DNA from: Arcticibacter pallidicorallinus
GTDB lineage: Bacteria > Bacteroidota > Bacteroidia > Sphingobacteriales > Sphingobacteriaceae
Assembly: GCF_003002875.1 (NCBI RefSeq)
Contig: NZ_PVTH01000015.1
Location: forward strand, 1 to 64,000
DNA: 64,000 nt
Reading direction: 5' to 3'
Made by a program: the position numbers and the translations under genes
Shown: positions 1 to 64,000 of the stretch, one piece after another
Numbering within the stretch: the first letter of the stretch is position 1
How the letters are laid out: every line of letters starts with the position of its first letter
The notes under the pieces: generated by a model
Database searches by the model: none
Told to the model about the DNA's origin: nothing
What the model saw: only the letters and a program-made list of their open reading frames with translations

Positions 1-694
1 CCTTAAACTCCCTACCAACTTCGGCTTTTCTTCGCATTTTATCGAAGCTGGTACGACGCTGGTACGACTTTGGTTCGGAGCTGACAGGGCCTTGATTTAA
101 GAATGATGCTACAAAGGAAACCCGGGCAAGAAGCGAGGCTTACCAAACTTGTCTCCTCTTACATTCTATAATCGATTGCATAGTTTCTCTGATTTTGAAA
201 AATGATTTCAGGTCGATTCACTCATCTGTTCCAGCTATCATCTTCGACGCACAATCCTGATGAGGCTAGATATCTTCCTCGCCCGCCCTATTATACTATA
301 CAACCTTTGAATGTCACCAGACAAAGATCTCTTTAAAATCTTCACAGCATTCCATTTTTTTGTCAGCATTCTGCGCTGCTGGTGTATCCTATAAACAGTG
401 AGCCGGACGCAAATGGAATAAAAAAAGACAAATTGATGTTTCAAGCCGCACTACAAACGGTCCTGTCAAATCACACATGCATCATAGATAATTTCAGGAA
501 GATGTCCGGAAACAACTACCTATATAGTATCAACTACTGCCCCAATGCATAAATTAAAACGGCATAGCGGCGAATATTTATTTTTTAAGATACTCCTAAC
601 TGAATGATGAAATTAAGCCCCTCCTCTGGCTTAGTTACAATCATGCCCGCTGAGCTCCTCACAATTGACTGATTATAACGGCCATAGTATGAAC
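1..694. other. Left-edge non-coding stretch
   Basis: No convincing gene is visible in about 690 bases. The only longer reading frame (238-444, minus, 68 codons) is basic, low in complexity and resembles no family I know. It has no visible ribosome binding or promoter context. The segment contains a short GGTACGAC tandem repeat at its start (listed separately) and otherwise AT-rich sequence leading to the promoter of the histidine kinase gene. Confidence 0.5.
47..68 (+). repeat. Two tandem copies of an 11-bp unit (GCTGGTACGAC)
   Basis: The unit GCTGGTACGAC occurs twice head to tail at 47-57 and 58-68 and is followed by a decayed third copy (TTTGGTTCGG, 69-78). I infer that it is part of a dispersed intergenic repeat, but no second intergenic copy exists in this window, so this is unproven. 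Confidence 0.5.
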
Positions 695-702
695 TAAATT
701 TG
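695..702 (+). promoter_or_regulatory. Candidate -7 box (TAAATTTG) of the histidine kinase gene
   Basis: TAAATTTG fits the Bacteroidota -7 consensus TAnnTTTG exactly and lies 38 bases upstream of the ATG at 740. The nearest upstream TTG (665-667) is 27 bases away, longer than the usual 19-21. Only the -7 element is well supported. Confidence 0.35.
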
Positions 703-739
703 CATAAGGTATTGCACAATAGTATTTTTGTTAGCAACA

Positions 740-3103
740 ATGATTCGCGCCTCCTTATCACCATTTCAGTTTATACTAATTCTGTTTCTCTTTTTTGTCT
801 CCACAACAGTATACGCTGCTCAGCCAGCAACGGCAGTTGGAGGACTCCTCGATTTAAGGGCTGAACATTTCGAATCGTCAGTTGAGCTTAATGGCCAGTG
901 GAAATTCTATTGGAATAAACTATTATCTCCTAAAGCTGCCGCAAATTCTGACAACCCGGAACTTGTCGATTTTCCGTTCTTATGGCATGGTAACTTTCTT
1001 AATGGTGAAGAACTTCCATCTTTCGGATACGCTACATATACCCTGACTATACTCCTGCCTGAGTCCTCTCCTCCACTTAGCCTGGGCATACCCGATATGT
1101 ACTCAGCTTACCGGCTCTACTTAAATAATCAAGTCGTTGCCGAAAACGGAAAAGTTGGGACTAGCAAAGAAGATTTTATCCCGTACTGGCAAACGCATAC
1201 CGTAAATATTCCAGAAAACGTAGACACCATCCACTTAACCTTGCAAATCGCGAATTTTGAGCATAGTAAGGCCGGGATCAGCAATGATATAGTGATCGGC
1301 AAAGCAGACTCTATGGCGCTGCGGACCTTTCAGTTTGCAGCTATAGATCTTCTGTTAACGGGATGCCTCCTGATGAGCGGACTTTACTTTCTCGGACTCT
1401 TTATTATGGGCAATCGGGACAAAGCAATTCTCATGTTCGCCCTTTATTCGATCGTTTTCAGCTATAGGATTATTGGTGTAGGCGACTATACGCTACACTC
1501 CGTTTTACCCGGAATCAGCTGGTACATCACTATTCGGCTAGAGTATATGAGCCTGTTCGCCGGAATAGGGATTTTTGCATTATACACAAACTACCTATAC
1601 CCTGAAGCATCAAGCCATCGATTGCCACGCATCGTATACACATTGTGCTTCCTATTCGCCTTTGCATCTCTCACCCTCCCTCCGTATTATTTTACCCAGC
1701 TGATAAATCCATTCTTGCTGCTTATGGCATTTTGCTTGATATATGTGCCTTATATCTATACGAGAGCTTATTTGAAGAAACTCCCGGGATCGGTTTATGC
1801 GTTAATGAGCGCGATTGCCGTTCTGATAGTATTCGGCATATCCCTTCTTTATTACTGGGGGATCGCTCCCAAATTACAGCTACTCAATTTCCTTAGCTAC
1901 GTTGCCTTCTTCTTTTTGCAATCTCTGGTTCTGTCACACCGGGTTTCTTTCCAATTGAAAAAAGCCCGGCTCGAAGCTGAGCAGGGGCTCATTTCTAAAA
2001 CCGAGTTCCTGAGCACGATGAGTCATGAGATCAGAACTCCTTTAAATTCAGTTATTGGCATGAGTCATCTGCTTTTAAAGAACAACCCAAGAAAAGACCA
2101 GATTGAGCATCTGGATGTCATGCTTTTTTCGGCAAACAATCTTCTTTCGATTGTAAACGACATCCTGGACTATAGCAAAATCGAGGCGGGAAAAGTTTCA
2201 TTCGAGCAGATCGAAATGAACGCCGCGGCCATCGTTAGAAACATCGTCACCAGCCTTCAGGCTTCAGCTCAGGATAAAGGTATAGAATTAACTCTCCACT
2301 CTGATCCGAACCTGCCTTACAAACTGATTGGTGACCCTACCCGACTTTCTCAGGTAATTACAAACCTGGTTCATAATGCCATCAAGTTCACCGAGGTCGG
2401 CAAGGTTCAGGTAAGTCTCTATATAGTCGAAGAGAATGAAAACAGCGTAACTTTAAAGTTCCAGGTTAAGGACAGTGGCATCGGGATATCGAAAGAAAAG
2501 CATAAGCTCATTTTCGAACGTTTTACCCAGGCAGACTCATCAACCTCCCGGGGATTTGGGGGAACCGGACTGGGTCTTGCCATCACAAAGAAAATTCTGG
2601 AGTTGCAAAATTCCACACTTGAACTTGTTAGTGAAGAGGGAAAGGGATCTGAATTTTATTTCACACAAACTTTTGGCAAGAGCACGTTAAAGGAAACAGA
2701 GCTGAAGAAAGGATTTTTGCCGGAGGAAAGTTATAAACCGCTTAACGGGATTAACATCCTGCTTGTCGAAGATAACAAGATGAACGTTTTGGTTGCTCAA
2801 TCATTTCTTCAACGCTGGGGAGCAACTATTGATGTTGCAGTCAACGGGCTCGAAGCATTGCATAAGCTGAATAAAGAAAAGCACCACCTTATTTTAATGG
2901 ATCTCCATATGCCGATAATGGATGGATATGAGGCCACCATTAGATTACGCCAGCAGGGTGTCCATATACCGATAATTGCGCTCACTGCAAATTTACCTAA
3001 TGAAATTGATGAGAAGCTAAAAGAGGTCGGAATCAATAACGTTGTTGTAAAGCCTTTCCTTCCGGACGAATTATACCGTACGATACTTCATCATGTGAGT
3101 TAG
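740..3103 (+). CDS. Hybrid sensor histidine kinase with 7TMR-DISM sensor and C-terminal receiver
   Basis: This membrane sensor kinase has a signal peptide ending near VYA-A. A periplasmic beta-sandwich domain (7TMR-DISM extracellular type, about residues 35-195) follows, then seven hydrophobic segments (about 200-410). The kinase core has the H-box SHEIRTPLNS with phosphoacceptor His429, the N-box NLVHNAIKF, and the G-boxes DSGIGIS and GGTGLGLAI. The receiver domain starts at NILLVEDNKMN and carries phospho-acceptor Asp721 in LMDLHMP. There is no output domain, so a separate response regulator or phosphorelay is expected. I chose ATG 740; a TTG at 728 in the same frame is the alternative. The ligand is unknown. 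DISM sensors often bind carbohydrates, which would suit the neighbouring EPS genes, but that link is inference. Confidence 0.93.
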   Translation: MIRASLSPFQFILILFLFFVSTTVYAAQPATAVGGLLDLRAEHFESSVELNGQWKFYWNKLLSPKAAANSDNPELVDFPFLWHGNFLNGEELPSFGYATYTLTILLPESSPPLSLGIPDMYSAYRLYLNNQVVAENGKVGTSKEDFIPYWQTHTVNIPENVDTIHLTLQIANFEHSKAGISNDIVIGKADSMALRTFQFAAIDLLLTGCLLMSGLYFLGLFIMGNRDKAILMFALYSIVFSYRIIGVGDYTLHSVLPGISWYITIRLEYMSLFAGIGIFALYTNYLYPEASSHRLPRIVYTLCFLFAFASLTLPPYYFTQLINPFLLLMAFCLIYVPYIYTRAYLKKLPGSVYALMSAIAVLIVFGISLLYYWGIAPKLQLLNFLSYVAFFFLQSLVLSHRVSFQLKKARLEAEQGLISKTEFLSTMSHEIRTPLNSVIGMSHLLLKNNPRKDQIEHLDVMLFSANNLLSIVNDILDYSKIEAGKVSFEQIEMNAAAIVRNIVTSLQASAQDKGIELTLHSDPNLPYKLIGDPTRLSQVITNLVHNAIKFTEVGKVQVSLYIVEENENSVTLKFQVKDSGIGISKEKHKLIFERFTQADSSTSRGFGGTGLGLAITKKILELQNSTLELVSEEGKGSEFYFTQTFGKSTLKETELKKGFLPEESYKPLNGINILLVEDNKMNVLVAQSFLQRWGATIDVAVNGLEALHKLNKEKHHLILMDLHMPIMDGYEATIRLRQQGVHIPIIALTANLPNEIDEKLKEVGINNVVVKPFLPDELYRTILHHVS

Positions 3104-3116
3104 AAAAATAACTTCA

Positions 3117-3147
3117 TTGATGCGAGATTCAACGATAGGTACATTTG
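3117..3147 (+). promoter_or_regulatory. Bacteroidota-type promoter of the Aat-like gene
   Basis: TTG (3117-3119), a 20-base spacer and TACATTTG (3140-3147) match the -33/-7 consensus TTG...TAnnTTTG. Transcription would start near 3154, giving a leader of about 40 bases before the ATG at 3194. The gene would therefore be transcribed independently of the kinase gene. Confidence 0.5.
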
Positions 3148-3193
3148 TAAAAAACGCTATCTTTATTACATATTTACCAATGGAAGACACTCT

Positions 3194-3970
3194 ATGACAG
3201 ATACTTCTATTTCCGATTCCATACGGGCTTCAGTACCGGAAGCTGCTAAAGACTTTATTAGAAATTTCTTCTCTTCGGGCTTAACCAGAGTGTTAAAGGG
3301 CAAGGAGAATGTACTTTTATGGTCATACAGCCAATTCGAATTGTCACCATTCCTCCTCTACCAGGGATATGTACAAGGTAAGTATCCGCTACCCAGCACC
3401 CAACAACAGCATTTGATTAACTGGTATGATCCGGAAATAAGGGGAATAATACCAGTAGATAATTACAAGGTTAGCAAGGATTTGATGCGACGATTGAGAA
3501 AGGAACGGTTAATTCCAGACAACGAGAAAATCCAGATAAAACTGAACCTCAACTTCAGAGACACCATTCTTTGTTGTGCAGGACCCAGAGGGACTAAAAA
3601 CAAGACATGGTTGACTCCCGAATATATTGAAGCTGTGATTGAACTGCACGGGATGGGAATAGCGCACAGCGTAGAAGCATACCAGAATGGCTTACTCGTC
3701 GGTGGAGTTATCGGATTGTCGATAAACGGCTTTTTTGTGACTCTTAGCTTATTTCATACAGTTGACAATGCAAGTAAGATAGCATTTTGTTATCTTTTGC
3801 AGAAGCTGAAAGACGATGGTTTCAAGTTGCATCACTGCGGTGACGTTGGCTCCTGGTTAAGCCAATATGGGATGGTTCCGATCGAACGGGAGCGCTATAG
3901 GAGGGAACTTATGCTAGCCGTTACACGTCCGGTAATATTTAGTTCAAACATCCCTTCTCTTTGTTTGTAA
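3194..3970 (+). CDS. Divergent leucyl/phenylalanyl-tRNA--protein transferase (Aat) homologue
   Basis: The C-terminal two thirds align with Aat, the GNAT-fold enzyme that moves Leu or Phe from tRNA to protein N-termini. Recognisable blocks are GYVQGKYP near residue 60, KTWLTPEYIEAVIELHGMG, AHSVEAYQNGLLVGGV and DNASKIAF. Length (258 aa) is close to normal. Three positions important in E. coli Aat are changed: Glu156 aligns with Leu184, Asp186 with His214, and Gln188 with Gly216 (HHCG in place of IDCQ). The fold and perhaps tRNA binding look kept, but the canonical reaction is doubtful. It ends 53 bases from the convergent FemAB-like gene, another aminoacyl-tRNA-type GNAT protein. The family assignment is firm and the function open, so no gene symbol is given. 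Confidence 0.8.
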   Translation: MTDTSISDSIRASVPEAAKDFIRNFFSSGLTRVLKGKENVLLWSYSQFELSPFLLYQGYVQGKYPLPSTQQQHLINWYDPEIRGIIPVDNYKVSKDLMRRLRKERLIPDNEKIQIKLNLNFRDTILCCAGPRGTKNKTWLTPEYIEAVIELHGMGIAHSVEAYQNGLLVGGVIGLSINGFFVTLSLFHTVDNASKIAFCYLLQKLKDDGFKLHHCGDVGSWLSQYGMVPIERERYRRELMLAVTRPVIFSSNIPSLCL

Positions 3971-4023
3971 AATACCTTTTTACTGATGCAGCAGTCATAG
4001 ACCTGCCAGGAAACGACGGAGGT

Positions 4024-4992
4024 TTAAGTGGCCGAGGACGGAGTAAACGTCCACTTGTCACTACTTAGATAAAGGCGGGAGAAGCCCGACTTCCAATGAA
4101 AAAGTTTATCCTCATCAAAATTTAGTCCGCCTCCAAGATTGAAGTATTTCATACCCAGATTTCTTCCGATCACAGTTACCTGATCTAAAAGGAACTTAGC
4201 CGGTGATTCTGCAAGGTATTCTTGACGTGTTCCAATTAAATACCCCTGAATGATTCCATCTGTTAAGGTCACAAGGCTGGCGCATACCGGTTGTCCATCC
4301 GCAATAACGAAAAACAGCTTGACATCAAAATCGTCTGAGGCCATGAAGTCGACAAAGTACTGTGTGTCGAAGAGATATACCTCGTCAGCACCTATTCGCT
4401 TCATATTCTCCCAATATATCGAGATGAAAGAGTCGATATCTTCCGGACTTCCCTCTTTTAAATAGTATCCTTTTCGGCGCAGCTTCTCGATATCCCTCCG
4501 ATGGCCTTCCTGATAACCCTTTCTCTGCTGTTCAATCGAAGTGGAAAGATCTATGGCTACCGATTTACCTTCCTTGAATTCACCACCGAGATTTTCTAAT
4601 AGCAGTACCTGATCCATAAACGGATGAAGTCTCGCTGTAACCGTGCTAAATTCTCCCGCCTTCAAAAACTCAAGAAATTCTCTATCGAAGTCTTTTAAAA
4701 CATCAATATCCCAATCCTGAAAGTTCTTATTCGACAACGGGCCGGTGTAACCATAAACAGACGAAAGATAACGGTCAGAGGAATTCTTAGATCTTATTAC
4801 AAAAGGAAAGGAGATAAAATCTCCTTCCAACTCATAGATAATCAAAATGGGTTCTCCGCTTCTATCCAGCGAGTGATAATACCATGTATGATAGAAATCG
4901 TACTGAATTGAGCGGCTAATCACGTCTTTCCATTCGCACTTCTGATCCATTGTTATGACGCGAAGCCTATTTGGGCCCTGATAAAAAAACAT
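4024..4992 (-). CDS. FemAB/GNAT-like protein at the end of the EPS locus
   Basis: This cytoplasmic protein of about 322 aa has the paired GNAT-like arrangement of the FemAB family. The block GHRRDIEKLRRKGYYL (about residues 170-185) matches the basic R-R-x-I-x-K-x-x-x-x-G segment. The C-terminal YFNLGGG segment and the following FHWKSGFS are typical of FemAB-like proteins in exopolysaccharide clusters. Classical FemX/FemAB proteins add amino acids from aminoacyl-tRNA to lipid II. Those in EPS loci are thought to modify the glycan, but their substrates are mostly unknown. The start is uncertain: GTG 5025, ATG 4992 (chosen) and ATG 4950 are all possible. It is the last minus-strand gene of the locus. 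Confidence 0.78.
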   Translation of the reverse strand: MFFYQGPNRLRVITMDQKCEWKDVISRSIQYDFYHTWYYHSLDRSGEPILIIYELEGDFISFPFVIRSKNSSDRYLSSVYGYTGPLSNKNFQDWDIDVLKDFDREFLEFLKAGEFSTVTARLHPFMDQVLLLENLGGEFKEGKSVAIDLSTSIEQQRKGYQEGHRRDIEKLRRKGYYLKEGSPEDIDSFISIYWENMKRIGADEVYLFDTQYFVDFMASDDFDVKLFFVIADGQPVCASLVTLTDGIIQGYLIGTRQEYLAESPAKFLLDQVTVIGRNLGMKYFNLGGGLNFDEDKLFHWKSGFSRLYLSSDKWTFTPSSAT

Positions 4993-5145
4993 GCAATCTC
5001 TTAATTGTCGGGTGATAATTTTCACCTAAGGTCTAAAGCAATTGTTAGTTTATCAAACAAAACCACGATTTGCCGGGCGATTGGTTAATTAGGCGCCACA
5101 ATTTACTCACTTTCTGAATGAAGTAAAATGTTAACTGAGGACACC

Positions 5146-7053
5146 TTACTGAAGAATTACGGCCTCAGATCCTTTATAGAGAGAGTTCGTGCTATTGAAT
5201 TCAGGGACGATATCTTTCATTTTCCGTACTATAGCCTGGTTAGTGGAGCTCGCAGAAGCCAATGATACCAATTCTTCCAATTCGTTTCGGATGTAGTTAA
5301 AGTCATGGTGTATAACTTTTGAAATTTTGATCTTAGCATTGTCCGTAGGAATATTGTATTCCTCCTTATTCAGCAATTCTTCAAAGAGCTTTTCACCTGG
5401 TCGCAAACCGGTGCATACTATCTGAATGTCTTTTTCGGGCACCAGCCCTGCTAATTTAATCATGTTGACGGCGAGGTCGAAAATCCTGACGGGTTTACCC
5501 ATGTCGAAAATAAATATTTCTCCACCGTTTCCTATCGCAGAAGCTTCCAGCACCAGTTGTACAGCTTCGGGGATAGTCATAAAATAACGCGTAATATCAG
5601 GATGGGTGATTGTTATAGGTCCCCCCTGTTCAATCTGGCTTTTAAAGCGCGGAACTACCGATCCATTGGATCCCAAAACGTTTCCGAACCTGGTGGTTAT
5701 GAACTTTGTAAAGGGCTGCCAATGGCTGAGTGACTGGGTGTACATTTCCGCGATTCTTTTTGATGCACCCATGACATTGGTGGGGTTCACCGCTTTGTCT
5801 GTCGATATCATGACAAACTTATCGACCCTGTACTCTACTGCCAAATCAGCCAGCGTTCTAGTACCCGAGACATTCGTTGAGACCGCTTCCATAGGATTGG
5901 ATTCCATCATAGGAACATGCTTGCAGGCAGCTGCGTGGAAGATCATTTCAGGCCGATACAAATCAAACATCTGCCTTAGCCGCTTTTCATTCTGTATACT
6001 TCCCATAAAAACTCTGGTCAGGGAACCGAGAAAGTTGTCCTCCAGCTCTAGCTGCAGTTCATGCAAGGGAGTTTCTGCCTGGTCGAATAAAACCACATAT
6101 TTGGGATTGTAAGACAAAACCTGTCTTACAACTTCAGAACCAATTGAACCGGCGGCACCAGTAACCAAAACACGTTTCCCTCTCAGCTCCTTGTAAATAT
6201 TACTCTTGTTAAGTACAATTGGCTCCCGTTCCAGCAAATCTTCAATACGTAAAGCCCTGAACTGATTCAAGCTGAGTCTGCCATCTAACCATTGTCTTGA
6301 CGGAGGAACGGATACTACCTTGATATCCTTCTCTATACAAATATTAATGGCCCTATGCATACCCTCGACATCAGTATGGTTTTCCATCACCACTAATTTC
6401 CCGACCGAAAATTTTGACTTCAAAAAGCCTATTTGAGAAGAGGCATAAACTTTCTTTCGCTCAATTGACTTGTTCACTTTATCTTGTTTGTCATCCACAA
6501 AGCCAAGAACCTTCAGGTCTGACTCTGCCCCCGATTCGAGTGCATTTTTTATAAGGATGGAAGCGCTATCTGACCCGTAAATCAACACAACTTCCTTTTT
6601 CTGTTCCAACTGAAAGTCCTTTCTCAAATACTCGAAGAGGTGTTTTATGCTGATTCGGAAGATGATTAACAGGGATGTCGAGATGAAAAAATTGAAAATC
6701 AACGCGATGTTTAACCATTTTTCAATCAGATGCAGTTTCGGTAGCACAAGTAATTTACTCGTTACTCCAAAAAATATGCTCGTTAAGGTAACAGCCATAA
6801 GTACCCGGAACATATCGTCAGTACTGGAATACCTGATTATTCCAGTATGTATACGCATCGTCACGAAAACTACAATGGCTATCAAGCTATATAGTCCCAC
6901 ATACCATAGCGATTCTGAAGTAAAAAACTCTTGATACTCGAATCTGTTCGCCATGAGAAATGAAATCAGAAGTGCCCATGTAACGATTAGTTGGTCCACC
7001 ATTAGGATAAGCCAGCGAGAGTAGGCTTTCTCTGTGTAAAAAATTTTTTTCAT
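5146..7053 (-). CDS. Membrane UDP-HexNAc 4,6-dehydratase/epimerase (CapD/PglF/WbpM family)
   Basis: The 635-residue protein is of the long membrane form. Four hydrophobic segments fill residues 10-140, a first Rossmann-like domain about 150-270, and the SDR domain about 290-600. The SDR domain has the NAD-binding GAAGSIG at 299-305 and the catalytic block TDKAVNPTNVMGASKR at 418-433, with Met in place of Tyr in the YxxxK motif, as in PglF/WbpM-type enzymes. The expected reaction turns UDP-GlcNAc into the 4-keto-6-deoxy sugar. A DegT aminotransferase and a PglD-like acetyltransferase in the same locus would complete a bacillosamine-type sugar. The start is a good ATG followed by MKKIFYTEKAY. 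Confidence 0.92.
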   Translation of the reverse strand: MKKIFYTEKAYSRWLILMVDQLIVTWALLISFLMANRFEYQEFFTSESLWYVGLYSLIAIVVFVTMRIHTGIIRYSSTDDMFRVLMAVTLTSIFFGVTSKLLVLPKLHLIEKWLNIALIFNFFISTSLLIIFRISIKHLFEYLRKDFQLEQKKEVVLIYGSDSASILIKNALESGAESDLKVLGFVDDKQDKVNKSIERKKVYASSQIGFLKSKFSVGKLVVMENHTDVEGMHRAINICIEKDIKVVSVPPSRQWLDGRLSLNQFRALRIEDLLEREPIVLNKSNIYKELRGKRVLVTGAAGSIGSEVVRQVLSYNPKYVVLFDQAETPLHELQLELEDNFLGSLTRVFMGSIQNEKRLRQMFDLYRPEMIFHAAACKHVPMMESNPMEAVSTNVSGTRTLADLAVEYRVDKFVMISTDKAVNPTNVMGASKRIAEMYTQSLSHWQPFTKFITTRFGNVLGSNGSVVPRFKSQIEQGGPITITHPDITRYFMTIPEAVQLVLEASAIGNGGEIFIFDMGKPVRIFDLAVNMIKLAGLVPEKDIQIVCTGLRPGEKLFEELLNKEEYNIPTDNAKIKISKVIHHDFNYIRNELEELVSLASASSTNQAIVRKMKDIVPEFNSTNSLYKGSEAVILQ

Positions 7054-7127
7054 GAGCTTTTGAGGTTTGGATCATTAGATAAATGCTATACTCCTAGGAT
7101 GGCCGTTAAGGGCCCGGCTGCATAGCC

Positions 7128-8270
7128 TTAGTTTTGTATTATGTCTAACATACGTTCATTTACGCGCTCAACATCAAATTTTTGGCCGGCTAAAGTCCTT
7201 CCATTTTGACCATAACGGATGATATCGTCCGGGTTTTTCAAAAAGTATTCCATGCATTCCACAAGTGCTGAAACATCTCTAACCGGAACTAAAAACCCAT
7301 TCTTCAAACCGTTAGTTTGAGACACCGTTTCTCTGCAACCAACCGAATCAGTCGTTATAACCGCACGGCCAATCGCCATTGATTCAAGAACACATCGAGG
7401 AATTCCCTCGCCGTAATATGACGGAAGTACAACGACAGAAGCCCTTTCAATATAGGGTCGGATATCGTCTACCTCTCCTACATATTCTATTGTAGCTCCC
7501 TCTCTTATCTGACACAAAAGGGTATCGCTTATTGAATCTATATTATTATCTACAGGACCGATTAGTTGAAATTTAACATCAGGATATTTTTCAACTACCG
7601 CTACGGAGGCGTCGTAGAACTCCTTAACTCCTTTCGCATTAATGAGGCGGGATATCATTAAAAACACTATTTGCCGATTTTCAGGTTTTGAATACTTGTA
7701 AAACGATAAATCCACCCCCGACCCGTTCACAACAAATGACTTAGCATCCTTTTTTATTATGCCCAGACTTGTGAGCGTGTTTTCATCGTCCTTGTTTTGG
7801 AGTATTACACGCATATCTCCTTTTGAAGCGAGAGCTGTTTTGAGTAGAGTTTGCGTTATCCGTTTGATAAAAGGCTTGGATTGATTGCCATAAAAGTTAT
7901 TCCCCAATCCTGTGAGCATCGGTGTGATCCGATTGACCTTACAGAACTTCGCTATCAACGAACCATAGATAACAGGCTTAAAGGCATATGGAAAGAACAC
8001 ATCCGGGTTTACCTTCCTGACGGTCAAATATAGCTCGTAGATATACTTTAAATCAGAAAATAAGGATACATTACTCGCTTCAAGATCATTTTCAAAAACC
8101 GCCACTCCCAGGCGATCAAGGCATTCTCGAATTTCCTTATTGTGGATTTTCGGAGTATAGACAGCAACTTCATTATGCGCAACGAGGGCTTCGATGAGTC
8201 TGCCTCTAAAATCTATCAACGATCTTGATGAGTCACAGGCTATCAAAATCTTTTTTCTCCGATGTTCCAT
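7128..8270 (-). CDS. Family 4 glycosyltransferase (GT-B)
   Basis: This 380-residue cytoplasmic glycosyltransferase has the GT4 layout. The N-terminal acceptor domain opens with KILIACDSSRSLIDFRG. The C-terminal donor domain contains the E-x7-E type motif GEGIPRCVLESMAIGRAV. The N-terminus resembles PglA-like enzymes that add the second sugar to undecaprenyl-linked bacillosamine, but linkage and donor cannot be read from the sequence. It lies between the CapD-like gene and the pectate lyase gene in the same orientation. Confidence 0.88.
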   Translation of the reverse strand: MEHRRKKILIACDSSRSLIDFRGRLIEALVAHNEVAVYTPKIHNKEIRECLDRLGVAVFENDLEASNVSLFSDLKYIYELYLTVRKVNPDVFFPYAFKPVIYGSLIAKFCKVNRITPMLTGLGNNFYGNQSKPFIKRITQTLLKTALASKGDMRVILQNKDDENTLTSLGIIKKDAKSFVVNGSGVDLSFYKYSKPENRQIVFLMISRLINAKGVKEFYDASVAVVEKYPDVKFQLIGPVDNNIDSISDTLLCQIREGATIEYVGEVDDIRPYIERASVVVLPSYYGEGIPRCVLESMAIGRAVITTDSVGCRETVSQTNGLKNGFLVPVRDVSALVECMEYFLKNPDDIIRYGQNGRTLAGQKFDVERVNERMLDIIQN

Positions 8271-8291
8271 AATGAAAGGCTTAGGTATTAA

Positions 8292-8327
8292 CTATCAAAG
8301 CCACCCAGGAATGAGTAGCTTTGATAG
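8292..8327 (-). other. Perfect 10-bp stem-loop between lyase and glycosyltransferase genes
   Basis: CTATCAAAGC at 8292-8301 and GCTTTGATAG at 8318-8327 form a perfect 10-bp inverted repeat with a 16-base loop. It sits 21-57 bases upstream of the glycosyltransferase ATG and downstream of the pectate lyase stop. No T-run follows on the minus strand, so it is more likely an RNA-processing, attenuation or protein-binding site than a strong terminator. Confidence 0.45.
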
Positions 8328-8360
8328 CAAAGAAATATAAATTGGTTAAATGTTTCTTAT

Positions 8361-9740
8361 CTACAGCAAGGTTGCTCCGGCGCGAGCTCTTACTACCGAA
8401 GGCACTTCGGAAGCCGGTATAAGTGCTGATTTATACTCGTAAGGAGGAATCCAGTTTGACTCGGAAGTCGTCAGATTGTTTTTACCAGAGTTCACGTATG
8501 TATTGGTATTGGCTCCGCTGATATATCCTGCAGTGTAACCGTTGTAAGTTGTGGTTATTGGCAGTGCACAGTTGTTGAAATAATTATTATCTGTACGCAC
8601 TGTCCCCTTTTCCAGCGCCGAAACGGAGTATCCACTATTATTTTCATTTAAATTATTGAAATAATGTACGTGTCCGTATCTCATGTCTGGCGCCCTTTCA
8701 CTAATGTTGTAAAGGTGGTTGTTATGAAATGTGATATTCAGTTTATCATAGTCGCGTGCTCCCCAACCTATCAGGCTTGCGATATGATTATCATGCAGTT
8801 TATTCCAGGATATAGTTACGTAATCAGCACCTTGGCCAACGTCGAGAAGTCCATCGTAATATTCCCAGCCATTGTTCCTATCAGATGAAAGATCACAGTG
8901 GTCAACCCAAACATGATGTGCTCCCTCTTTAATGATAATGTTTGAATACCCCTTAACATTACGGATAGTCATGTTTCTGATGATAACATTGTTAGTACCA
9001 TAGACCAGTAGAGCCACACCCTCAAGCGATGAGCCCTTAAGTCCCATTATCGTTGTATTTGAGTTAACGTTGATGTATCCGGTTCCCCTGATGTTTCCAG
9101 AGACCTGAATGATCAGAGGCTTTTTGTCTGAGACAGCCCTTTTCAGATCATTGAAATTAGATACTGTTACAGTTTGGCCTCCCTGACCTCCTGTTGTTGT
9201 TCCATTTACAGAGGCAAATCCCAGGACACCAGAATTGCTTTCCGTAACGCCTCCTTGAGGAGCCTCTGGCCGGGGTTCCAAAGGCAAGACTACACCCGAG
9301 TTCCCAATAGAATATGTATATTTTCTTCCGTTTGTCAGGGGGTTACTGTTATCAGACGTAGAAAAATATAGAGTATTTCCCCAATGACTGAACATTCCCT
9401 TGCCTGCACTCCTTATATCTTTATGCCGGGCATGAGCTTGACCCAGTTCCTGGCCGTCTTCATAGACCTTTAATATCGACACATTAGGTTGAGATTCAGA
9501 ATCTCCAGGTGTTCCAAAATCACGGTCTATAGCGATGGAATGTCCACCATCTGAGTAGGCTCTGGTTAAATCCAAAGCCAGCATGCTTGGTACTCCTGCC
9601 GTAGTGTTCCCTGATGCCATTGTTTTCTCCAATGGCACGGGCATATGCGCAGATTCTTTAGTGCATTGACTAAACAATAGAACGGCTAATAAAAGATAGC
9701 ACATTAATGACTTGGTTTCTAAATTGAACTTGTTTCCCAT
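8361..9740 (-). CDS. Secreted pectate lyase, polysaccharide lyase family 1, inside the EPS locus
   Basis: The N-terminus has a hydrophobic signal followed by Cys near residue 27 (LLLAVLLFSQC), so it is probably a lipoprotein, although Gln before the Cys is unusual. Residues about 50-150 form an extra domain I cannot assign. The parallel beta-helix starts near residue 165. It carries HVWVDHCDLS (Asp280, His281), LLDVGQGADYVTISWNKLHDN and the PL1 signature RAPDMR (Arg349, Arg354) followed by YGHVHYFNN. PL1 enzymes cut alpha-1,4-polygalacturonate by calcium-dependent beta-elimination. Its upstream neighbour makes UDP-galacturonate, so it could trim or release the cell's own EPS. A role in plant pectin degradation is the alternative. 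Confidence 0.9.
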   Translation of the reverse strand: MGNKFNLETKSLMCYLLLAVLLFSQCTKESAHMPVPLEKTMASGNTTAGVPSMLALDLTRAYSDGGHSIAIDRDFGTPGDSESQPNVSILKVYEDGQELGQAHARHKDIRSAGKGMFSHWGNTLYFSTSDNSNPLTNGRKYTYSIGNSGVVLPLEPRPEAPQGGVTESNSGVLGFASVNGTTTGGQGGQTVTVSNFNDLKRAVSDKKPLIIQVSGNIRGTGYINVNSNTTIMGLKGSSLEGVALLVYGTNNVIIRNMTIRNVKGYSNIIIKEGAHHVWVDHCDLSSDRNNGWEYYDGLLDVGQGADYVTISWNKLHDNHIASLIGWGARDYDKLNITFHNNHLYNISERAPDMRYGHVHYFNNLNENNSGYSVSALEKGTVRTDNNYFNNCALPITTTYNGYTAGYISGANTNTYVNSGKNNLTTSESNWIPPYEYKSALIPASEVPSVVRARAGATLL

Positions 9741-10046
9741 TTTCTTAAGTATATTTCAGTAAAGCCTCTTTTAACGAGGATAAAAAGAAAAAAGATACTC
9801 AAGAAACATTTGTATTTTCAGGATTTTATGTTAAGGGGCATATTAACGTGGAAGAAAGAGAAAAGTAACTATAAATTAATCGAAGCGAATAATGTATGTT
9901 TTCAGTCTAAAATTATAGAATATTTTGAATGACTAAAATTTGTTAATCTCGTCTCTTTCCAATCGTACGAGAACTGAAAGATTCTTATTATTCACTTTTT
10001 TGTAAAAAAATTGAAATTTAACATTTTTTAACATTTAACAATTATC
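9741..10046. other. AT-rich intergenic region upstream of the pectate lyase gene
   Basis: About 306 bases without a reading frame of note. The side near the epimerase stop (10015-10045) repeats TTAACATTT-like words. No exact TAnnTTTG box was found on the minus strand in front of the lyase start. The size and AT-richness suggest a separate promoter for the lyase, because most other genes in the locus are packed within tens of bases. Confidence 0.4.
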
Positions 10047-11144
10047 TTAATAAGCCTTGGAGGTCTTGGCTAAGCTGCGAGTAGGGATCTGATTGTTTAG
10101 ATAGAACTCTTTATACCATCTTACAAAAGAACTCACCCCCTCTTCAACGGAGATTGCGGGCTTATAGTCTAAACTTCGCTCCAAATCGGCAACATCCGCC
10201 CAGGTGTCGGCAACATCACCGTCCTGCAGAGGAAGAAATCGTTTGAGGGCTGTCTTTTCCAGATTTTTTTCAATTTCATTTATAAAAGTCATCAGGCTTA
10301 CTGACTTCCCCCTTCCAATATTAAAGATTTGATAAGGTGCGGATCTCACCCCGGAAAGTGCTTTGTCATCGTTTCTCTCTCCGAATAACGTTACCGGCCT
10401 ATCAATAATCCTGACAACTCCCTCAATGATATCATCGATATAAGTGAAGTCCCTTTTCATATTTCCGTAATTATACACCTCAATAGGCCTGCCTTCGGTA
10501 ATCGCTTTTGTAAATTTAAAAAGCGCCATATCGGGTCTTCCCCAGGGGCCGTAAACGGTAAAGAACCTTAAGCCTGTAGTCGCCAGACCAAACAAATGAC
10601 TGTATGAATGGGCCATTAATTCGTTGCTTTTTTTGGAGGCGGCATATAAGGATACAGGTGTATCCACTTTATCGACCTCGGAAAAAGGCATTTTCTCATT
10701 TAATCCGTAAACGCTGGAGGAACTTGCGTATACCAGGTGTTTTACGGCATTAAATCTGCAGCACTCCAAAATATTCAGAAATCCTTTTATGTTGGATTCG
10801 ATATAAGCGGATGGATCAATCAAACTATATCTAACACCCGCTTGCGCTGCCAGGTTCACCACAACATCAAAACGGTAAGTCTGAAACAAAGCATCTAACT
10901 GTTTTTTATCGGTCAGATCCAGTTTCATAAATTGGTAGTTGTCGTCAGTTTCGCTTCTCTGCGCTCTTCCGTATTGAATCTGATCCTTCGATATTCCACA
11001 TTCCAGAAGCCTTCCATACTTCAGATCGACGTCGTAATAATCGTTGATGTTGTCTATGCCGACAACTTCATCACCACGGATTAACAATCGCTTAACTAAA
11101 TGGAATCCAATAAATCCGGCAGAGCCCGTTACTAAAACTCTCAT
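10047..11144 (-). CDS. UDP-glucuronate 4-epimerase-type SDR protein
   Basis: This extended SDR (365 aa) opens with MRVLVTGSAGFIGFHLVKR, and the NAD motif GxxGxxG is complete. The INDYYD...LKYGRL segment is characteristic of UDP-GlcA 4-epimerases. The catalytic Ser/YxxxK motif is in LYAASKKSNEL, followed by TGLRFFTVYGPWGRPDMA and RDFTYIDDI. It should interconvert UDP-GlcA and UDP-GalA in the cytoplasm. I chose ATG 11144; a TTG at 11186 would add 14 residues outside the fold. The gene lies between an asparagine-synthase-like gene and the pectate lyase gene. This is the main reason to expect galacturonic acid in the polymer. Confidence 0.88.
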   Translation of the reverse strand: MRVLVTGSAGFIGFHLVKRLLIRGDEVVGIDNINDYYDVDLKYGRLLECGISKDQIQYGRAQRSETDDNYQFMKLDLTDKKQLDALFQTYRFDVVVNLAAQAGVRYSLIDPSAYIESNIKGFLNILECCRFNAVKHLVYASSSSVYGLNEKMPFSEVDKVDTPVSLYAASKKSNELMAHSYSHLFGLATTGLRFFTVYGPWGRPDMALFKFTKAITEGRPIEVYNYGNMKRDFTYIDDIIEGVVRIIDRPVTLFGERNDDKALSGVRSAPYQIFNIGRGKSVSLMTFINEIEKNLEKTALKRFLPLQDGDVADTWADVADLERSLDYKPAISVEEGVSSFVRWYKEFYLNNQIPTRSLAKTSKAY

Positions 11145-11219
11145 ATTTTTTTTATTTATCTGAACTTGTGCGTTGTGCTTATGCAAGCCTCTTAGCTGGT
11201 GTTAACCTTCAGTAGAGAT

Positions 11220-13052
11220 CTAAAGATTCGCGTGCCATACTTCCAGCGAGAAAATACAAAAGAGGATCTTGGCCCTTTTTTCATCAGATATTTTCACCTT
11301 TCTATCCATGAGTCTTTCGACAAACGATCTATTAATAAATTCCGGATACAAAGCACCTGGCGAACGTAAATAGGAATTCACAATCTCCTTCAGTTCATTG
11401 TCCATCCAACCTTTCAAGGGCACTTCAAATCCTCTCTTTGGCTGATTGATAAGACTATCGGGTAAATATTTCTTTGCCAGATCACGAAGAAGAGTCTTAG
11501 TTCTGATGTTCTTGATCTTGAATTCATCGTAAAGAGAAGGTGCAAACTCCAGTACCTCTTTTGCAAGAAAAGGACTCCTCCCTTCGAGCGAATGTGCCAT
11601 TGTCGCGATGTCCATCTTCGGAAGCAACCCGCTAAACAATATCGTTTGAAAGTCCATTAGCAGAAGTTTTTTTAACGAGGACACAGGAAGATTAGCAATG
11701 TCCTTTAGATCACTGCTGATATCGGATAGCAACGGCTTCCTGGTAAATTCAGATTCAAAACCTACCATCATGTCTGATGAAGCCGAACTGTACATCTGCA
11801 GCGGGTTTTTGAAGCTGCCAAATTTAAGTAGCCTGTATAAGTAATTGTAGTTGCTCATTTTTTCATTCGCAAGGGGCAACAAATGCAGTAATCCATTTGA
11901 TAATTCCCTACTCAAGTTGCTTCTGTTGAAGAAATTTATATGTTTAAATGGCACATACCTCCTATATCCCCCAAATAATTCGTCTGCTCCATCTCCATTT
12001 AAGACAACGGTGATATGTTTTTTTGCCGCCTTTGCGACATAATAACTTGGTATTGCCGAATTATCACAGTAGGGCTCTCCATAATTAGTCAGAATCGACT
12101 CGATATCGTTTCTTAGGTCAGAGAAAGAAATATCCACAACAGTGTGGTTTGTATTATACTTCTCGGATACCTGCCGTGCAAGGCTTGATTCGTCATAAGC
12201 ACCTTCCATGCTCACAGTAAAAGTTTTCAGCCTCGAGGAATATCCGGAGGCAATTGCTGTAACCAAGCCGCTGTCGATTCCTCCGCTTAAAAAAGATCCT
12301 ACGTCCAGATCAGAACTATAGATTCGCCTTTTTATGGCAAGCTGGAGTCTTTCATCTACCCCATTGATAGCTTCTGCATAGGACAGGTTGCTGCTATTTT
12401 TATAATAGGAAGTAATATCAAACCATTTTCTATCAGAACCTTCAAGGGTTTGCGTATCAATCTCTACAAAATGTCCGTTCTCTAATTCAGTTATGTCGTT
12501 ATAGGGTGTCGCCCTTCTGTAGTGATAGCCCAGATAGAGATAATCTGCGATAGAGTTATAGTCGATCGTCGGTCTTAATACCTTGTAAATAGTCTTTAAC
12601 TCTGAAGAGAAGGCAAGGATATCATGTTTTTTATAGATGTAGAGGGGTTTTTTCCCTGCACGGTCTCTGGCCAAATACAGCTTACGGTGAATAGAATCGT
12701 ATAAAGCTAAAGCAAACATGCCATCAAATTCATCCAGCATTTTCATGCCGAGAACTTCAAACAAAAGAAGAATTGTCAAGGTATCAGAAGTGGATTCAGC
12801 ATGGAGTCCGTAACGGGCTCTAAGTTCCATATGATTATATATTTCGCCATTGAAGACGATATATAAGCCATTGTGACACATTGGCTGCGCCCCCATAGGG
12901 CTTAAATCCTGGATCGCCAGGCGAGTATGAAACAATTGCAGATTATCAATCTCCAGCGTGTTCTGTTCATCCGGCCCGCGATGGTACAATCCGCTTAATA
13001 TTAAATCACTGTCTGTAGTCTGATGGTTAAGGGTACCGAATATTCCGCACAT
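11220..13052 (-). CDS. asnB: Asparagine synthase-like glutamine amidotransferase, first copy
   Basis: The protein starts MCGIFG with the catalytic Cys2 of a class-II glutamine amidotransferase, followed by YHRGPD and FNGEIYN. The ATP-pyrophosphatase half begins near residue 245 with the PP-loop SFLSGGIDSG and has NGDGADELFGGY. At 610 residues it is a full-length AsnB. Such genes are common inside polysaccharide clusters, where some (for example WbpS of Pseudomonas O-antigen) are linked to amidation of uronic acids. With uronic-acid genes on both sides, that role is plausible here. Ordinary asparagine synthesis cannot be excluded. Confidence 0.9.
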   Translation of the reverse strand: MCGIFGTLNHQTTDSDLILSGLYHRGPDEQNTLEIDNLQLFHTRLAIQDLSPMGAQPMCHNGLYIVFNGEIYNHMELRARYGLHAESTSDTLTILLLFEVLGMKMLDEFDGMFALALYDSIHRKLYLARDRAGKKPLYIYKKHDILAFSSELKTIYKVLRPTIDYNSIADYLYLGYHYRRATPYNDITELENGHFVEIDTQTLEGSDRKWFDITSYYKNSSNLSYAEAINGVDERLQLAIKRRIYSSDLDVGSFLSGGIDSGLVTAIASGYSSRLKTFTVSMEGAYDESSLARQVSEKYNTNHTVVDISFSDLRNDIESILTNYGEPYCDNSAIPSYYVAKAAKKHITVVLNGDGADELFGGYRRYVPFKHINFFNRSNLSRELSNGLLHLLPLANEKMSNYNYLYRLLKFGSFKNPLQMYSSASSDMMVGFESEFTRKPLLSDISSDLKDIANLPVSSLKKLLLMDFQTILFSGLLPKMDIATMAHSLEGRSPFLAKEVLEFAPSLYDEFKIKNIRTKTLLRDLAKKYLPDSLINQPKRGFEVPLKGWMDNELKEIVNSYLRSPGALYPEFINRSFVERLMDRKVKISDEKRAKILFCIFSLEVWHANL

Positions 13053-13073
13053 TTTGAATAGTAATGAAAAGGG

Positions 13074-14177
13074 TTATGAAGAAATTATTTCCATCTCGGG
13101 TAAGGTGCGTGTAGATAGCTGATGGTTGATAATGGCTAGCCATTGATTCATGACTGTAGATTCTGCGAAATTCTCCTCGACAAATCTTCGTCCATTGTTA
13201 ACGAGCAACTCCCGAGCTTCCACACTCATATCCATCACCTCCGACATTTTCTTTGCTAAGTCATCAACGTCACCCTGTGGAAAACAGAAGCCACATTTAG
13301 CGGCCTTAACCAGACTTTGTATTCCGCCAACATCGGATCCAATGACGATTTTTCTATTGGCCATTGCTTCCAGAATCGCATTCGGCATACTTTCAGTGAA
13401 GGATGATACGACAAAGGCATCTGCGTGAGCAAGATAACTTCTCGTATCTGCCCTGAAACCAAGTAGCTCAACCTTATCCTCGATTTGCAGCTCCTTTAAC
13501 ATTTCAAAAGGCCAGGTTTGATTAAATAGATGACCGATAACAACGAGCTTAAAATCTCGATCTTTGATAAGAGAAATAGCCCTAAATAATGTAGGGTAGT
13601 CTTTTTCGCTTCGAAAGTGAGCTACGCAGATCCATTTGAAAGACCTTTCCTCCCCCCCGTCCGGCTGATCTTTAAGCGTGGGTATGGCAATCGCATTGTT
13701 TATGACGCTACCGCCTTTTCTGACGAGGGCAAGTCGCTCAAACCGCAGTCTCGATGATTCGGCATTAAATACGACCACGTCATCCAAACCCAGTGATAGT
13801 TTAAACGGGATATACCACTTAGCGGGAATTTCGGCAGCCCGGATCGAAGAAATGAGCTTAAACTTAAATCGCAGCTTCAATAGCCTTGCAAAAATGATCC
13901 CTATAAACATAAATGCAATCGTTATGTCCGGATCAAATGCCTGTACCTTTTCATTAAGCTCCCGGAGGTTACCGAATGGTTTACTTTTCCAGCTTTCCAG
14001 ATAGATAACTTTAATCTGGTCAGACTTCAAGTCGATCGTATAGTCGTTCTGCGGCAATAAAGAGATAATGAGAATATCGAAACCAACAGAATTCAGAAAC
14101 AACGCCAGTTTAACCAACTGAGTTTCTGCCCCCGCTTTGCTCAATGCAGGAGTTATAAATAAAATTTTCTTAGTCAT
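13074..14177 (-). CDS. Family 4 glycosyltransferase
   Basis: The 367-residue GT-B protein begins KKILFITPALSKAGAETQLVK, a common GT4 start with the glycine/alanine-rich acceptor loop. Its donor domain has SSFTESMPNAILEAMANRK, containing the two conserved glutamates, followed by GSDVGGIQSLV. It lies 11 bases downstream of the second asparagine-synthase gene and 21 bases upstream of the first, so the three are surely co-transcribed. Donor and linkage are unknown. Confidence 0.88.
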   Translation of the reverse strand: MTKKILFITPALSKAGAETQLVKLALFLNSVGFDILIISLLPQNDYTIDLKSDQIKVIYLESWKSKPFGNLRELNEKVQAFDPDITIAFMFIGIIFARLLKLRFKFKLISSIRAAEIPAKWYIPFKLSLGLDDVVVFNAESSRLRFERLALVRKGGSVINNAIAIPTLKDQPDGGEERSFKWICVAHFRSEKDYPTLFRAISLIKDRDFKLVVIGHLFNQTWPFEMLKELQIEDKVELLGFRADTRSYLAHADAFVVSSFTESMPNAILEAMANRKIVIGSDVGGIQSLVKAAKCGFCFPQGDVDDLAKKMSEVMDMSVEARELLVNNGRRFVEENFAESTVMNQWLAIINHQLSTRTLPEMEIISS

Positions 14178-14188
14178 TGCTAATAGCT

Positions 14189-16033
14189 TTAGATCACATG
14201 ACTGAGACTGGCAAGAGCTTTGTTATCATAGGCCTTTAGCCACTGCTGAAGTACAAGCAATTTCCATATCTGAGGGTATCGGTTCCATTTTCCGGTCATA
14301 TGTTCCTTAATAATCTCGAGCGTCCTTTTGACATTGATTCCGGGGATCGATTGCAGCTCCTTCTCCGAAAGGTTATCCAATACATACTCCTTTAATTCGT
14401 CTCTGAACCATTCTTTGAAAGGCATGGTAAACCCGGCTTTGGGTCTATTGAAAAATTGAGCGGGTACGTACTCGAACAATATATCTTTCAGTATTCTCTT
14501 CTGTGAGCCCCTGTAATACTTATATCTTGTCGGCAAGTTGCGGCTAAACTCCATTACGCGGTAATCCATGAGAGGAGATCTGGATTCCAGCGAGAATGCC
14601 ATTGATGCCCTATCGACTTTCGTGTTAATGTCTTCATTCAGATAGGTTTTGATATCAAAATCTGAAAGGTTTTCCAGCAGGTTTTTCCGCTTATTGGTCA
14701 GTATTTCGCGAAACGGGTTGTTCAAACCAAGGTCTGGCTCCTGTACCCAGGAATTCTCCATTCCGCCAAACATCTTCACATATAGGATCTCTATATCTCT
14801 CAATGAAATCCCCATACCGATGAGCTTATGAACGTAATTGGGCGATAGATTAACACATGCAGCAAGAGACTGACGTATGGACAAAGGAAGTCCGAAGATT
14901 GGAGATACGTTATTGATCCATTTATATCGCGTATATCCGATGAACCCTTCGTCTCCTCCATCGCCACTCAATGCAACCGTTACGTGGTTCTTTGTATATT
15001 TACTTAATAACAACGAAGGGATAGCGCTGGAGTCGGCAAAGGGCTCATCGTAATACCTGGAAAAATTTTCTATCAGATCTAATCCTGAATCATAACTGCA
15101 TTCTATCGTATGATGTTCAGTGCCGAGATGAGACGCAACCATTGATGCGTATTTACTTTCGTCGAAGTCTTTCTCATTGAATTTAATGGAAAAAGTCTTT
15201 ACACTATCCCTCATCTGCGACGCTAACGCAGCTATCAGTGAAGAGTCGATACCTCCAGAAAGAAAAATACCCAGAGGAACATCCGCGTTCATACGGATTT
15301 TAACCGCATCTGTAAGAAGACCCTTCAACTCTATTTTGGCCGCATCGAAACTTCCTTGAAACTTGTTAGCCCACGAGTAGTCAAGATCCCAGTACTTTTC
15401 CGTCTTCAGCACCCCGGTATAACAATTGAATGTAAAAGAATATCCGGCCGGCAGTTTTTTTACCTCTGTCCAGATTGAACGGGGTTCAGGAACATAACCC
15501 CATATCAGATACTCTCGTATGGCCTGCTGATTTACAGTAAAATCATTGAAAAGTGCTATTTGGGAAGGCTGACTCGCAAATTCAAACTCAGTGCCGCTGT
15601 GGCTGTAATAAAACGGCTTTTTGCCGAGCCTATCCCTGGCGCCAAACAAAACCCGTTCCCGGGAATCGTAAATAGTGAAAGCAAACATTCCATTAAACTT
15701 CTGTACACAAGAAGCACCATATTCCAAGTATGCAGCACAGATAACTTCCGTATCAGAACTTGTGTTAAACGAATATCCTTTTTGCTGAAGTTCAGCCTTT
15801 AATTCGAGGAAATTATATATCTCACCATTAAACACAATCGCCAGATGCTTATACAGAAATGGCTGATTAGAGCGGGAGTCAAGGTCTATTATTGCCAAAC
15901 GGTTATGCCCAAGAACCACGTCTTCGCAATCCCAGAGAGCCGAAAAGTCTGGCCCGCGGAAACTCGCTTTGTTAAGTTTTTCCCTGAGGACGTCTTCACC
16001 ATATTTGATGGTAGAACCATAGATACCGCACAT
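14189..16033 (-). CDS. asnB: Asparagine synthase-like glutamine amidotransferase, second copy
   Basis: This is a second full-length (614 aa) AsnB-family protein. It has Cys2 in MCGIYG, FRGPD, FNGEIYNFLELK, the PP-loop IFLSGGIDSSLIAALAS and SGDGGDEGFIGY. It is clearly diverged from the copy at 11220-13052, for example in the linker and C-terminus, so it is not a recent tandem duplication. The two copies flank a glycosyltransferase gene. Two such enzymes in one locus suggest two different amidated sugars, or one amidase-type step plus one housekeeping-like enzyme. This cannot be settled from sequence. Confidence 0.9.
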   Translation of the reverse strand: MCGIYGSTIKYGEDVLREKLNKASFRGPDFSALWDCEDVVLGHNRLAIIDLDSRSNQPFLYKHLAIVFNGEIYNFLELKAELQQKGYSFNTSSDTEVICAAYLEYGASCVQKFNGMFAFTIYDSRERVLFGARDRLGKKPFYYSHSGTEFEFASQPSQIALFNDFTVNQQAIREYLIWGYVPEPRSIWTEVKKLPAGYSFTFNCYTGVLKTEKYWDLDYSWANKFQGSFDAAKIELKGLLTDAVKIRMNADVPLGIFLSGGIDSSLIAALASQMRDSVKTFSIKFNEKDFDESKYASMVASHLGTEHHTIECSYDSGLDLIENFSRYYDEPFADSSAIPSLLLSKYTKNHVTVALSGDGGDEGFIGYTRYKWINNVSPIFGLPLSIRQSLAACVNLSPNYVHKLIGMGISLRDIEILYVKMFGGMENSWVQEPDLGLNNPFREILTNKRKNLLENLSDFDIKTYLNEDINTKVDRASMAFSLESRSPLMDYRVMEFSRNLPTRYKYYRGSQKRILKDILFEYVPAQFFNRPKAGFTMPFKEWFRDELKEYVLDNLSEKELQSIPGINVKRTLEIIKEHMTGKWNRYPQIWKLLVLQQWLKAYDNKALASLSHVI

Positions 16034-16082
16034 ATTCTAACTTTAAGTTGTTTGTTTGAGAGTGATTGATTTAACTGAGTTG

Positions 16083-17135
16083 TCAATGGAGCAAGCTTTC
16101 GTAAGAGGCTGTTATCTTGCTAATTCCGAACCTATTTACGACATCATCCTTGATTGCCTGGGAATCCCAGGAAGTATTGCATGCTTTAACGGTATGTTCT
16201 CTGAATGACTGTAGATCATCCTGATCTATGATATAACCATTAAAACCAGGTTTTATAATCGAGGGCACTCCACTTACGTGGAAGGAGACAACAGGAACCC
16301 CAACAGATAAAGATTCGATAACGACATTGGGAAATCCCTCAGCAAAGGAGGTCAACAACATCAGATCGTATTCAGAAATCACTTTTGTTACATCCTGAAC
16401 CACGCCTGCCAGCTTCACGCGATTCTCCAGTCCTAAAGACACTAACTTCTCCTGTAGCTCAAGTTTAACAGGCCCTTCGCCCGCTATTGTAAGGGTATAT
16501 TCAGATGGCAGATTACTGAAAATTTCCAGTAGCCTGAATAAACCTTTCTCCTTTGCTAATCGTGCTACGACAATAAGGCGTTTACCAGCCCGGTAATGAC
16601 GAGACCTTATAATGGGCGTAGATAAAACCGGATTCGGTATTACTACCAGCTTATCATCTGGGATGTGGTAATTTCGTATAAGAGATCTCTTCACTTCCTC
16701 AGACTGGCATATTCCGAACTTAATTCTCTTATATATCGACGGAACAAAGAAATCTATTATTCGCCCTTTGAATCCACTGTACGGCAGAATAATTTCTAAA
16801 ACACTGGCCTCCCTAGCAACCAAAATCGGGATTTTGCAAAACAAGGACACCAGTGATAAAAGGGCTGTTATATGGTTTCCTGTAGTGAATACCGCATGAG
16901 GTTTCTCAGATCTTACCAAGTTTAAAATTTTGAAGAATGAGAGCGATACCCGGATGGAATTCAACTTAATGACGCGTACTCCTTCTAACACTGGCGAAAA
17001 GAACGGGCTTCTGGAGTCCAGAACGATTAATGTTACTTGATATTTTGATTTGTCAAGATATTGAGATAAAAGCCAGTAGACCCTCTCAGAACCTCCGGCC
17101 CTTAGAGAACTGACTAGGAAAAATATTTTCTTCAT
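16083..17135 (-). CDS. Family 4 glycosyltransferase
   Basis: The 350-residue GT4 protein opens MKKIFFLVSSLRAGGSERVY, where the AGGSER acceptor loop is typical. The donor half has LIVVARLAKEKGLFRLLEIF and TSFAEGFPNVVIESLSVG with both conserved glutamates. ATG at 17135 is well placed, 15 bases after the stop of the upstream family 2 glycosyltransferase gene. The sugar specificity is unknown. Confidence 0.88.
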   Translation of the reverse strand: MKKIFFLVSSLRAGGSERVYWLLSQYLDKSKYQVTLIVLDSRSPFFSPVLEGVRVIKLNSIRVSLSFFKILNLVRSEKPHAVFTTGNHITALLSLVSLFCKIPILVAREASVLEIILPYSGFKGRIIDFFVPSIYKRIKFGICQSEEVKRSLIRNYHIPDDKLVVIPNPVLSTPIIRSRHYRAGKRLIVVARLAKEKGLFRLLEIFSNLPSEYTLTIAGEGPVKLELQEKLVSLGLENRVKLAGVVQDVTKVISEYDLMLLTSFAEGFPNVVIESLSVGVPVVSFHVSGVPSIIKPGFNGYIIDQDDLQSFREHTVKACNTSWDSQAIKDDVVNRFGISKITASYESLLH

Positions 17136-17149
17136 TTAGGGTCCTGCCT

Positions 17150-17929
17150 TTATTGAACAAACGCTCGTTGCATAATTGAATAACATAGATATTTGACATT
17201 GAGAATCAGGTATTCCTTAAGATTATATTTCTTTAAGTCGCCGCCGAATTCCTTTAAATAAATTGAATATCCTCTTTTCATATCCTCCGAATTTTTTATA
17301 ATGCCCATCCTATTCGACAGCCTGTCATCACCTTCATCGTCATATGAACGTATAGGGGTACTATCATAAAAAACCTTATACCCTCTTTTCGCAATAGACA
17401 GCCAGGTTATACTTTCAAAACCGCGAAGATCCCTCAACAAGAATTCTTTTAATACTATTGACCGGCAAATGGGCAAATATTCCCCTATACGGCAAGTCAA
17501 AAGATCTTTGTATTTTTTGGAACCTTTAAAGGTAGGGTCGTATAAAAGCGCGCCATTTCTGAGTAGTCTGCTGCCTGAAAAAATCAAGTCACAATCATCG
17601 TTGTCTTGTAGCAGACCTGTGAGGTATATCAGGCCTCCGTCCTCCAGAAGGTCATCGGAGTCCAGAAGAACGACATACTTATTCCGTGAATTCAGTATCC
17701 CTGTGTTTTTTGCCGCTGCCACGCCGCTATTCTCGGTATGTGTAATCAGCCTGATTCTTTTTTCGGAAACCAGCGATTTTAGCTGATCTGCTGTTCCGTC
17801 AGTGGAACCATCATCAACGACCACTATTTCAGTCGAGGTGGTATCCTCGATTTGCCCTAATACACTGTTAATTGCCCTCCTGACTTTAGAGGCCCGATTA
17901 TATGTTGGAATTACAAAGGATAAAAGCAT
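17150..17929 (-). CDS. Family 2 glycosyltransferase (GT-A)
   Basis: The GT-A domain starts at once with LLSFVIPTYNRASKVRRAI and has the nucleotide-binding VVVDDGSTDGT and the DxD-type VLLDSDDLLEDGG. About 259 residues, so it is a compact cytoplasmic enzyme without membrane segments. I chose ATG 17929; the reading frame extends to a GTG at 17971, which would add 14 residues before the strand that normally begins the fold. Donor and linkage are unknown. Confidence 0.86.
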   Translation of the reverse strand: MLLSFVIPTYNRASKVRRAINSVLGQIEDTTSTEIVVVDDGSTDGTADQLKSLVSEKRIRLITHTENSGVAAAKNTGILNSRNKYVVLLDSDDLLEDGGLIYLTGLLQDNDDCDLIFSGSRLLRNGALLYDPTFKGSKKYKDLLTCRIGEYLPICRSIVLKEFLLRDLRGFESITWLSIAKRGYKVFYDSTPIRSYDDEGDDRLSNRMGIIKNSEDMKRGYSIYLKEFGGDLKKYNLKEYLILNVKYLCYSIMQRAFVQ

Positions 17930-18017
17930 CGTAAAAGGTTTAGGTTGAAGCGTGAATCGTTTAGCTTCCACATCATGGTGAGGTAGCGATTTTATAACGA
18001 AAATTTTAATTAGACAA

Positions 18018-19070
18018 TCATGAAATCATCCGGAATACTGCATCCATAAAAGCAGTCGGTTCACATACCGCCTTTCTGTATACATCTTGTCCATTCTGCG
18101 CGATCTGCTTAGCGAAGTTGTAGTTCGCCAGAGAGCGTTCGACCGTTTCGGCCAGGTCATTTAGTTCCCAGGATACCGGAATATAGGTTTCGTGAGGTAT
18201 ATAAACATCGGGAAAGGTTGAGAGATGGTCCATAGAGGGTTTTATTAGCAAAGCACCTGAGATAACTATCTCGAAATCTCTATAACAAACCTCTCCCCAG
18301 CCGTAAGGACTGATACACATCTTGGAATTTCTTAGCTCATTAAAATACTCCTTTCTGGAAAGGCGTTTAGCCTCTGCTCTTTGCTGCTTCATCGTTTGCA
18401 TAAGCTGTATGACTTTGTTTCTTTGCTTTGCTATTGGATGGTTAAGAACTGTTCCTCTGAATGACACATCGAGCTCTCTGGTCTTGTCTACTGCAGAGAA
18501 TTTCATCGGATAAATGCCATAACCTAAGTAATTACTGAGTCGACTCATTTTATAGCCGAAGTATCGATAGTCGTTCAGACCGATGTTCCAACCCAAGGTA
18601 ATCTTATGTAATTGATCTTGCGGACAAGGATAGACGATTTCAGTACGATCTTCCCCATCCATCCAGATGCGTAAACTTTTCGACCTTTCGCTATAGTGTT
18701 TTGTGCTTTTGAAAACTTGTTTTTTCACAAACTTGTCCACCAAGTCTATGATGGGAAAGTCGTTCGATCCTGTTGAATCAGCAGCATCATACCACAGCAG
18801 CATTCCCACTGTCTTCTTCCAGCCGATAAGTAGATTTCTTAAAGTATCTTCATTCTCTTGTGTGCGTTTGGCGATGCTTTGCCAACCATGCTCAAAGTAA
18901 CGGGAGTGTATAAGCAAGAAGTCAGCATCATTTAGTCTGGGATCCTGGTGATTTGTAAAGAACTGCGTCTCTATTCCCCGTTCCTTCAACTGCCGATGCC
19001 ATTTATAAAAGGGGTGAGTTTCAGAATTGTACCTAAACGCCGGCCAATCCAGTATTTTAAGGGTTTTCAT
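18018..19070 (-). CDS. Putative GT-B glycosyltransferase of an uncharacterised type
   Basis: The 350-residue soluble protein opens MKTLKILDWPAFRYNSETHP. Its C-terminal segment KMCISPYGWGEVCYRDFEI, followed by GALLIKPSMDHLSTFPDVY, resembles the donor half of Glyco_trans_1_2 or exostosin-like glycosyltransferases, where a glutamate precedes the nucleotide-binding helix. The N-terminal half matches nothing I recognise. Its place between the family 2 transferase gene and the initiating phosphoglycosyltransferase gene supports a role in repeat-unit assembly. The assignment as a glycosyltransferase is probable, not certain. Confidence 0.6.
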   Translation of the reverse strand: MKTLKILDWPAFRYNSETHPFYKWHRQLKERGIETQFFTNHQDPRLNDADFLLIHSRYFEHGWQSIAKRTQENEDTLRNLLIGWKKTVGMLLWYDAADSTGSNDFPIIDLVDKFVKKQVFKSTKHYSERSKSLRIWMDGEDRTEIVYPCPQDQLHKITLGWNIGLNDYRYFGYKMSRLSNYLGYGIYPMKFSAVDKTRELDVSFRGTVLNHPIAKQRNKVIQLMQTMKQQRAEAKRLSRKEYFNELRNSKMCISPYGWGEVCYRDFEIVISGALLIKPSMDHLSTFPDVYIPHETYIPVSWELNDLAETVERSLANYNFAKQIAQNGQDVYRKAVCEPTAFMDAVFRMIS

Positions 19071-19099
19071 CTATCTGGTAGTTCGGATGTCGTTTTATC

Positions 19100-19702
19100 C
19101 TAGTTGAATATGATTTTCTTTATGGTCAAAAGAATAATTAAGGCGTCATTCCAAACACTTTGGTCGTTTACATATTTGAGGTTATACTCAAGCTTTCGGG
19201 GCATGACATCCTGGATATAGAATTTTTCAGGATCATTTGCGCCGGCAAGAATCTCATTTTCTCTACTGTATGCAATTGATGCCCAATCGGTGATTCCCGG
19301 CTTGATTGTCAATACTCTTAACTGCTCATCATCATACAACTCAACGTACTTTCTTACTTCGGGTCTCGGCCCAACAATACTCATGTCTCCAATCAGCACG
19401 TTGAACAACTGCGGAAGTTCATCAATTTTGTACCTCCTTAACCAAAATCCGACTTTGGTAATTCTATAATCATGTTCGCCAATCGTTAGCAGTCCTCGTT
19501 TTTCTGAAAAAGGATACATAGTTCTGAACTTGAAGATTAAAAAATCCTGGCTATTCATCCCAACTCTCAGCTGTTTATAAAAGATGCTTCCTTTCGAATC
19601 GAGGACAATAACTAGGGATACCAAAGCAAATACAGGAAGAAGAAATAATATACATGAAAGGGAGAGGACTATGTCCAGGAGCCTCTTGATTAACCGTCTC
19701 AT
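19100..19702 (-). CDS. Initiating polyprenyl-phosphate sugar-1-phosphate transferase (PglC-like)
   Basis: The 200-residue protein has the minimal monotopic bacterial sugar-transferase fold. A re-entrant membrane helix lies at residues 8-35. FKFRTMYP and KIDELPQLFNVLIGDMSIVG follow, then GPRPEV. It transfers a sugar phosphate from UDP-sugar to undecaprenyl phosphate and so starts each repeat unit at the inner membrane. It lacks the N-terminal membrane domain of WbaP/WcaJ, and PglC-like enzymes of this size often use diacetylbacillosamine. Its ATG overlaps the TGA of the upstream aminotransferase gene (ATGA), so the two are translationally coupled, which supports a shared amino-sugar. Confidence 0.92.
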   Translation of the reverse strand: MRRLIKRLLDIVLSLSCILFLLPVFALVSLVIVLDSKGSIFYKQLRVGMNSQDFLIFKFRTMYPFSEKRGLLTIGEHDYRITKVGFWLRRYKIDELPQLFNVLIGDMSIVGPRPEVRKYVELYDDEQLRVLTIKPGITDWASIAYSRENEILAGANDPEKFYIQDVMPRKLEYNLKYVNDQSVWNDALIILLTIKKIIFN

Positions 19703-20946
19703 AACGTAACACCTACTTCGATGTAGTCCTTGCTCACAAAATTCTCCTCAACCACCTCAATCACCGAACCGATCAAATAGGAGACTTGTTCATCTGTAAG
19801 TTGAGGGTAAATTGGCAACGATATTTCGCAAGCGTATTGTTTATATGAATTAGGGAACCCGGCAATGTCAAACCCAAGCTGTTTAAAAAGAGACAGCATA
19901 GGCAAGGGGATGAAATGAACGTTTACAGATATACCGATGGCACACAGCTTATCAACGATCTGATCTCTTTGTTCTTCAGTGATGTCTTTTATCCTTAAAG
20001 GATATAAATGGTAGGAAGACTCCCTGGAGCTATCCAGGAGCGGTGGCTTGATGTACCACTTATGCGGTTTAAAGCCTTCATGATATTTATTCGCTATTCG
20101 CTTCCGTGCCGGAAGCAACAAGTGTGTATATTGTCGAATCTGTGCAAGACCCAAAGCGGCGCAAATATCAGGCATATTTGCCTTAACACCCTGATAGATT
20201 ATATCATACTTCCAGGAAGAACCGAGGTATTTAGAATAGGCATCCTTATTCTGTCCGTTCAGGGCATAGATCTTCAGATACCGGTATTCTGCGTCATTAT
20301 CAAACGGAAGATCCAGATTTAGACATATACAGCCGCCCTCTGCTGTGGTAATATTCTTGACAGCATGAAACGAGAAGATGGTTAAATCAGCTTGTTTAGC
20401 GGCCGGCTTTCCGTCTATTTTCGATCCTATGGAATGTGCTGCATCAGCAATCAATAGGATTCTTCCTAACTTCTCCTGATTTTCAGTGAGGGGACGAAAA
20501 AGATTGCGGACAGCGCTTTCTGTGAGTATTTGTCGGATTGCCGAGTAGTTACAAGGCCAGCCGGCGATATCTACAGAAATAATTGCTTTGGTCTTTGACG
20601 TTATCGCTTCGCGGATCTTTTCGGTGTCGATCGTAAAATCGTCTGCGATGTCAACCAATACCGGTTTAGCACCACAATTTAAAACAGCGAGCGCCGTTGC
20701 ACAATATGTGTATGCCGGAATGATCACCTCATCGCCTTCCTTGATTCCAAACCATTTCATGGCGATTAAAGCCCCGGAGGACCAGGAATTAACGCAAACG
20801 GCTGCCTGCGAATCTGTAAGTTTCACCACTTCTTCTTCAAGCCGCTTGACCTTTGGACCTGATGTAATCCAGTTTGAGCTTAGAGTATCCATTACCTCAT
20901 CAATTACTGCTTGGTCGATGTAAGGTGGAGAGAAGGGAATGATCAT
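19699..20946 (-). CDS. DegT/DnrJ/EryC1/StrS-family PLP sugar aminotransferase (PglE-like)
   Basis: The 415-residue aminotransferase has the PLP-binding Lys in FSFHAVKNITTAEGG. This block is close to those of enzymes acting on UDP-4-keto-6-deoxy-HexNAc (PseC/PglE type). Other blocks are SNWITSGPKVKRLEEEV, DEVIIPAYTYCATALAVL and IADAAHSIGS. It would aminate the product of the CapD/PglF-like dehydratase, using glutamate. Both ends overlap neighbours by four bases (ATGA), upstream with the polymerase gene and downstream with the PglC-like gene. The exact product sugar is inferred from context. Confidence 0.88.
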   Translation of the reverse strand: MIIPFSPPYIDQAVIDEVMDTLSSNWITSGPKVKRLEEEVVKLTDSQAAVCVNSWSSGALIAMKWFGIKEGDEVIIPAYTYCATALAVLNCGAKPVLVDIADDFTIDTEKIREAITSKTKAIISVDIAGWPCNYSAIRQILTESAVRNLFRPLTENQEKLGRILLIADAAHSIGSKIDGKPAAKQADLTIFSFHAVKNITTAEGGCICLNLDLPFDNDAEYRYLKIYALNGQNKDAYSKYLGSSWKYDIIYQGVKANMPDICAALGLAQIRQYTHLLLPARKRIANKYHEGFKPHKWYIKPPLLDSSRESSYHLYPLRIKDITEEQRDQIVDKLCAIGISVNVHFIPLPMLSLFKQLGFDIAGFPNSYKQYACEISLPIYPQLTDEQVSYLIGSVIEVVEENFVSKDYIEVGVTL

Positions 20947-22184
20947 AGTTGAGGGTTTTGATTGGTAGCACTGTCAGACGTGAGCTTATTATTTTGTATA
21001 ATGCCATAAAGATGGATTACACCAAAGTACAGGAACAAAGTTGGTCCGCTTCCACGAAGCAACCATTCATTATGGAAGAATGGGTTTATAGATACGGAAA
21101 GGAAAGAAAAACACAAGCATACAAGAAGTGCATTGTCTGGATCTCGAATATGTTTTAGCGCTAAAATCATAATGTAGACGATTCTGCTATATAACATAAA
21201 TAAAAACAAAGGACCTATTACGATTCCGAGATGAGTAATAAACATCAGATAGGCATTATGCGAGGTGACAAAGCCAGCCTCTCCCCTCCTGAAGGTTGGA
21301 TATTCTTTTGCGGCGTCATACCATGACATCCCATAAAACATCAAACCGTAAGGGTACTTAGCAATGATCTTTAAATTTTCGGTCATTAGCTCCATTCTGT
21401 TTTCGTCTGAACTTTGTTCATTCTTTGCCAGAATATTTTGCTCGTTTCCAGATGAAAGATCCTGAACCGAGCTTATAAAGAGCGTGCCGATAATGCCAAA
21501 AGCAGCTATTAGAATAGTGAACTTCAGCTTATAATAGAGCATCCCGAAAAAGAAAATACAAAACAAAAAGATTACCAGCACAGATCTGTTCATCCCATAG
21601 AAAATGAAAATTAATGATGATACCAGAGCAAGTAGTTTCAAGACAATACCTTTCCTGAACATAACAGAGCTGATGACGAGGAATGGTGTCAAAGCCGCCA
21701 GCTGATAGCCAAAAGAAAATATATATGGCGTAATTCCTGAAGGTGACTGCTTCACTATTTCTCCTGTCAGTTTTTGGCGAATAATAGTCGCAATAGTAGG
21801 ATTTGCGTGATCCAATAACATGACGAGAGAAGAAACAATAAGCAAAGAGTAGAAGATGAAAACAGAGACTTTGAATCGATACAGATTCTCACCAACAAAA
21901 TAATTAAAATAAAGTGCGCAGAAAGTAACTACTATCAATTGAACAAAAAAGCTTGTAATTTCCTGATAGGCTAGAAGGAAATAAAAAAAAGATACCACTG
22001 TAAACACCAACAGTTCCTTTCTATATTGAAAAATTCTGGATTTATCGAAAGTCAGATAAATCAGCGGGAAACAAAACACTATTGGTGTAGGTAATCTTAT
22101 AACAGAAGTCATGAAGAGGCCAAATGTCAGCGTATAGATATACATGAACACCAATACAAGTAAAATGGCTTTTCTAAAATTCAT
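20943..22184 (-). CDS. Wzy-like O-antigen/EPS polymerase (polytopic membrane protein)
   Basis: The 413-residue protein is almost entirely hydrophobic, with about ten membrane segments. A larger polar periplasmic loop (about residues 235-310) contains SSGNEQNILAKNEQSSDENR and YGMSWYDAAKEYPTFR. This layout and the conserved SHNAYLMFITHLGI block are typical of the Wzy/WaaL superfamily, so it should join lipid-linked repeat units on the periplasmic face. Ligase versus polymerase cannot be decided from motifs alone, but no other polymerase candidate exists in the locus. Its stop overlaps the start of the aminotransferase gene. Confidence 0.82.
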   Translation of the reverse strand: MNFRKAILLVLVFMYIYTLTFGLFMTSVIRLPTPIVFCFPLIYLTFDKSRIFQYRKELLVFTVVSFFYFLLAYQEITSFFVQLIVVTFCALYFNYFVGENLYRFKVSVFIFYSLLIVSSLVMLLDHANPTIATIIRQKLTGEIVKQSPSGITPYIFSFGYQLAALTPFLVISSVMFRKGIVLKLLALVSSLIFIFYGMNRSVLVIFLFCIFFFGMLYYKLKFTILIAAFGIIGTLFISSVQDLSSGNEQNILAKNEQSSDENRMELMTENLKIIAKYPYGLMFYGMSWYDAAKEYPTFRRGEAGFVTSHNAYLMFITHLGIVIGPLFLFMLYSRIVYIMILALKHIRDPDNALLVCLCFSFLSVSINPFFHNEWLLRGSGPTLFLYFGVIHLYGIIQNNKLTSDSATNQNPQL

Positions 22185-23280
22185 GGCTAAAGATGAGTTT
22201 CTCCCACTTCCTAGAGATGTTGAGTTCCGAATTTGTATCCTTTATCCGCCGGCCATTCCTGGATATTTTGCAACGCAGGTCTGGATCATTCAAAACTTCG
22301 CTAATGGCTTCGGCTAATTCACTGACGTTGTCTACCTCAACCAACATCCCATTTACACGGTGTTCGATGATTTCGGAAGGACCAAACTCGCAGTCGGTCG
22401 CTATACAAGGACATCCGACACTCATAGCCTCAATAAGAGCGTTGGGATAGCCTTCGTTTTTTGAAGCTAAAACGTATAATTCGGCTTGCGAGTAATAGTC
22501 TTGAATGTTATGTTTGAAACCTACCAACTTTACTTTGTCTGACAAACCTAAATTTTCGATCTGTTTAGTAAGCGATTGCCTCTCAGGGCCTTCTCCTGAT
22601 ATAAGCAAATCGATATCAGGCAAATAAAGTGTACTGTAAGCATCTATCAACACATCAAATCCTTTGGTTTTATCTAAGCGGCCAACTCCCAGGATGAACC
22701 TCTTATTTGGATAAATAGGCTTATCACTGATGAAAGCATCCGAATTTATCGCATTGTGAATCGTTACAAAGTTGTTTAACTTATTAAAGCTTTTGCTTCT
22801 TTTGAAGCCCTCAGACATGCCCTTAGCAGGGATAACTATCCCTTTGGATTTGTTATAAACTAAAAAAGTTATACGTTTCAAAAGGGGATTAAACTGGTTG
22901 ACTGTATGGTCTGGTGTGGTACGTTCGGAAACAATGAATGGAATTTTAACAAGACTGCAGGCTAATCCGGACCATAAATTCGAAGTTGTCATAAACGACA
23001 CTACGCATTTAGGGCGATCTCTCAGCAATATATAAACTAGCTTAAGGTAAGTTTGTACCGCATAAAAAAGTCTATAAATAATATGGTCGCTTCCTCTCCT
23101 ACCTACTAAGTAACTTACAGGGATACCCTGCTCAAGTTTGTACGCACTTTCGGTATAATTCAAACATATTATGGCAACCTTATAGCTTTTTCTGTGGAAA
23201 GTGTTTGCTAAATTACAGAGAACCCGTTCGGCACCACCACCCCCTAAGCTATTAATAATGAAAAAAACATCCGGTCTCAT
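22174..23280 (-). CDS. Family 4 glycosyltransferase
   Basis: The 368-residue GT4 protein opens MRPDVFFIINSLGGGGAERV, with the G-G-G-A-E-R-V acceptor loop. It has FILGVGRLDKTKGFDVLIDA and the donor motif ASKNEGYPNALIEAMSVGCP. These blocks resemble N-acetylgalactosamine-type transferases of amylovoran and PglH/PglJ groups, but the donor is not certain. The gene overlaps the start of the polymerase gene by 11 bases, so the two are co-translated. Confidence 0.88.
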   Translation of the reverse strand: MRPDVFFIINSLGGGGAERVLCNLANTFHRKSYKVAIICLNYTESAYKLEQGIPVSYLVGRRGSDHIIYRLFYAVQTYLKLVYILLRDRPKCVVSFMTTSNLWSGLACSLVKIPFIVSERTTPDHTVNQFNPLLKRITFLVYNKSKGIVIPAKGMSEGFKRSKSFNKLNNFVTIHNAINSDAFISDKPIYPNKRFILGVGRLDKTKGFDVLIDAYSTLYLPDIDLLISGEGPERQSLTKQIENLGLSDKVKLVGFKHNIQDYYSQAELYVLASKNEGYPNALIEAMSVGCPCIATDCEFGPSEIIEHRVNGMLVEVDNVSELAEAISEVLNDPDLRCKISRNGRRIKDTNSELNISRKWEKLIFSHEF

Positions 23281-23327
23281 AAGTTGGCAAATAGGAACTG
23301 ATTCGTGGCAACTGTTGCATGTGTATA

Positions 23328-24191
23328 CTATAAAAGATTTGTCAGGGTTCTGAAGGCGCCGTTTACATTGACATTTTTCATGTCGAAAAGAAAATATTCC
23401 TTGAGATACATTTTTAACAATTGTCTTTTTTGGGAAGAAGAATAGGAGAAGTTGTCAATGAGTAGATTGAAGTCATTGACCATTTTTTTCTTCCTGACTT
23501 TCGAATCAACCATGCTCCATATCCCACCACCATGAACGCGGTAACAGCTCATCAGTTCAGGCAGAACAAATATCTTCTTTCCGCTAACCGCAACAGCAAG
23601 TAGCTTCACGAAGGTATCAGTACCGTAAGTGCTATAAAGCCACCGGTTTTTTTCGATTTCCAGAATTTCTTTAGTACTCCTCATCAACATCGAAGCGACT
23701 CGAGTCTCTTTCCTATTACCCGCAAGCAAGTCTCCATAGGAATATTCAAGTGGAATCATGTCATCCGACACGTAAACCGTTTTACCTTGATCATCAATCA
23801 CCTGGGAATAATGGCAGCAAATGATATAATCATCGTTTCCCTCCATAAAATCGACTTGCTTCTGGAGTTTTTTCGCATCTGTCCAAAAATCATCTCCGTC
23901 ACAAAAGGCAATGTATTTTCCTTTGGATCTTTTTAAGACATTGGTGAAATTTTTCACCGCTCCCAGGTTAGTCTCAGAGGAAAAAACCTGAATTCGGCCG
24001 GGATAACGCGCTACGTAGTCAGCCAAAATCGCCTTTGTGCCATCGCTCGAACTATCCTCACCAATCAAAATCTCGTATTGAAAACTGGTTTCCTGCATCA
24101 AAAAACTATCTATCGCCTCGGCTATATACTTCTCATGGTTGTAAGTGATACAACATATGCTTACCATTACTTCAGATTCAATTACACCCAT
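23328..24191 (-). CDS. Family 2 glycosyltransferase
   Basis: This GT-A enzyme of about 287 residues has VSICCITYNHEKYIAEAID, the nucleotide-binding IGEDSSSDGTKAIL and the DxD-type AFCDGDDFWTDAKK. This variant is typical of family 2 transferases in Bacteroidota capsule loci. The start is ATG 24191, one base after the TGA of the upstream aminotransferase gene (TGATATG); a TTG at 24203 would be the longest frame. The very tight junction indicates translational coupling. Donor unknown. Confidence 0.86.
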   Translation of the reverse strand: MGVIESEVMVSICCITYNHEKYIAEAIDSFLMQETSFQYEILIGEDSSSDGTKAILADYVARYPGRIQVFSSETNLGAVKNFTNVLKRSKGKYIAFCDGDDFWTDAKKLQKQVDFMEGNDDYIICCHYSQVIDDQGKTVYVSDDMIPLEYSYGDLLAGNRKETRVASMLMRSTKEILEIEKNRWLYSTYGTDTFVKLLAVAVSGKKIFVLPELMSCYRVHGGGIWSMVDSKVRKKKMVNDFNLLIDNFSYSSSQKRQLLKMYLKEYFLFDMKNVNVNGAFRTLTNLL

Positions 24192-24192
24192 A

Positions 24193-25359
24193 TCAAACCT
24201 CAACTTTCTTAGTTAGAATTTCCTCTATCTCTTTTTCCAGAACGGCCGAATCATGAGTTTTAGGAGAGGGAACAGACAATCCATAGTTTTGCACTCTAAG
24301 CATGATTCTCGCAATCATCTCGATATCAGACTTCGTTAAACTATGATACATTGGCAGGCAGATAATATTGTTGACGATAGACTCACAAACAGGAAGGTTA
24401 ACCGGGGCAACATAGGGCAATGATGACAAAGAAGGATAAAAATACCTGCGACAAAAGATTTTTTCATGAGCTAGTGCCTCTATACAAGCATACATCAACT
24501 GCTGCGACTCGAACACTACTGGAAAGTAAGCGTAGTTATAGCTTTGCTCATCTTTTAACTTTTGGAAGCTCACCCCCAATCCACCCAGAATCTTCCTATA
24601 ATGGAGGTATAGGTCTTTTCTCCTCTCTAAGATATTGTCAATATGATTCAAGTTGCAAAGCCCCATTGCAGCATGGAACTCACTATTCTTCCCGTTGATA
24701 CCGAGATCTGCGAATTCCTCAGGACCATTATGACCGAAATTCCGCATGAATGCCATCGTTTTTAAAAGATCCGGACATTTAGTAAACACTGCCCCACCTT
24801 CAATCGTATGAAATAATTTCGTCGCATGAAAGCTGGTTGCACTGACGTCGCCGTAATCAAATACTGATTTATTTTTATACTTAACTCCAAAGCAATGTGC
24901 GGCATCATAGATAACCTTTAAATTAAATCGGTTAGCGATATCCTGTATGGCGTCTATGTCGCAGGGATTCCCAAATACATGCGTCGCAAGAATTGCTGTT
25001 GTTTGGGGGGTGATGGCCTTTTCGATCTTCGTGGGATCGATATTGAAGGTATCTTTCTCAATATCCGCAAAGACAGGCGTACAACCCTCCCAAACAATGC
25101 TGCTTGTCGTAGCGACAAAAGAGAATGGGGTGGTTATAATTTCACCTTTTAGTTTCAACGCTTTTATCGCAATTTGAAGGGCCATCGTTCCGCTGGATAT
25201 ATAAAGCAAATGATCCAGCCCTAAATAACTCTTCAACTTCAACTCCAGTTCATTTACAAGGGGACCATTATTCGTTAGCCATTGCCGTTCCCAAATAGTG
25301 TTCATATACTCCCCATATTCTTGAATCTGAGGAAGGAAAGGTTTTGTAACTGGTATCAT
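24193..25359 (-). CDS. DegT/DnrJ/EryC1/StrS-family PLP sugar aminotransferase, second copy
   Basis: The 388-residue aminotransferase has the PLP Lys in TSFHATKLFHTIEGG, a block typical of the FdtB/VioA-like group acting on 4-keto- or 3-keto-6-deoxyhexoses. Other blocks are SSGTMALQIAIKAL, THVFGNPCDID and IYDAAHCFGV. It differs clearly from the aminotransferase at 19699-20946, so the locus probably makes two different amino sugars. No RmlA/RmlB genes are in this window, so a dTDP-linked substrate would have to come from elsewhere. Start and stop overlap or abut both neighbours. Confidence 0.87.
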   Translation of the reverse strand: MIPVTKPFLPQIQEYGEYMNTIWERQWLTNNGPLVNELELKLKSYLGLDHLLYISSGTMALQIAIKALKLKGEIITTPFSFVATTSSIVWEGCTPVFADIEKDTFNIDPTKIEKAITPQTTAILATHVFGNPCDIDAIQDIANRFNLKVIYDAAHCFGVKYKNKSVFDYGDVSATSFHATKLFHTIEGGAVFTKCPDLLKTMAFMRNFGHNGPEEFADLGINGKNSEFHAAMGLCNLNHIDNILERRKDLYLHYRKILGGLGVSFQKLKDEQSYNYAYFPVVFESQQLMYACIEALAHEKIFCRRYFYPSLSSLPYVAPVNLPVCESIVNNIICLPMYHSLTKSDIEMIARIMLRVQNYGLSVPSPKTHDSAVLEKEIEEILTKKVEV

Positions 25360-26798
25360 TTTTTAAAGATTAGTTGTTTAATGTCTTTTAAGGCGGCTAG
25401 ATTAATCCAGAACGCCGTGGCCAGGTAAACAAACGAATAGATGGTTGTTGTTACCGCAATACGTTGAAAATCGGAAGCATTATATATATGAACCAAACTT
25501 CTATCCAGTCCATAACAAATCAACCCGGTGATGGCAGAAAGCAAAATAGGTGGAGTCAAATCAGATATTTGTTCGATTAAAGAGTAGTTGAGCATTTTTC
25601 CGCTATAAAGGGAGTTGATGTAGTAGCCAAAAAAGCCAAAAGCTAGCTGAAAATAAAGTAGACCGTAAATACCGAATGGAATGACGCATACAATACCGAT
25701 TACGCATGTCACCTTTTTTATAACCTCTAACTTAAAGAACAGGTCACTCCTCCCTTTTACTTTAAGGATATTCAAATTATAGGAATGCAGAGGGTACATA
25801 ATGCCTCCCAAACACAAAATCTGAAAGTAAGGAACAGATTGTATCCATTGTTCTCCAAACAAAATCCTGAATAAGGGAAGAGCTATAATAGCGAGATAGA
25901 TGAGTACAGGGGTGTTCCAGAACACAACCTGATTCATTATGCGCTTATAAACTGATTTCAGTTGAGCATCACTGGTTGAGATTGCAGAGAGCATCGGATA
26001 TGTGACTTTATTAATAGCCGCCGATATGTTGCTGATCGGAAACTGACTCATTGAATCAGCTCGGGAGTAAAATCCTAATTGGGCGGCAGAATAATACTTA
26101 CCTATTATAATTACGTATATGTTTTGGTAAAGCGTTTCAAGCAGACCAGATAGGGTCATCTTATATCCAAAATTAAAATGCCGCCTAAAGCTATCTCGGT
26201 CAAAAATCAACGCTGGCCTCCAGTCGGAAAACACCCAGTGCATAGATGCGAGAAGAAACGAGTTGGACAAACTCATCCAGACCAGGCTCCAAACACCATA
26301 ACCGGCTCTTGCTAAAACAATCCCCAGAAACCCTGATCCTACAATCGCCGGAATCTGTATAAGTGCCTGAATTCTAAAATTAATCATCTTGATAAAGCGG
26401 GTATTATGAACACCATAACTGGCATTGATAATAAAAGAGACCCCTGTGACTCTGATTATGTCTACTAATACCTCTTGTTTATAAAATGCGGCGATCAAAG
26501 GTGCCAGGAAAAACATACATGCATAAACTACAATGCTCCCTATCAAATTGAAGAAGAATACAGTAGAATAGTCGTTTTGATTAACATCAACGGACCGAAT
26601 CAGGGACGATGTAAGTCCACTATCCATCAGCGAACTCCCTACCGCTATAAACACATAAACCATTGCAACCAGCCCGAACTCTTCAGGCCCAAGTAGACGG
26701 GCTAATATAATGCCAATAGATAAACTGATCAGTTTCGCGCCAAATTGCTGAATAAACGACCAAACGATCCCCGCAACGGCTGTTTCCTTAAAACCCAT
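25356..26798 (-). CDS. Wzx-type polysaccharide flippase (MOP superfamily)
   Basis: The 480-residue integral membrane protein has 12-14 hydrophobic segments and the MOP/Wzx N-terminus SFIQQFGAKLISLSIGIILA followed by RLLGPEEFGLVAM. LGFYSRADSMSQFP is also a recurrent block of this family. It should flip undecaprenyl-linked repeat units across the inner membrane. Its stop overlaps the start of the downstream aminotransferase gene (ATGA), and it starts 13 bases after the upstream epimerase gene. Confidence 0.9.
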   Translation of the reverse strand: MGFKETAVAGIVWSFIQQFGAKLISLSIGIILARLLGPEEFGLVAMVYVFIAVGSSLMDSGLTSSLIRSVDVNQNDYSTVFFFNLIGSIVVYACMFFLAPLIAAFYKQEVLVDIIRVTGVSFIINASYGVHNTRFIKMINFRIQALIQIPAIVGSGFLGIVLARAGYGVWSLVWMSLSNSFLLASMHWVFSDWRPALIFDRDSFRRHFNFGYKMTLSGLLETLYQNIYVIIIGKYYSAAQLGFYSRADSMSQFPISNISAAINKVTYPMLSAISTSDAQLKSVYKRIMNQVVFWNTPVLIYLAIIALPLFRILFGEQWIQSVPYFQILCLGGIMYPLHSYNLNILKVKGRSDLFFKLEVIKKVTCVIGIVCVIPFGIYGLLYFQLAFGFFGYYINSLYSGKMLNYSLIEQISDLTPPILLSAITGLICYGLDRSLVHIYNASDFQRIAVTTTIYSFVYLATAFWINLAALKDIKQLIFKK

Positions 26799-26811
26799 TC
26801 TTCCCGTAACG

Positions 26812-27858
26812 CTAAATTTGTACCGCCTGTGTAGCGATCTCGGCTTCGCTTTCCTTTATAAACCAGTCTATCGTTTCTCTCAGGCCTGATTCGAAACTGT
26901 AGAGAGGATTGTAATTCAGTAATTTTTCTGCCTTTTCTATTGATGCAAGAGAATGAGGGATGTCTCCGATTCGCTCAGGTCCGTACTCTGGGAAGATAGA
27001 AGCTGTTTGCGGATCCTGTTCGGATAGTATTTCCTTAATGTCCGCCACAAGTTCATTCAAAGTAGTTTGCTGTCCGAAAGCCACATTGTAGATTTGGTTG
27101 ATGGCGGCTTGGGAATCGGTAAGTGCTGCCTTTATATTCATTTGTAGCACATTATCGATATAGGTAAAGTCCCTTGAGTAAGCTCCGTCACCGTGGATAA
27201 CCGGTCTGGATCCACTCAACAACGTCTTTATAAAACGAGGGATTACAGCAGCGTATGCACCTTCAGGATTCTGCCGGGGACCAAAGACATTGAAATACCG
27301 CAATCCTATCAGCTCCATTTTATATGTCTTGGCAAAGACGTCGGCATATAACTCGTTAACGTACTTAGTTACCGCATAAGGTGAAAGTGGCCTGCCAATT
27401 CTATCCTCCTTTTTCGGCAGTTCCGTACTATCCCCATAAGTTGAGGATGATGCTGCATAAATGATCCTTGCAACCCCTGCATCCCGGGCAGAAACTAACA
27501 TATTCAAAAAACCCGATACATTAACTTCGTTACTCGTCAGTGGATCGTTTACGGAGCGGGGGACTGATCCCAATGCAGCTTCATGAAATACAATGTGAAT
27601 GTCCTTAACAGCATCTCTGCATACTGTTAAATCTCTGATATCACCGTCGACTAGCTCAAAGTTTGGATATTTCCAGAAATCGTCAATATTCTTCCTAAAG
27701 CCTGTTGAAAAGTTGTCGAGCACCCGAACCTTACCGGCCGAAAATTCAAGAAGATACTTAACAAGATTAGATCCGATAAATCCAGCTCCGCCTGTTACTA
27801 AAAAATTAATATTAGAAATATCCTTATCCCCATGATGGGAGGTGGGGTATGTTTTCAT
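26812..27858 (-). CDS. wbpP: UDP-HexNAc(A) 4-epimerase (WbpP/WbgU-like SDR)
   Basis: This extended SDR (about 348 aa) has the NAD motif TGGAGFIGSNLVKYL, the WbpP/WbgU signature EAALGSVPRSVNDP, the catalytic SPYAVTKYVNELYA (YxxxK) and GLRYFNVFGPRQNP. WbpP epimerises UDP-GlcNAc or UDP-GlcNAcA at C4. Directly upstream is a WbpO/TviB-type 6-dehydrogenase, the known partner for making UDP-GalNAcA. I chose ATG 27858, 22 bases after the stop of that gene. ATG 27894 would overlap it by 14 bases and add 12 residues outside the fold. Confidence 0.88.
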   Translation of the reverse strand: MKTYPTSHHGDKDISNINFLVTGGAGFIGSNLVKYLLEFSAGKVRVLDNFSTGFRKNIDDFWKYPNFELVDGDIRDLTVCRDAVKDIHIVFHEAALGSVPRSVNDPLTSNEVNVSGFLNMLVSARDAGVARIIYAASSSTYGDSTELPKKEDRIGRPLSPYAVTKYVNELYADVFAKTYKMELIGLRYFNVFGPRQNPEGAYAAVIPRFIKTLLSGSRPVIHGDGAYSRDFTYIDNVLQMNIKAALTDSQAAINQIYNVAFGQQTTLNELVADIKEILSEQDPQTASIFPEYGPERIGDIPHSLASIEKAEKLLNYNPLYSFESGLRETIDWFIKESEAEIATQAVQI

Positions 27859-27880
27859 AAAGCGTTTAGTTTGGTTCGGT

Positions 27881-29182
27881 TTATAACCTGGCATGAACCA
27901 GGGAGTCAGGTAAAAAAGATTTGATATCGTAAATAACAGCTCCTGTTTTACACAGTGCAGCTATATCAAGGTCTATAAACTCTTTGTGCGCTACAGCAAG
28001 CAGCACTGCATCATACCGCTTCGGAACGAAATTCCCATTTTGGCATATTACCCCATATTCTTGCTTTACCTGATTAGGGTCAGCCAACGGGTCGTATATA
28101 CACACCTTAATCGAATACTCCTCGAGGCGCCTGATGATGTCAATAACCTTTGTATTTCGCACATCCGGGCAATTTTCTTTAAACGTAAACCCAAGTATTA
28201 AAATCTCACTCTGAATTACATTTGTGCCCCTTGAAAGCATACTTTTTACCAACTGGTCAGCAACATATGCTCCCATACCGTCATTTACACGACGGCCGGC
28301 AAGAATGATTTCAGGATAGTAGCCAATCTCTTGTGCTTTCTGAGCAAGATAGTATGGGTCAACCCCAATGCAATGACCGCCAACCAAACCTGGTTTAAAA
28401 TTCAGGAAGTTCCACTTTGTGCCCGCTGCATTTAAGACTTCCTGGGTATCGATACCTAGCTTGTTGAATATCATAGCTAATTCATTGACAAAAGCTATAT
28501 TGATGTCTCGTTGAGAGTTCTCAATCACTTTAGCGGCTTCAGCCACCCTTATGGAAGACGCTCTGTATGTACCGGCAGTAATAACTGAGCTGTACAATTG
28601 ATCAATTGTTTCTAAGGACTCTGCTGTTGAGCCTGAAGTGATTTTACGTATCCTTGCGACAGTGTGTTCCTTATCACCTGGGTTAATTCGTTCTGGAGAA
28701 TAGCCAACAAAAAAGTGTTTGTTAAAGGTCAAACCTGATTGTTTCTCCAAAATTGGCACACATTCGTCCTCCGTTACTCCTGGATAAACCGTCGACTCAT
28801 AAACCACGATATCTCCATCTTTCAACAAACCGCCAACTAAAGTGCTAGCACGCAGAAGCGGAGTAAGATCAGGTCTTCTGTTTCGATCTACCGGAGTTGG
28901 CACTGTTACGATAAACATGTTGCAGCTTTCAAGATATTGCTTTTCTGTTGTGCAAAACAGTCCGGTAAGTGACGTACAGTCAAAGCTCAAAACGTCTTGC
29001 AGTCGATCTTCATCAATTTCCCGGGTGTGGTCGAATCCTGACTTTAACTGCGAAACTCTGTTACTGTTTATATCAAACCCGACTACCTTGTACCGCTTTG
29101 CAAACTCCACGGCAAGCGGCAAGCCAACATAGCCGAGACCGATAACTCCTATTTTTTTGTCTTTTACTACCTGAGAACTCAT
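27881..29182 (-). CDS. wbpO: UDP-N-acetylglucosamine 6-dehydrogenase (WbpO/TviB-like)
   Basis: The protein of about 433 residues has the NAD motif [54 protein letters not shown] and the catalytic Cys in [12 protein letters not shown]. The long matching blocks [18 protein letters not shown] and [10 protein letters not shown] are close to TviB/WbpO. These oxidise UDP-GlcNAc (or UDP-GalNAc) to the uronic acid with two NAD+. I chose ATG 29182; an in-frame ATG at 29269 would add 29 residues ahead of the Rossmann strand. With the WbpP-like epimerase it forms the GalNAcA module. Confidence 0.9.
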
Positions 29183-29379
29183 AATTACTGCTGAATAAAT
29201 TTTGATATAGCTTCGCTGTTCCCACTTACATGAGAGATTTTCATAAAGAATAAAAGCATTAAAATCCATGGCTCCGCCATTCCCACCTACATGGACATTG
29301 GCATTCTGTGCAATGATGACTTATATTAGTAACTCACTGCGATATCAGATGAATACTTGATTGGATCTAATTATAATGA

Positions 29380-31674
29380 CTAACTGGTTAGCTGTTTTTT
29401 TCTGGCATTGTCGGCAACATACTGGTACCTTCCATAACCATAGACATTACCATTCTCTCTTTTTGCGTCGTTAAACACTATCTGCAGATTCTTTAGCTTC
29501 TTGTTTTCAGCAATGTCACGGATAATTTCTAATTGGGATACATTGGTAAAATTATATCTCACCATATAAATGCTCGCATCGCTGTAAGGAGCGAGGCTAA
29601 ATGCATCCGCTACCTGCCCGACTGGTGAAGTGTCAAGAATCACATAGTCAAACCGGTTTCTAAGCTCTTGCAGTAGTCCAGCTATCTTATAGCTCATAAG
29701 TAATTCCGAAGGGTTCTCAGAGATGCTTCCACATCCAATTATGGACAAATAAGGCGATTCCGCTGATGGGATTATGATATGATCTAGCTCTACATCATCA
29801 GCGCTCAAATAATCACTCAACCCAACATTATTACCAGTAACACCCATGTATCGAAGCAAATCTGGTTTTCTGAAGTCAAACTCAAGAAGGACAACAGTTT
29901 TGTTGATGAATGCCATGGACATTGCAAGATTAATACTAAAAAATGTCTTCCCCTCTCCCTTCATACTCGAAGTTACCAATAGCACCTGCGAATAATTATC
30001 TGGATTCATGAAACTGAGATTCATCCGGATATAGCGAAAAAGTTCCGAAATGGTGGTTCTACTATCTTTCTTTAAGATTAATGACTCGTGTTTTTCTTTT
30101 CTACTTAACTCTCCCAGGATACGAATCCCATCGATTGACTTAACATCTGAAATATTCAATACTTTTGCATGAATAGCATATTTCAGATAAATAGCGCATG
30201 CGGGGAGTATGATGCCTATTAAAAAAGAGCATAAGTAAATTAATTGCGAATTGGGACTTTCAGGCGTTGAGTTATAAGCCGGCTTGTCAATGATTTGTGA
30301 GCTCGGTACAGTCGAAGACAATGATAGCGCTGTCTCCTCCCTCTTTTGTAACAGGTAATGAAATAAACCTTCTTTAACTGCTTGAGCCCGATTCCGTTCC
30401 AACAATCCCCGCTCTAAGACGGGCATTTTCTGGATCTCAGACGTATATCTCGCATTGTTTGATAACAAACTGCCTCTTTCCAGACGCAGGTTTTTCTTAA
30501 CGTTAGCGAGACTTTCTCTCATGCTTGCTTTTATTCCGACGAGCTGCTGATCTATTCCAGAAATCAAAGGATTTTCAAGCCGCACGCTTCTTAATAAGCG
30601 CTGCTTTTCCAGCTGTAATTCATTGTATTTACTCATTAAAGACATCAAAGTCGGATCCTGCACCGTCAAAGAACTTGGTACCAGGTTATTACTATTACCT
30701 TTTAACTGAAGATACTTTTCTATGGAACTAATCACACTAATCTGGACATCCGCAGCAGCCAGACGCCGGTTGTAATCGCCTGAGTTTTGCACACTGAACT
30801 GTGCGTCGGAGGTCAAATTAGTAACCATATTTTGCTGCTTATAGCTCTCTACATCCTGTGCGACATTACTTAAATCTTCAGATAAATACTTGAGGCGATT
30901 ATCGATAAAGCTGATAGTGCTTCTGGCTATGATGCCTTTATTATGTACGTTCTCCAGATTATATTTTTCGATCAATTTACTCATGATTTCAATACCTCTT
31001 TGAGGTACCGCATCCATCAGATTTAATATGATTGTATTAGCATCTTTGACAATAGGCATAATGACGAGCTTTCTCAAACTGTAGCTTTCAGCCATCGAAT
31101 GGAGATTGCGAAATTCAATATGTATCGGCTTGTCAAACTGCGAAAACCCTGGACCCTTAATAACCGTAATTGTGTATTCTTTCCTTTTTATAGGAGTGCC
31201 AAAGGCATACGTTTTATTGAAGAGGCTATCTTTCAAGATGAAGTGATTTGTATCCACAAATTCTAAAGAAATCCCCTTCTTTGAGTAGGCGGCATGGGTC
31301 AGTCTGCCGACTTTAATTTGAACCGGTAATGCATCTCCATAAAGTTCTTTGTTTTTCAAGAAACTCTTTGTGAAATATTTGGTCTCAAGAGACAAGTCTT
31401 GAAGCACCTTTATCAAAAGATCTTTGGAACGCAAAACCTCAATTTCATTCTGCACTGTGCTGAAACTGTGAAACATATCGAGATCGCTGAATGCTGATTC
31501 TTTGCCTTTCGCTTCGGCACCATTACTTGCCTTGATTAGCAGCGTACTGCTTATCTTGTACTGGGGTGTCGTTATCATAAGGTACAAATGTGCAACACCA
31601 AGACAAACTACAACACATATCAGGAATATGTACCAGTACTTTAAATATTTAAAAAGGTCTTTCAAAATCTCCAT
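29380..31674 (-). CDS. Wzc-like polysaccharide co-polymerase with tyrosine-kinase domain
   Basis: The 764-residue inner-membrane protein has the Wzz domain with a first membrane helix at 17-37, a long periplasmic coiled-coil part with a GNVR-like block (MPVLERGLLERNRAQ), and a second helix near 480-500. The cytoplasmic BY-kinase has Walker A SSMKGEGKTF, Walker A' LLEFDFRKP and Walker B VILDTSPVG. The C-terminus holds a small tyrosine cluster (VYGYGRYQYV), which would be the autophosphorylation site. It controls chain length and export together with Wza. No separate phosphatase gene lies nearby. Confidence 0.92.
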   Translation of the reverse strand: MEILKDLFKYLKYWYIFLICVVVCLGVAHLYLMITTPQYKISSTLLIKASNGAEAKGKESAFSDLDMFHSFSTVQNEIEVLRSKDLLIKVLQDLSLETKYFTKSFLKNKELYGDALPVQIKVGRLTHAAYSKKGISLEFVDTNHFILKDSLFNKTYAFGTPIKRKEYTITVIKGPGFSQFDKPIHIEFRNLHSMAESYSLRKLVIMPIVKDANTIILNLMDAVPQRGIEIMSKLIEKYNLENVHNKGIIARSTISFIDNRLKYLSEDLSNVAQDVESYKQQNMVTNLTSDAQFSVQNSGDYNRRLAAADVQISVISSIEKYLQLKGNSNNLVPSSLTVQDPTLMSLMSKYNELQLEKQRLLRSVRLENPLISGIDQQLVGIKASMRESLANVKKNLRLERGSLLSNNARYTSEIQKMPVLERGLLERNRAQAVKEGLFHYLLQKREETALSLSSTVPSSQIIDKPAYNSTPESPNSQLIYLCSFLIGIILPACAIYLKYAIHAKVLNISDVKSIDGIRILGELSRKEKHESLILKKDSRTTISELFRYIRMNLSFMNPDNYSQVLLVTSSMKGEGKTFFSINLAMSMAFINKTVVLLEFDFRKPDLLRYMGVTGNNVGLSDYLSADDVELDHIIIPSAESPYLSIIGCGSISENPSELLMSYKIAGLLQELRNRFDYVILDTSPVGQVADAFSLAPYSDASIYMVRYNFTNVSQLEIIRDIAENKKLKNLQIVFNDAKRENGNVYGYGRYQYVADNARKKQLTS

Positions 31675-31717
31675 CGTCTAATCCAGTTAGAATAGTTTCA
31701 GAATAGGGTTACGAGCG

Positions 31718-32488
31718 CTAATTGTTGTATAAAAAAGCAGTTAACAACACGGTAAGTGCTGATATCGCCGACACCCAAACCGGCATTAAGCGGTTACTGT
31801 TACTATATATTTTTTGTTTTGTTTTTTCTGCCTCGACGTATATCACGTCGTTCTGCTTTAAGTAGAAATACGGTGAGTTTAGGATGCTTTTTTTATTAAG
31901 ATTTAAGCGTACCATATTTCTGACGCCGTTAGCCTCTCTGATAACTAAAACATTTTCCCGCTTGCCATATGGAGTCATATCTCCGGCTCTTCCCAGAGCC
32001 TCCAGAAGGTTGATCCGTTCGTCGGTAATTAAAAACGTCTCCGGCCTGTTGACTTCTCCGATAACGGTTATCCGAAAATTCAAAAATTTGATATTAACGA
32101 CCGGATCCTTAACGTATTTATTTATTTCCTTTGTCAGATTTTTCTGTGCCTCTTCCAGATTTAGTCCAGCCAGCTTGATAAAGCCCACCACCGGAAAGTT
32201 GATCATGCCATTCTGATCTACTTTATAACCATCTTTATCAAGATAACTATTGCTCGTCCCTTGCCGCGCAGAATTGGAGATAAATAAGACATTCGATTCA
32301 GCACTAAGCGTATTTACCGAGATATCGAGAATATCATTTTGCTGAATAATCGGATTAACATTGCTGATCACCTTGGTAACGATCTCAGAGCTATCTGACA
32401 AATCGCTAAAGTAGATGAGGTTTCGCTTCGCTCCGCATGAACTTAATAAGGCTAGAAAAAGAAAAGTAAAAATGTATAGATATCTCAT
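31718..32488 (-). CDS. Wza-like outer-membrane polysaccharide export lipoprotein
   Basis: The 256-residue protein has a lipoprotein signal with lipobox ALLSSC at about residue 18. The Poly_export domain (DILDISVNTLSAES...VDQNGMINFPVVG) follows, then an SLBB-type domain (ITVIGEVNRPETF). A C-terminal hydrophobic helix (MPVWVSAISALTVLLTAFL) could be the membrane-spanning end, as in Wza. It forms the export channel paired with the Wzc-like protein 43 bases downstream. A good promoter sits just upstream, so this is probably the first gene of the main EPS transcript. Confidence 0.92.
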   Translation of the reverse strand: MRYLYIFTFLFLALLSSCGAKRNLIYFSDLSDSSEIVTKVISNVNPIIQQNDILDISVNTLSAESNVLFISNSARQGTSNSYLDKDGYKVDQNGMINFPVVGFIKLAGLNLEEAQKNLTKEINKYVKDPVVNIKFLNFRITVIGEVNRPETFLITDERINLLEALGRAGDMTPYGKRENVLVIREANGVRNMVRLNLNKKSILNSPYFYLKQNDVIYVEAEKTKQKIYSNSNRLMPVWVSAISALTVLLTAFLYNN

Positions 32489-32516
32489 ATGCTAATCCTC
32501 AAACACTGACTATTAT

Positions 32517-32549
32517 CAAAGTTATATACTAAAAAAACTAAAAATTCAA
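32517..32549 (-). promoter_or_regulatory. Promoter of the main EPS operon (upstream of wza-like gene)
   Basis: Read on the minus strand, TTG (32549-32547), a 22-base spacer and TAACTTTG (32524-32517) fit the Bacteroidota -33/-7 consensus. Transcription would start near 32510, about 20 bases before the ATG at 32488. The remaining intergenic sequence up to 32761 is strongly AT-rich and carries no other recognisable signal. Confidence 0.5.
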
Positions 32550-32761
32550 GGAAACAAGACTTGTATAGTGACATGTAAAAATCTTCAGCCATTTTCTCAT
32601 AATGAGACAGTTAAGTTCACCATTAGTCATACTTGTAAAAATTTTATACACACTAAAAAATTAAACTTAAACGACAAAAACGGCTACTTAACTTCATGTA
32701 CGATTAAATCAACGCGCACTTATTACTCACTTTGTGCATCAGGCAAACCTTAAAGAGGTTC

Positions 32762-33418
32762 CTAATGCAAATACTCATTTTTTATCCGCTGGGATGATAC
32801 CGCTCTCTTAACAGTACTACTGTTCGTGTAAACGTCATAGTCATTCGTATCACTGCCGATATTGGCTCCAACACCGATAATATTCGCCTTTCCGATCTTT
32901 AAATTTTGGTTTACTGTTGAATTTAATCCTAAAAAAGAATTATCCCCTATATGGGCGTCTCCTGCCAGAACACATCCAGAAAGTATAACGTTATTGCCCA
33001 CACTACAATGATGACCGACACGAGCCGCAAAAAGAAAAGAATTAAATCCGACACTCACAAATGGCTGTATCACAGTACCCTCACCAATAAAGACATTGTC
33101 TCCAAAGGACAGATCACTCCAGAATATCGCTTTTGATGATATGTAAGTAATGCAGGAATAACCATTATCCTTCACCTTATTGTATATTACTTCCCTTACA
33201 GAATTGTTGCCAACTGCAATAAAGATCTTATAGTCATCAGGGGAATATGTGGAAGGTAATAGTTCAAAAGTTATAATTGGCAAGTCATGAACAGTTCCAC
33301 TTTCAGGCATAAATGCCTCTTCTATGCAAAAGGCAACAACCTCGTAAGGTGAGTCATTTGTTAAAACAAAATGGACATAGTCGGCCAATTTTCCGACGCC
33401 AAATATAATTACTTTCAT
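32762..33418 (-). CDS. PglD/NeuD-like sugar O/N-acetyltransferase
   Basis: The 218-residue protein has the two-part PglD/NeuD build. An N-terminal Rossmann-like domain (MKVIIFGVGKLADYVHFVL) precedes a left-handed beta-helix of hexapeptide repeats (GDNVFIGEGTVIQPFVSVG, GHHCSVGNNVILSG, GDNSFLGLNSTVNQN). The conserved catalytic His is in VGHHCSVG. PglD acetylates the 4-amino group of UDP-4-amino-sugars to give UDP-diNAcBac. With a CapD/PglF-like dehydratase and a PglE-like aminotransferase in the locus, that function is likely. It is separated from the wza-like gene by 273 bases and may be transcribed on its own. Confidence 0.85.
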   Translation of the reverse strand: MKVIIFGVGKLADYVHFVLTNDSPYEVVAFCIEEAFMPESGTVHDLPIITFELLPSTYSPDDYKIFIAVGNNSVREVIYNKVKDNGYSCITYISSKAIFWSDLSFGDNVFIGEGTVIQPFVSVGFNSFLFAARVGHHCSVGNNVILSGCVLAGDAHIGDNSFLGLNSTVNQNLKIGKANIIGVGANIGSDTNDYDVYTNSSTVKRAVSSQRIKNEYLH

Positions 33419-33738
33419 AAAGGCTGAGTTACTCTTTAGTATTTATTCCCTGCTTGATTAGAGCACTAAGATAAATACTTCATACAGTAACAGAACGGCC
33501 TGATATTGATTGCGCTACAATTGACCACTTCCGTGAATTGCCTACTCAGATTAGTGGTCTTGCTTCTCCCAATTTCACTTATGAATTACATGTTTTTACA
33601 GACAGGAATTAAAATGTGACGGGGAAATTAGACGTACAATTTGTTGAATGATATCCGGTAAAATAGGAATTAGGAAAAGCTTATGACTTATCCAGTAAGC
33701 TAGCCTCACTTCAGAGTTTCTTATCAGACAAAGATTTG
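33419..33738. other. Intergenic region between the EPS locus and the sugar-acid operon
   Basis: About 320 bases without a convincing reading frame. A short GACAAAGATTTGTC palindrome lies just past the symporter stop (33728-33741 region). No TAnnTTTG box was found on the minus strand for the PglD-like gene. I see no RNA gene. Confidence 0.4.
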
Positions 33739-35313
33739 TCAGTTTCCCTCCTTCTCCAACCGTCGCTCTTCCCTCCTGTTTTCCAACCAGCCGCTATACA
33801 AGAGCCGTTTGTCAATATTCGGCTTCGGGAAGAAATAACTCGCCAGATACCCAACAACGATCACGATAAGATGACTATAAACACCCAACATCAACGTATT
33901 ATGAGTAAAATTAAAAGCGCCAAGGTCTAATAATATGGCTTTGTCATCGCCAAGACCCACGGCCGTTGATGTCAGCACAGCATAAGCCGTAAATACAATG
34001 CAAACGATGATCGCTATCGAAATTCCCTGTTTGTTGGTACGCGTAGTGAACAACCCAAGAAGAAAAATACCTACAATACCGCCTGAAAAGATGGCGTAAA
34101 GCGTAAACACGATCCCTAAAACTCCTTCATGTCCGGCGTTTACATACAGCATGGCGATCCCCATTGCTAGTAATCCGGAAAGCACAACCGTGATCTTCGA
34201 AGCTTTGAGATATTGCCTGTCTGTCTTCCCAGGTGCTATCTTCTTGTAATAATCTTCAACACATACTGCCGCAAGTGAATTAAGATCAGCACTGAGACTA
34301 CAAATGGCTGCTGATATCATGGCAGAAAGAATCAATCCAACGACGCCGACGGGTAACTGGGTCATTATAAAATAAGGAAAAACTGCATCTGCTCGAATAC
34401 CATCCGGCACCGGTTGCTGTCTGTAAAACACAAATAGCGCTGTACCAATCAGCATGAATATTGTCCATATCGGCACGGTCAGCATAATACCTAGCATAGA
34501 CGCTTTGATAGCTTCCTTATCGGTTTTAGCTGTTAGATAGCGTTGCACAACGGTTTGATCCGTTCCGTACTTCTGGATGGCGTAAAAGGCTCCATTTATC
34601 GCCATTACAAGAAACGTCAACTTGGTAAGATCCCATTCGTAAGGCCCAAAACCAGTTCTGCCGTGCTCAGAAGCAACTCTCCAGATCTCCATAGGGCCTC
34701 CTTCTACAGAATATAACAACACGCCCATACAGATAATGCCACTAATGAAGAGCATGAATCCCTGAAATACATCCAACCAGATAACCGCTTCTATCCCGCC
34801 CAGTAGATTTACTAAAATGATCAGCGCTCCGACGATAAAAATGATGGTAAAGGTATTAGCATCAATCATTCGGTTTAAAGCAATGGCAAGCAGAAAAAAT
34901 ACCGTACCCATTCCCGAAAACTGCCTTAGCACAAAGGCTACGGAACTATAATACCTGGCAAAACTTCCAAAGCGCTGCTCAAAGTATTCGTAGGTGCTCA
35001 GATTAATTACTTTTCGGTACAAGGGTACAATAAACCATATTACACCCACCAAAACAATCGGCACCATCAGTCCCTGAACCAATAATATCCAGTTAGACGA
35101 ATAGCCGGTACCTGGATAAGCCAGAAAGGTCACACTGCTAATGAGCGTCGCTAAGAGAGAGATACCCAACGCCCACGATGGAACTCTTCCTTTAGCTAAA
35201 AAGTAATTATCCGTCGTGCGCTGTTTTTTAGAAAATCTCAAACCGAAACAAAGTGTTCCTATCAGGAATACAGCGATAATTGCGTAGTCTATCGGATGCA
35301 TTGTCGAGTTCAT
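33739..35313 (-). CDS. Sodium:solute symporter (SSS family)
   Basis: The 524-residue polytopic protein has about 13 membrane segments and SSS-family blocks: TTDNYFLAKGRVPSWALGIS near residue 35, GGIEAVIWLDVFQGFML, YGTDQTVVQRYLTAKT and ICSLSADLNSLAAV. It is the last gene of the LacI-controlled operon, 40 bases after the acid-sugar kinase gene. It probably imports the sugar acid that the operon degrades, driven by sodium. The exact substrate cannot be read from the sequence. Confidence 0.9.
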   Translation of the reverse strand: MNSTMHPIDYAIIAVFLIGTLCFGLRFSKKQRTTDNYFLAKGRVPSWALGISLLATLISSVTFLAYPGTGYSSNWILLVQGLMVPIVLVGVIWFIVPLYRKVINLSTYEYFEQRFGSFARYYSSVAFVLRQFSGMGTVFFLLAIALNRMIDANTFTIIFIVGALIILVNLLGGIEAVIWLDVFQGFMLFISGIICMGVLLYSVEGGPMEIWRVASEHGRTGFGPYEWDLTKLTFLVMAINGAFYAIQKYGTDQTVVQRYLTAKTDKEAIKASMLGIMLTVPIWTIFMLIGTALFVFYRQQPVPDGIRADAVFPYFIMTQLPVGVVGLILSAMISAAICSLSADLNSLAAVCVEDYYKKIAPGKTDRQYLKASKITVVLSGLLAMGIAMLYVNAGHEGVLGIVFTLYAIFSGGIVGIFLLGLFTTRTNKQGISIAIIVCIVFTAYAVLTSTAVGLGDDKAILLDLGAFNFTHNTLMLGVYSHLIVIVVGYLASYFFPKPNIDKRLLYSGWLENRREERRLEKEGN

Positions 35314-35353
35314 AACAAGTTAAAATTGGTTGTTGGAATGTTAGGTTTACTTA

Positions 35354-36505
35354 TTAGTACTGCCAGATAGACGATGGCCATACGTAGCTGCCAGGTTTTA
35401 GCGTGAGATGAGTACCCTCTTTCTCTTTTATTTTCATCCGTATCACGCCCGGTGACAATTCCTGAACCGGGTGAAATTTATTGTAGTTCAACTTATTCAT
35501 GATGACAGAGGCAGTTTCCCCGCCCTCTATGACCAGTTCATGGACGTTAAGGCGCTGCATAATATTGCTTACAACTTCGGCGATTATCTCTGATATAGAC
35601 CTATCCAATTTGACAGCATCAGCAGAATTGATTTGGTCTACTGCAATTATAACTGCGTCATTATTCTCTAAAAAACGAGCGGCCGTCTCTTGCCAGTGGA
35701 CCATGAGTTTAGCTCTGTCAACATCGTCACAAAAAAGCTCAGCTGGCATATAAGCGACCTTTTTCCCCGAGTCGAAAGCGTTGGCAACCATACTGCGACT
35801 TCCCTGAAATGCGCTTCCGCAGACATATAAGATTCGCTTCCCTAAGATCAGTGGTTGTTTCTCAATGTCACCCTTAGAACCTAGATGCTTCAGTAGTGCA
35901 TGGAAGAAGCTTGATCCTCCGGCCAGCACTGTCTCATCATCCAGTCTCTCTGCCCAATGCCCAAGATCACCTTCATTAGAGGCATTTCCAATAAGAAGTG
36001 ACTTATGCATGAACGGGTCTCCCAGCGAAACGACATCAACATCCGATTGTCCGGTTCCAACAAGATCGACAACGTTGGAAGATTTAACGCGCTCACGTGA
36101 ATTAGTCGAAAACCTCGAACGGTGCAACGGAGCCCCTTCAAAGAAATATACCCCATCTTGTATCACTCGCTTCAATGACGGGTTCGCCGGAATGAGCAAT
36201 GCTCTCTTCTTTCCCGAAACAGCAATTTGCTCAAGCAGCTCCTCTCTTACATTCCCTCTCAGAACAGAATCGATCTTTTTATAGATCAACTGAGGCTGCA
36301 GTTGCATCAGCTCAGATGTGATCTGTCTGATGATTGCCCTCGCCTCCTCCGGAGTCTTGGAACGGGTATTCGTGGCAATAATCAGCACGTCTGCCTCTGG
36401 TTCCGGTGCAACCACCGTATTTATAACTACTTTCCATCCAAGCCTGACAGCAATCCCCCCTATTTCGGCAGCACCGGTAAAATCATCTGCAATAACCGCT
36501 ATCAT
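35354..36505 (-). CDS. Four-carbon acid sugar kinase (DUF1537 family)
   Basis: The 383-residue protein begins with the family motif MIAVIADDFTGAAEIGG, the substrate-binding DDFTGA of DUF1537 kinases. Near residue 120 it has KRALLIPANPSLKRVIQDG, and in the C-terminal nucleotide domain VIEGGETASVIMNKL. Members phosphorylate D-threonate, D-erythronate or L-threonate at O4 with ATP. The next upstream gene is of the PdxA2 type, the known partner that oxidises the 4-phosphate to DHAP and CO2. The stereochemistry of the substrate is not predictable from motifs. Confidence 0.9.
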   Translation of the reverse strand: MIAVIADDFTGAAEIGGIAVRLGWKVVINTVVAPEPEADVLIIATNTRSKTPEEARAIIRQITSELMQLQPQLIYKKIDSVLRGNVREELLEQIAVSGKKRALLIPANPSLKRVIQDGVYFFEGAPLHRSRFSTNSRERVKSSNVVDLVGTGQSDVDVVSLGDPFMHKSLLIGNASNEGDLGHWAERLDDETVLAGGSSFFHALLKHLGSKGDIEKQPLILGKRILYVCGSAFQGSRSMVANAFDSGKKVAYMPAELFCDDVDRAKLMVHWQETAARFLENNDAVIIAVDQINSADAVKLDRSISEIIAEVVSNIMQRLNVHELVIEGGETASVIMNKLNYNKFHPVQELSPGVIRMKIKEKEGTHLTLKPGSYVWPSSIWQY

Positions 36506-36508
36506 CCT

Positions 36509-37543
36509 CTATCGATTGTTTACTCCTACCATGTTAATTGCGTAATCTATCGCCAGATTCATAGCGTCAGGACTTGCGATCCCTTTTCCGGCAATTTCCA
36601 TTGCGGTCCCGTGATCGACTGAAGTTCTTATAATAGGAAGACCTAAAGTGATGTTTACGCCTCTTACGCTCTTCATTTGCCTGGCCGATTTGTCCCAATT
36701 AAAACCAACAACTTTAAACGGAATATGCCCCTGGTCATGATACATAGCCACCACGCCATCGTACACGCCGCCAATAGCCTTTGGAAATAAGGTATCTGCT
36801 GGCACTGGACCTTCCACCTGATATCCGCGTTTCCTGGCCTCCTCGATAGCCGGCATAATTTCATGCTCTTCCTCATCGCCGAACAACCCGCCATCACTGG
36901 CATGTGGGTTTAAGCCAGCAACACCTATCTTAGGTTCAGCGATACCCAATTGCCGACAAGCTTTGACAATCAGATCGATCGTATCGAGAATTCTGTCCTT
37001 TTTCACAAGGTCGCAGGCCTGTCTCAGCGAAACATGCGTCGATACATGGATAACCCTTAAGTCATCCTCCACGAGGAGCATTCCATATTTCTTGGTATTC
37101 GTATAGTGCGCATAGATCTCAGTATGGCCGGAAAAAAAATGCCCTGCCAAATGTATGGACTCCTTATTGATAGGTCCTGTAACCGTCGCATCTATCTCTT
37201 TGTCCATAGCCAGTTCAATAACTTTTACAACCGACTTAAACGCGGCATCTCCTGCCGCTATAGAGTTTTGGCCCGTTACAATCTCAGCGCAGTCATATTT
37301 CAGATCGTATACATCAATCGTGCCGAATTCAAACTTTGCATCGGCTACAGCGTCAACTGGATTAACCTTTAAATCAAGCTTATAATGTTCTATAGTTTTT
37401 CGGCATATCTCCGCGTCTCCTACCAGCAGCGGATTGCAGCGTTCATATATCGAGGGTGAAGCCAGAGCTTTCACAGCCACTTCCGGACCGATACTTGCAG
37501 GATCACCCATGGTAATTCCTAAAACAGGTTTTTTAATAGTCAT
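36509..37543 (-). CDS. pdxA2: PdxA2-type 4-phospho-threonate/erythronate dehydrogenase
   Basis: The 344-residue NAD-dependent dehydrogenase shows PdxA-family blocks: LGITMGDPASIGPEVAVKAL, SGHTEIYAHYT, HVSTHVSLRQACD, GLNPHASDGGLFGDEE and the metal-binding YHDQGHIPFK. Genuine PdxA acts in vitamin B6 synthesis. Pairing with a DUF1537 kinase three bases away is the hallmark of PdxA2, which converts D-threonate or D-erythronate 4-phosphate to dihydroxyacetone phosphate and CO2. The symbol rests on this context. Confidence 0.85.
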   Translation of the reverse strand: MTIKKPVLGITMGDPASIGPEVAVKALASPSIYERCNPLLVGDAEICRKTIEHYKLDLKVNPVDAVADAKFEFGTIDVYDLKYDCAEIVTGQNSIAAGDAAFKSVVKVIELAMDKEIDATVTGPINKESIHLAGHFFSGHTEIYAHYTNTKKYGMLLVEDDLRVIHVSTHVSLRQACDLVKKDRILDTIDLIVKACRQLGIAEPKIGVAGLNPHASDGGLFGDEEEHEIMPAIEEARKRGYQVEGPVPADTLFPKAIGGVYDGVVAMYHDQGHIPFKVVGFNWDKSARQMKSVRGVNITLGLPIIRTSVDHGTAMEIAGKGIASPDAMNLAIDYAINMVGVNNR

Positions 37544-37547
37544 CGCG

Positions 37548-38468
37548 TTAAATATTATTTATAGAATCCAGGATACCATATTCGGTGAGCAGCAGTTCTT
37601 TGATCGTTTCTTCTTCTTGTGCCGAAATCTTATAAAGAGGCGGTAAGACAGATGTCCCGCATAATCCATATGCATCCATCATAATTTTCAGAACAGGCAA
37701 TGACCTGCTCAGTATCTTATCTTTCTGGTAGATCGAAGAAATTCGATCTGCTTTATCTTGAGCTGCCCCTGACCGGTCTGCTTGTTGAGCTCTACCCGAC
37801 TCATAAATAATCCTATACAAGCCTGGAGTGAGGTTTCCTGTGCTTGGGACCATACCATCGGCCCCCCAGGCCATAGCTTTATGCGACATCAGGGCCCATC
37901 CCAACAGATAGGAAAAGTCTTCTCTATCTTTCCAAAGCTTAATCGCTTCTTCCACTCGTTGCTCTCCTTTTTCCGAGTCCTTAAAACCGACGATATTTTG
38001 ATGGTGACTCAACTTATCTGCAACAGAAAGAGGAATAGAAAGATGTGTTGTCGAAGGGATATTGTATACAATTAACGGAAGTGGTACTGCATCAGCCAGT
38101 TCTTGAAAATACCGGAGCATCTGATCCTCGTCAACCGGGTAGTAAGAGGGCATAGTCGATACCAGCACATCTGCACCCAGGTCAGAGAAGGCCCTTGCCT
38201 CCTCTAGCACAGAAGAGAGACAATTCCCCGAAATTCCTGCATATACCGTTTTTCTCTTTTTCGTAGCATGAACAGTCGCCTGCAGAAACTTTTTTCGTTC
38301 CTGGGGACAAATAGAGACAGATTCTCCCGTAGTTCCCAGCACAAATGGATGCGCATCGTGCAGTATCAGGTGATTCGTTATTCGCTCTGCAGCTTCTAAA
38401 TCAATTTTATATTTATCGGTAAAGGGTGTGATCATTGGAACCACTACCCCACTATATTTCTTTTCCAT
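37548..38468 (-). CDS. Dihydrodipicolinate synthase/N-acetylneuraminate lyase-family aldolase
   Basis: The TIM-barrel protein of about 306 residues has the class-I pyruvate aldolase blocks VLGTTGESVSICPQER, YNIPSTTHLS with the active-site Tyr, and the Schiff-base Lys in IVGFKDSEKGEQ. It should cleave or form a 2-keto-3-deoxy-type acid. A housekeeping DapA role is unlikely within this catabolic operon. The start is ATG 38468, one base after the TGA of the dehydrogenase gene (TGATATG). An ATG at 38507 would overlap that gene by 38 bases. Confidence 0.87.
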   Translation of the reverse strand: MEKKYSGVVVPMITPFTDKYKIDLEAAERITNHLILHDAHPFVLGTTGESVSICPQERKKFLQATVHATKKRKTVYAGISGNCLSSVLEEARAFSDLGADVLVSTMPSYYPVDEDQMLRYFQELADAVPLPLIVYNIPSTTHLSIPLSVADKLSHHQNIVGFKDSEKGEQRVEEAIKLWKDREDFSYLLGWALMSHKAMAWGADGMVPSTGNLTPGLYRIIYESGRAQQADRSGAAQDKADRISSIYQKDKILSRSLPVLKIMMDAYGLCGTSVLPPLYKISAQEEETIKELLLTEYGILDSINNI

Positions 38469-38469
38469 A

Positions 38470-39627
38470 TCACGAATTAAAAGCTGAGTGGTAAATATTA
38501 ACAGCATCCTGTCTGGTTATTTCCCTGACGCTGTTATTCAAAAGTCTTTGCACCTTCATCGCATCTACTGCCATCCCTTCAATCGCATCCTCCGGTATCC
38601 CTAGTTCCGAGAGCGAATCAGGTAATCCGCAATCCCGTATGAGCTCTTTCAACAACTGTATGCCTTGCTTTGCTGTCTCCACGGCCTCGCCTTGCGGTTG
38701 AGCGCCAAGCGCAAGTGCAACCTCAGCGTACCTTTCAGGAGCGGCCGATACACAATACTCCATTACGGCAGGAAGCATGAGTGATACCGACAAACCATGC
38801 GCGATATGAAAATCCGTGCCGAGTGGATATGCCAGAGCGTGAGCCGCGGCCGTATTCACCGGTCCTAAACACATTCCTCCATACATACTCCCGAGGGCAA
38901 TACTTGTCTTTGCCTCCAGATCATCCGCGTTATCACATGCACGTTTCAAATTTCGGGCAACCAACCGAATGCCTTCCAGCGCAATGACATCGACGATCGG
39001 ATGGGCAAATTTATTAGTATAGGCTTCCAAACAATGCGAAAGCGCATCAATTCCAGTTGCAGCGGTTATATGTTTCGGAACAGAAAGTGTTAATACAGGA
39101 TCAATGTATGCTGCGTCGGGAACCAAATATGGACTGATAACCCCAACCTTGTTACCCTCAGCGTTTACAAAAAGTGCATTAGGCGATACTTCACTGCCAG
39201 TTCCTGCAGTTGTCGGAATGCAGGCCAGATAGGTTCTTCGCTCCGTCAATTGCCTTATTCCGGTTATCTCCTCTGTCGACTGAGTATTCAACAGCTGGGC
39301 GGCAACCAGTTTCGCGGTGTCCATCACGCTTCCTCCCCCAATTCCTGCAACACTATCCGCACGGAAAGTTCGGGCCTCTTCAAGAATAACTTCAAACTCT
39401 GCAAAGGTTGGTTCAGCCTTTATGGTGTTACATATTTTGATTTTAATTCCCGATTCTGTAAGCTCGCTAATTTTGGGGCTTAGCAGGGGCTCGAGACTAT
39501 CAATCGACATAATAAACAGTCTTTTTAAGCCCAACATTTTAAAGTCGGTAATAAACTGGTCGAGGCTGTTTTCTCCGAAAACCAACGTTGGCGGATTTAA
39601 AAGTGTGATAAGGTTTCTATTCTTCAT
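38470..39627 (-). CDS. Iron-containing alcohol dehydrogenase, first gene of the sugar-acid operon
   Basis: The protein of about 385 residues has Fe-ADH blocks: the nucleotide-binding GIGGGSVMDTAKLVA, IPTTAGTGSEVSPNALF, and the metal ligands in TGIDALSHCLEAYTNKFAHP and AHALAYPLGTDFHIAHG. It probably reduces an aldehyde or oxidises an alcohol made during breakdown of the sugar acid. The ATG at 39627 was chosen over a TTG at 39642. The gene follows a fully readable promoter and LacI operator, so it leads the operon. Confidence 0.88.
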   Translation of the reverse strand: MKNRNLITLLNPPTLVFGENSLDQFITDFKMLGLKRLFIMSIDSLEPLLSPKISELTESGIKIKICNTIKAEPTFAEFEVILEEARTFRADSVAGIGGGSVMDTAKLVAAQLLNTQSTEEITGIRQLTERRTYLACIPTTAGTGSEVSPNALFVNAEGNKVGVISPYLVPDAAYIDPVLTLSVPKHITAATGIDALSHCLEAYTNKFAHPIVDVIALEGIRLVARNLKRACDNADDLEAKTSIALGSMYGGMCLGPVNTAAAHALAYPLGTDFHIAHGLSVSLMLPAVMEYCVSAAPERYAEVALALGAQPQGEAVETAKQGIQLLKELIRDCGLPDSLSELGIPEDAIEGMAVDAMKVQRLLNNSVREITRQDAVNIYHSAFNS

Positions 39628-39654
39628 TATCAGGTCAATCAATTAGGCGTTTGT

Positions 39655-39685
39655 CAAATGTAAACGATTACATTGGTAATCCAAA
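39655..39685 (-). promoter_or_regulatory. Promoter of the sugar-acid operon
   Basis: Read on the minus strand, TTTG (39685-39682), exactly 19 bases, then TACATTTG (39662-39655) is an ideal Bacteroidota promoter. Transcription would start near 39648 and leave a leader of about 20 bases before the ATG at 39627. The -7 box overlaps the LacI-type palindrome, so repressor binding would block the polymerase directly. Confidence 0.7.
39657..39674. promoter_or_regulatory. LacI-family operator (18-bp near-perfect palindrome)
   Basis: AATGTAAACGATTACATT is a palindrome with central CG in which 8 of 9 pairs match. The size, symmetry and central CG are typical of LacI/GalR operators. It lies between the stop of the LacI-type regulator gene and the start of the alcohol dehydrogenase gene, inside the operon promoter. 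I infer it is the target of the adjacent regulator. Confidence 0.7.
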
Positions 39686-39699
39686 GAAAAACCTGAACT

Positions 39700-40701
39700 T
39701 TACGAGCCACAGGATTTACGTATCATTAGTTCGGTTTTCAAAATAATACTGGCAACAGACCGGTCCGGCTTGTTAATGCGTTGAATCAAGAGTTCACATG
39801 AGCGCCTGCCAATCTCAAAGCCGGGTTGCCTTACTGCGGTTAAGGGCGGATTAAGCGAATTTGCCCAGTAAACATCATCAAACCCCACAATAGCTATATC
39901 CTCAGGGATCCGGAGCCCCCGTCTATTGATGGTGTCCAGTGCCCCGAGCGTTATCAGGTTATTCGCGGTAAAGATCGCTGTAGGCGGATTCTCCAGCTCA
40001 AGAAGATGAGCCGTTTTTTCGGCGCCGCTATCATAGTCCGAATTACTGCTTACAATAATCTCGGGATCTATTTCCAGATCGTACATTTTCATCGCTTCCT
40101 CATATCCTGCCATCCTTTCGTGTGTAGTCGGCAGGAAGGGCTTCCCGGTAACATGTCCTATCCTGGTATGCCCCAACCCTATCAAATGCTGAACGGCATT
40201 AAACACTCCCTGCTGATTGTCCACCTTCACGAGGTCCACATCTACGTCTTTCATGCCTCTATCTATACAAACGATTGGAAACCCGTCTTCTATTAAGGCT
40301 TTTATGTAAACGTCCTTTTCGTTAGACGGAGCCACAATGAATCCATCTACAGATTCAGACTTAAGAATATCAATATAAAGTTTCTCCTTTTTCTCATCTT
40401 GAGAGAAGTTTCCTATAATCACAACCGAGTTATGTGCGTATGCATAGTCTTCAATCCCACGGATAACGTCAACATAGAACGGATTTTGAATGTCGGGAAT
40501 CAGTAAGCCAATAATCCGGCTGTTCGTTTTTGTCGAGCGTAAACGCTGGGCTACCCTGTTGGGTGTATAATTCAACTTCTTTATAGCTGCCAGTACTTTC
40601 TGCTTGGTGTCTTCTTTAACAACGTCATCAGAATTCAATACTCTGGATACAGTTGCGACTGAAACACCGGCCATATCAGCTACATTTTTAAGACTCGACA
40701 T
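39700..40701 (-). CDS. LacI/GalR-family transcriptional regulator of the sugar-acid operon
   Basis: The 333-residue regulator has the N-terminal helix-turn-helix NVADMAGVSVATVSRVLN and hinge PNRVAQRLRS, followed by a periplasmic-binding-protein-like effector domain (IIGLLIPDIQNPFYVDVI, VGFDDVYWANSLNPPLTAVR). It is transcribed in the same direction as the operon and ends 25 bases before the operator. It most likely represses the operon until a sugar acid or phosphorylated intermediate binds. Confidence 0.92.
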   Translation of the reverse strand: MSSLKNVADMAGVSVATVSRVLNSDDVVKEDTKQKVLAAIKKLNYTPNRVAQRLRSTKTNSRIIGLLIPDIQNPFYVDVIRGIEDYAYAHNSVVIIGNFSQDEKKEKLYIDILKSESVDGFIVAPSNEKDVYIKALIEDGFPIVCIDRGMKDVDVDLVKVDNQQGVFNAVQHLIGLGHTRIGHVTGKPFLPTTHERMAGYEEAMKMYDLEIDPEIIVSSNSDYDSGAEKTAHLLELENPPTAIFTANNLITLGALDTINRRGLRIPEDIAIVGFDDVYWANSLNPPLTAVRQPGFEIGRRSCELLIQRINKPDRSVASIILKTELMIRKSCGS

Positions 40702-40729
40702 AGATTATCGTATAGCAATTGGTTAAATC

Positions 40730-40737
40730 CAAATGTA
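40730..40737 (-). promoter_or_regulatory. Candidate -7 box of the LacI-type regulator gene
   Basis: On the minus strand this reads TACATTTG, the same -7 sequence as in the operon promoter. It lies 28 bases upstream of the ATG. The upstream TTTG (40768-40765) is 27 bases away, longer than usual, so the promoter is only partly supported. The sequence CAAATGTA is also shared with the start of the operator, which could hint at autoregulation. Confidence 0.35.
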
Positions 40738-40788
40738 TTTCATTTTTATTATAAATGACACAGCCAAACTCTCGAGAACGAAAATTAT

Positions 40789-41200
40789 TTAAAGTGCCTC
40801 CGTTTTAAAGGATGGAACTAGAAAAGTCGCAGGGTCGATTTTTGACTCGGGATCTGGAAGATCGTACTTCTGATCCGTAGGCGTATCGCGGTCGGGAAAC
40901 GTGTGGTATCTCTGGTTCGGAAAGAAACCGTGCTACATGATCCAACGGTGCAAAGAAAGTATTCTCTGACATTTTCTCGCCATTTACGGTGACAGTATAC
41001 ATATGCGCATCGAGATCGACAACGATTTCATACCGTGTCCCCGAATGATAATTTAACAGCGTCTTGTTTCGATAACCCGCTTTTAATCTGAACAAGCCCT
41101 GTTCATCGAATGAAATACGGATTCCGGGCGTTCCCTTCTGATCCTGAAATTCGACGTCAAGGAGGCCCTTCTCGTTCTGCTGAGGATCACCGGGAAAGAC
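40789..41200 (-). pseudogene. Truncated, frameshifted C-terminal remnant of a secreted protein
   Basis: One frame reads from about 41200 through VFPGDPQQNEKG, GIRISFDEQGLFRLKAGYRN and YEIVVDLDAHMYTVTVNGEK up to HVARF near 40925. Sensible sequence then continues in the next frame (RYHTFPDRDTPTDQKYDLP ... FLVPSFKTEAL) to a stop at 40789. The composition resembles a beta-sandwich end domain of large secreted Bacteroidota enzymes (inference). The upstream part is missing: the coding-like sequence stops at the terminator of the next gene. The unshifted frame alone ends at 40805 with an unrelated tail. This is a decayed gene end with a single-base frameshift near 40915-40928. Confidence 0.7.
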
Positions 41201-41204
41201 ATAT

Positions 41205-41240
41205 AAAATAAAAAAGAGCCCTAAGGCTCTTTTTTATTTT
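41205..41240 (-). terminator. Intrinsic terminator after the SPW gene (perfect 16-bp stem)
   Basis: AAAATAAAAAAGAGCC and GGCTCTTTTTTATTTT form a perfect 16-bp stem with a 4-base loop (CTAA), with a T-run on either strand. It directly follows the SPW gene stop and marks the point where the pseudogene remnant begins. Confidence 0.9.
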
Positions 41241-41243
41241 CAT

Positions 41244-41624
41244 TTAAGCATGGCCGACATTTCCATGCCCAAAAGAATGTTGAGACGTTCTTTGAGTACA
41301 GAGCGCAGCACCGATTTCCATAACACCTAGAATAAGGTGAGGAAGATAGACTGCATCATTGAAACCCAAAAGCCATGGAGAGGCCGCCAGGAATAAACCT
41401 GCAATTAAATCCATAGTGAGATGTGCACCCATCGAAAGTGCCTTCATCGCTCCTCCTTCATAGTCAGTAATTAGCGACATTACTAGCATTAGCACACCAA
41501 CGGCTACCGCGCTCCACTTCGCAGACTCTACGTCCGAAAATCCAAACAGCCACGGTGATGCGATTAACAACACACCCATTACATAGTCTAATACGGCATG
41601 GGTTTTTCTGGAGATAAATTTCAT
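41244..41624 (-). CDS. SPW-repeat membrane protein
   Basis: The protein of about 126 residues has four hydrophobic helices arranged as two SPW repeats. The signatures SPWLFGF (about residue 28) and SPWLLGF (about residue 88) are present. The C-terminus is polar with several His residues. The ATG at 41624 (MKFISRKTHAVLDYVMG) was chosen over an upstream ATG at 41648 because the family begins there. The function of SPW proteins is unknown. It has its own strong terminator. Confidence 0.85.
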   Translation of the reverse strand: MKFISRKTHAVLDYVMGVLLIASPWLFGFSDVESAKWSAVAVGVLMLVMSLITDYEGGAMKALSMGAHLTMDLIAGLFLAASPWLLGFNDAVYLPHLILGVMEIGAALCTQRTSQHSFGHGNVGHA

Positions 41625-41719
41625 GGTAAATAAGATTAAGTTAAACATAGGTTTTGATACCTAATCCATTCAAAGGACATGCCAAACAGTGCTTTCAATA
41701 TTTCCCAAGGTATACAACT

Positions 41720-42490
41720 TTACTTCACAATTCGCCCGTTTAAACTGCTGAGGTTATTCACAGCGTCACCCATTGTATTATTAAAGTACGCGAACACATC
41801 CTTTCCTTCGTCTAACCAATCATTAATATAGGAGGCATATTCATCAAGAAATCCCTCCGCATAACTTCCCCTGTACCCCTTTTCAGGACCATGAAAGCGT
41901 AAGTAGACAAAGTCTTGCTCCGGCTCCCGAAACGGTGTAGCAGAACTGTACATATCATGCATCACCATAGTGGCACCCAACTCGTAAAGCAGATCGTAAA
42001 CATCCTCTTTATACCAAGAAGCGTGTCTGAACTCAACCGCAATACGCCAGGGAAGTGTTGATGTAGCGTCTCTGAGATTAATGAGAAGAGCCTGCAATTG
42101 CCTGATGTGATCAACACTGACACTTGGCGGAAACTGAACAAGCACACACCCCCGCTTTTCGGCCGCTTTATCAACCACCCTAAAAAATCGAAACACATCC
42201 TCCGGTTCGAAAACCAGGCCCCTATTATGTGTTATCTCCCTCCAGAGCTTAAATGTAAACCGAAAGCTCTGAGGCACCATCTCCACCCATTTACTTACTG
42301 TCACAGGCATAGGAAGCTTATAAAAAGAACTATTTATCTCTACGCTATCGAAAAGTGATCCGTAATAGCATAGCCTGCTCTTATCCTGGTATTCCGGTGG
42401 AAAGTGCTGTTTGTTAGGTACCGGCAGAACGACATTACTGGTTCCCGAATAGAACCGACCCCTTGTATGTGATAAAGCGCCTTCTCCCAT
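41720..42490 (-). CDS. DUF72 family protein
   Basis: The 256-residue TIM-barrel-like protein has DUF72 blocks: RFYSGTSNVVLP near the start, FDSVEINSSFYKLP, VLVQFPPSV, RIAVEFRHASWYKEDVY, DFVYLRFHGP and VFAYFNNTMGDA. The biochemical role of DUF72 is unknown. Its ATG overlaps the stop of the DNA ligase D gene by one base, so it is translated from the same message. This ligD-DUF72 linkage may hint at a link to nucleic-acid repair, which is inference only. Confidence 0.87.
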   Translation of the reverse strand: MGEGALSHTRGRFYSGTSNVVLPVPNKQHFPPEYQDKSRLCYYGSLFDSVEINSSFYKLPMPVTVSKWVEMVPQSFRFTFKLWREITHNRGLVFEPEDVFRFFRVVDKAAEKRGCVLVQFPPSVSVDHIRQLQALLINLRDATSTLPWRIAVEFRHASWYKEDVYDLLYELGATMVMHDMYSSATPFREPEQDFVYLRFHGPEKGYRGSYAEGFLDEYASYINDWLDEGKDVFAYFNNTMGDAVNNLSSLNGRIVK

Positions 42491-45216
42491 TAACCAAAAA
42501 TACTTTTCATTTTCTTCAAGGTCTTCTCCAGATCAATTCCCTTGCCAAGTGCTCCCTTGAACAGATCACCTTCAACTTTCAGACGTTCCACCGTATTAAA
42601 TATGGTAAAATCCCTCATCTTCAAACCTGGTTTAACTTCATCCCAATGCAGCGGCATCGAAACAGTTGCACCAACCTTCGGCCTTAACGAATATGGTCCG
42701 GCAATAGTAGCTCCGGGACGGTTTTGCAGAAAATCAAGGTACATCTTTCCTTTCCTGTTAGCGACCATGCGCTCCAGGCTTGTAAAGTCCGGAATATGTT
42801 TATGAACAATATTCACCAGCAGCCTGGCAAACATCTGAGATTGATCATAGGTATACTTGGATCCGAGGGGAATGTAAATATGCATACCGGTGGATCCGGA
42901 TGTCTTGCAGCTGGAAGGCACGCCAATTGCGTCAAGTACCTTTTTCACTTCAAGTGCCGCTTCTATCACCTGATCGAAGGTATTCTTATCCGGATCAAGG
43001 TCTACCACACAATAGTCAGGATTATCCGGAGACTGTACCCGGCTGAACCAGGGGTTCATCTCGATACAGCCGAGTGTCGCCATCCAGAGTAAACTAGCTT
43101 CATCCGTCCCAACAAGATACTCTTTATCCTCACCATCGCTAGTCGTATACGGAAAAGTTTTCGCCCATTCAGGAGCTTTCCCCTTAACATCTTTCTGATA
43201 AAAGCTGGAAGCATGAATGCCTCCGGGAAAACGATTTAAAGACATCGGACGGTCTTTCAAGTATGGGAGGATAAATTCAGCTACCTGGTAGTAGTAGTTA
43301 AACATGTCACGCTTGGTAACGTTATCCTCTGGCCAGTAGACCTTGCTTAGGTTGGTGAATTTAAGGTCGTGCCCGCAGATCTTCCTAACTTGGGTCTCAT
43401 CTTTAGGATTTAACAGCGTCTTTCGTTCTTTCTCTTTTGGTGGCTTGAGAGCTTTGAATCCTTCCGGCTCTTTCGCTTTTTTATCCACCTCTTCTACAAT
43501 CTCCGGCGTATGAATAGTGGTTTCCCTTACCACCTCTTTAGCTTTCTTGTCTTCTCTCATACCCTGAAAGGACGGATGCCTGAAAACACCGTCGGTGGTC
43601 ACTTCACTAAATGCCACCTCGCAAACCAACTCCGGTTTCAGCCATGTCGCTTTTGCTTTCGGCGGGTTCGGGCGGAAGCGCGAAGGCTTGTTAACATCCG
43701 GCAGTTCGCTAAACGGCGAGTCATTTGTTATCAGCGGCGTCATCTGTGCCATCATTTCCTTCTGCAGCTTGTCTGAAAATCCTGTGCCAACTTTGCCGAC
43801 ATATTGAAGTGCTCCATCCTCATATACCCCAAGGAGAAGCGAAGAAAACTGCTTCGATGTTCCTTCATTTTTTGTAAAGCCAGCAATGATCACCTCCTGC
43901 CGCTTATGCACTTTTACCTTGAGCCATTCTTTTGAACGCACGTCGGTCATATAGGTGCTGTCCGATTTTTTAGCTATGATCCCCTCAAGACCCATCCTCT
44001 CTGCAGCTGCGAAAAAGTCCAGGCCATTCGCACTGAATACCTTACTCAGCCGCACACGGTCGTCGTCCGTTGGCATAACCTCCGCGAGAATCGCCTGCCG
44101 CTGGTTCAATGGCAGCCCCCTCAGGTCCTTTCCGTCATACCAGAGCAAATCGAATACATAAAACGCAAGATCGCCATCTGCCTCGCTGCGCCAGTTTTGA
44201 AGGTCGCCAAAGTTAGATACGCCTTTTTCGTTCAAAACGAGAATTTCACCGTCCAGCACCGCGTTGATCTTCCAACCTTTCATTATATCATATATAGGAT
44301 AAAAACGGTCGCTGAACGATTTGTTATTACGCGACTGAAGCTCTACCTGCCCTTCGTTAACAAATGCGAGGGCACGATAGCCATCCCATTTCACCTCATA
44401 CTGCCATCCCGGTGCATCGAAAGGTTCGTCTACCAGCGATGCAAGCATAGGCTTGATATTGGTAGGCATATCGCTTGCCGGAAGCTTTTTCAGGATCTTC
44501 TGAACATCAATATCCTCCGTATTCAGATCAGTGTCTTCCGGAGCAGCTACCTCATCCGCGGGTTGTGCTGCCTCTTTCTTTTTCCTGGTTTTCGGCTTTG
44601 AGAGTTTCTCCTCCTGACCGTTCTTCCAAACCTTAACACTTGTCTCAGACATAGATTCAATCGTCTTACCAGATAAGACAGATTTATCCAGCTTCGTGAT
44701 ATCCTTCTTCGATGCGAAATCATCATTATGCTTGATTAGCAGCCAGGCGTTATCTCCCATGCCATGGGTTTTGACCAGAGCAAACTCACCTTCAAGCTTC
44801 TCACCATGCAACTTGACTTTTAAGGAACCCTCCTTTAGCTGCTGCAGCAAGTGCTTCTCCTGTGCTTTTTTACCGGAAATCTTTTCAAGCGGCTCATAGG
44901 TTCCCTCATCCCACACAATCACGGTTCCGCCTCCATACTCACCCTTTGGAATAATGCCCTCAAAACTACGGTAGTCGTACGGATGGTCCTCCACCATCAT
45001 TGCCAGACGTTTTATCTTAGGATCTGTAGACGGACCTTTTGGCACCGCCCAACTCTTCAGCACTCCTTCCATTTCTAAACGGAAGTCATAATGAAGGCGT
45101 GAAGCATCATGCTTTTGTATCACAAAGCGTAATTTGCTTCTGTCTTTACTCTTGCCGGCCTTAGGTTCGGCCGTCTTGGCAAAGTCCCGCTTCTCAACAT
45201 ATTTTTCCAGGCTCAT
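42490..45216 (-). CDS. ligD: ATP-dependent DNA ligase D (three-domain NHEJ enzyme)
   Basis: The 908-residue enzyme contains the phosphoesterase domain (RFVIQKHDASRLHYDFRLEM, VPKGPS; about residues 20-180), the ATP ligase domain with the adenylated Lys276 in YEVKWDGYRALAF and motif DGEILVL, and the C-terminal primase-polymerase domain (about 610-900, LSKVYWPEDNVTKRDM, VVDLDPDK, CKTSGSTGMHIY). It repairs double-strand breaks by non-homologous end joining. No Ku gene is in this window, so Ku must be encoded elsewhere. The ATG at 45216 was chosen over a TTG at 45276. Confidence 0.96.
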   Translation of the reverse strand: MSLEKYVEKRDFAKTAEPKAGKSKDRSKLRFVIQKHDASRLHYDFRLEMEGVLKSWAVPKGPSTDPKIKRLAMMVEDHPYDYRSFEGIIPKGEYGGGTVIVWDEGTYEPLEKISGKKAQEKHLLQQLKEGSLKVKLHGEKLEGEFALVKTHGMGDNAWLLIKHNDDFASKKDITKLDKSVLSGKTIESMSETSVKVWKNGQEEKLSKPKTRKKKEAAQPADEVAAPEDTDLNTEDIDVQKILKKLPASDMPTNIKPMLASLVDEPFDAPGWQYEVKWDGYRALAFVNEGQVELQSRNNKSFSDRFYPIYDIMKGWKINAVLDGEILVLNEKGVSNFGDLQNWRSEADGDLAFYVFDLLWYDGKDLRGLPLNQRQAILAEVMPTDDDRVRLSKVFSANGLDFFAAAERMGLEGIIAKKSDSTYMTDVRSKEWLKVKVHKRQEVIIAGFTKNEGTSKQFSSLLLGVYEDGALQYVGKVGTGFSDKLQKEMMAQMTPLITNDSPFSELPDVNKPSRFRPNPPKAKATWLKPELVCEVAFSEVTTDGVFRHPSFQGMREDKKAKEVVRETTIHTPEIVEEVDKKAKEPEGFKALKPPKEKERKTLLNPKDETQVRKICGHDLKFTNLSKVYWPEDNVTKRDMFNYYYQVAEFILPYLKDRPMSLNRFPGGIHASSFYQKDVKGKAPEWAKTFPYTTSDGEDKEYLVGTDEASLLWMATLGCIEMNPWFSRVQSPDNPDYCVVDLDPDKNTFDQVIEAALEVKKVLDAIGVPSSCKTSGSTGMHIYIPLGSKYTYDQSQMFARLLVNIVHKHIPDFTSLERMVANRKGKMYLDFLQNRPGATIAGPYSLRPKVGATVSMPLHWDEVKPGLKMRDFTIFNTVERLKVEGDLFKGALGKGIDLEKTLKKMKSIFG

Positions 45217-45362
45217 AACAATTGATTCTGCAATTCTAACAAGATCACCCTCACAATAGTTTGTGCGGGTTCCCAAAAGCGCATAATCATTCTGCTGCTA
45301 ATATTTCACTGGAAAATCGTAAACCAACAAAACATCCTGTTGTTAATTCCGAAAACAGAACC

Positions 45363-46325
45363 ATGGCAGAGATCGGATATCATGCGTCGCACGAACAATT
45401 TAAGCCCGGGGAACTCCTCCGCTATGTGCAGCTCGCTGAGCAAGCTGGATTTAAAGCGGTAAACTCTTCAGACCATTTTTTTCCATGGAGCGAGCGTCAA
45501 GGCGAAAGCGGCTTCGCCTTTGCGTGGCTGGGAGCAGCTATGCAGGTGACTTCACTGCCATTTAGCGTTGTATGCGCTCCAGGGCAGCGTTATCATCCTG
45601 CTATTGTTGCTCAGGCGACAGCCACACTTGCAGAAATGTTTCCGGGACGCTTCTCATTATCACTTGGAAGTGGAGAAGCAATCAACGAAATCATTACCGG
45701 CGAGAAATGGCCATCTAAATCCGATAGAAATGCGCGTTTGCTGGAAAGCGCACTGATTATTCAGTCACTTCTTCGAGGTGAAACCGTATTTCATCAGGGT
45801 CTGGTAACGGTGGAAAATGCGCGTCTATACACTTTACCGGAAACGCAACCTCTGATACTAGGAGCAGCTGTGACTGCAGAAACTGCAGGATGGGTCGGAA
45901 GTTGGGCCGAAGGGCTTATTACTGTCTCCAAACCGTTCGAGGAACTTGAACAAGTAGTGAGGGCTTTCCAGGAAAATGGTGGACATAATAAACCGATGTA
46001 CTTAAAAGTTCAGCTTTCCTACGCGGAAACGGATGAAGAGGCCCTTTACGGTGCTTATGATCAGTGGCGGACAAACATCTTCCAGGGAAGCGTGCTTGCA
46101 AACCTGCGGTCAGTAGAGGAATTCGATGCGGCAGCTGAGATGGTGCAACCCGAGCAGCTTTTTGATAAAGTAAATATTTCCTCCAGTCCTGAAAAACATA
46201 TTGATTGGATTAAGCAGTACAGCTCACTAGGTTTTCAAAGAATCATATTGCATAATGTAAACCGGGAACAGCAAGCATTTATACAAGACTTCGGTAAACA
46301 TGTCTTGCCTGCATTTGCCCGATAA
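45363..46325 (+). CDS. LLM-class flavin-dependent oxidoreductase (TIGR03885-like)
   Basis: The luciferase-like TIM barrel of about 320 residues has MAEIGYHASHEQFKPGELL, AGFKAVNSSDHFFPW, FSVVCAPGQRYHPAIVAQA, PGRFSLSLGSGEAINE and a conserved TGEKWP block. It should bind FMN or a related deazaflavin; the substrate is unknown. It is divergent from the ligase D gene, with which this subfamily is often found in Bacteroidota (from memory). The ATG at 45363 was preferred to a TTG at 45261 that would extend into the shared promoter region. A strong terminator follows. Confidence 0.87.
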   Translation: MAEIGYHASHEQFKPGELLRYVQLAEQAGFKAVNSSDHFFPWSERQGESGFAFAWLGAAMQVTSLPFSVVCAPGQRYHPAIVAQATATLAEMFPGRFSLSLGSGEAINEIITGEKWPSKSDRNARLLESALIIQSLLRGETVFHQGLVTVENARLYTLPETQPLILGAAVTAETAGWVGSWAEGLITVSKPFEELEQVVRAFQENGGHNKPMYLKVQLSYAETDEEALYGAYDQWRTNIFQGSVLANLRSVEEFDAAAEMVQPEQLFDKVNISSSPEKHIDWIKQYSSLGFQRIILHNVNREQQAFIQDFGKHVLPAFAR

Positions 46326-46366
46326 AAATAAAACCCATGAACTAGATAGTAATGGGTTTTATTTTT
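46324..46366 (+). terminator. Bidirectional intrinsic terminator (perfect 15-bp stem)
   Basis: AAAAATAAAACCCAT (46324-46338) pairs perfectly with ATGGGTTTTATTTTT (46352-46366) across a 13-base loop. It starts at the oxidoreductase stop codon and is followed by the convergent broken lipoprotein gene, so it can serve both strands. Confidence 0.9.
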
Positions 46367-46384
46367 ACATACTTAATTGCCTCA

Positions 46385-46889
46385 CTACTGGGCATTTTCC
46401 CCAATAAGCCCGTCCTTCTGCATCCGTTCATAGTTGGATTTGACATATCCCTTCAGGAAATCAGTAATACTTGAAGGGTCGTAGGTTTCTGATTGAGCAG
46501 CCCATATCAATTCCTCCGTTTTGGCATTATACAAGTTAGTTTCCAAATAATAAACATCGGTTTTATCGTAGTACCCAGGATTATACAAATAAGGGTGCCA
46601 AGACCAGCTCTCACTGCGCACCCGTCTGATTACTAAATGTTGGCGGAAAGAAGTCCATACTTTTGACGACTGTCAGGCCCTTCTCTTGAAGCTTGTTCTG
46701 CAATCCCGTTTCAACAGCCTGCTTTGCTGGAATATTACTGGTCATTGCCGCAATAAATAATGTTTTAAAGCCTGAAGCGGTAGCATCCGGTTTGCGCCAG
46801 GAACTGCTGATCATTGTCGACGTACTACTACAAGCCCCGGTTAACAGGCTCCTGCAATTAGCAGGATAAGGTTCATGCGTAATTTCATA
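46385..46889 (-). pseudogene. Broken small lipoprotein gene with two lesions
   Basis: A signal-like start (MKLRMNLILLIAGA from ATG 46889) runs into a stop, while one base later the frame continues with the lipobox LLTGACSSS and then TMISSSWRKPDATASGFK. So a single-base frameshift lies near 46848-46852. A second lesion at about 46611-46621 ends the frame after FSNQTGAQ. The C-terminal part continues in another frame as SWHPYLYNPGYYDKTDVYYL ... DPSSITDFLKGYV. Comparison with the general shape of such lipoproteins suggests that some tens of residues are missing at this junction (inference). The intact function is unknown. Confidence 0.7.
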
Positions 46890-46929
46890 GGTAGATAGCT
46901 CAGATAGATGTTAGTAGATGTGAAGCTTT

Positions 46930-47115
46930 TCAGCCTTTTTCCTTCTGAAGATAGGCTTCGACCGCTTCGCGGTTGTTACCTGCCTGCTTAATCGCTTCCC
47001 GAACTGTTTCCCTGCTTACTCCAAACTTTTCTTCAAGGTAAGATAATTCGTAACTCTCTTCTCCGGATACTTTGCTCGTGTCTCTTCCGTCTTTGATATT
47101 TTTGTTGTCGCTCAT
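46930..47115 (-). CDS. DUF3606 family small protein
   Basis: The 61-residue protein contains the DUF3606 block ELSYLEEKFGVSRETVREAI, a helix-turn-helix-like segment, and ends EAYLQKEKG. It is charged and soluble. DUF3606 proteins are common small proteins of unknown function in Sphingobacteria and Proteobacteria, often near stress genes. The ATG start is unambiguous and the stop is followed by the broken lipoprotein gene. Confidence 0.85.
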   Translation of the reverse strand: MSDNKNIKDGRDTSKVSGEESYELSYLEEKFGVSRETVREAIKQAGNNREAVEAYLQKEKG

Positions 47116-47155
47116 ATAGGTTGGTTTAATTTGAATAATGTCGTTGCTTTAGTTA

Positions 47156-47443
47156 TCAGGTAGCATTTACGCCAGTCTCAAAACCAGCATCGCCTTGCTT
47201 ATGATTTTCAATAAGCCGGCCAATTTCGTTTACCTGAGACTCATCTATCGACCATCCGTTTTCCGTAGACAACACCCAGGTTCCAGACTGCGACTTCTCG
47301 ATTATAATAGGGTTATTGTCGTAAAGCTTGCGGTCTTCTTTTTCACGCTCAAGTGAAAAACGATGGTTATCATGATCCATCTGCTCAACAAAGAGCTTTT
47401 CTTCCGTCCCATTTAAAGGGTAGTTTATCACAAATCTTTCCAT
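47156..47443 (-). CDS. Small hypothetical protein
   Basis: The conserved-looking part is a 95-residue soluble protein beginning MERFVINYPLNGTEEK and containing WVLSTENGWSID near residue 65. It has no membrane segment or signal. I do not recognise the family. The frame remains open upstream to 47686, but that extension overlaps the opposite-strand DUF2071 gene by about 105 bases and reads like non-coding sequence, so the ATG at 47443 is preferred. Confidence 0.65.
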   Translation of the reverse strand: MERFVINYPLNGTEEKLFVEQMDHDNHRFSLEREKEDRKLYDNNPIIIEKSQSGTWVLSTENGWSIDESQVNEIGRLIENHKQGDAGFETGVNAT

Positions 47444-47581
47444 AGATAAATATTTCCATTTTAAACAATGCCAAATTATTAGGGTTTTAGCAATCTTGAT
47501 TTTGGTTAGTCTGGCGACGACGACCTGAAAACAAATCGGCAAATGCGGTATTATACTTAGTGCATTCATTAAAAGAAACAT

Positions 47582-48322
47582 ATGACGCATAAACAGATAC
47601 TTGGAGCGCCTAATCACCGTCAATTTCCCAAACCACACACGCCATGGCTTATGTATCAGGAGTGGTACGGAGTTGTTTTTCTGCACATTCCGGTCTACAC
47701 AGATATAGTAATACCCTTAATCCCGAAAGGCACAGTCCCGGATCTTTACAACGGACAAGCATGGATCTCCGTATTGGCATTTACAGTCAGAAACGCTCAC
47801 CCCAGGATCGCCCCTCCTCTACCATACCTGTCGAACTTTCATGAGATCAATCTTCGTACCTACGTGCGTTTTGCAAGAAACGACCGTCCAGGGATTACGT
47901 TTCTCGATATCAACGCTTCGAAAAGCCTGCCTTCATTTCTTGGAAGAGCATACGGCTTACCTTACCGCCATGCTGACATTTACCGATATGAAAGGTCTGC
48001 CCAACTCAAGATAATCTCCCAGAAAGCTGAGGGATGTAGTATGAACCTGGATATTACGACTTCCGCAATCACGCACACCAAAAGCCCCCTGGATGTGTGG
48101 TTGACTGAACGCTTCATAGCCTATCAGCAGTTGAGGGACGGGATTTACAGCTATCCTATCCAACATAAAGAATGGCAACTCAAGCCCATGACTATGGATG
48201 GAAGCCTTCAATATAACTTCAAGGGGCTTGAGCTGTCATATAAGGATGTGCAACTAGCGCACTACGCAGACAATATGCAGGTGCTGTTATGGAACAGGAT
48301 GCATAACCATTATTTAAAATAA
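47582..48322 (+). CDS. DUF2071 (YqjF-like) family protein
   Basis: The 246-residue soluble protein shows DUF2071 blocks: PHTPWLMYQEWYGVVFLHIPV, LYNGQAWISVLAFTV, RIAPPLPYLSNFHEINLRTY and GITFLDINASKSL. The function of this family is unknown; some members are linked to halogenated-compound sensing or acetoacetate-decarboxylase-like folds. Its 3' end overlaps the convergent DUF1080 gene by 13 bases. Confidence 0.85.
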   Translation: MTHKQILGAPNHRQFPKPHTPWLMYQEWYGVVFLHIPVYTDIVIPLIPKGTVPDLYNGQAWISVLAFTVRNAHPRIAPPLPYLSNFHEINLRTYVRFARNDRPGITFLDINASKSLPSFLGRAYGLPYRHADIYRYERSAQLKIISQKAEGCSMNLDITTSAITHTKSPLDVWLTERFIAYQQLRDGIYSYPIQHKEWQLKPMTMDGSLQYNFKGLELSYKDVQLAHYADNMQVLLWNRMHNHYLK

Positions 48323-49188
48323 GATGCATATGCAGCCGGAATCCTATCTATATCTTTTATCAGGATATCCTTGTAAAAAACCTCCGCCGCTTCACTCTGC
48401 AGTTGGATTTTACCGCTAACAAGCGGCTTACTGAGATCGCCGTCGCGATAGGAAGACTTCGAAAGCGCCATCACCACTTGCCCGTTCACAATATGAAGGC
48501 TCTTGTCTTCAAAACAGATAAGTTCAAGATCATTCCACTCGTCCATTGGCCGCTCATAGTTAGCACCAGCCTGACAAAAATTATTGTTCCCATCCTTAAC
48601 GGACCCCATCCTTACCTCTGGTGCGTTGCGATTATAAACGAGCGTATCTTTACCATCTGGTTTCGCGGCCCTGATGCTGATCTGCGAATTGGCAATACAC
48701 CAATAATCGCCATGGCTGCGTTCTATTACCTGAAACTCCTGCGACAGCATCCAGGATCTGAAGTAGTCTACACCGCAGTCCCCCTGAGAGTGATAAAGGA
48801 TCCCCGAGTCCATCGGTTCATTCAATCTGGGTTCCCATTTTTTAGTCCCCCACTTAACCTTTAGCTTCAAATGATAGTTCTTGAAATCCTGTTTCGTAAA
48901 TACACAACCATAAATCTCTCCACTGATCCTTAGTACCGGCACCCCGTCCTGATGAACGACAGAAAAAACGTTTGCTTCATTCTTGCCGTATCCTATCGGA
49001 GGCAAAGGCTTGCCCGAAGCGTCCATTGGAACTTTACCATTATAAGCTGTTGTATGCCGGTAGCTCAGGTACGTGTCCCATCCCTTCAGAGATCCGTCAA
49101 AGAGAGAACGCCATTCGTCCCGCGGCTGAAAAGCACTTAATGTCAAGATAGCAGCTGCAAGGGCAATAAAGCTTAGGTAATATTTCAT
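48310..49188 (-). CDS. Secreted DUF1080 protein (3-keto-disaccharide hydrolase family)
   Basis: The protein of about 292 residues has a signal peptide (MKYYLSFIALAAAILTLSAF). The DUF1080 lectin-like beta-sandwich follows, with EWRSLFDGSLKGWDTYL, GEIYGCVFTKQDFKNYHLKL, EPMDSGILYHSQGDCG and WNDLELICFEDKSLHIVNG. Some members hydrolyse 3-keto-glycosides made by Gfo/Idh/MocA oxidoreductases. This copy has no oxidoreductase beside it, unlike the one at 61926-62669. The ATG at 49188 marks the signal peptide; an upstream frame to 49290 would add a second hydrophobic stretch and overlap the divergent HPP gene. Confidence 0.85.
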   Translation of the reverse strand: MKYYLSFIALAAAILTLSAFQPRDEWRSLFDGSLKGWDTYLSYRHTTAYNGKVPMDASGKPLPPIGYGKNEANVFSVVHQDGVPVLRISGEIYGCVFTKQDFKNYHLKLKVKWGTKKWEPRLNEPMDSGILYHSQGDCGVDYFRSWMLSQEFQVIERSHGDYWCIANSQISIRAAKPDGKDTLVYNRNAPEVRMGSVKDGNNNFCQAGANYERPMDEWNDLELICFEDKSLHIVNGQVVMALSKSSYRDGDLSKPLVSGKIQLQSEAAEVFYKDILIKDIDRIPAAYASYFK

Positions 49189-49276
49189 AATCGGTTTTAT
49201 GTAAATATAAAATATCACCCCCGATTTCTGAAAGAAAAGAAGCAATTTTACAGTATCAACATACAATACCCCCTTA

Positions 49277-49870
49277 ATGAAAAAACACATCAGAAAGCAC
49301 GTAAGAAGAGCACGATATATATTCTATAAAGAAACCCTTGTCAACTACAAAGAGCATTTCTGGACTTTCATCGGTTCCTTTGCGGGAATCGGCTTAATCG
49401 GACTTCTTCACGATAAGGCCTTCAGTCCAACCGATCACCTTTTTCTGGTAGGTTCGTTCGGAGCGTCGGCCGTTCTCGTGTTCGGCATTATCAACAGTCC
49501 CCTGGCTCAACCCAGGAACCTGATAGGCGGACACGTGCTATGTGCTATAGTAGGAGTTAGTGTTCATAAACTCTTTCCACATGATATCTGGCTTGCATCA
49601 GCATTATCGGTATCGCTGTCCATAGTTCTGATGCAGATATCCAAGACACTTCACCCACCCGGGGGTGCTACGGCTCTCATCGCCAATATAGGATCTGAAA
49701 AAATAACATCCCTGGGCTACTGGTATGTTCTGAACCCCATCCTTTCCGGTGTTCTGGTTCTCCTTCTTGTTGCGTTGCTTTTCAACAACATGACCTCCCA
49801 CAGGAGCTATCCCAACAACAAAAAATGGTACCAGGTGTGGCGACGATACAAAAAAAGGCAGTTTCAATAA
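49277..49870 (+). CDS. HPP family integral membrane protein
   Basis: The 197-residue protein has four to five membrane helices and the family signature LHPPGGATALIA at about residues 122-133, plus VGSFGASAVLVFGI and SPLAQPRNLIGGHV. Plant and cyanobacterial HPP proteins have been tied to nitrite transport, but the bacterial role is mostly unknown. The basic N- and C-termini face the cytoplasm by the positive-inside rule. The terminator stem overlaps its last codons and stop. Confidence 0.87.
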   Translation: MKKHIRKHVRRARYIFYKETLVNYKEHFWTFIGSFAGIGLIGLLHDKAFSPTDHLFLVGSFGASAVLVFGIINSPLAQPRNLIGGHVLCAIVGVSVHKLFPHDIWLASALSVSLSIVLMQISKTLHPPGGATALIANIGSEKITSLGYWYVLNPILSGVLVLLLVALLFNNMTSHRSYPNNKKWYQVWRRYKKRQFQ

Positions 49871-49881
49871 CTGCCTTTTTT
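49851..49881 (+). terminator. Bidirectional intrinsic terminator overlapping the HPP stop codon
   Basis: AAAAAAGGCAGTT (49851-49863) pairs perfectly with AACTGCCTTTTTT (49869-49881) over a 5-base loop. The left arm encodes the last residues of the HPP protein and the TAA stop starts in the loop. It also ends the convergent esterase transcript, whose stop lies at 49884. Confidence 0.9.
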
Positions 49882-49883
49882 CT

Positions 49884-50867
49884 CTATTTCTTACTAAAAA
49901 CCCCGTTCAGGAATCTGGCTACATGATCCACTGTTGGCTTGAACCAGGGCTCGAACAAGCAAAACGAATGTGGCGACCCTTCAAAAGTAAAGACTTCGGA
50001 ATAAATCCCCTTTTCATCCAGCACCTTCCTGAAATCATCCCTGCCGGCATGCATCCGGTCTACAGAACTATTGAGAAAGAGAACCGGTGCCTTAATGTTT
50101 GCTGCATGCGTTAAAGGTGAAGCGTCCCGCCATAAGTCAGGGTTCTCTGCCTTACTGTACCCAAACCAGTAACTCGCCGCCGACGTGGACTTCCGGTCAT
50201 CTCCCTCGCCCGACTCAGGATGAACAAAGGAAAGTGTACCATCTATATCTACAATCGCCTGAACGTCTGAAGAGTGCCCTGTGTTACATGCTGCCCCCTC
50301 AAATCTCGATATGCCACTGGTTGTGCCTACAAATGCCGCAAGCTCTCCTCCGGCAGAAAAACCTAAGATGGCGATCTTGGTACTGTCGATATTAAACTTT
50401 CGCGCATTTGCACGCATCCAGCGCAGCGCAGCCTTAACGTCGTGAACGGCGGCCGGATACAGCGCTTCCGTTGATAAACGGTACTCAACAGTGAAGCTGG
50501 CGAACCCCGCCGCTGCCAGATGCTGCGCCATCGGAATATGCTGAGTTCTGTTGCCCGAACGCCAGCCGCCACCATGAACGATCAGCACTGCGGGATACCC
50601 CCCAGACTTTCTCGCTTTCGGCTGGAAAACGTCAATTTTAAGATCTCTGGTTCCAGGATTACAATATGTGAGACCGCGACTCTCTTTGACTGAAGAAAAT
50701 TTCTTTTCCCCTACTATCTTAATATTTGGATGCTGTTTGGAAGTGCTTCTAAAAGCAGAGGCAGTCGAATACGAGGTGTCAGGTTGACCAGTAAGTCCTT
50801 TGGTGCTTTGCGCTATAGAGAAAGGTATATAGAGCAGGCTAAATATTAAAACAGAATAAAATTTCAT
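49884..50867 (-). CDS. Secreted alpha/beta-hydrolase, carbohydrate-esterase-like
   Basis: The 327-residue protein has a signal peptide (MKFYSVLIFSLLYIPFSIAQ). The hydrolase fold follows with the oxyanion block LIVHGGGWRSGNRTQ, nucleophile Ser in ILGFSAGGELAAF, acid Asp in LNSSVDRMHAG and His in GSPHSFCLF. It resembles BD-FAE/pectin-acetylesterase-like enzymes that remove acyl groups from glycans. It lies 59 bases after the SusD gene with a GC-rich hairpin between them, and is probably the last gene of the susCD operon. Confidence 0.86.
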   Translation of the reverse strand: MKFYSVLIFSLLYIPFSIAQSTKGLTGQPDTSYSTASAFRSTSKQHPNIKIVGEKKFSSVKESRGLTYCNPGTRDLKIDVFQPKARKSGGYPAVLIVHGGGWRSGNRTQHIPMAQHLAAAGFASFTVEYRLSTEALYPAAVHDVKAALRWMRANARKFNIDSTKIAILGFSAGGELAAFVGTTSGISRFEGAACNTGHSSDVQAIVDIDGTLSFVHPESGEGDDRKSTSAASYWFGYSKAENPDLWRDASPLTHAANIKAPVLFLNSSVDRMHAGRDDFRKVLDEKGIYSEVFTFEGSPHSFCLFEPWFKPTVDHVARFLNGVFSKK

Positions 50868-50884
50868 AATAATTGTTTAGGAGT

Positions 50885-50909
50885 CCGGCGCAATATAATA
50901 AAGCGCCGG
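50885..50909 (-). other. GC-rich hairpin between the susD and esterase genes
   Basis: CCGGCGC (50885-50891) and GCGCCGG (50903-50909) form a perfect 7-bp stem with an 11-base loop in an otherwise AT-rich gap. No T-run follows on the minus strand. It may protect the 3' end of the susCD message or reduce read-through into the esterase gene (inference). Confidence 0.5.
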
Positions 50910-50925
50910 CACATCATTTAACTAG

Positions 50926-52548
50926 TTACGGATTTTGCTTAAGCTTAGGGTTCTTATTCAGTTCCTGTAGAGGAATCGGAAATACGCTCCGGTTGTCTCC
51001 ATTCGGCGAATGGGATAACCAGGATTTCTTTGTGAACACCCCAAAGCGAATCATGTCCTGTCTTCTGTGGGCTTCCGCCGCAAACTCCCAGCCTAACTCA
51101 TCCAGAAAGCGCCCGTATGCAATGTCATTAACCGGCTCTGTAGTCGTCGTAAAATGATTCTTCAGACCATATTTATACGAAGTATTGCCTTGAAGTTGTG
51201 TCCCCGTCACTGTAGCTAGCGCAGCATTACCGGGAAAGCTTCGCTGACGCACCTGCGTAACAAGCGCAGCCGCTCCGTTAGCGTCACCTGTTCGAAGCAA
51301 ACATTCTGCCTTCATCATCAGGATGTCTGCATAACGAAGAAAAGGAAAATCGTTATCCATATTGTTCGGTGATGAATTTTGGGCTATTTCAAACTTGTTG
51401 ATCCTGTAACTGTGGATCTCCTGCGTTGAGTCGATACCCGGACATTCGTTTACATAAACCAGCGGCTGGCCGATAAGCACTCCATAGGCGCATTTCAACG
51501 GTTCTCCATTTGCAGCATATTGCTGCCCCATCATCCAACCATCCGTAAGCCTTTTATCTTCAGGATGAAAGGTGTCAATAAACTGCGGAATGGCATTCAG
51601 TCCCCCATATCCTCCGGATTTAGCACCGTAGGTAAACTGGTTCTGAGGAGACATCGTCCAGGCAGCAAGGTAAAAACCACCGGCATAAACCTCATCGTGT
51701 GGCACAGCCCAGACGATTTCCTTGGAGTTCTGATTCTGCGCCTTAAAGACATCCTTCTGCACGGCTTCCAGTGAAAACTTACCGGAGCTGATCACAGCAT
51801 CACAGGCCTGAATACATTTCACCCATTCGGCCTGACCGCTGTAAACCTGGGCATTTAAATAGACCTTAGCCAACAGCGCATTGGCAGACCATTTATTATT
51901 GAAGCGCGCATAAGTGCTGACATCGCTATTTTCAGACAAAGCCGGGATGGATGATGTTATCTCACTCACAATGAAATCATAGACTTCCTTCCTCGTATTC
52001 TGGTCAGGAAGAAATCCTTCCGGCACGTCAAAGCGATCAACAATAGGTACGTTTCCGAAATTATCACAAAGCACAAAGTAGTAAGATGCTCTAAGCACTT
52101 TTAGCTCCGCCAAAATACTCGCTTTAGTGGCCTCCTCAGTCGGGATAGCGCCTGACTCGATCTGGTAGATCACCCGGTTACAGTTCGTTACCCCCGCATA
52201 GGTTTTGGTCCACAGATCCTGACAATGCGCCTGTTCCGGTGTCCACTTATGTTCATGCATCCTGCGATGCAGTCCCCCGTCAACGAAACCATAAGGCTTT
52301 GCAGGAACAGCTAGCTGATCAGCAGCAATCTCCTGAGTGATGTAGTAACCGGTGGCGTTAGACATCAGGACGTCCCGCCAGTTTGCATAAGCAGGAGCTA
52401 CCAGCGAGCCGATATCATCCCTGCCGGGAACGTAGCTCGATGCAATAATATCTGTAAAACTCTCATCTTCTAATTTAGTACATGCCTGCATGCTCAGGAA
52501 TACTAATCCTGAAGCCAATATGGAGATATATTTTCTTGTCGTATTCAT
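50926..52548 (-). CDS. SusD/RagB-family glycan-binding lipoprotein
   Basis: The 540-residue protein has a lipoprotein signal ending at Cys23 (GLVFLSMQAC) and SusD-family features: helical TPR-like segments, KASILAELKVLRASYYFVLC, NVPIVDRF, WSANALLAKVYLNAQVYSG, and near the C-terminus FLRYADILMMKAECLLRTG and DELGWEFAAEAHRRQDMIRF. It caps the SusC channel on the cell surface and binds a glycan. It follows the SusC gene by 14 bases. Confidence 0.95.
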   Translation of the reverse strand: MNTTRKYISILASGLVFLSMQACTKLEDESFTDIIASSYVPGRDDIGSLVAPAYANWRDVLMSNATGYYITQEIAADQLAVPAKPYGFVDGGLHRRMHEHKWTPEQAHCQDLWTKTYAGVTNCNRVIYQIESGAIPTEEATKASILAELKVLRASYYFVLCDNFGNVPIVDRFDVPEGFLPDQNTRKEVYDFIVSEITSSIPALSENSDVSTYARFNNKWSANALLAKVYLNAQVYSGQAEWVKCIQACDAVISSGKFSLEAVQKDVFKAQNQNSKEIVWAVPHDEVYAGGFYLAAWTMSPQNQFTYGAKSGGYGGLNAIPQFIDTFHPEDKRLTDGWMMGQQYAANGEPLKCAYGVLIGQPLVYVNECPGIDSTQEIHSYRINKFEIAQNSSPNNMDNDFPFLRYADILMMKAECLLRTGDANGAAALVTQVRQRSFPGNAALATVTGTQLQGNTSYKYGLKNHFTTTTEPVNDIAYGRFLDELGWEFAAEAHRRQDMIRFGVFTKKSWLSHSPNGDNRSVFPIPLQELNKNPKLKQNP

Positions 52549-52562
52549 GATCTCGGTGTTGA

Positions 52563-55500
52563 TTAGTTAATAGAAAGACTTAGACCCAGCGTGTAAACCC
52601 TTGTTGTAGGATATTTGTCCCTGTCGTCGTTACCAGGGAATAGTCCTAAACGGTTAACTTCAGGATCCATGCCCTTATAACCGGTAATGGTAAGGGTGTT
52701 CAGGGTAGACACGTAGATCCTGGCGGATTTGAAGTGCTGTGAAGGTAGCTTCAACTTATAACCAAGCGTGATATTGTCAATCTTCCAGAAATCACCGTTT
52801 TCGATGTAGTAGCTATTATACTCAGGAAGAATATTTTTATTCAGAACAGCTTTCCCGAAGACCTCATCATAAGCGGAACTTAGCTGATTGTACAGCGAGA
52901 AGCCAGGAACTTCAGAGTACATCCGCTGAAAGTTTAAGATCTGGTAGTCGAAAGCCCCCCTCATGGTGATCCCCAGATCGAAATTTCCGTAAGTGAAATT
53001 ATTATTCCAGCCGGCATAAAACTTGGGCAAGCCATTGCCCAGAACTTTTTTATCTGCTTCCTCTTTTACGTTTGAAAGGTTGCCGTCTTTATTCTCATAC
53101 ACCCAACTGCCATCTTCATTGATGTCAACAATCTTATATCCATAAAAATTCCCGATTTCCTTTCCTACTTCGACCCGGTGGGTATATGTTTGTACAGGCG
53201 ATCCGGTGAATCCTACATTAATGAAGTTATTCGTGGTCTGATACAAATCATTAGAAAGCGACACCAGTTTATTCCGGTTGGTGGAGAAGTTAATGCTCGA
53301 GAACCACGAGAACTTCTTTTTCTGCACCGGCTGGAAGTTCAGTAAGGCCTCAATTCCGGAATTCTGCATTACCCCCACGTTAGCCTTCGTAAAGCTGTAC
53401 AAATTAGGAGGCGAAGGAACCGGATAATCATACAACAGACCGTTTGTACGGCGATAATAGTAATCCACCGATCCACCGATTCTTCCTTTCAGGATCGTGA
53501 AGTCCAAACCTACGTTTGTTTCTTTCTTCACCTCCCATTTTAAATAGGGATTGGGATTACTGATCGGACTCAGACCGGAAATCCACTCCCCATTAATCAG
53601 ATAAGTGATTGCCCGCCCTGTTATAGGGTCAGTGTAGCCAAGCTGACTTACTCCCAAAAAGAGATCATCAGGTGCAGTACCGGTTACACCGTATCCTGCA
53701 CGTAATTTAAGGTCGTCAAGGAAACTAACATTGCTCAAAAAAGGTTCTTTACTAATTCTCCATCCTGCGGAAACAGCCGGAAAAGTACCCCAGGGATCTT
53801 TAGTGCCTACAAAACGGGAGGATGCCTCATGACGCAAGTTGGCTGTCAGCAAATACTTCTCTTGATAGTTATAGGTTAGTCTTCCGAAAAAGCCGATCAG
53901 GTTAGAGGCAAATTTACCACTGTAGAGTGATGATAGCCCATTACGAAGAGCTGTACCCTGACCGATGTTGTCGATATACGAAAAGTTTCCTGCTGGGAAA
54001 TCCAGGTTCTGCATTCCGGTATTCTGACTGGTATTGTGCTGATAGCTATACCCGCCTAAAGCTGAAAAATTGTGGCCGTCAACTGACTTGCTGTACTGAG
54101 TAGTGAATTCAAAAAGATTATCGATGCTTTGTCCGCTACTTTTTGAAGCAAAGCCCTGCCGCCCATCGCGAACAGTTGATATGTGCTGCTTGGTTTCGGC
54201 ATAACCAAACTCGCTGTTCAGCTTACTCCTTGATACCAAAGCTTTCAGCTGTAGTCCGTCGATAGGTGTCCAGCCGATACTTCCGCTAAGACGGGTGGTC
54301 TGCGACTGGTTTTCTCCGTAGGATTCATTCAATAAAGCAAGCGGATTTTCATATCCGGCTATAGCTGTCTGCTCCTGCCAGGTACCATCTTCATTTCTTA
54401 TCGGGGCGGTGGGATTTCTGCCGAGTACCTGCCTCCAGACAGTGTTATTAAAGCTGCTGCCGCTGCCGAGACTATTATATTTGTTATCCGTGTTCAGAAC
54501 GTTGAAGTTTAACTTCAGCTTGTTGTCGAACATGTTATGGTTTACATCTATTCTCCCGTTAATCGTGCGATTGTCTGATTTTAGAAAAACACCTTCAAAA
54601 TAGCGATAACCTAGTGTCCCCACGTAGTTAGTCTTCGAGCTTCCCCCTCTTAAAGAGATATTATGACCGTTGCTAAGCGGCGTACCCCTGCTCACTTCTT
54701 TCACCCAGTCGGTGTTACTACCCAGATCCTGGAGCGGGAGCCTCTCTTTATATTCCGAAGCACTAAGCATCTTAGGGAGATTCGCAAACTCCTGAGTGCT
54801 AAGGTATCCGTTATAATCGATAGTAGGCTCAATGGTTCCGCTTGGTTTTTTTGTTGTTATCAAAATAACCCCATTGGTACCTCTGGTTCCGTATATAGCG
54901 GCGGCAGATCCATCTTTTAAAACATCCATACTCTCAATATCTTCCGGAGCAACCGTGTTCAGATCTCCCGGAATTCCATCTACAAGAATAAGAGGCTGAA
55001 CACTCGTCCCCAATGTAGCCGTACCGCGCAAAAGAATCTGTGTAGAAGCGGTAGGATCACCGCTTGGCGTAGCAATTGCCAAGCCCGCAACCTTTCCCTG
55101 CAACAGCTGACCCGCATCCTTAACTGCACCCCTTACAAAGTTTTCGGCCTTAACGCTGGTCACGGCACTGGTCACGTCCGCCTTCTTCTGCGTTCCGTAT
55201 CCAATCACCACCACTTCGTTCAGATTGGTGAGCTGTTCTCTAAGGCTTACATTCAATACGCCCGAGCTGCCTACGGCCCGCTCTTCAGTCACGAAGCCTA
55301 TAAAACTAAAAGCAAGCACGCTCTCGGGTCCCGCAACCGATATCCGGTATCGTCCGGTTGGATCTGTGCTGGTGCCACCCTCCGCGCCCTTGATCTTGAT
55401 GCTTACTCCTGGCAAGGTATTGCCTCTTTCATCCGTCACCTGTCCGCTTACTATTACTTGCATCTGCTCGTTATTGACAGTGTTTACAGGAACATTTGCA

Positions 55501-55850
55501 GCCCTTTTAACAGATATGGTAGTATTTATCTGTTTGAATACCAGTCCGGTTTGCCGACTCAGCGACTCCAGAACTTCCGCTACAGACATCAGGTCGCCGC
55601 TCACCTTTACTCTGGTGTCATTATCGACGATGCCCTTATCGTAAAAAAATCGGAACTGCGTTTGCTTTTCGATGGTTGCAAACACACTCTTCAGGTTCGA
55701 CCCGGCACGGGAAACCTTTATACTGACTTCGTTAGTATTTTGTGACTTGCCTTCCTTCGCCACGAGCATGAAGGATGACAGACAGACGAAGAAAATAGAC
55801 AGCACGGTATTCAATGACATAAGAAATAACGTATGCTTTAAATTTTTCAT
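52563..55850 (-). CDS. SusC/RagA TonB-linked outer-membrane transporter with STN domain
   Basis: The 1095-residue transporter has a signal peptide, then an STN domain (about 45-115, FATIEKQTQFRFFYDKGI) that marks transporters signalling through an anti-sigma factor. A carboxypeptidase-regulatory-like domain follows (VIVSGQVTDERGNTLPGVSI), then the plug (VIGYGTQKKADVTSAVTSVK, LVDGIPGDLNTV, GTRGTNGVILITTKK) and the 22-strand barrel. It imports oligosaccharides bound by the SusD partner. The upstream ECF sigma/FecR pair fits the STN-mediated trans-envelope control. No mutation was seen. Confidence 0.96.
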   Translation of the reverse strand: MKNLKHTLFLMSLNTVLSIFFVCLSSFMLVAKEGKSQNTNEVSIKVSRAGSNLKSVFATIEKQTQFRFFYDKGIVDNDTRVKVSGDLMSVAEVLESLSRQTGLVFKQINTTISVKRAANVPVNTVNNEQMQVIVSGQVTDERGNTLPGVSIKIKGAEGGTSTDPTGRYRISVAGPESVLAFSFIGFVTEERAVGSSGVLNVSLREQLTNLNEVVVIGYGTQKKADVTSAVTSVKAENFVRGAVKDAGQLLQGKVAGLAIATPSGDPTASTQILLRGTATLGTSVQPLILVDGIPGDLNTVAPEDIESMDVLKDGSAAAIYGTRGTNGVILITTKKPSGTIEPTIDYNGYLSTQEFANLPKMLSASEYKERLPLQDLGSNTDWVKEVSRGTPLSNGHNISLRGGSSKTNYVGTLGYRYFEGVFLKSDNRTINGRIDVNHNMFDNKLKLNFNVLNTDNKYNSLGSGSSFNNTVWRQVLGRNPTAPIRNEDGTWQEQTAIAGYENPLALLNESYGENQSQTTRLSGSIGWTPIDGLQLKALVSRSKLNSEFGYAETKQHISTVRDGRQGFASKSSGQSIDNLFEFTTQYSKSVDGHNFSALGGYSYQHNTSQNTGMQNLDFPAGNFSYIDNIGQGTALRNGLSSLYSGKFASNLIGFFGRLTYNYQEKYLLTANLRHEASSRFVGTKDPWGTFPAVSAGWRISKEPFLSNVSFLDDLKLRAGYGVTGTAPDDLFLGVSQLGYTDPITGRAITYLINGEWISGLSPISNPNPYLKWEVKKETNVGLDFTILKGRIGGSVDYYYRRTNGLLYDYPVPSPPNLYSFTKANVGVMQNSGIEALLNFQPVQKKKFSWFSSINFSTNRNKLVSLSNDLYQTTNNFINVGFTGSPVQTYTHRVEVGKEIGNFYGYKIVDINEDGSWVYENKDGNLSNVKEEADKKVLGNGLPKFYAGWNNNFTYGNFDLGITMRGAFDYQILNFQRMYSEVPGFSLYNQLSSAYDEVFGKAVLNKNILPEYNSYYIENGDFWKIDNITLGYKLKLPSQHFKSARIYVSTLNTLTITGYKGMDPEVNRLGLFPGNDDRDKYPTTRVYTLGLSLSIN

Positions 55851-55893
55851 AAATTAGAAATGTTTAATGAAAGAATATTTCGTCGAACTCCAA

Positions 55894-55931
55894 AGCGCCT
55901 GCAACGACCGACCAAAGTGTTTGCGGGCGCT
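55894..55931 (-). other. GC-rich hairpin between the fecR and susC genes
   Basis: AGCGCCTGCAA (55894-55904) and TTGCGGGCGCT (55921-55931) form an 11-bp stem with one mismatch that becomes a wobble pair on one strand, and a 16-base loop. It lies 43 bases upstream of the SusC start. No T-run follows, so attenuation or mRNA processing is more likely than simple termination (inference). Confidence 0.5.
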
Positions 55932-56041
55932 CTCTTCCAGCTTTCTGAAAGCCAGAATCGTGCATAATAATCAGGTGTAGTAATTTCGCATGTTAGATTA
56001 ATTGGTTAAGCCGTTATAATTAGTTAGTCTTTCTTCAAAGC

Positions 56042-57058
56042 TCATTTACACGAACCACCCCGGATCGTGACTTTGTTCCCTTCGATCTTGTAGGTGATGT
56101 TCAGCGCAAAACGCATAGCCTCCAGAACGTTTTTTAAACTTTCCTGACGATATGATCCCACCATTCTGCAGTTCGCAAGCTTTTTGCTGTCCATCAGAAG
56201 CTTCACGCCATACCAGCGTTCCAGTATCGGCTTCATCTCCAGCAGTGTTTTTCCGGTAAAAACCAGCTCCCCCTCCTGCCATCCCATATACTCTCCGGCA
56301 GGAACATTTCCGCGAACAGTAAATCCCTGGGTTCCTGTGTAAGTCGCCTGCTGATCTTTGGTCAGAATAACGGTACGCTGTGCCTTAGCTATCCCATCTT
56401 TAATCACATCCCCTGCACTTTCTTCTACCGAGACTTTTCCCGACCGAACCGAAATCTGCGCAGGACTGTCTTCATAGGTTTTTACATTAAAAGAAGTACC
56501 CAGCACGACCGTATTCAACTTGCCCGAGCGAATGATAAATGGTTTCTCCGCATTATGAAAAACTTTAAAGAATGCTTCACCTTCAAGTGTCAGAACCCGC
56601 TTTTCCCTATTAAACTTTTCCGGGTACGTCAGGATGCTACCCGCATTTAGCCAGACCTCCGTACCATCAGAGAGCTGAAGCTTGCGAACTCTTCCCAACG
56701 GCACTTCAACGCGAACTAAACGCACAGGATCAACGACATCACGTATTTCAGCTTTTTTGCTGTAAAACATAAGAGACACGCTAATGAAAAGCAAAATCGC
56801 AGCGGCTGCTTTCCACATACCCGACCCTGACTTTCTAATCGGTACGACAGAACGTACTAAAAACTCCTTCTCCGGTAGCACCGCTTTAGCATTCGCCGGA
56901 ACCTCATATAAAAAGGGATCAGCGTTGATCGATTCATAAAGAGATTGTTCGATCTCACCCGTCTTAATCAGGTGGAATAAAACCTCAATCTCCTCAACAG
57001 AAGCCTTGTTGTTTTTGTAGCGTTCAAGAAGCTCTTTATAAAATTGATTTTGGTTCAT
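56042..57058 (-). CDS. FecR-family anti-sigma factor
   Basis: The 338-residue protein has a cytoplasmic sigma-binding N-terminus, one membrane helix (about 82-99, WKAAAAILLFISVSLMF) and the FecR domain (about 110-250: VEVPLGRVRKLQLSDGTEVWLNAGS, split by LTLEGEAFFKV and VVLGTSFNVKTYED). It ends with a DUF4974 domain (about 265-335). It would receive the signal from the STN domain of SusC and control the sigma factor encoded 70 bases upstream. Confidence 0.94.
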   Translation of the reverse strand: MNQNQFYKELLERYKNNKASVEEIEVLFHLIKTGEIEQSLYESINADPFLYEVPANAKAVLPEKEFLVRSVVPIRKSGSGMWKAAAAILLFISVSLMFYSKKAEIRDVVDPVRLVRVEVPLGRVRKLQLSDGTEVWLNAGSILTYPEKFNREKRVLTLEGEAFFKVFHNAEKPFIIRSGKLNTVVLGTSFNVKTYEDSPAQISVRSGKVSVEESAGDVIKDGIAKAQRTVILTKDQQATYTGTQGFTVRGNVPAGEYMGWQEGELVFTGKTLLEMKPILERWYGVKLLMDSKKLANCRMVGSYRQESLKNVLEAMRFALNITYKIEGNKVTIRGGSCK

Positions 57059-57128
57059 ATCCGGTCTTCAATAATAAAGACACGGGATTATGTGCTGGAG
57101 GGTACCCCTTAACTGATTTTTATTTTAT

Positions 57129-57722
57129 TTATTTGTACAAGCCTATCGCAAGAACAATAATCAGCGCTAAAAGCACGTGTAAAGCATTCTGAATAGACAC
57201 GCGCAAAAGTTTCATCGACCTCACCATATGCTTTTTTACCGCATCCTTTGAAATGCCCAGCATTTGCGATACTTCCTGATAGCTCTTTTCTTCTTCCCTG
57301 CAAAGACTGAATACCTTTTGAGTTTGGGCAGGCAATGTTTCAACGACTTTTTTCAGATGATCCAGATACTCCAGGGAGAGCATATCATCCTCGATGGTAT
57401 TGCGGCTGGCTACTGCGGCCAGCACGATCTTTTCTTTCAAATTCTCCTGGACAGAGGCCTTCTTAAGTACATTGAAGGCTGCGTTCCTGGCGACGACAAA
57501 CAAGTAAGATTTTAAAGATGAGATCTCAGGAAGATCATCCCTTCCCTCCCAGAAGCGAACAAAGATATCTTGAGTAACATCATTGCTCAGATCCTGGCAC
57601 TTCACATACTTCTTTACGAAGCGATGTATAATCGCCCAATGTTGCTCATAAAATAAGGAAAAGGCATTTTCGTCCCCCTCCCTGATTCTTGATAGCAACG
57701 TATGGTCGTCTTGAAAATGCAT
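57129..57722 (-). CDS. FecI-like ECF RNA polymerase sigma factor
   Basis: The 197-residue protein has sigma region 2 (ENAFSLFYEQHWAIIHRFV, LSNDVTQDIFVRFW) and region 4 (LPAQTQKVFSLCREEEKSYQ, then EVSQMLGISKDAVKKHMVRS). A C-terminal hydrophobic tail (HVLLALIIVLAIGL) is a common feature of such sigma factors in Sphingobacteria and may tether it to the membrane. It should switch on the downstream susCD genes when released by FecR. Confidence 0.94.
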   Translation of the reverse strand: MHFQDDHTLLSRIREGDENAFSLFYEQHWAIIHRFVKKYVKCQDLSNDVTQDIFVRFWEGRDDLPEISSLKSYLFVVARNAAFNVLKKASVQENLKEKIVLAAVASRNTIEDDMLSLEYLDHLKKVVETLPAQTQKVFSLCREEEKSYQEVSQMLGISKDAVKKHMVRSMKLLRVSIQNALHVLLALIIVLAIGLYK

Positions 57723-57916
57723 GTTCGGTTAGCTAAGTCAATCAAAAAAAGCAGATACTGGTAAAATTCTGCATGGAAAGTTGATTTTTTTCTGGCAGGC
57801 TCTAGTTGATTGTTTAAGTGAATATACGGGCTTGCCACGACAAGACCAAAGCACTTTACATAAAAGCACATTTTCATCCTCCAATCGTATACCGCTTAAT
57901 CAAAATGCGATTATAA

Positions 57917-59956
57917 TCAGTAGCTCAGACCCTCTCCAAATTTAAACAGCGCATAAGCCGGTCCTTCATCATATCCTGGAACATCTTCTTTATTGCTTTC
58001 GACTGCTTGTTGGCTAATGGGCGTGGTAAAAGGCATTTTAGCAGTCGGATTGAACTTCCCGGTAACCACATCAAGCAAAGCATTTGCCTCCACACCAAAG
58101 GTTGAAAGTATAGCGATGAAACGACTCTTCGTTTCCGTATTATAAACCTCATCTATAACAAACGGACTGGAGTAATTAATAACCAGTATGGTCGGCTTCT
58201 TCGCCGTTAAAGCATTCACATAGTCTACATCTACGGCACACGCAGAAAGATTCACCCGTAGTGGTGAGTGATCGGCCGGGAAAAGCGGGCGCATAAGCGG
58301 CTTCAACCAGAGCAATATTACATCTGCTTCTTCGGGAGTCTTTACGAAAGTGAGTCCCTCGTAGTCCTGTGTCAATACTTGACCCGGACCGGGTGCAGGC
58401 TTTTGGTAATTCTTGTGATAGTCTTCAAAGTAGATTTTCGTATTTCTTAAAGGAAGCTTCTTTTGCTCATTGCGGAGCAGAACAATTGATTTGCGCTGCG
58501 CTTCCTTTCCGGCGCTAACAAAATCTGCTCTACCAACAACGTCACTTGCCTGATCCTCCCCCACATAAGGATTTTCAAAAAGCCCGAGTTTAAACAGCTC
58601 AATAAGCAGTAATTCAACCGATTCATCCACCAACTTCATTACTTCAGGATGTGCTTTAAAAGTAGCGATAAGCTGCGAAGGGTCTGCGTTGCCTGCAAAC
58701 ATATTAGTCCCTGCCTCCAGCGCTTTAACATAACGCTCCTGAACGGAAAGATCCTCCACTCCCCATGGCATAGACTCTATCGGGCCGGTATCAGAATTGA
58801 TGATGCCCTTAAACCCCAGCTTCCCGCGAAGTAAGTCGCGCAATATACCCTTATTGTAAGCGTAAGCTACCTCTTCATATTCTGTACCCTTCGGCAGAGA
58901 ATAATAAGGCATTATCGACGACGTTCCGGCCTCGATAGCTGCCTTAAAAGGAAGCAGACTGGCTTCAAAACGACCGCCTGGAAACACTGCATCTCTCCCG
59001 TAGTTGTAGTGCGGATCAAATCCCTTGAAAGTCGCGCCCCCGCCCGGAAAATGTTTTGTGGTCATAGCCACCGACTCACTATTTAGCGAATCGCCCTGGA
59101 AGCCATAAACGATGGCCGAAATACTCTGTGCAGCCAGCGCACGGTCCTCTCCCAAACTTCCTTCAATACGCTGCCAGCGCGGCTCGGTCGCCAGATCAGC
59201 CATATACATATATCCTTTTCGCAGTCCAACGGCAAGCCATTCTTGCCGCGCCATACTGGCGAATTTATAGACCGCCGCACTGTCACGCATGGCAGCCAGG
59301 CCGATTTCCGAAGGCCATTTTGAAAACCCTACGGATGCAGAGGCTGTAGCCCCCATCCCTCCTGCCGAAATATGGTTCCTCGGATTGGATGCAAAGATCA
59401 CCGGAATACCGAGCCGGTCGCCCTCCGCAATAGCCTGCACCTTATTCGCCCAACGGGCCATCGTATCGGCAGGTGCTGTGGTAGTTCGCCAAATAAAATG
59501 CCTCATCTTGTTCTGCAGAACGCCCTTGGTTGTCCCCACAGCACTCATGAGAGGATGAGGAAGAAGCTCACCTGTAAACTGATTTTTATCTGCCACAACA
59601 TCCTCCTCATTGAACGCGCTGGTAATAGGCTTTTGTACCGCCGTCCTGTCGAGCATAAAAATCTCATTAAACATCCGCATATCGGCGATAAGCATCATTC
59701 CCGCTTTCTCCTCCAATGTCATCTGACTCAATAAATCCCGGCTTCTTTCGACCGGACTGAGTCGCCAGTCCTCATAAGGGTCGAGCTTACCGTTCTTATT
59801 CAGATCTCTAAATTTCGAACCATCCTGTTCAAGAATCTTGACTGTCCTGGTGCCGATGATTGGCTGTTCTTCGCTTGTTTCCTTTGATCCGCTGGTACAG
59901 CCGGCAGCTAGGAGCGCTGAGAGGCAAAAAACTGATGGCAATGTTCTGATTTTCAT
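57917..59956 (-). CDS. Glycoside hydrolase family 3 lipoprotein
   Basis: The 679-residue protein has a lipobox (LLAAGC, Cys20), then an EF-hand-like calcium loop DLNKNGKLDPYEDW (about 54-67), and the GH3 N-terminal barrel with TTKHFPGGGAT and nucleophile Asp389 in INSDTGPIES. The C-terminal GH3 domain follows (QRKSIVLLRNEQKKLPL, FVIDEVYNTETKSRFIAIL). It probably hydrolyses beta-glucosides or N-acetylglucosaminides at the cell surface or in the periplasm. It lies 194 bases upstream of the sigma factor gene in the same orientation and likely serves the same glycan-use locus. Substrate not predictable. Confidence 0.92.
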   Translation of the reverse strand: MKIRTLPSVFCLSALLAAGCTSGSKETSEEQPIIGTRTVKILEQDGSKFRDLNKNGKLDPYEDWRLSPVERSRDLLSQMTLEEKAGMMLIADMRMFNEIFMLDRTAVQKPITSAFNEEDVVADKNQFTGELLPHPLMSAVGTTKGVLQNKMRHFIWRTTTAPADTMARWANKVQAIAEGDRLGIPVIFASNPRNHISAGGMGATASASVGFSKWPSEIGLAAMRDSAAVYKFASMARQEWLAVGLRKGYMYMADLATEPRWQRIEGSLGEDRALAAQSISAIVYGFQGDSLNSESVAMTTKHFPGGGATFKGFDPHYNYGRDAVFPGGRFEASLLPFKAAIEAGTSSIMPYYSLPKGTEYEEVAYAYNKGILRDLLRGKLGFKGIINSDTGPIESMPWGVEDLSVQERYVKALEAGTNMFAGNADPSQLIATFKAHPEVMKLVDESVELLLIELFKLGLFENPYVGEDQASDVVGRADFVSAGKEAQRKSIVLLRNEQKKLPLRNTKIYFEDYHKNYQKPAPGPGQVLTQDYEGLTFVKTPEEADVILLWLKPLMRPLFPADHSPLRVNLSACAVDVDYVNALTAKKPTILVINYSSPFVIDEVYNTETKSRFIAILSTFGVEANALLDVVTGKFNPTAKMPFTTPISQQAVESNKEDVPGYDEGPAYALFKFGEGLSY

Positions 59957-60458
59957 ATAGTCACATTTTGAAGAGAGCGGTCCTAATTGTGTATCTGCTA
60001 AAACTGATAATCCATCTCAGATAAATTTAGCGAAAGAAAAGCGTTTAAATACGAATACGACGTAATTATATATTTCTCACAAAAACCATATCCCAGCACC
60101 TGTAGAATGGTAAGGGTTCTCTCCCGAGATTTCCTGTGTTCGAACGATTTTGTCTGGATAAAACCTATGTTAAGTCGCAGTTAGCCGGCTCTTCCCTCCC
60201 CAATCTCCTGTTAATTAAACAAGTACCTAAACCGGCACGTTCCGGTTAATATCTCGACGAATAAAAGCCGCTGTAGCTTTGTCAAACCAGCTGTGAACAA
60301 AGATGGGCAAATTCTGAACAAATGTACTCATCACATTTGTTCAGAAATATTAGCTTAGCATCAGCAAAATAAGGTAATACAATTGTACATCGTTTGTATG
60401 TTATAGCCCTTGTCAAGCCATTTTACAACCTAATATTATAACCAAACCAATTATTTAA
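59957..60458. other. Long intergenic region between divergent GH3 and oxidoreductase genes
   Basis: About 500 bases between two divergent genes, with no convincing gene. Two symmetric elements are visible: a perfect 14-bp inverted repeat (60312-60346, listed separately) and a smaller AACCGG...CCGGTT repeat at 60230-60247. It probably holds the control region for both flanking genes. Confidence 0.5.
60312..60346. promoter_or_regulatory. Perfect 14-bp inverted repeat, probable operator
   Basis: TTCTGAACAAATGT (60312-60325) and ACATTTGTTCAGAA (60333-60346) are perfect complements across a 7-base spacer, about 112 bases upstream of the oxidoreductase ATG. No T-run follows, so a terminator is unlikely. 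Such a long exact dyad suggests binding by a dimeric regulator. The regulator is not encoded nearby, and the same motif does not recur elsewhere in the window as far as I could see. Confidence 0.55.
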
Positions 60459-61886
60459 ATGGTAACACGAAGAAGTTTTATAAGACAAGCCGGACTTGCC
60501 GCAGCCGGAGTTGGCCTCAGTCAAGTCGTTGGACTGGATGCATTTGGCGCCGCGAGCTACAACAGAATTATGGGAGCCAACGGAAAAGTCAACCTCGCCT
60601 GTATCGGGATAGGCAACCGGGGTGGCAGCATCGCTATGGATCTGGACAAAACTGGACTCGCAAACATCGTCGCGATATGTGATGTGGATATGGGTGCCAA
60701 ACACACCTTGGAGGTGATGAACAAATACCCTAATGCAAAGCGCTTCAAAGACTTTAGGGAGATGTTTGATAAGATGGGCAATGAGATTGAGGCTGTCAGC
60801 ATTGGCACACCGGATCATTCTCATTTTGCGATAAGCATGATGGCTATAAAGCTGGGTAAGCATATCTACGTAGAGAAACCAATGGCCCGTACTTTTCATG
60901 AAGCGGAGCTGATGATGCAGGCGGCAAGAAAGTATCCTAAAGTAGTTACACAAGTCGGAAATCAAGGCCACTCAGAAGCCAATTATTTTCAATTCAAAGC
61001 GTGGAAAGATGCGGGAATAATCAAGGATGTAACGAAGATGGTTGCCCATATGAATTCACCAAGAAGATGGCATGGCTGGGATCCAAAAATATCGAAAATG
61101 CCGGCTGCGCAGCCTATCCCTCAGGGTTTAGACTGGGATACCTGGCTTACGTCCGCTCCCTATCACGAATACAATGAGAAATATCATTATGGAGACTGGA
61201 GGTGCTGGTACGACTTTGGAATGGGAGCTTTGGGAGACTGGGGTGCACACATCATTGATACAGCACATGAGTTTCTCGATTTGGGATTGCCTTATGAAGT
61301 AAACCCCATAAAACTAGAAGGTCATAATGACTACTTCTTCCCGATGTCTTCCACGCTTCAGTTCCGGTTCCCGAAAAGGCGTAAAATGCCGGCCATGGAT
61401 ATCATGTGGTATGATGGAGTAAACAACCAGCCTCCTTTACCTGAAGGATATGGTGTGTCTGAGCTTGATCCTAATATCCCGACAGTAGCAGGAGGCAAAC
61501 TTCAGTCTTCAAATCTTAATCCTGGAAAAATAATCTACAGTGATGACTTAATTTTTAAAGGCGGAACCCATGGCAGTACGCTCTCGATCATTCCCGAGCA
61601 GAAAGCAAAAGATATGGCTTCGAAACTGCCAACAGTTCCAGCAAGTACTTCAAACCATTTTGCCAATTTCTTACTGGCTTGTATGGGTAAGGAAAAAACC
61701 AGGTCACCATTTGAAGTTTTCGGACCTATGAGTCAGGTATTTTCATTAGGAGTAATGGCCCAAAGACTGAATAGCCCGTTAAAATTCGACAGGGAAACCA
61801 AAACGATCACTAACAATAAGTTTGCTGACGCGATGCTGACAGGTTTACCTCCACGCAAGGGCTGGGAAGAGTTTTACAAGATATAA
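60459..61886 (+). CDS. Tat-exported Gfo/Idh/MocA-family oxidoreductase
   Basis: The 475-residue protein starts with a Tat signal (TRRSFIRQAGLAAAGVG). The Rossmann domain follows (VNLACIGIGNRGGSIAMDL, VAICDVDMGAKHT), with GTPDHSHFAISMMA and the family EKP motif in IYVEKPMART. Blocks such as GDWRCWYDFGMGALGDWGAH belong to the secreted Bacteroidota/Planctomycetes subgroup. It probably folds with bound NAD(P) before export and oxidises or modifies sugars in the periplasm. The DUF1080 gene 39 bases downstream suggests a 3-keto-glycoside pathway. Confidence 0.92.
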   Translation: MVTRRSFIRQAGLAAAGVGLSQVVGLDAFGAASYNRIMGANGKVNLACIGIGNRGGSIAMDLDKTGLANIVAICDVDMGAKHTLEVMNKYPNAKRFKDFREMFDKMGNEIEAVSIGTPDHSHFAISMMAIKLGKHIYVEKPMARTFHEAELMMQAARKYPKVVTQVGNQGHSEANYFQFKAWKDAGIIKDVTKMVAHMNSPRRWHGWDPKISKMPAAQPIPQGLDWDTWLTSAPYHEYNEKYHYGDWRCWYDFGMGALGDWGAHIIDTAHEFLDLGLPYEVNPIKLEGHNDYFFPMSSTLQFRFPKRRKMPAMDIMWYDGVNNQPPLPEGYGVSELDPNIPTVAGGKLQSSNLNPGKIIYSDDLIFKGGTHGSTLSIIPEQKAKDMASKLPTVPASTSNHFANFLLACMGKEKTRSPFEVFGPMSQVFSLGVMAQRLNSPLKFDRETKTITNNKFADAMLTGLPPRKGWEEFYKI

Positions 61887-61925
61887 CCATACACACTTCA
61901 AATAACACACAATTAACTGATAGTA

Positions 61926-62669
61926 ATGAAGAGATTATTTTTTATCGCATTTGCCCTGGTAGTAACCATGGACATTTATGCGCAAAATGCACCCGCAAAT
62001 GCTTTAACCAAAACTGAAATTAAAGAAGGTTGGAAATTATTATGGGACGGCAAGACCACCGATGGCTGGCGAGGAGCAAGAATGAATACTTTCCCTGCAA
62101 AAGGCTGGAGCGTAGTAGACGGAACGTTGAAGGTGCACAAAAGCGGAGGCGGCGAATCATCCAATGGCGGAGACATTGTAAGCGTTAATAAGTACAAAAA
62201 TTTCATCTTAAAAGTAGATTTTAAGATAACCAAAGGAGCTAACAGCGGTATTAAGTATTTCGTGGATTCTGATTTAAATAAAGGCGAAGGATCAGCCATT
62301 GGTTGTGAATTCCAGATTTTAGACGATGAGAATCATCCGGATGCCAAGAACGGAGTTGCCGGAAACAGAACGTTGGGCTCTTTGTATGATTTGATTACTG
62401 CTAAAAAAGAAGCGAAAGCAGGTTTTAAGAAAGACGACTTCAACACAGCGATGATCATCGTTAATGGCAATAAGGTGGAGCATTGGCTAAACGGCGCTAA
62501 ACTAGTTGAATACGAGCGCAATACCCAAATATGGAACGCGCTGGTAGCCTATAGCAAATACAGAACATGGCCTAACTTCGGAAACGCTGCAGAAGGAAAT
62601 ATTCTGTTGCAGGATCACGGCGATGAAGTGTTCTTTAAGAACATAAAGATTAAAGAACTAAAGAAATAG
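61926..62669 (+). CDS. Secreted DUF1080 protein (3-keto-disaccharide hydrolase family)
   Basis: The 247-residue protein has a signal peptide ([20 protein letters not shown]). The DUF1080 beta-sandwich follows, with [64 protein letters not shown] and [18 protein letters not shown]. Proteins of this family have been reported to cleave 3-keto-glycosides. It forms a two-gene operon with the upstream oxidoreductase gene. A stem-loop terminator follows 24 bases later. Confidence 0.9.
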
Positions 62670-62692
62670 ATAACTGCTACGTTTTAGCAGAT

Positions 62693-62722
62693 AACGGGTC
62701 TTTGCTATCGCGAAGGCCCGTT
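62693..62722 (+). terminator. Intrinsic terminator after the DUF1080 gene
   Basis: AACGGGTCTTTGC (62693-62705) pairs with GCGAAGGCCCGTT (62710-62722) as a 13-bp stem with two G-U pairs in RNA and a 4-base loop, followed by a T-rich stretch (TGTATTTTC). A smaller CTGCTA/TAGCAG stem lies just upstream. It separates the operon from the convergent last gene of the window. Confidence 0.75.
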
Positions 62723-62784
62723 TGTATTTTCAGTTTACAAAGACTAGGCAATCGGATTGCTCCATCCACCCAATTACTGGCTAT

Positions 62785-63957
62785 CTACCTTATATTGATA
62801 TTATACCGGTTGACGACTTTATAGCTTTGGTCCTTTATCACAATTTCATAATTACCAGGTTGTAAATAAAGATTCTTCCATTGGGATTTCTCTGATATTT
62901 CCAGAATATCAGCCGGAACGCCATTGTCTTCAAACTCATTATTTCGATACGCAAGGACCAAGGTGGTCTGATGTGTGCCAAGTTTTGAAGATGGAATGGT
63001 ATACTTACGCTTGCTTTTAACAAACCAATCCGGTCTTCCTGCATTGAACTTAACCTTCGGATGAATGACGACAATATCCGTTTGCTCAGATCCTACGTTT
63101 CCATTGTAAACGCGACCCTCTCCGGAGACCATGACTATAGGGACTTTCGAATGGTTAATTCGGAAGAATGGGTGGTTACTGGAGTCATCAAACTTTTCTA
63201 AAAACATCGTTTGGTCAATCGTTAACGGATCAGTTCCAAGCATATCCTTTATCCTTCCAGCCATCGCCTTTTCCCATGGCTTATAAGCGTTCTCATAAGC
63301 ATGAGCGTAGCCACAGTAAATCAATACCTTCCCATTCGGATTCTTTCTGATGAATCTCGCGATATTTTCCGCCTGTGCGATTTCGCGATCTTTTCCATGT
63401 TTGTCTTCAGAAGCTTCATACGTAAACAATTTAAACCCGATTTCGATAGCCTCAACTACTAAGCTGCCAAATTCCGGCTCTACGAGATAGTATCCGCTTT
63501 CAGTTGTAGGGTACTTCCGTGTATTTATTAGCGTATCCATTAACGTTTCAAGCCCTAAATATCTATACCCGTTCTTATAGAGACCTTTCAGTAACGATTT
63601 AGCAAACGTTCGGTGTTGGGGTAAATGATGAGCCTCATTGACTATGGTTATTCGGGCCTCTTTTGATTTGCCTATAATATATTCGCCGGCATCGGTCTTT
63701 TTGCTCTTTGTAAAAAACAGGCTGTCCTCTTTAGGTCGCCACTTGTCTACGACTTGTACCATGTCGTATGTTTTCACAATATCCATATAGTGACCACTAA
63801 AGGATAGCTTCTCAGCTCCAGGAAGATACTTCCACGTCTGAGTGTCCTGCTCGATTTCAGTCATGATGTCTTCTGAAAATTTGTAGACTTCAGACTTCTT
63901 CTGGCCCAACACAGCGGTTGCGTTTAGGAAAATAACAAGAATAGTAATTTTTTTCAT
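62785..63957 (-). CDS. Secreted ChaN/erythromycin-esterase-like protein of unknown role
   Basis: The 390-residue protein has a signal peptide (MKKITILVIFLNATAVLG). Its core has ITIVNEAHHLPQHRTFAKSL at about 105-125, GYRYLGLETLMDT and KVLIYCGYAHAYEN near residue 220, all spaced as in the ChaN/EreA-like fold where Glu and His residues line the active or haem site. The C-terminal 100 residues look like a beta-rich domain (LYLQPGNYEIVIKDQ). I do not recognise a closer family, and no partner gene is visible. The start is ATG at 63957. Confidence 0.65.
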   Translation of the reverse strand: MKKITILVIFLNATAVLGQKKSEVYKFSEDIMTEIEQDTQTWKYLPGAEKLSFSGHYMDIVKTYDMVQVVDKWRPKEDSLFFTKSKKTDAGEYIIGKSKEARITIVNEAHHLPQHRTFAKSLLKGLYKNGYRYLGLETLMDTLINTRKYPTTESGYYLVEPEFGSLVVEAIEIGFKLFTYEASEDKHGKDREIAQAENIARFIRKNPNGKVLIYCGYAHAYENAYKPWEKAMAGRIKDMLGTDPLTIDQTMFLEKFDDSSNHPFFRINHSKVPIVMVSGEGRVYNGNVGSEQTDIVVIHPKVKFNAGRPDWFVKSKRKYTIPSSKLGTHQTTLVLAYRNNEFEDNGVPADILEISEKSQWKNLYLQPGNYEIVIKDQSYKVVNRYNINIR

Positions 63958-64000
63958 TACTGGTGTTCGGCTAAGACTTTTACCGCATTCTTGTTGCCGG

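Follow-up and report, generated by a model that had tools for sequence, protein, structure and literature searches.

An Aat-like paralogue beside a canonical aat gene

In the window (the whole stretch of 64,000 nucleotides that was analysed, from a host genome of 4.1 Mb), an open reading frame at positions 3194-3970 of the forward strand starts with ATG and encodes an Aat-like paralogue of 258 amino acids. The frame is uninterrupted, and the preliminary description had rightly called the protein full length and intact. The protein matched the Pfam family Leu_Phe_trans (PF03588) with 140.5 bits across profile positions 4-170 of 171 (gathering threshold, 22.7 bits), and this score, together with the L/F-transferase fold predicted by an AlphaFold model, places it in the family in the broad sense. 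Against the NCBIfam equivalog for aat (TIGR00667) it reached 117.9 bits, under the curated cut-off of 143.55 bits. The eight further paralogues that we compared also stayed under this cut-off (99-130 bits; nine proteins tested with the window protein), whereas two canonical Aat controls passed with 209 and 210.7 bits. By the equivalog cut-off and by the residues at Glu156, Asp186 and Gln188 (E. coli numbering), the window protein falls outside Aat proper (EC 2.3.2.6).

The same genome contains a canonical aat gene (L001, G000:C3:315566-316069, 244 bits), the kind of second copy for which a search had been proposed earlier. Its product belongs to the same family as the window protein and is about 35% identical to it, but it is acidic, keeps Glu, Asp and Gln in place and passes the equivalog cut-off with 209 bits. 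Canonical aat was found in all carriers of the paralogue, and clpS in 13 of 13. Because the window's genome has both a canonical aat with the Glu/Asp/Gln triad and clpS, those components of the standard Leu/N-degron pathway for which we searched exist without the window gene, and the Aat-like protein is not the cell's L/F-transferase. Since it belongs to the Pfam Aat family, the paralogue is an annotation trap.

Upstream of the gene, a candidate Bacteroidota-type promoter (-33/-7) of the form ATTG-N20-TACATTTG lies at 3116-3147 (+) and ends 47 bp before the ATG. This pattern match is the only one in the window, with 0.83 expected by chance over 64 kb and with this region having been inspected first. 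TAnnTTTG is also present at -51 in G657, G705 and G726, and a search of the + strand gave no site of the sigma-70 type. Of the promoter of its own that had been ascribed to the gene, a consensus match is what stands, which makes such a promoter plausible and a candidate.

A sparse subfamily in the Sphingobacteriaceae

We searched with a profile built from the window protein and a relative from Desertivirga arenae (which we take to belong to the Sphingobacteriaceae, the same family as the window organism), and we counted a match of E 1e-45 or better as strong. Among the 400 Sphingobacteriaceae genomes sampled, 13 carried a total of 15 intact copies. The same profile revealed no copy beyond the window's own genome in a sample of 395 genomes from across the class, and a profile made from all 15 copies yielded no new carriers among 300 genomes of the order. 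A phylum sample of 395 genomes had no match in the range from 132 to 589 bits, and those of its highest-scoring loci that were examined were canonical. The 15 copies formed one clade (support 100/100). The paralogues are a real, sparse Aat subfamily with an invariant motif of its own.

Two genomes contain two adjacent copies each, tail to tail and 53% identical in G715 (L065, C23:446343-447918), in tandem and 74% identical in G637 (L075, C24:62407-64734). G006 has a decayed paralogue remnant whose motif takes the HDSG form (L005, C5:57104-57493); the N-terminal half of this remnant is without a recognised open frame. Besides its intact paralogue and its canonical aat, G657 has a frame-broken remnant of the Aat family (C9:338424-338710), a sign of gene turnover.

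Replacement of the catalytic residues by a new invariant set

We aligned 48 canonical proteins (E. coli included) with the 15 paralogues and matched the catalytic positions by this sequence alignment; the canonical set is not a random draw but was assembled from proteins that best matched the window protein and from the carriers' own copies, and five wrongly translated loci (L008, L010, L013, L015 and L042) are excluded from it. When the window protein is aligned with Aat of E. coli K-12 and with Bacteroidota homologues, its Leu184, His214 and Gly216 stand exactly at the positions of Glu156, Asp186 and Gln188, as had been claimed. The triad is kept in 48 of the 48 canonical proteins. In all 15 paralogues Glu156 is replaced by Leu or Ile (14 and one, respectively; the codon of Leu184 is at 3743-3745, +) and Gln188 by Gly. 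Since every canonical protein keeps the triad and every paralogue is without Glu156 and Gln188, the substitutions do not reflect chance or an alignment error. Asp186 is variable in the paralogues (lost in 12 of 15), and because it survives in three members of the subfamily, the diagnostic losses are those of Glu156 and Gln188.

Residues 212-225 of the window protein (LHHCGDVGSWLSQY; 3827-3868, +), which include His214 at the Asp186 position and Gly216 at the Gln188 position, carry the subfamily motif LHxxG(x4)WxxQ[FY]. Within it His213 (at the Ile185 position), Gly216, Trp221 and Gln224 are invariant in 15 of 15 paralogues; Pro67 and Asp79 are further invariants that the paralogues have of their own. 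Within the canonical set 36 columns reach a conservation of 95% or more, and 23 of these are kept in at least 13 paralogues. The kept columns belong mostly to the core (W58, P61, R64, W111, G127, A129, S131, E133, G142-G143, F153, F159 and A165-S166-K167), and the blocks W58, R64, W111, H130-S-x-E133, F153 and NASK are shared with E. coli Aat. The columns lost or changed include Y120, L144 (Met in E. coli), Y145, G155 and M158 as well as E156, D186 and Q188; compared with E. coli Aat, residues E156, D186, Q188, Y120, Y145 and M158 are all replaced. The conserved Aat blocks HSVEAYQ (residues 158-164; 3665-3685, +), NASK (residues 192-195; 3767-3778, +; supported by alignments and model) and TWLTP are present in the window protein just as they had been described. 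The helix after NASK contains the paralogue-conserved Lys204 (present in 14 of 15 paralogues) and Lys206. Trp139 is invariant in the paralogues; its E. coli equivalent, Trp111, is in our reading one of the Trp residues against which Aat stacks the terminal adenosine. At E. coli position 49, Met is found for Trp (the FPMAD type) in 10 of 34 canonical Aats (L033-L043 and other Bacteroidota) and in eight of the 15 paralogues too.

Asp186 and Gln188 are described as the relay in E. coli Aat, and from their absence a different reaction had been inferred. The changed active site on which that inference drew was confirmed, but the step from it is weaker than assumed, since a passage of PMC4810233 (citing Fung 2011) describes E. 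coli Aat also as substrate-assisted, through "substrate binding and orientation". As far as that passage goes, transfer may survive without the relay, and the loss of Asp186 and Gln188 alone is not proof of lost catalysis. A substrate-assisted mechanism could likewise let a divergent but ordinary L/F-transferase tolerate the substitutions, and the paralogue does have the same fold and Pfam family. We nevertheless regard an ordinary L/F-transferase as very unlikely: nine of nine paralogues tested fall under the equivalog cut-off while canonical controls reach 209-211 bits, the genome already has a canonical aat, the triad is complete in all 48 canonical proteins, and the pocket and the acceptor cleft are altered together.

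Reversed charge and predicted fold

All paralogues are basic, with pI values of 8.9-9.6 (8.9 for the window protein) compared to 4.7-5.5 for the 14 canonical partners from the carrier genomes; the charge is thus reversed. Residues 1-46 of the window protein (3194-3331, +) make up a basic N-terminal extension with helices predicted at low confidence, which in such form is absent from canonical Aat in the alignment. The net charge of the N-terminal 40 residues is +1 to +11 in the paralogues versus -1 to -8 in canonical Aat, and the N-terminal helix of the paralogue is basic and mildly amphipathic. The extended, basic N-terminus and the invariant His213, Trp221 and Gln224 set the paralogue apart from E. 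coli Aat.

The AlphaFold model, computed from an alignment of 39 proteins, has a mean pLDDT of 83.9; apart from some weaker loops, the chain is well defined beyond about residue 50, and residues 1-46 are uncertain (pLDDT about 36-61). The predicted fold is that of E. coli L/F-transferase (PDB 2cxa, 2dps, 2z3k), with Z 24.1 and 2.6 Å over 207-208 residues for 2cxa/2dps, and the former Asp186-Gln188 strand corresponds to the predicted strand 212-216. The structure prediction that had been suggested earlier thus points to an Aat fold in which, judged from the aligned residues, the active site is changed. The next fold matches are FemX and Sba18 (PDB 6snr, 9wqy; Z about 13), which use aminoacyl-tRNA and share a GNAT-type core with the window protein, but which are larger, only about 10-12% identical and act on other acceptors; no FemAB profile matched the window protein. 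GNAT enzymes are also among the fold matches, and together with the basic, mildly amphipathic N-terminal helix they could indicate a paralogue outside tRNA biology, whose GNAT-like fold has turned to a different acyl donor, to a lipid head group or to a membrane. This is improbable, as the top structural matches outside Aat are transferases that depend on aminoacyl-tRNA, and the Trp111 equivalent is invariant.

Selection and horizontal movement

Pairwise dN/dS among the family copies was about 0.04-0.17, and about 0.11-0.13 for pairs with unsaturated synonymous sites (0.109 for G730/G762 and 0.134 for G664/G760). The window copy has a long branch and saturated synonymous sites, and the selection figures come from other copies of the family. 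Because dN/dS is about 0.1 between closer copies, the family is maintained by purifying selection, so that the earlier statement that the gene is maintained holds at the family level. The frame-broken remnants in G006 and G657 and the divergence of the window copy are what a decaying gene without function might leave. Such decay has hardly any probability here: the dN/dS values oppose it strongly, 15 copies are full length and intact, and the new residues are still invariant across copies that are 43-54% identical to the window copy.

We then compared the paralogues with the canonical proteins of the same genomes. The paralogues of G664 and G760, which belong to different genera, are 90% identical versus 59% for canonical Aat, while in G715 and G730, which belong to one genus, the paralogue (copy a) is 60% identical versus 93% for canonical Aat. 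Transfer between genera is the simplest reading of this mismatch, and the 90% versus 59% identity, together with the differing neighbours, argues that the gene moves horizontally. In the tree the paralogues branch outside the resident aat clade, but an AU test did not reject a joint Sphingobacteriaceae clade (p 0.34), so that they may stem either from the resident aat lineage or from another Bacteroidota lineage.

Clustering of the neighbourhoods of the 13 carriers and the G006 remnant gave an extended neighbourhood common to three near relatives only (G730, G762 and G667). The immediate neighbours are unrelated (sulfate permease, NorB, serpin, AlkZ, HolA, AraC), and an operon or context clue was discarded. 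Four other genomes of the window's genus have a homologue of the upstream histidine kinase without a paralogue after it. In G055 (L122, C1, about 3501-5889) the homologue of this kinase, which is of the 7TMR-DISM hybrid type, is divided between two reading frames. At 4024-5025 (-) the window contains a convergent FemAB/GNAT-like neighbour (PF13480) that adjoins polysaccharide-type genes; it was rejected as a partner, as other genomes have its relatives but no paralogue, and the two genes do not stay paired elsewhere. None of the viral contigs encodes a relative of the paralogue, PADLOC and PHROGs gave no match for the window protein at E 0.1, and the plasmid and phage matches are at most about 32% identical among the matches listed and are ordinary aat where annotated. 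Within these searches we reject a phage, plasmid or defence origin.

A possible change of specificity

Aat accommodates the amino-acid side chain in a hydrophobic pocket, and its conserved Trp residues provide the stacking surface for the terminal adenosine (PMC4052509); in related transferases Lys or Arg of a helix meets the acceptor arm of the tRNA (PMC10115844). The paralogues retain the counterpart of Trp111 and have additional basic residues, which would fit a protein that still binds charged tRNA. Because a new conserved set stands in place of the catalytic residues, a different job is probable. The existence of a mobile subfamily with its own invariant residues is stronger evidence for a changed function than the loss of the relay. 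We give about an even chance to the window protein being a neofunctionalised aminoacyl-tRNA-binding L/F-transferase paralogue, a mobile single-gene accessory in Sphingobacteriaceae with altered amino-acid or acceptor specificity. More tentatively, the paralogues may form a new mobile family of aminoacyl-tRNA-dependent transferases with an Aat fold, acting beside the standard N-degron pathway, in which His213, Gly216, Trp221 and Gln224 would be the active site and the substrate would be an amino acid other than Leu/Phe or an acceptor other than Arg/Lys.

In such a transferase, the 3' end of the aminoacyl-tRNA would be bound through Trp139 and the basic N-terminus and helix. Leu184, His213, Gly216, Trp221 and Gln224 would create a changed side-chain pocket and acceptor cleft, so that the enzyme could transfer a different amino acid or use something other than N-terminal Arg/Lys as its acceptor, and the reaction would proceed by positioning the substrates and not by the Asp186-Gln188 relay.

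The paralogue may instead be an inactive pseudoenzyme that binds aminoacyl-tRNA or RNA. It would then be kept for a regulatory role or as a stress factor, acting by sequestration of tRNA or by competition with translation or with the resident Aat. The loss of Glu156 and Gln188 in 15 of 15 copies and of Asp186 in 12, the strongly basic protein, the kept Trp111 equivalent and core, and the constant presence of an active-looking Aat in the same genome would all agree with this, and a role in binding alone could account for the invariant His or Trp. However, the new invariant polar residues His213 and Gln224 in the old active-site segment exceed the needs of a binder, and, going by the cited passage of PMC4810233, the relay may be dispensable for catalysis. 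We consider a pseudoenzyme possible but rather unlikely, and a transferase of changed specificity is favoured over a dead tRNA binder because the pocket and the catalytic strand are rebuilt and relay-free transfer is conceivable.

Aat is treated as a single-function enzyme. A selected paralogue family that has its key active-site residues replaced, is traded between genera and is kept beside the normal enzyme would be a natural experiment on the catalytic needs of the Aat fold, and it could reveal a new tRNA-dependent modification of proteins or metabolites. A precedent for another amino-acid or acceptor specificity is the Aat-type enzyme of Plasmodium, which has arginyl-transferase activity (PMC6135404); this enzyme is eukaryotic and is likened to the paralogue by its description.
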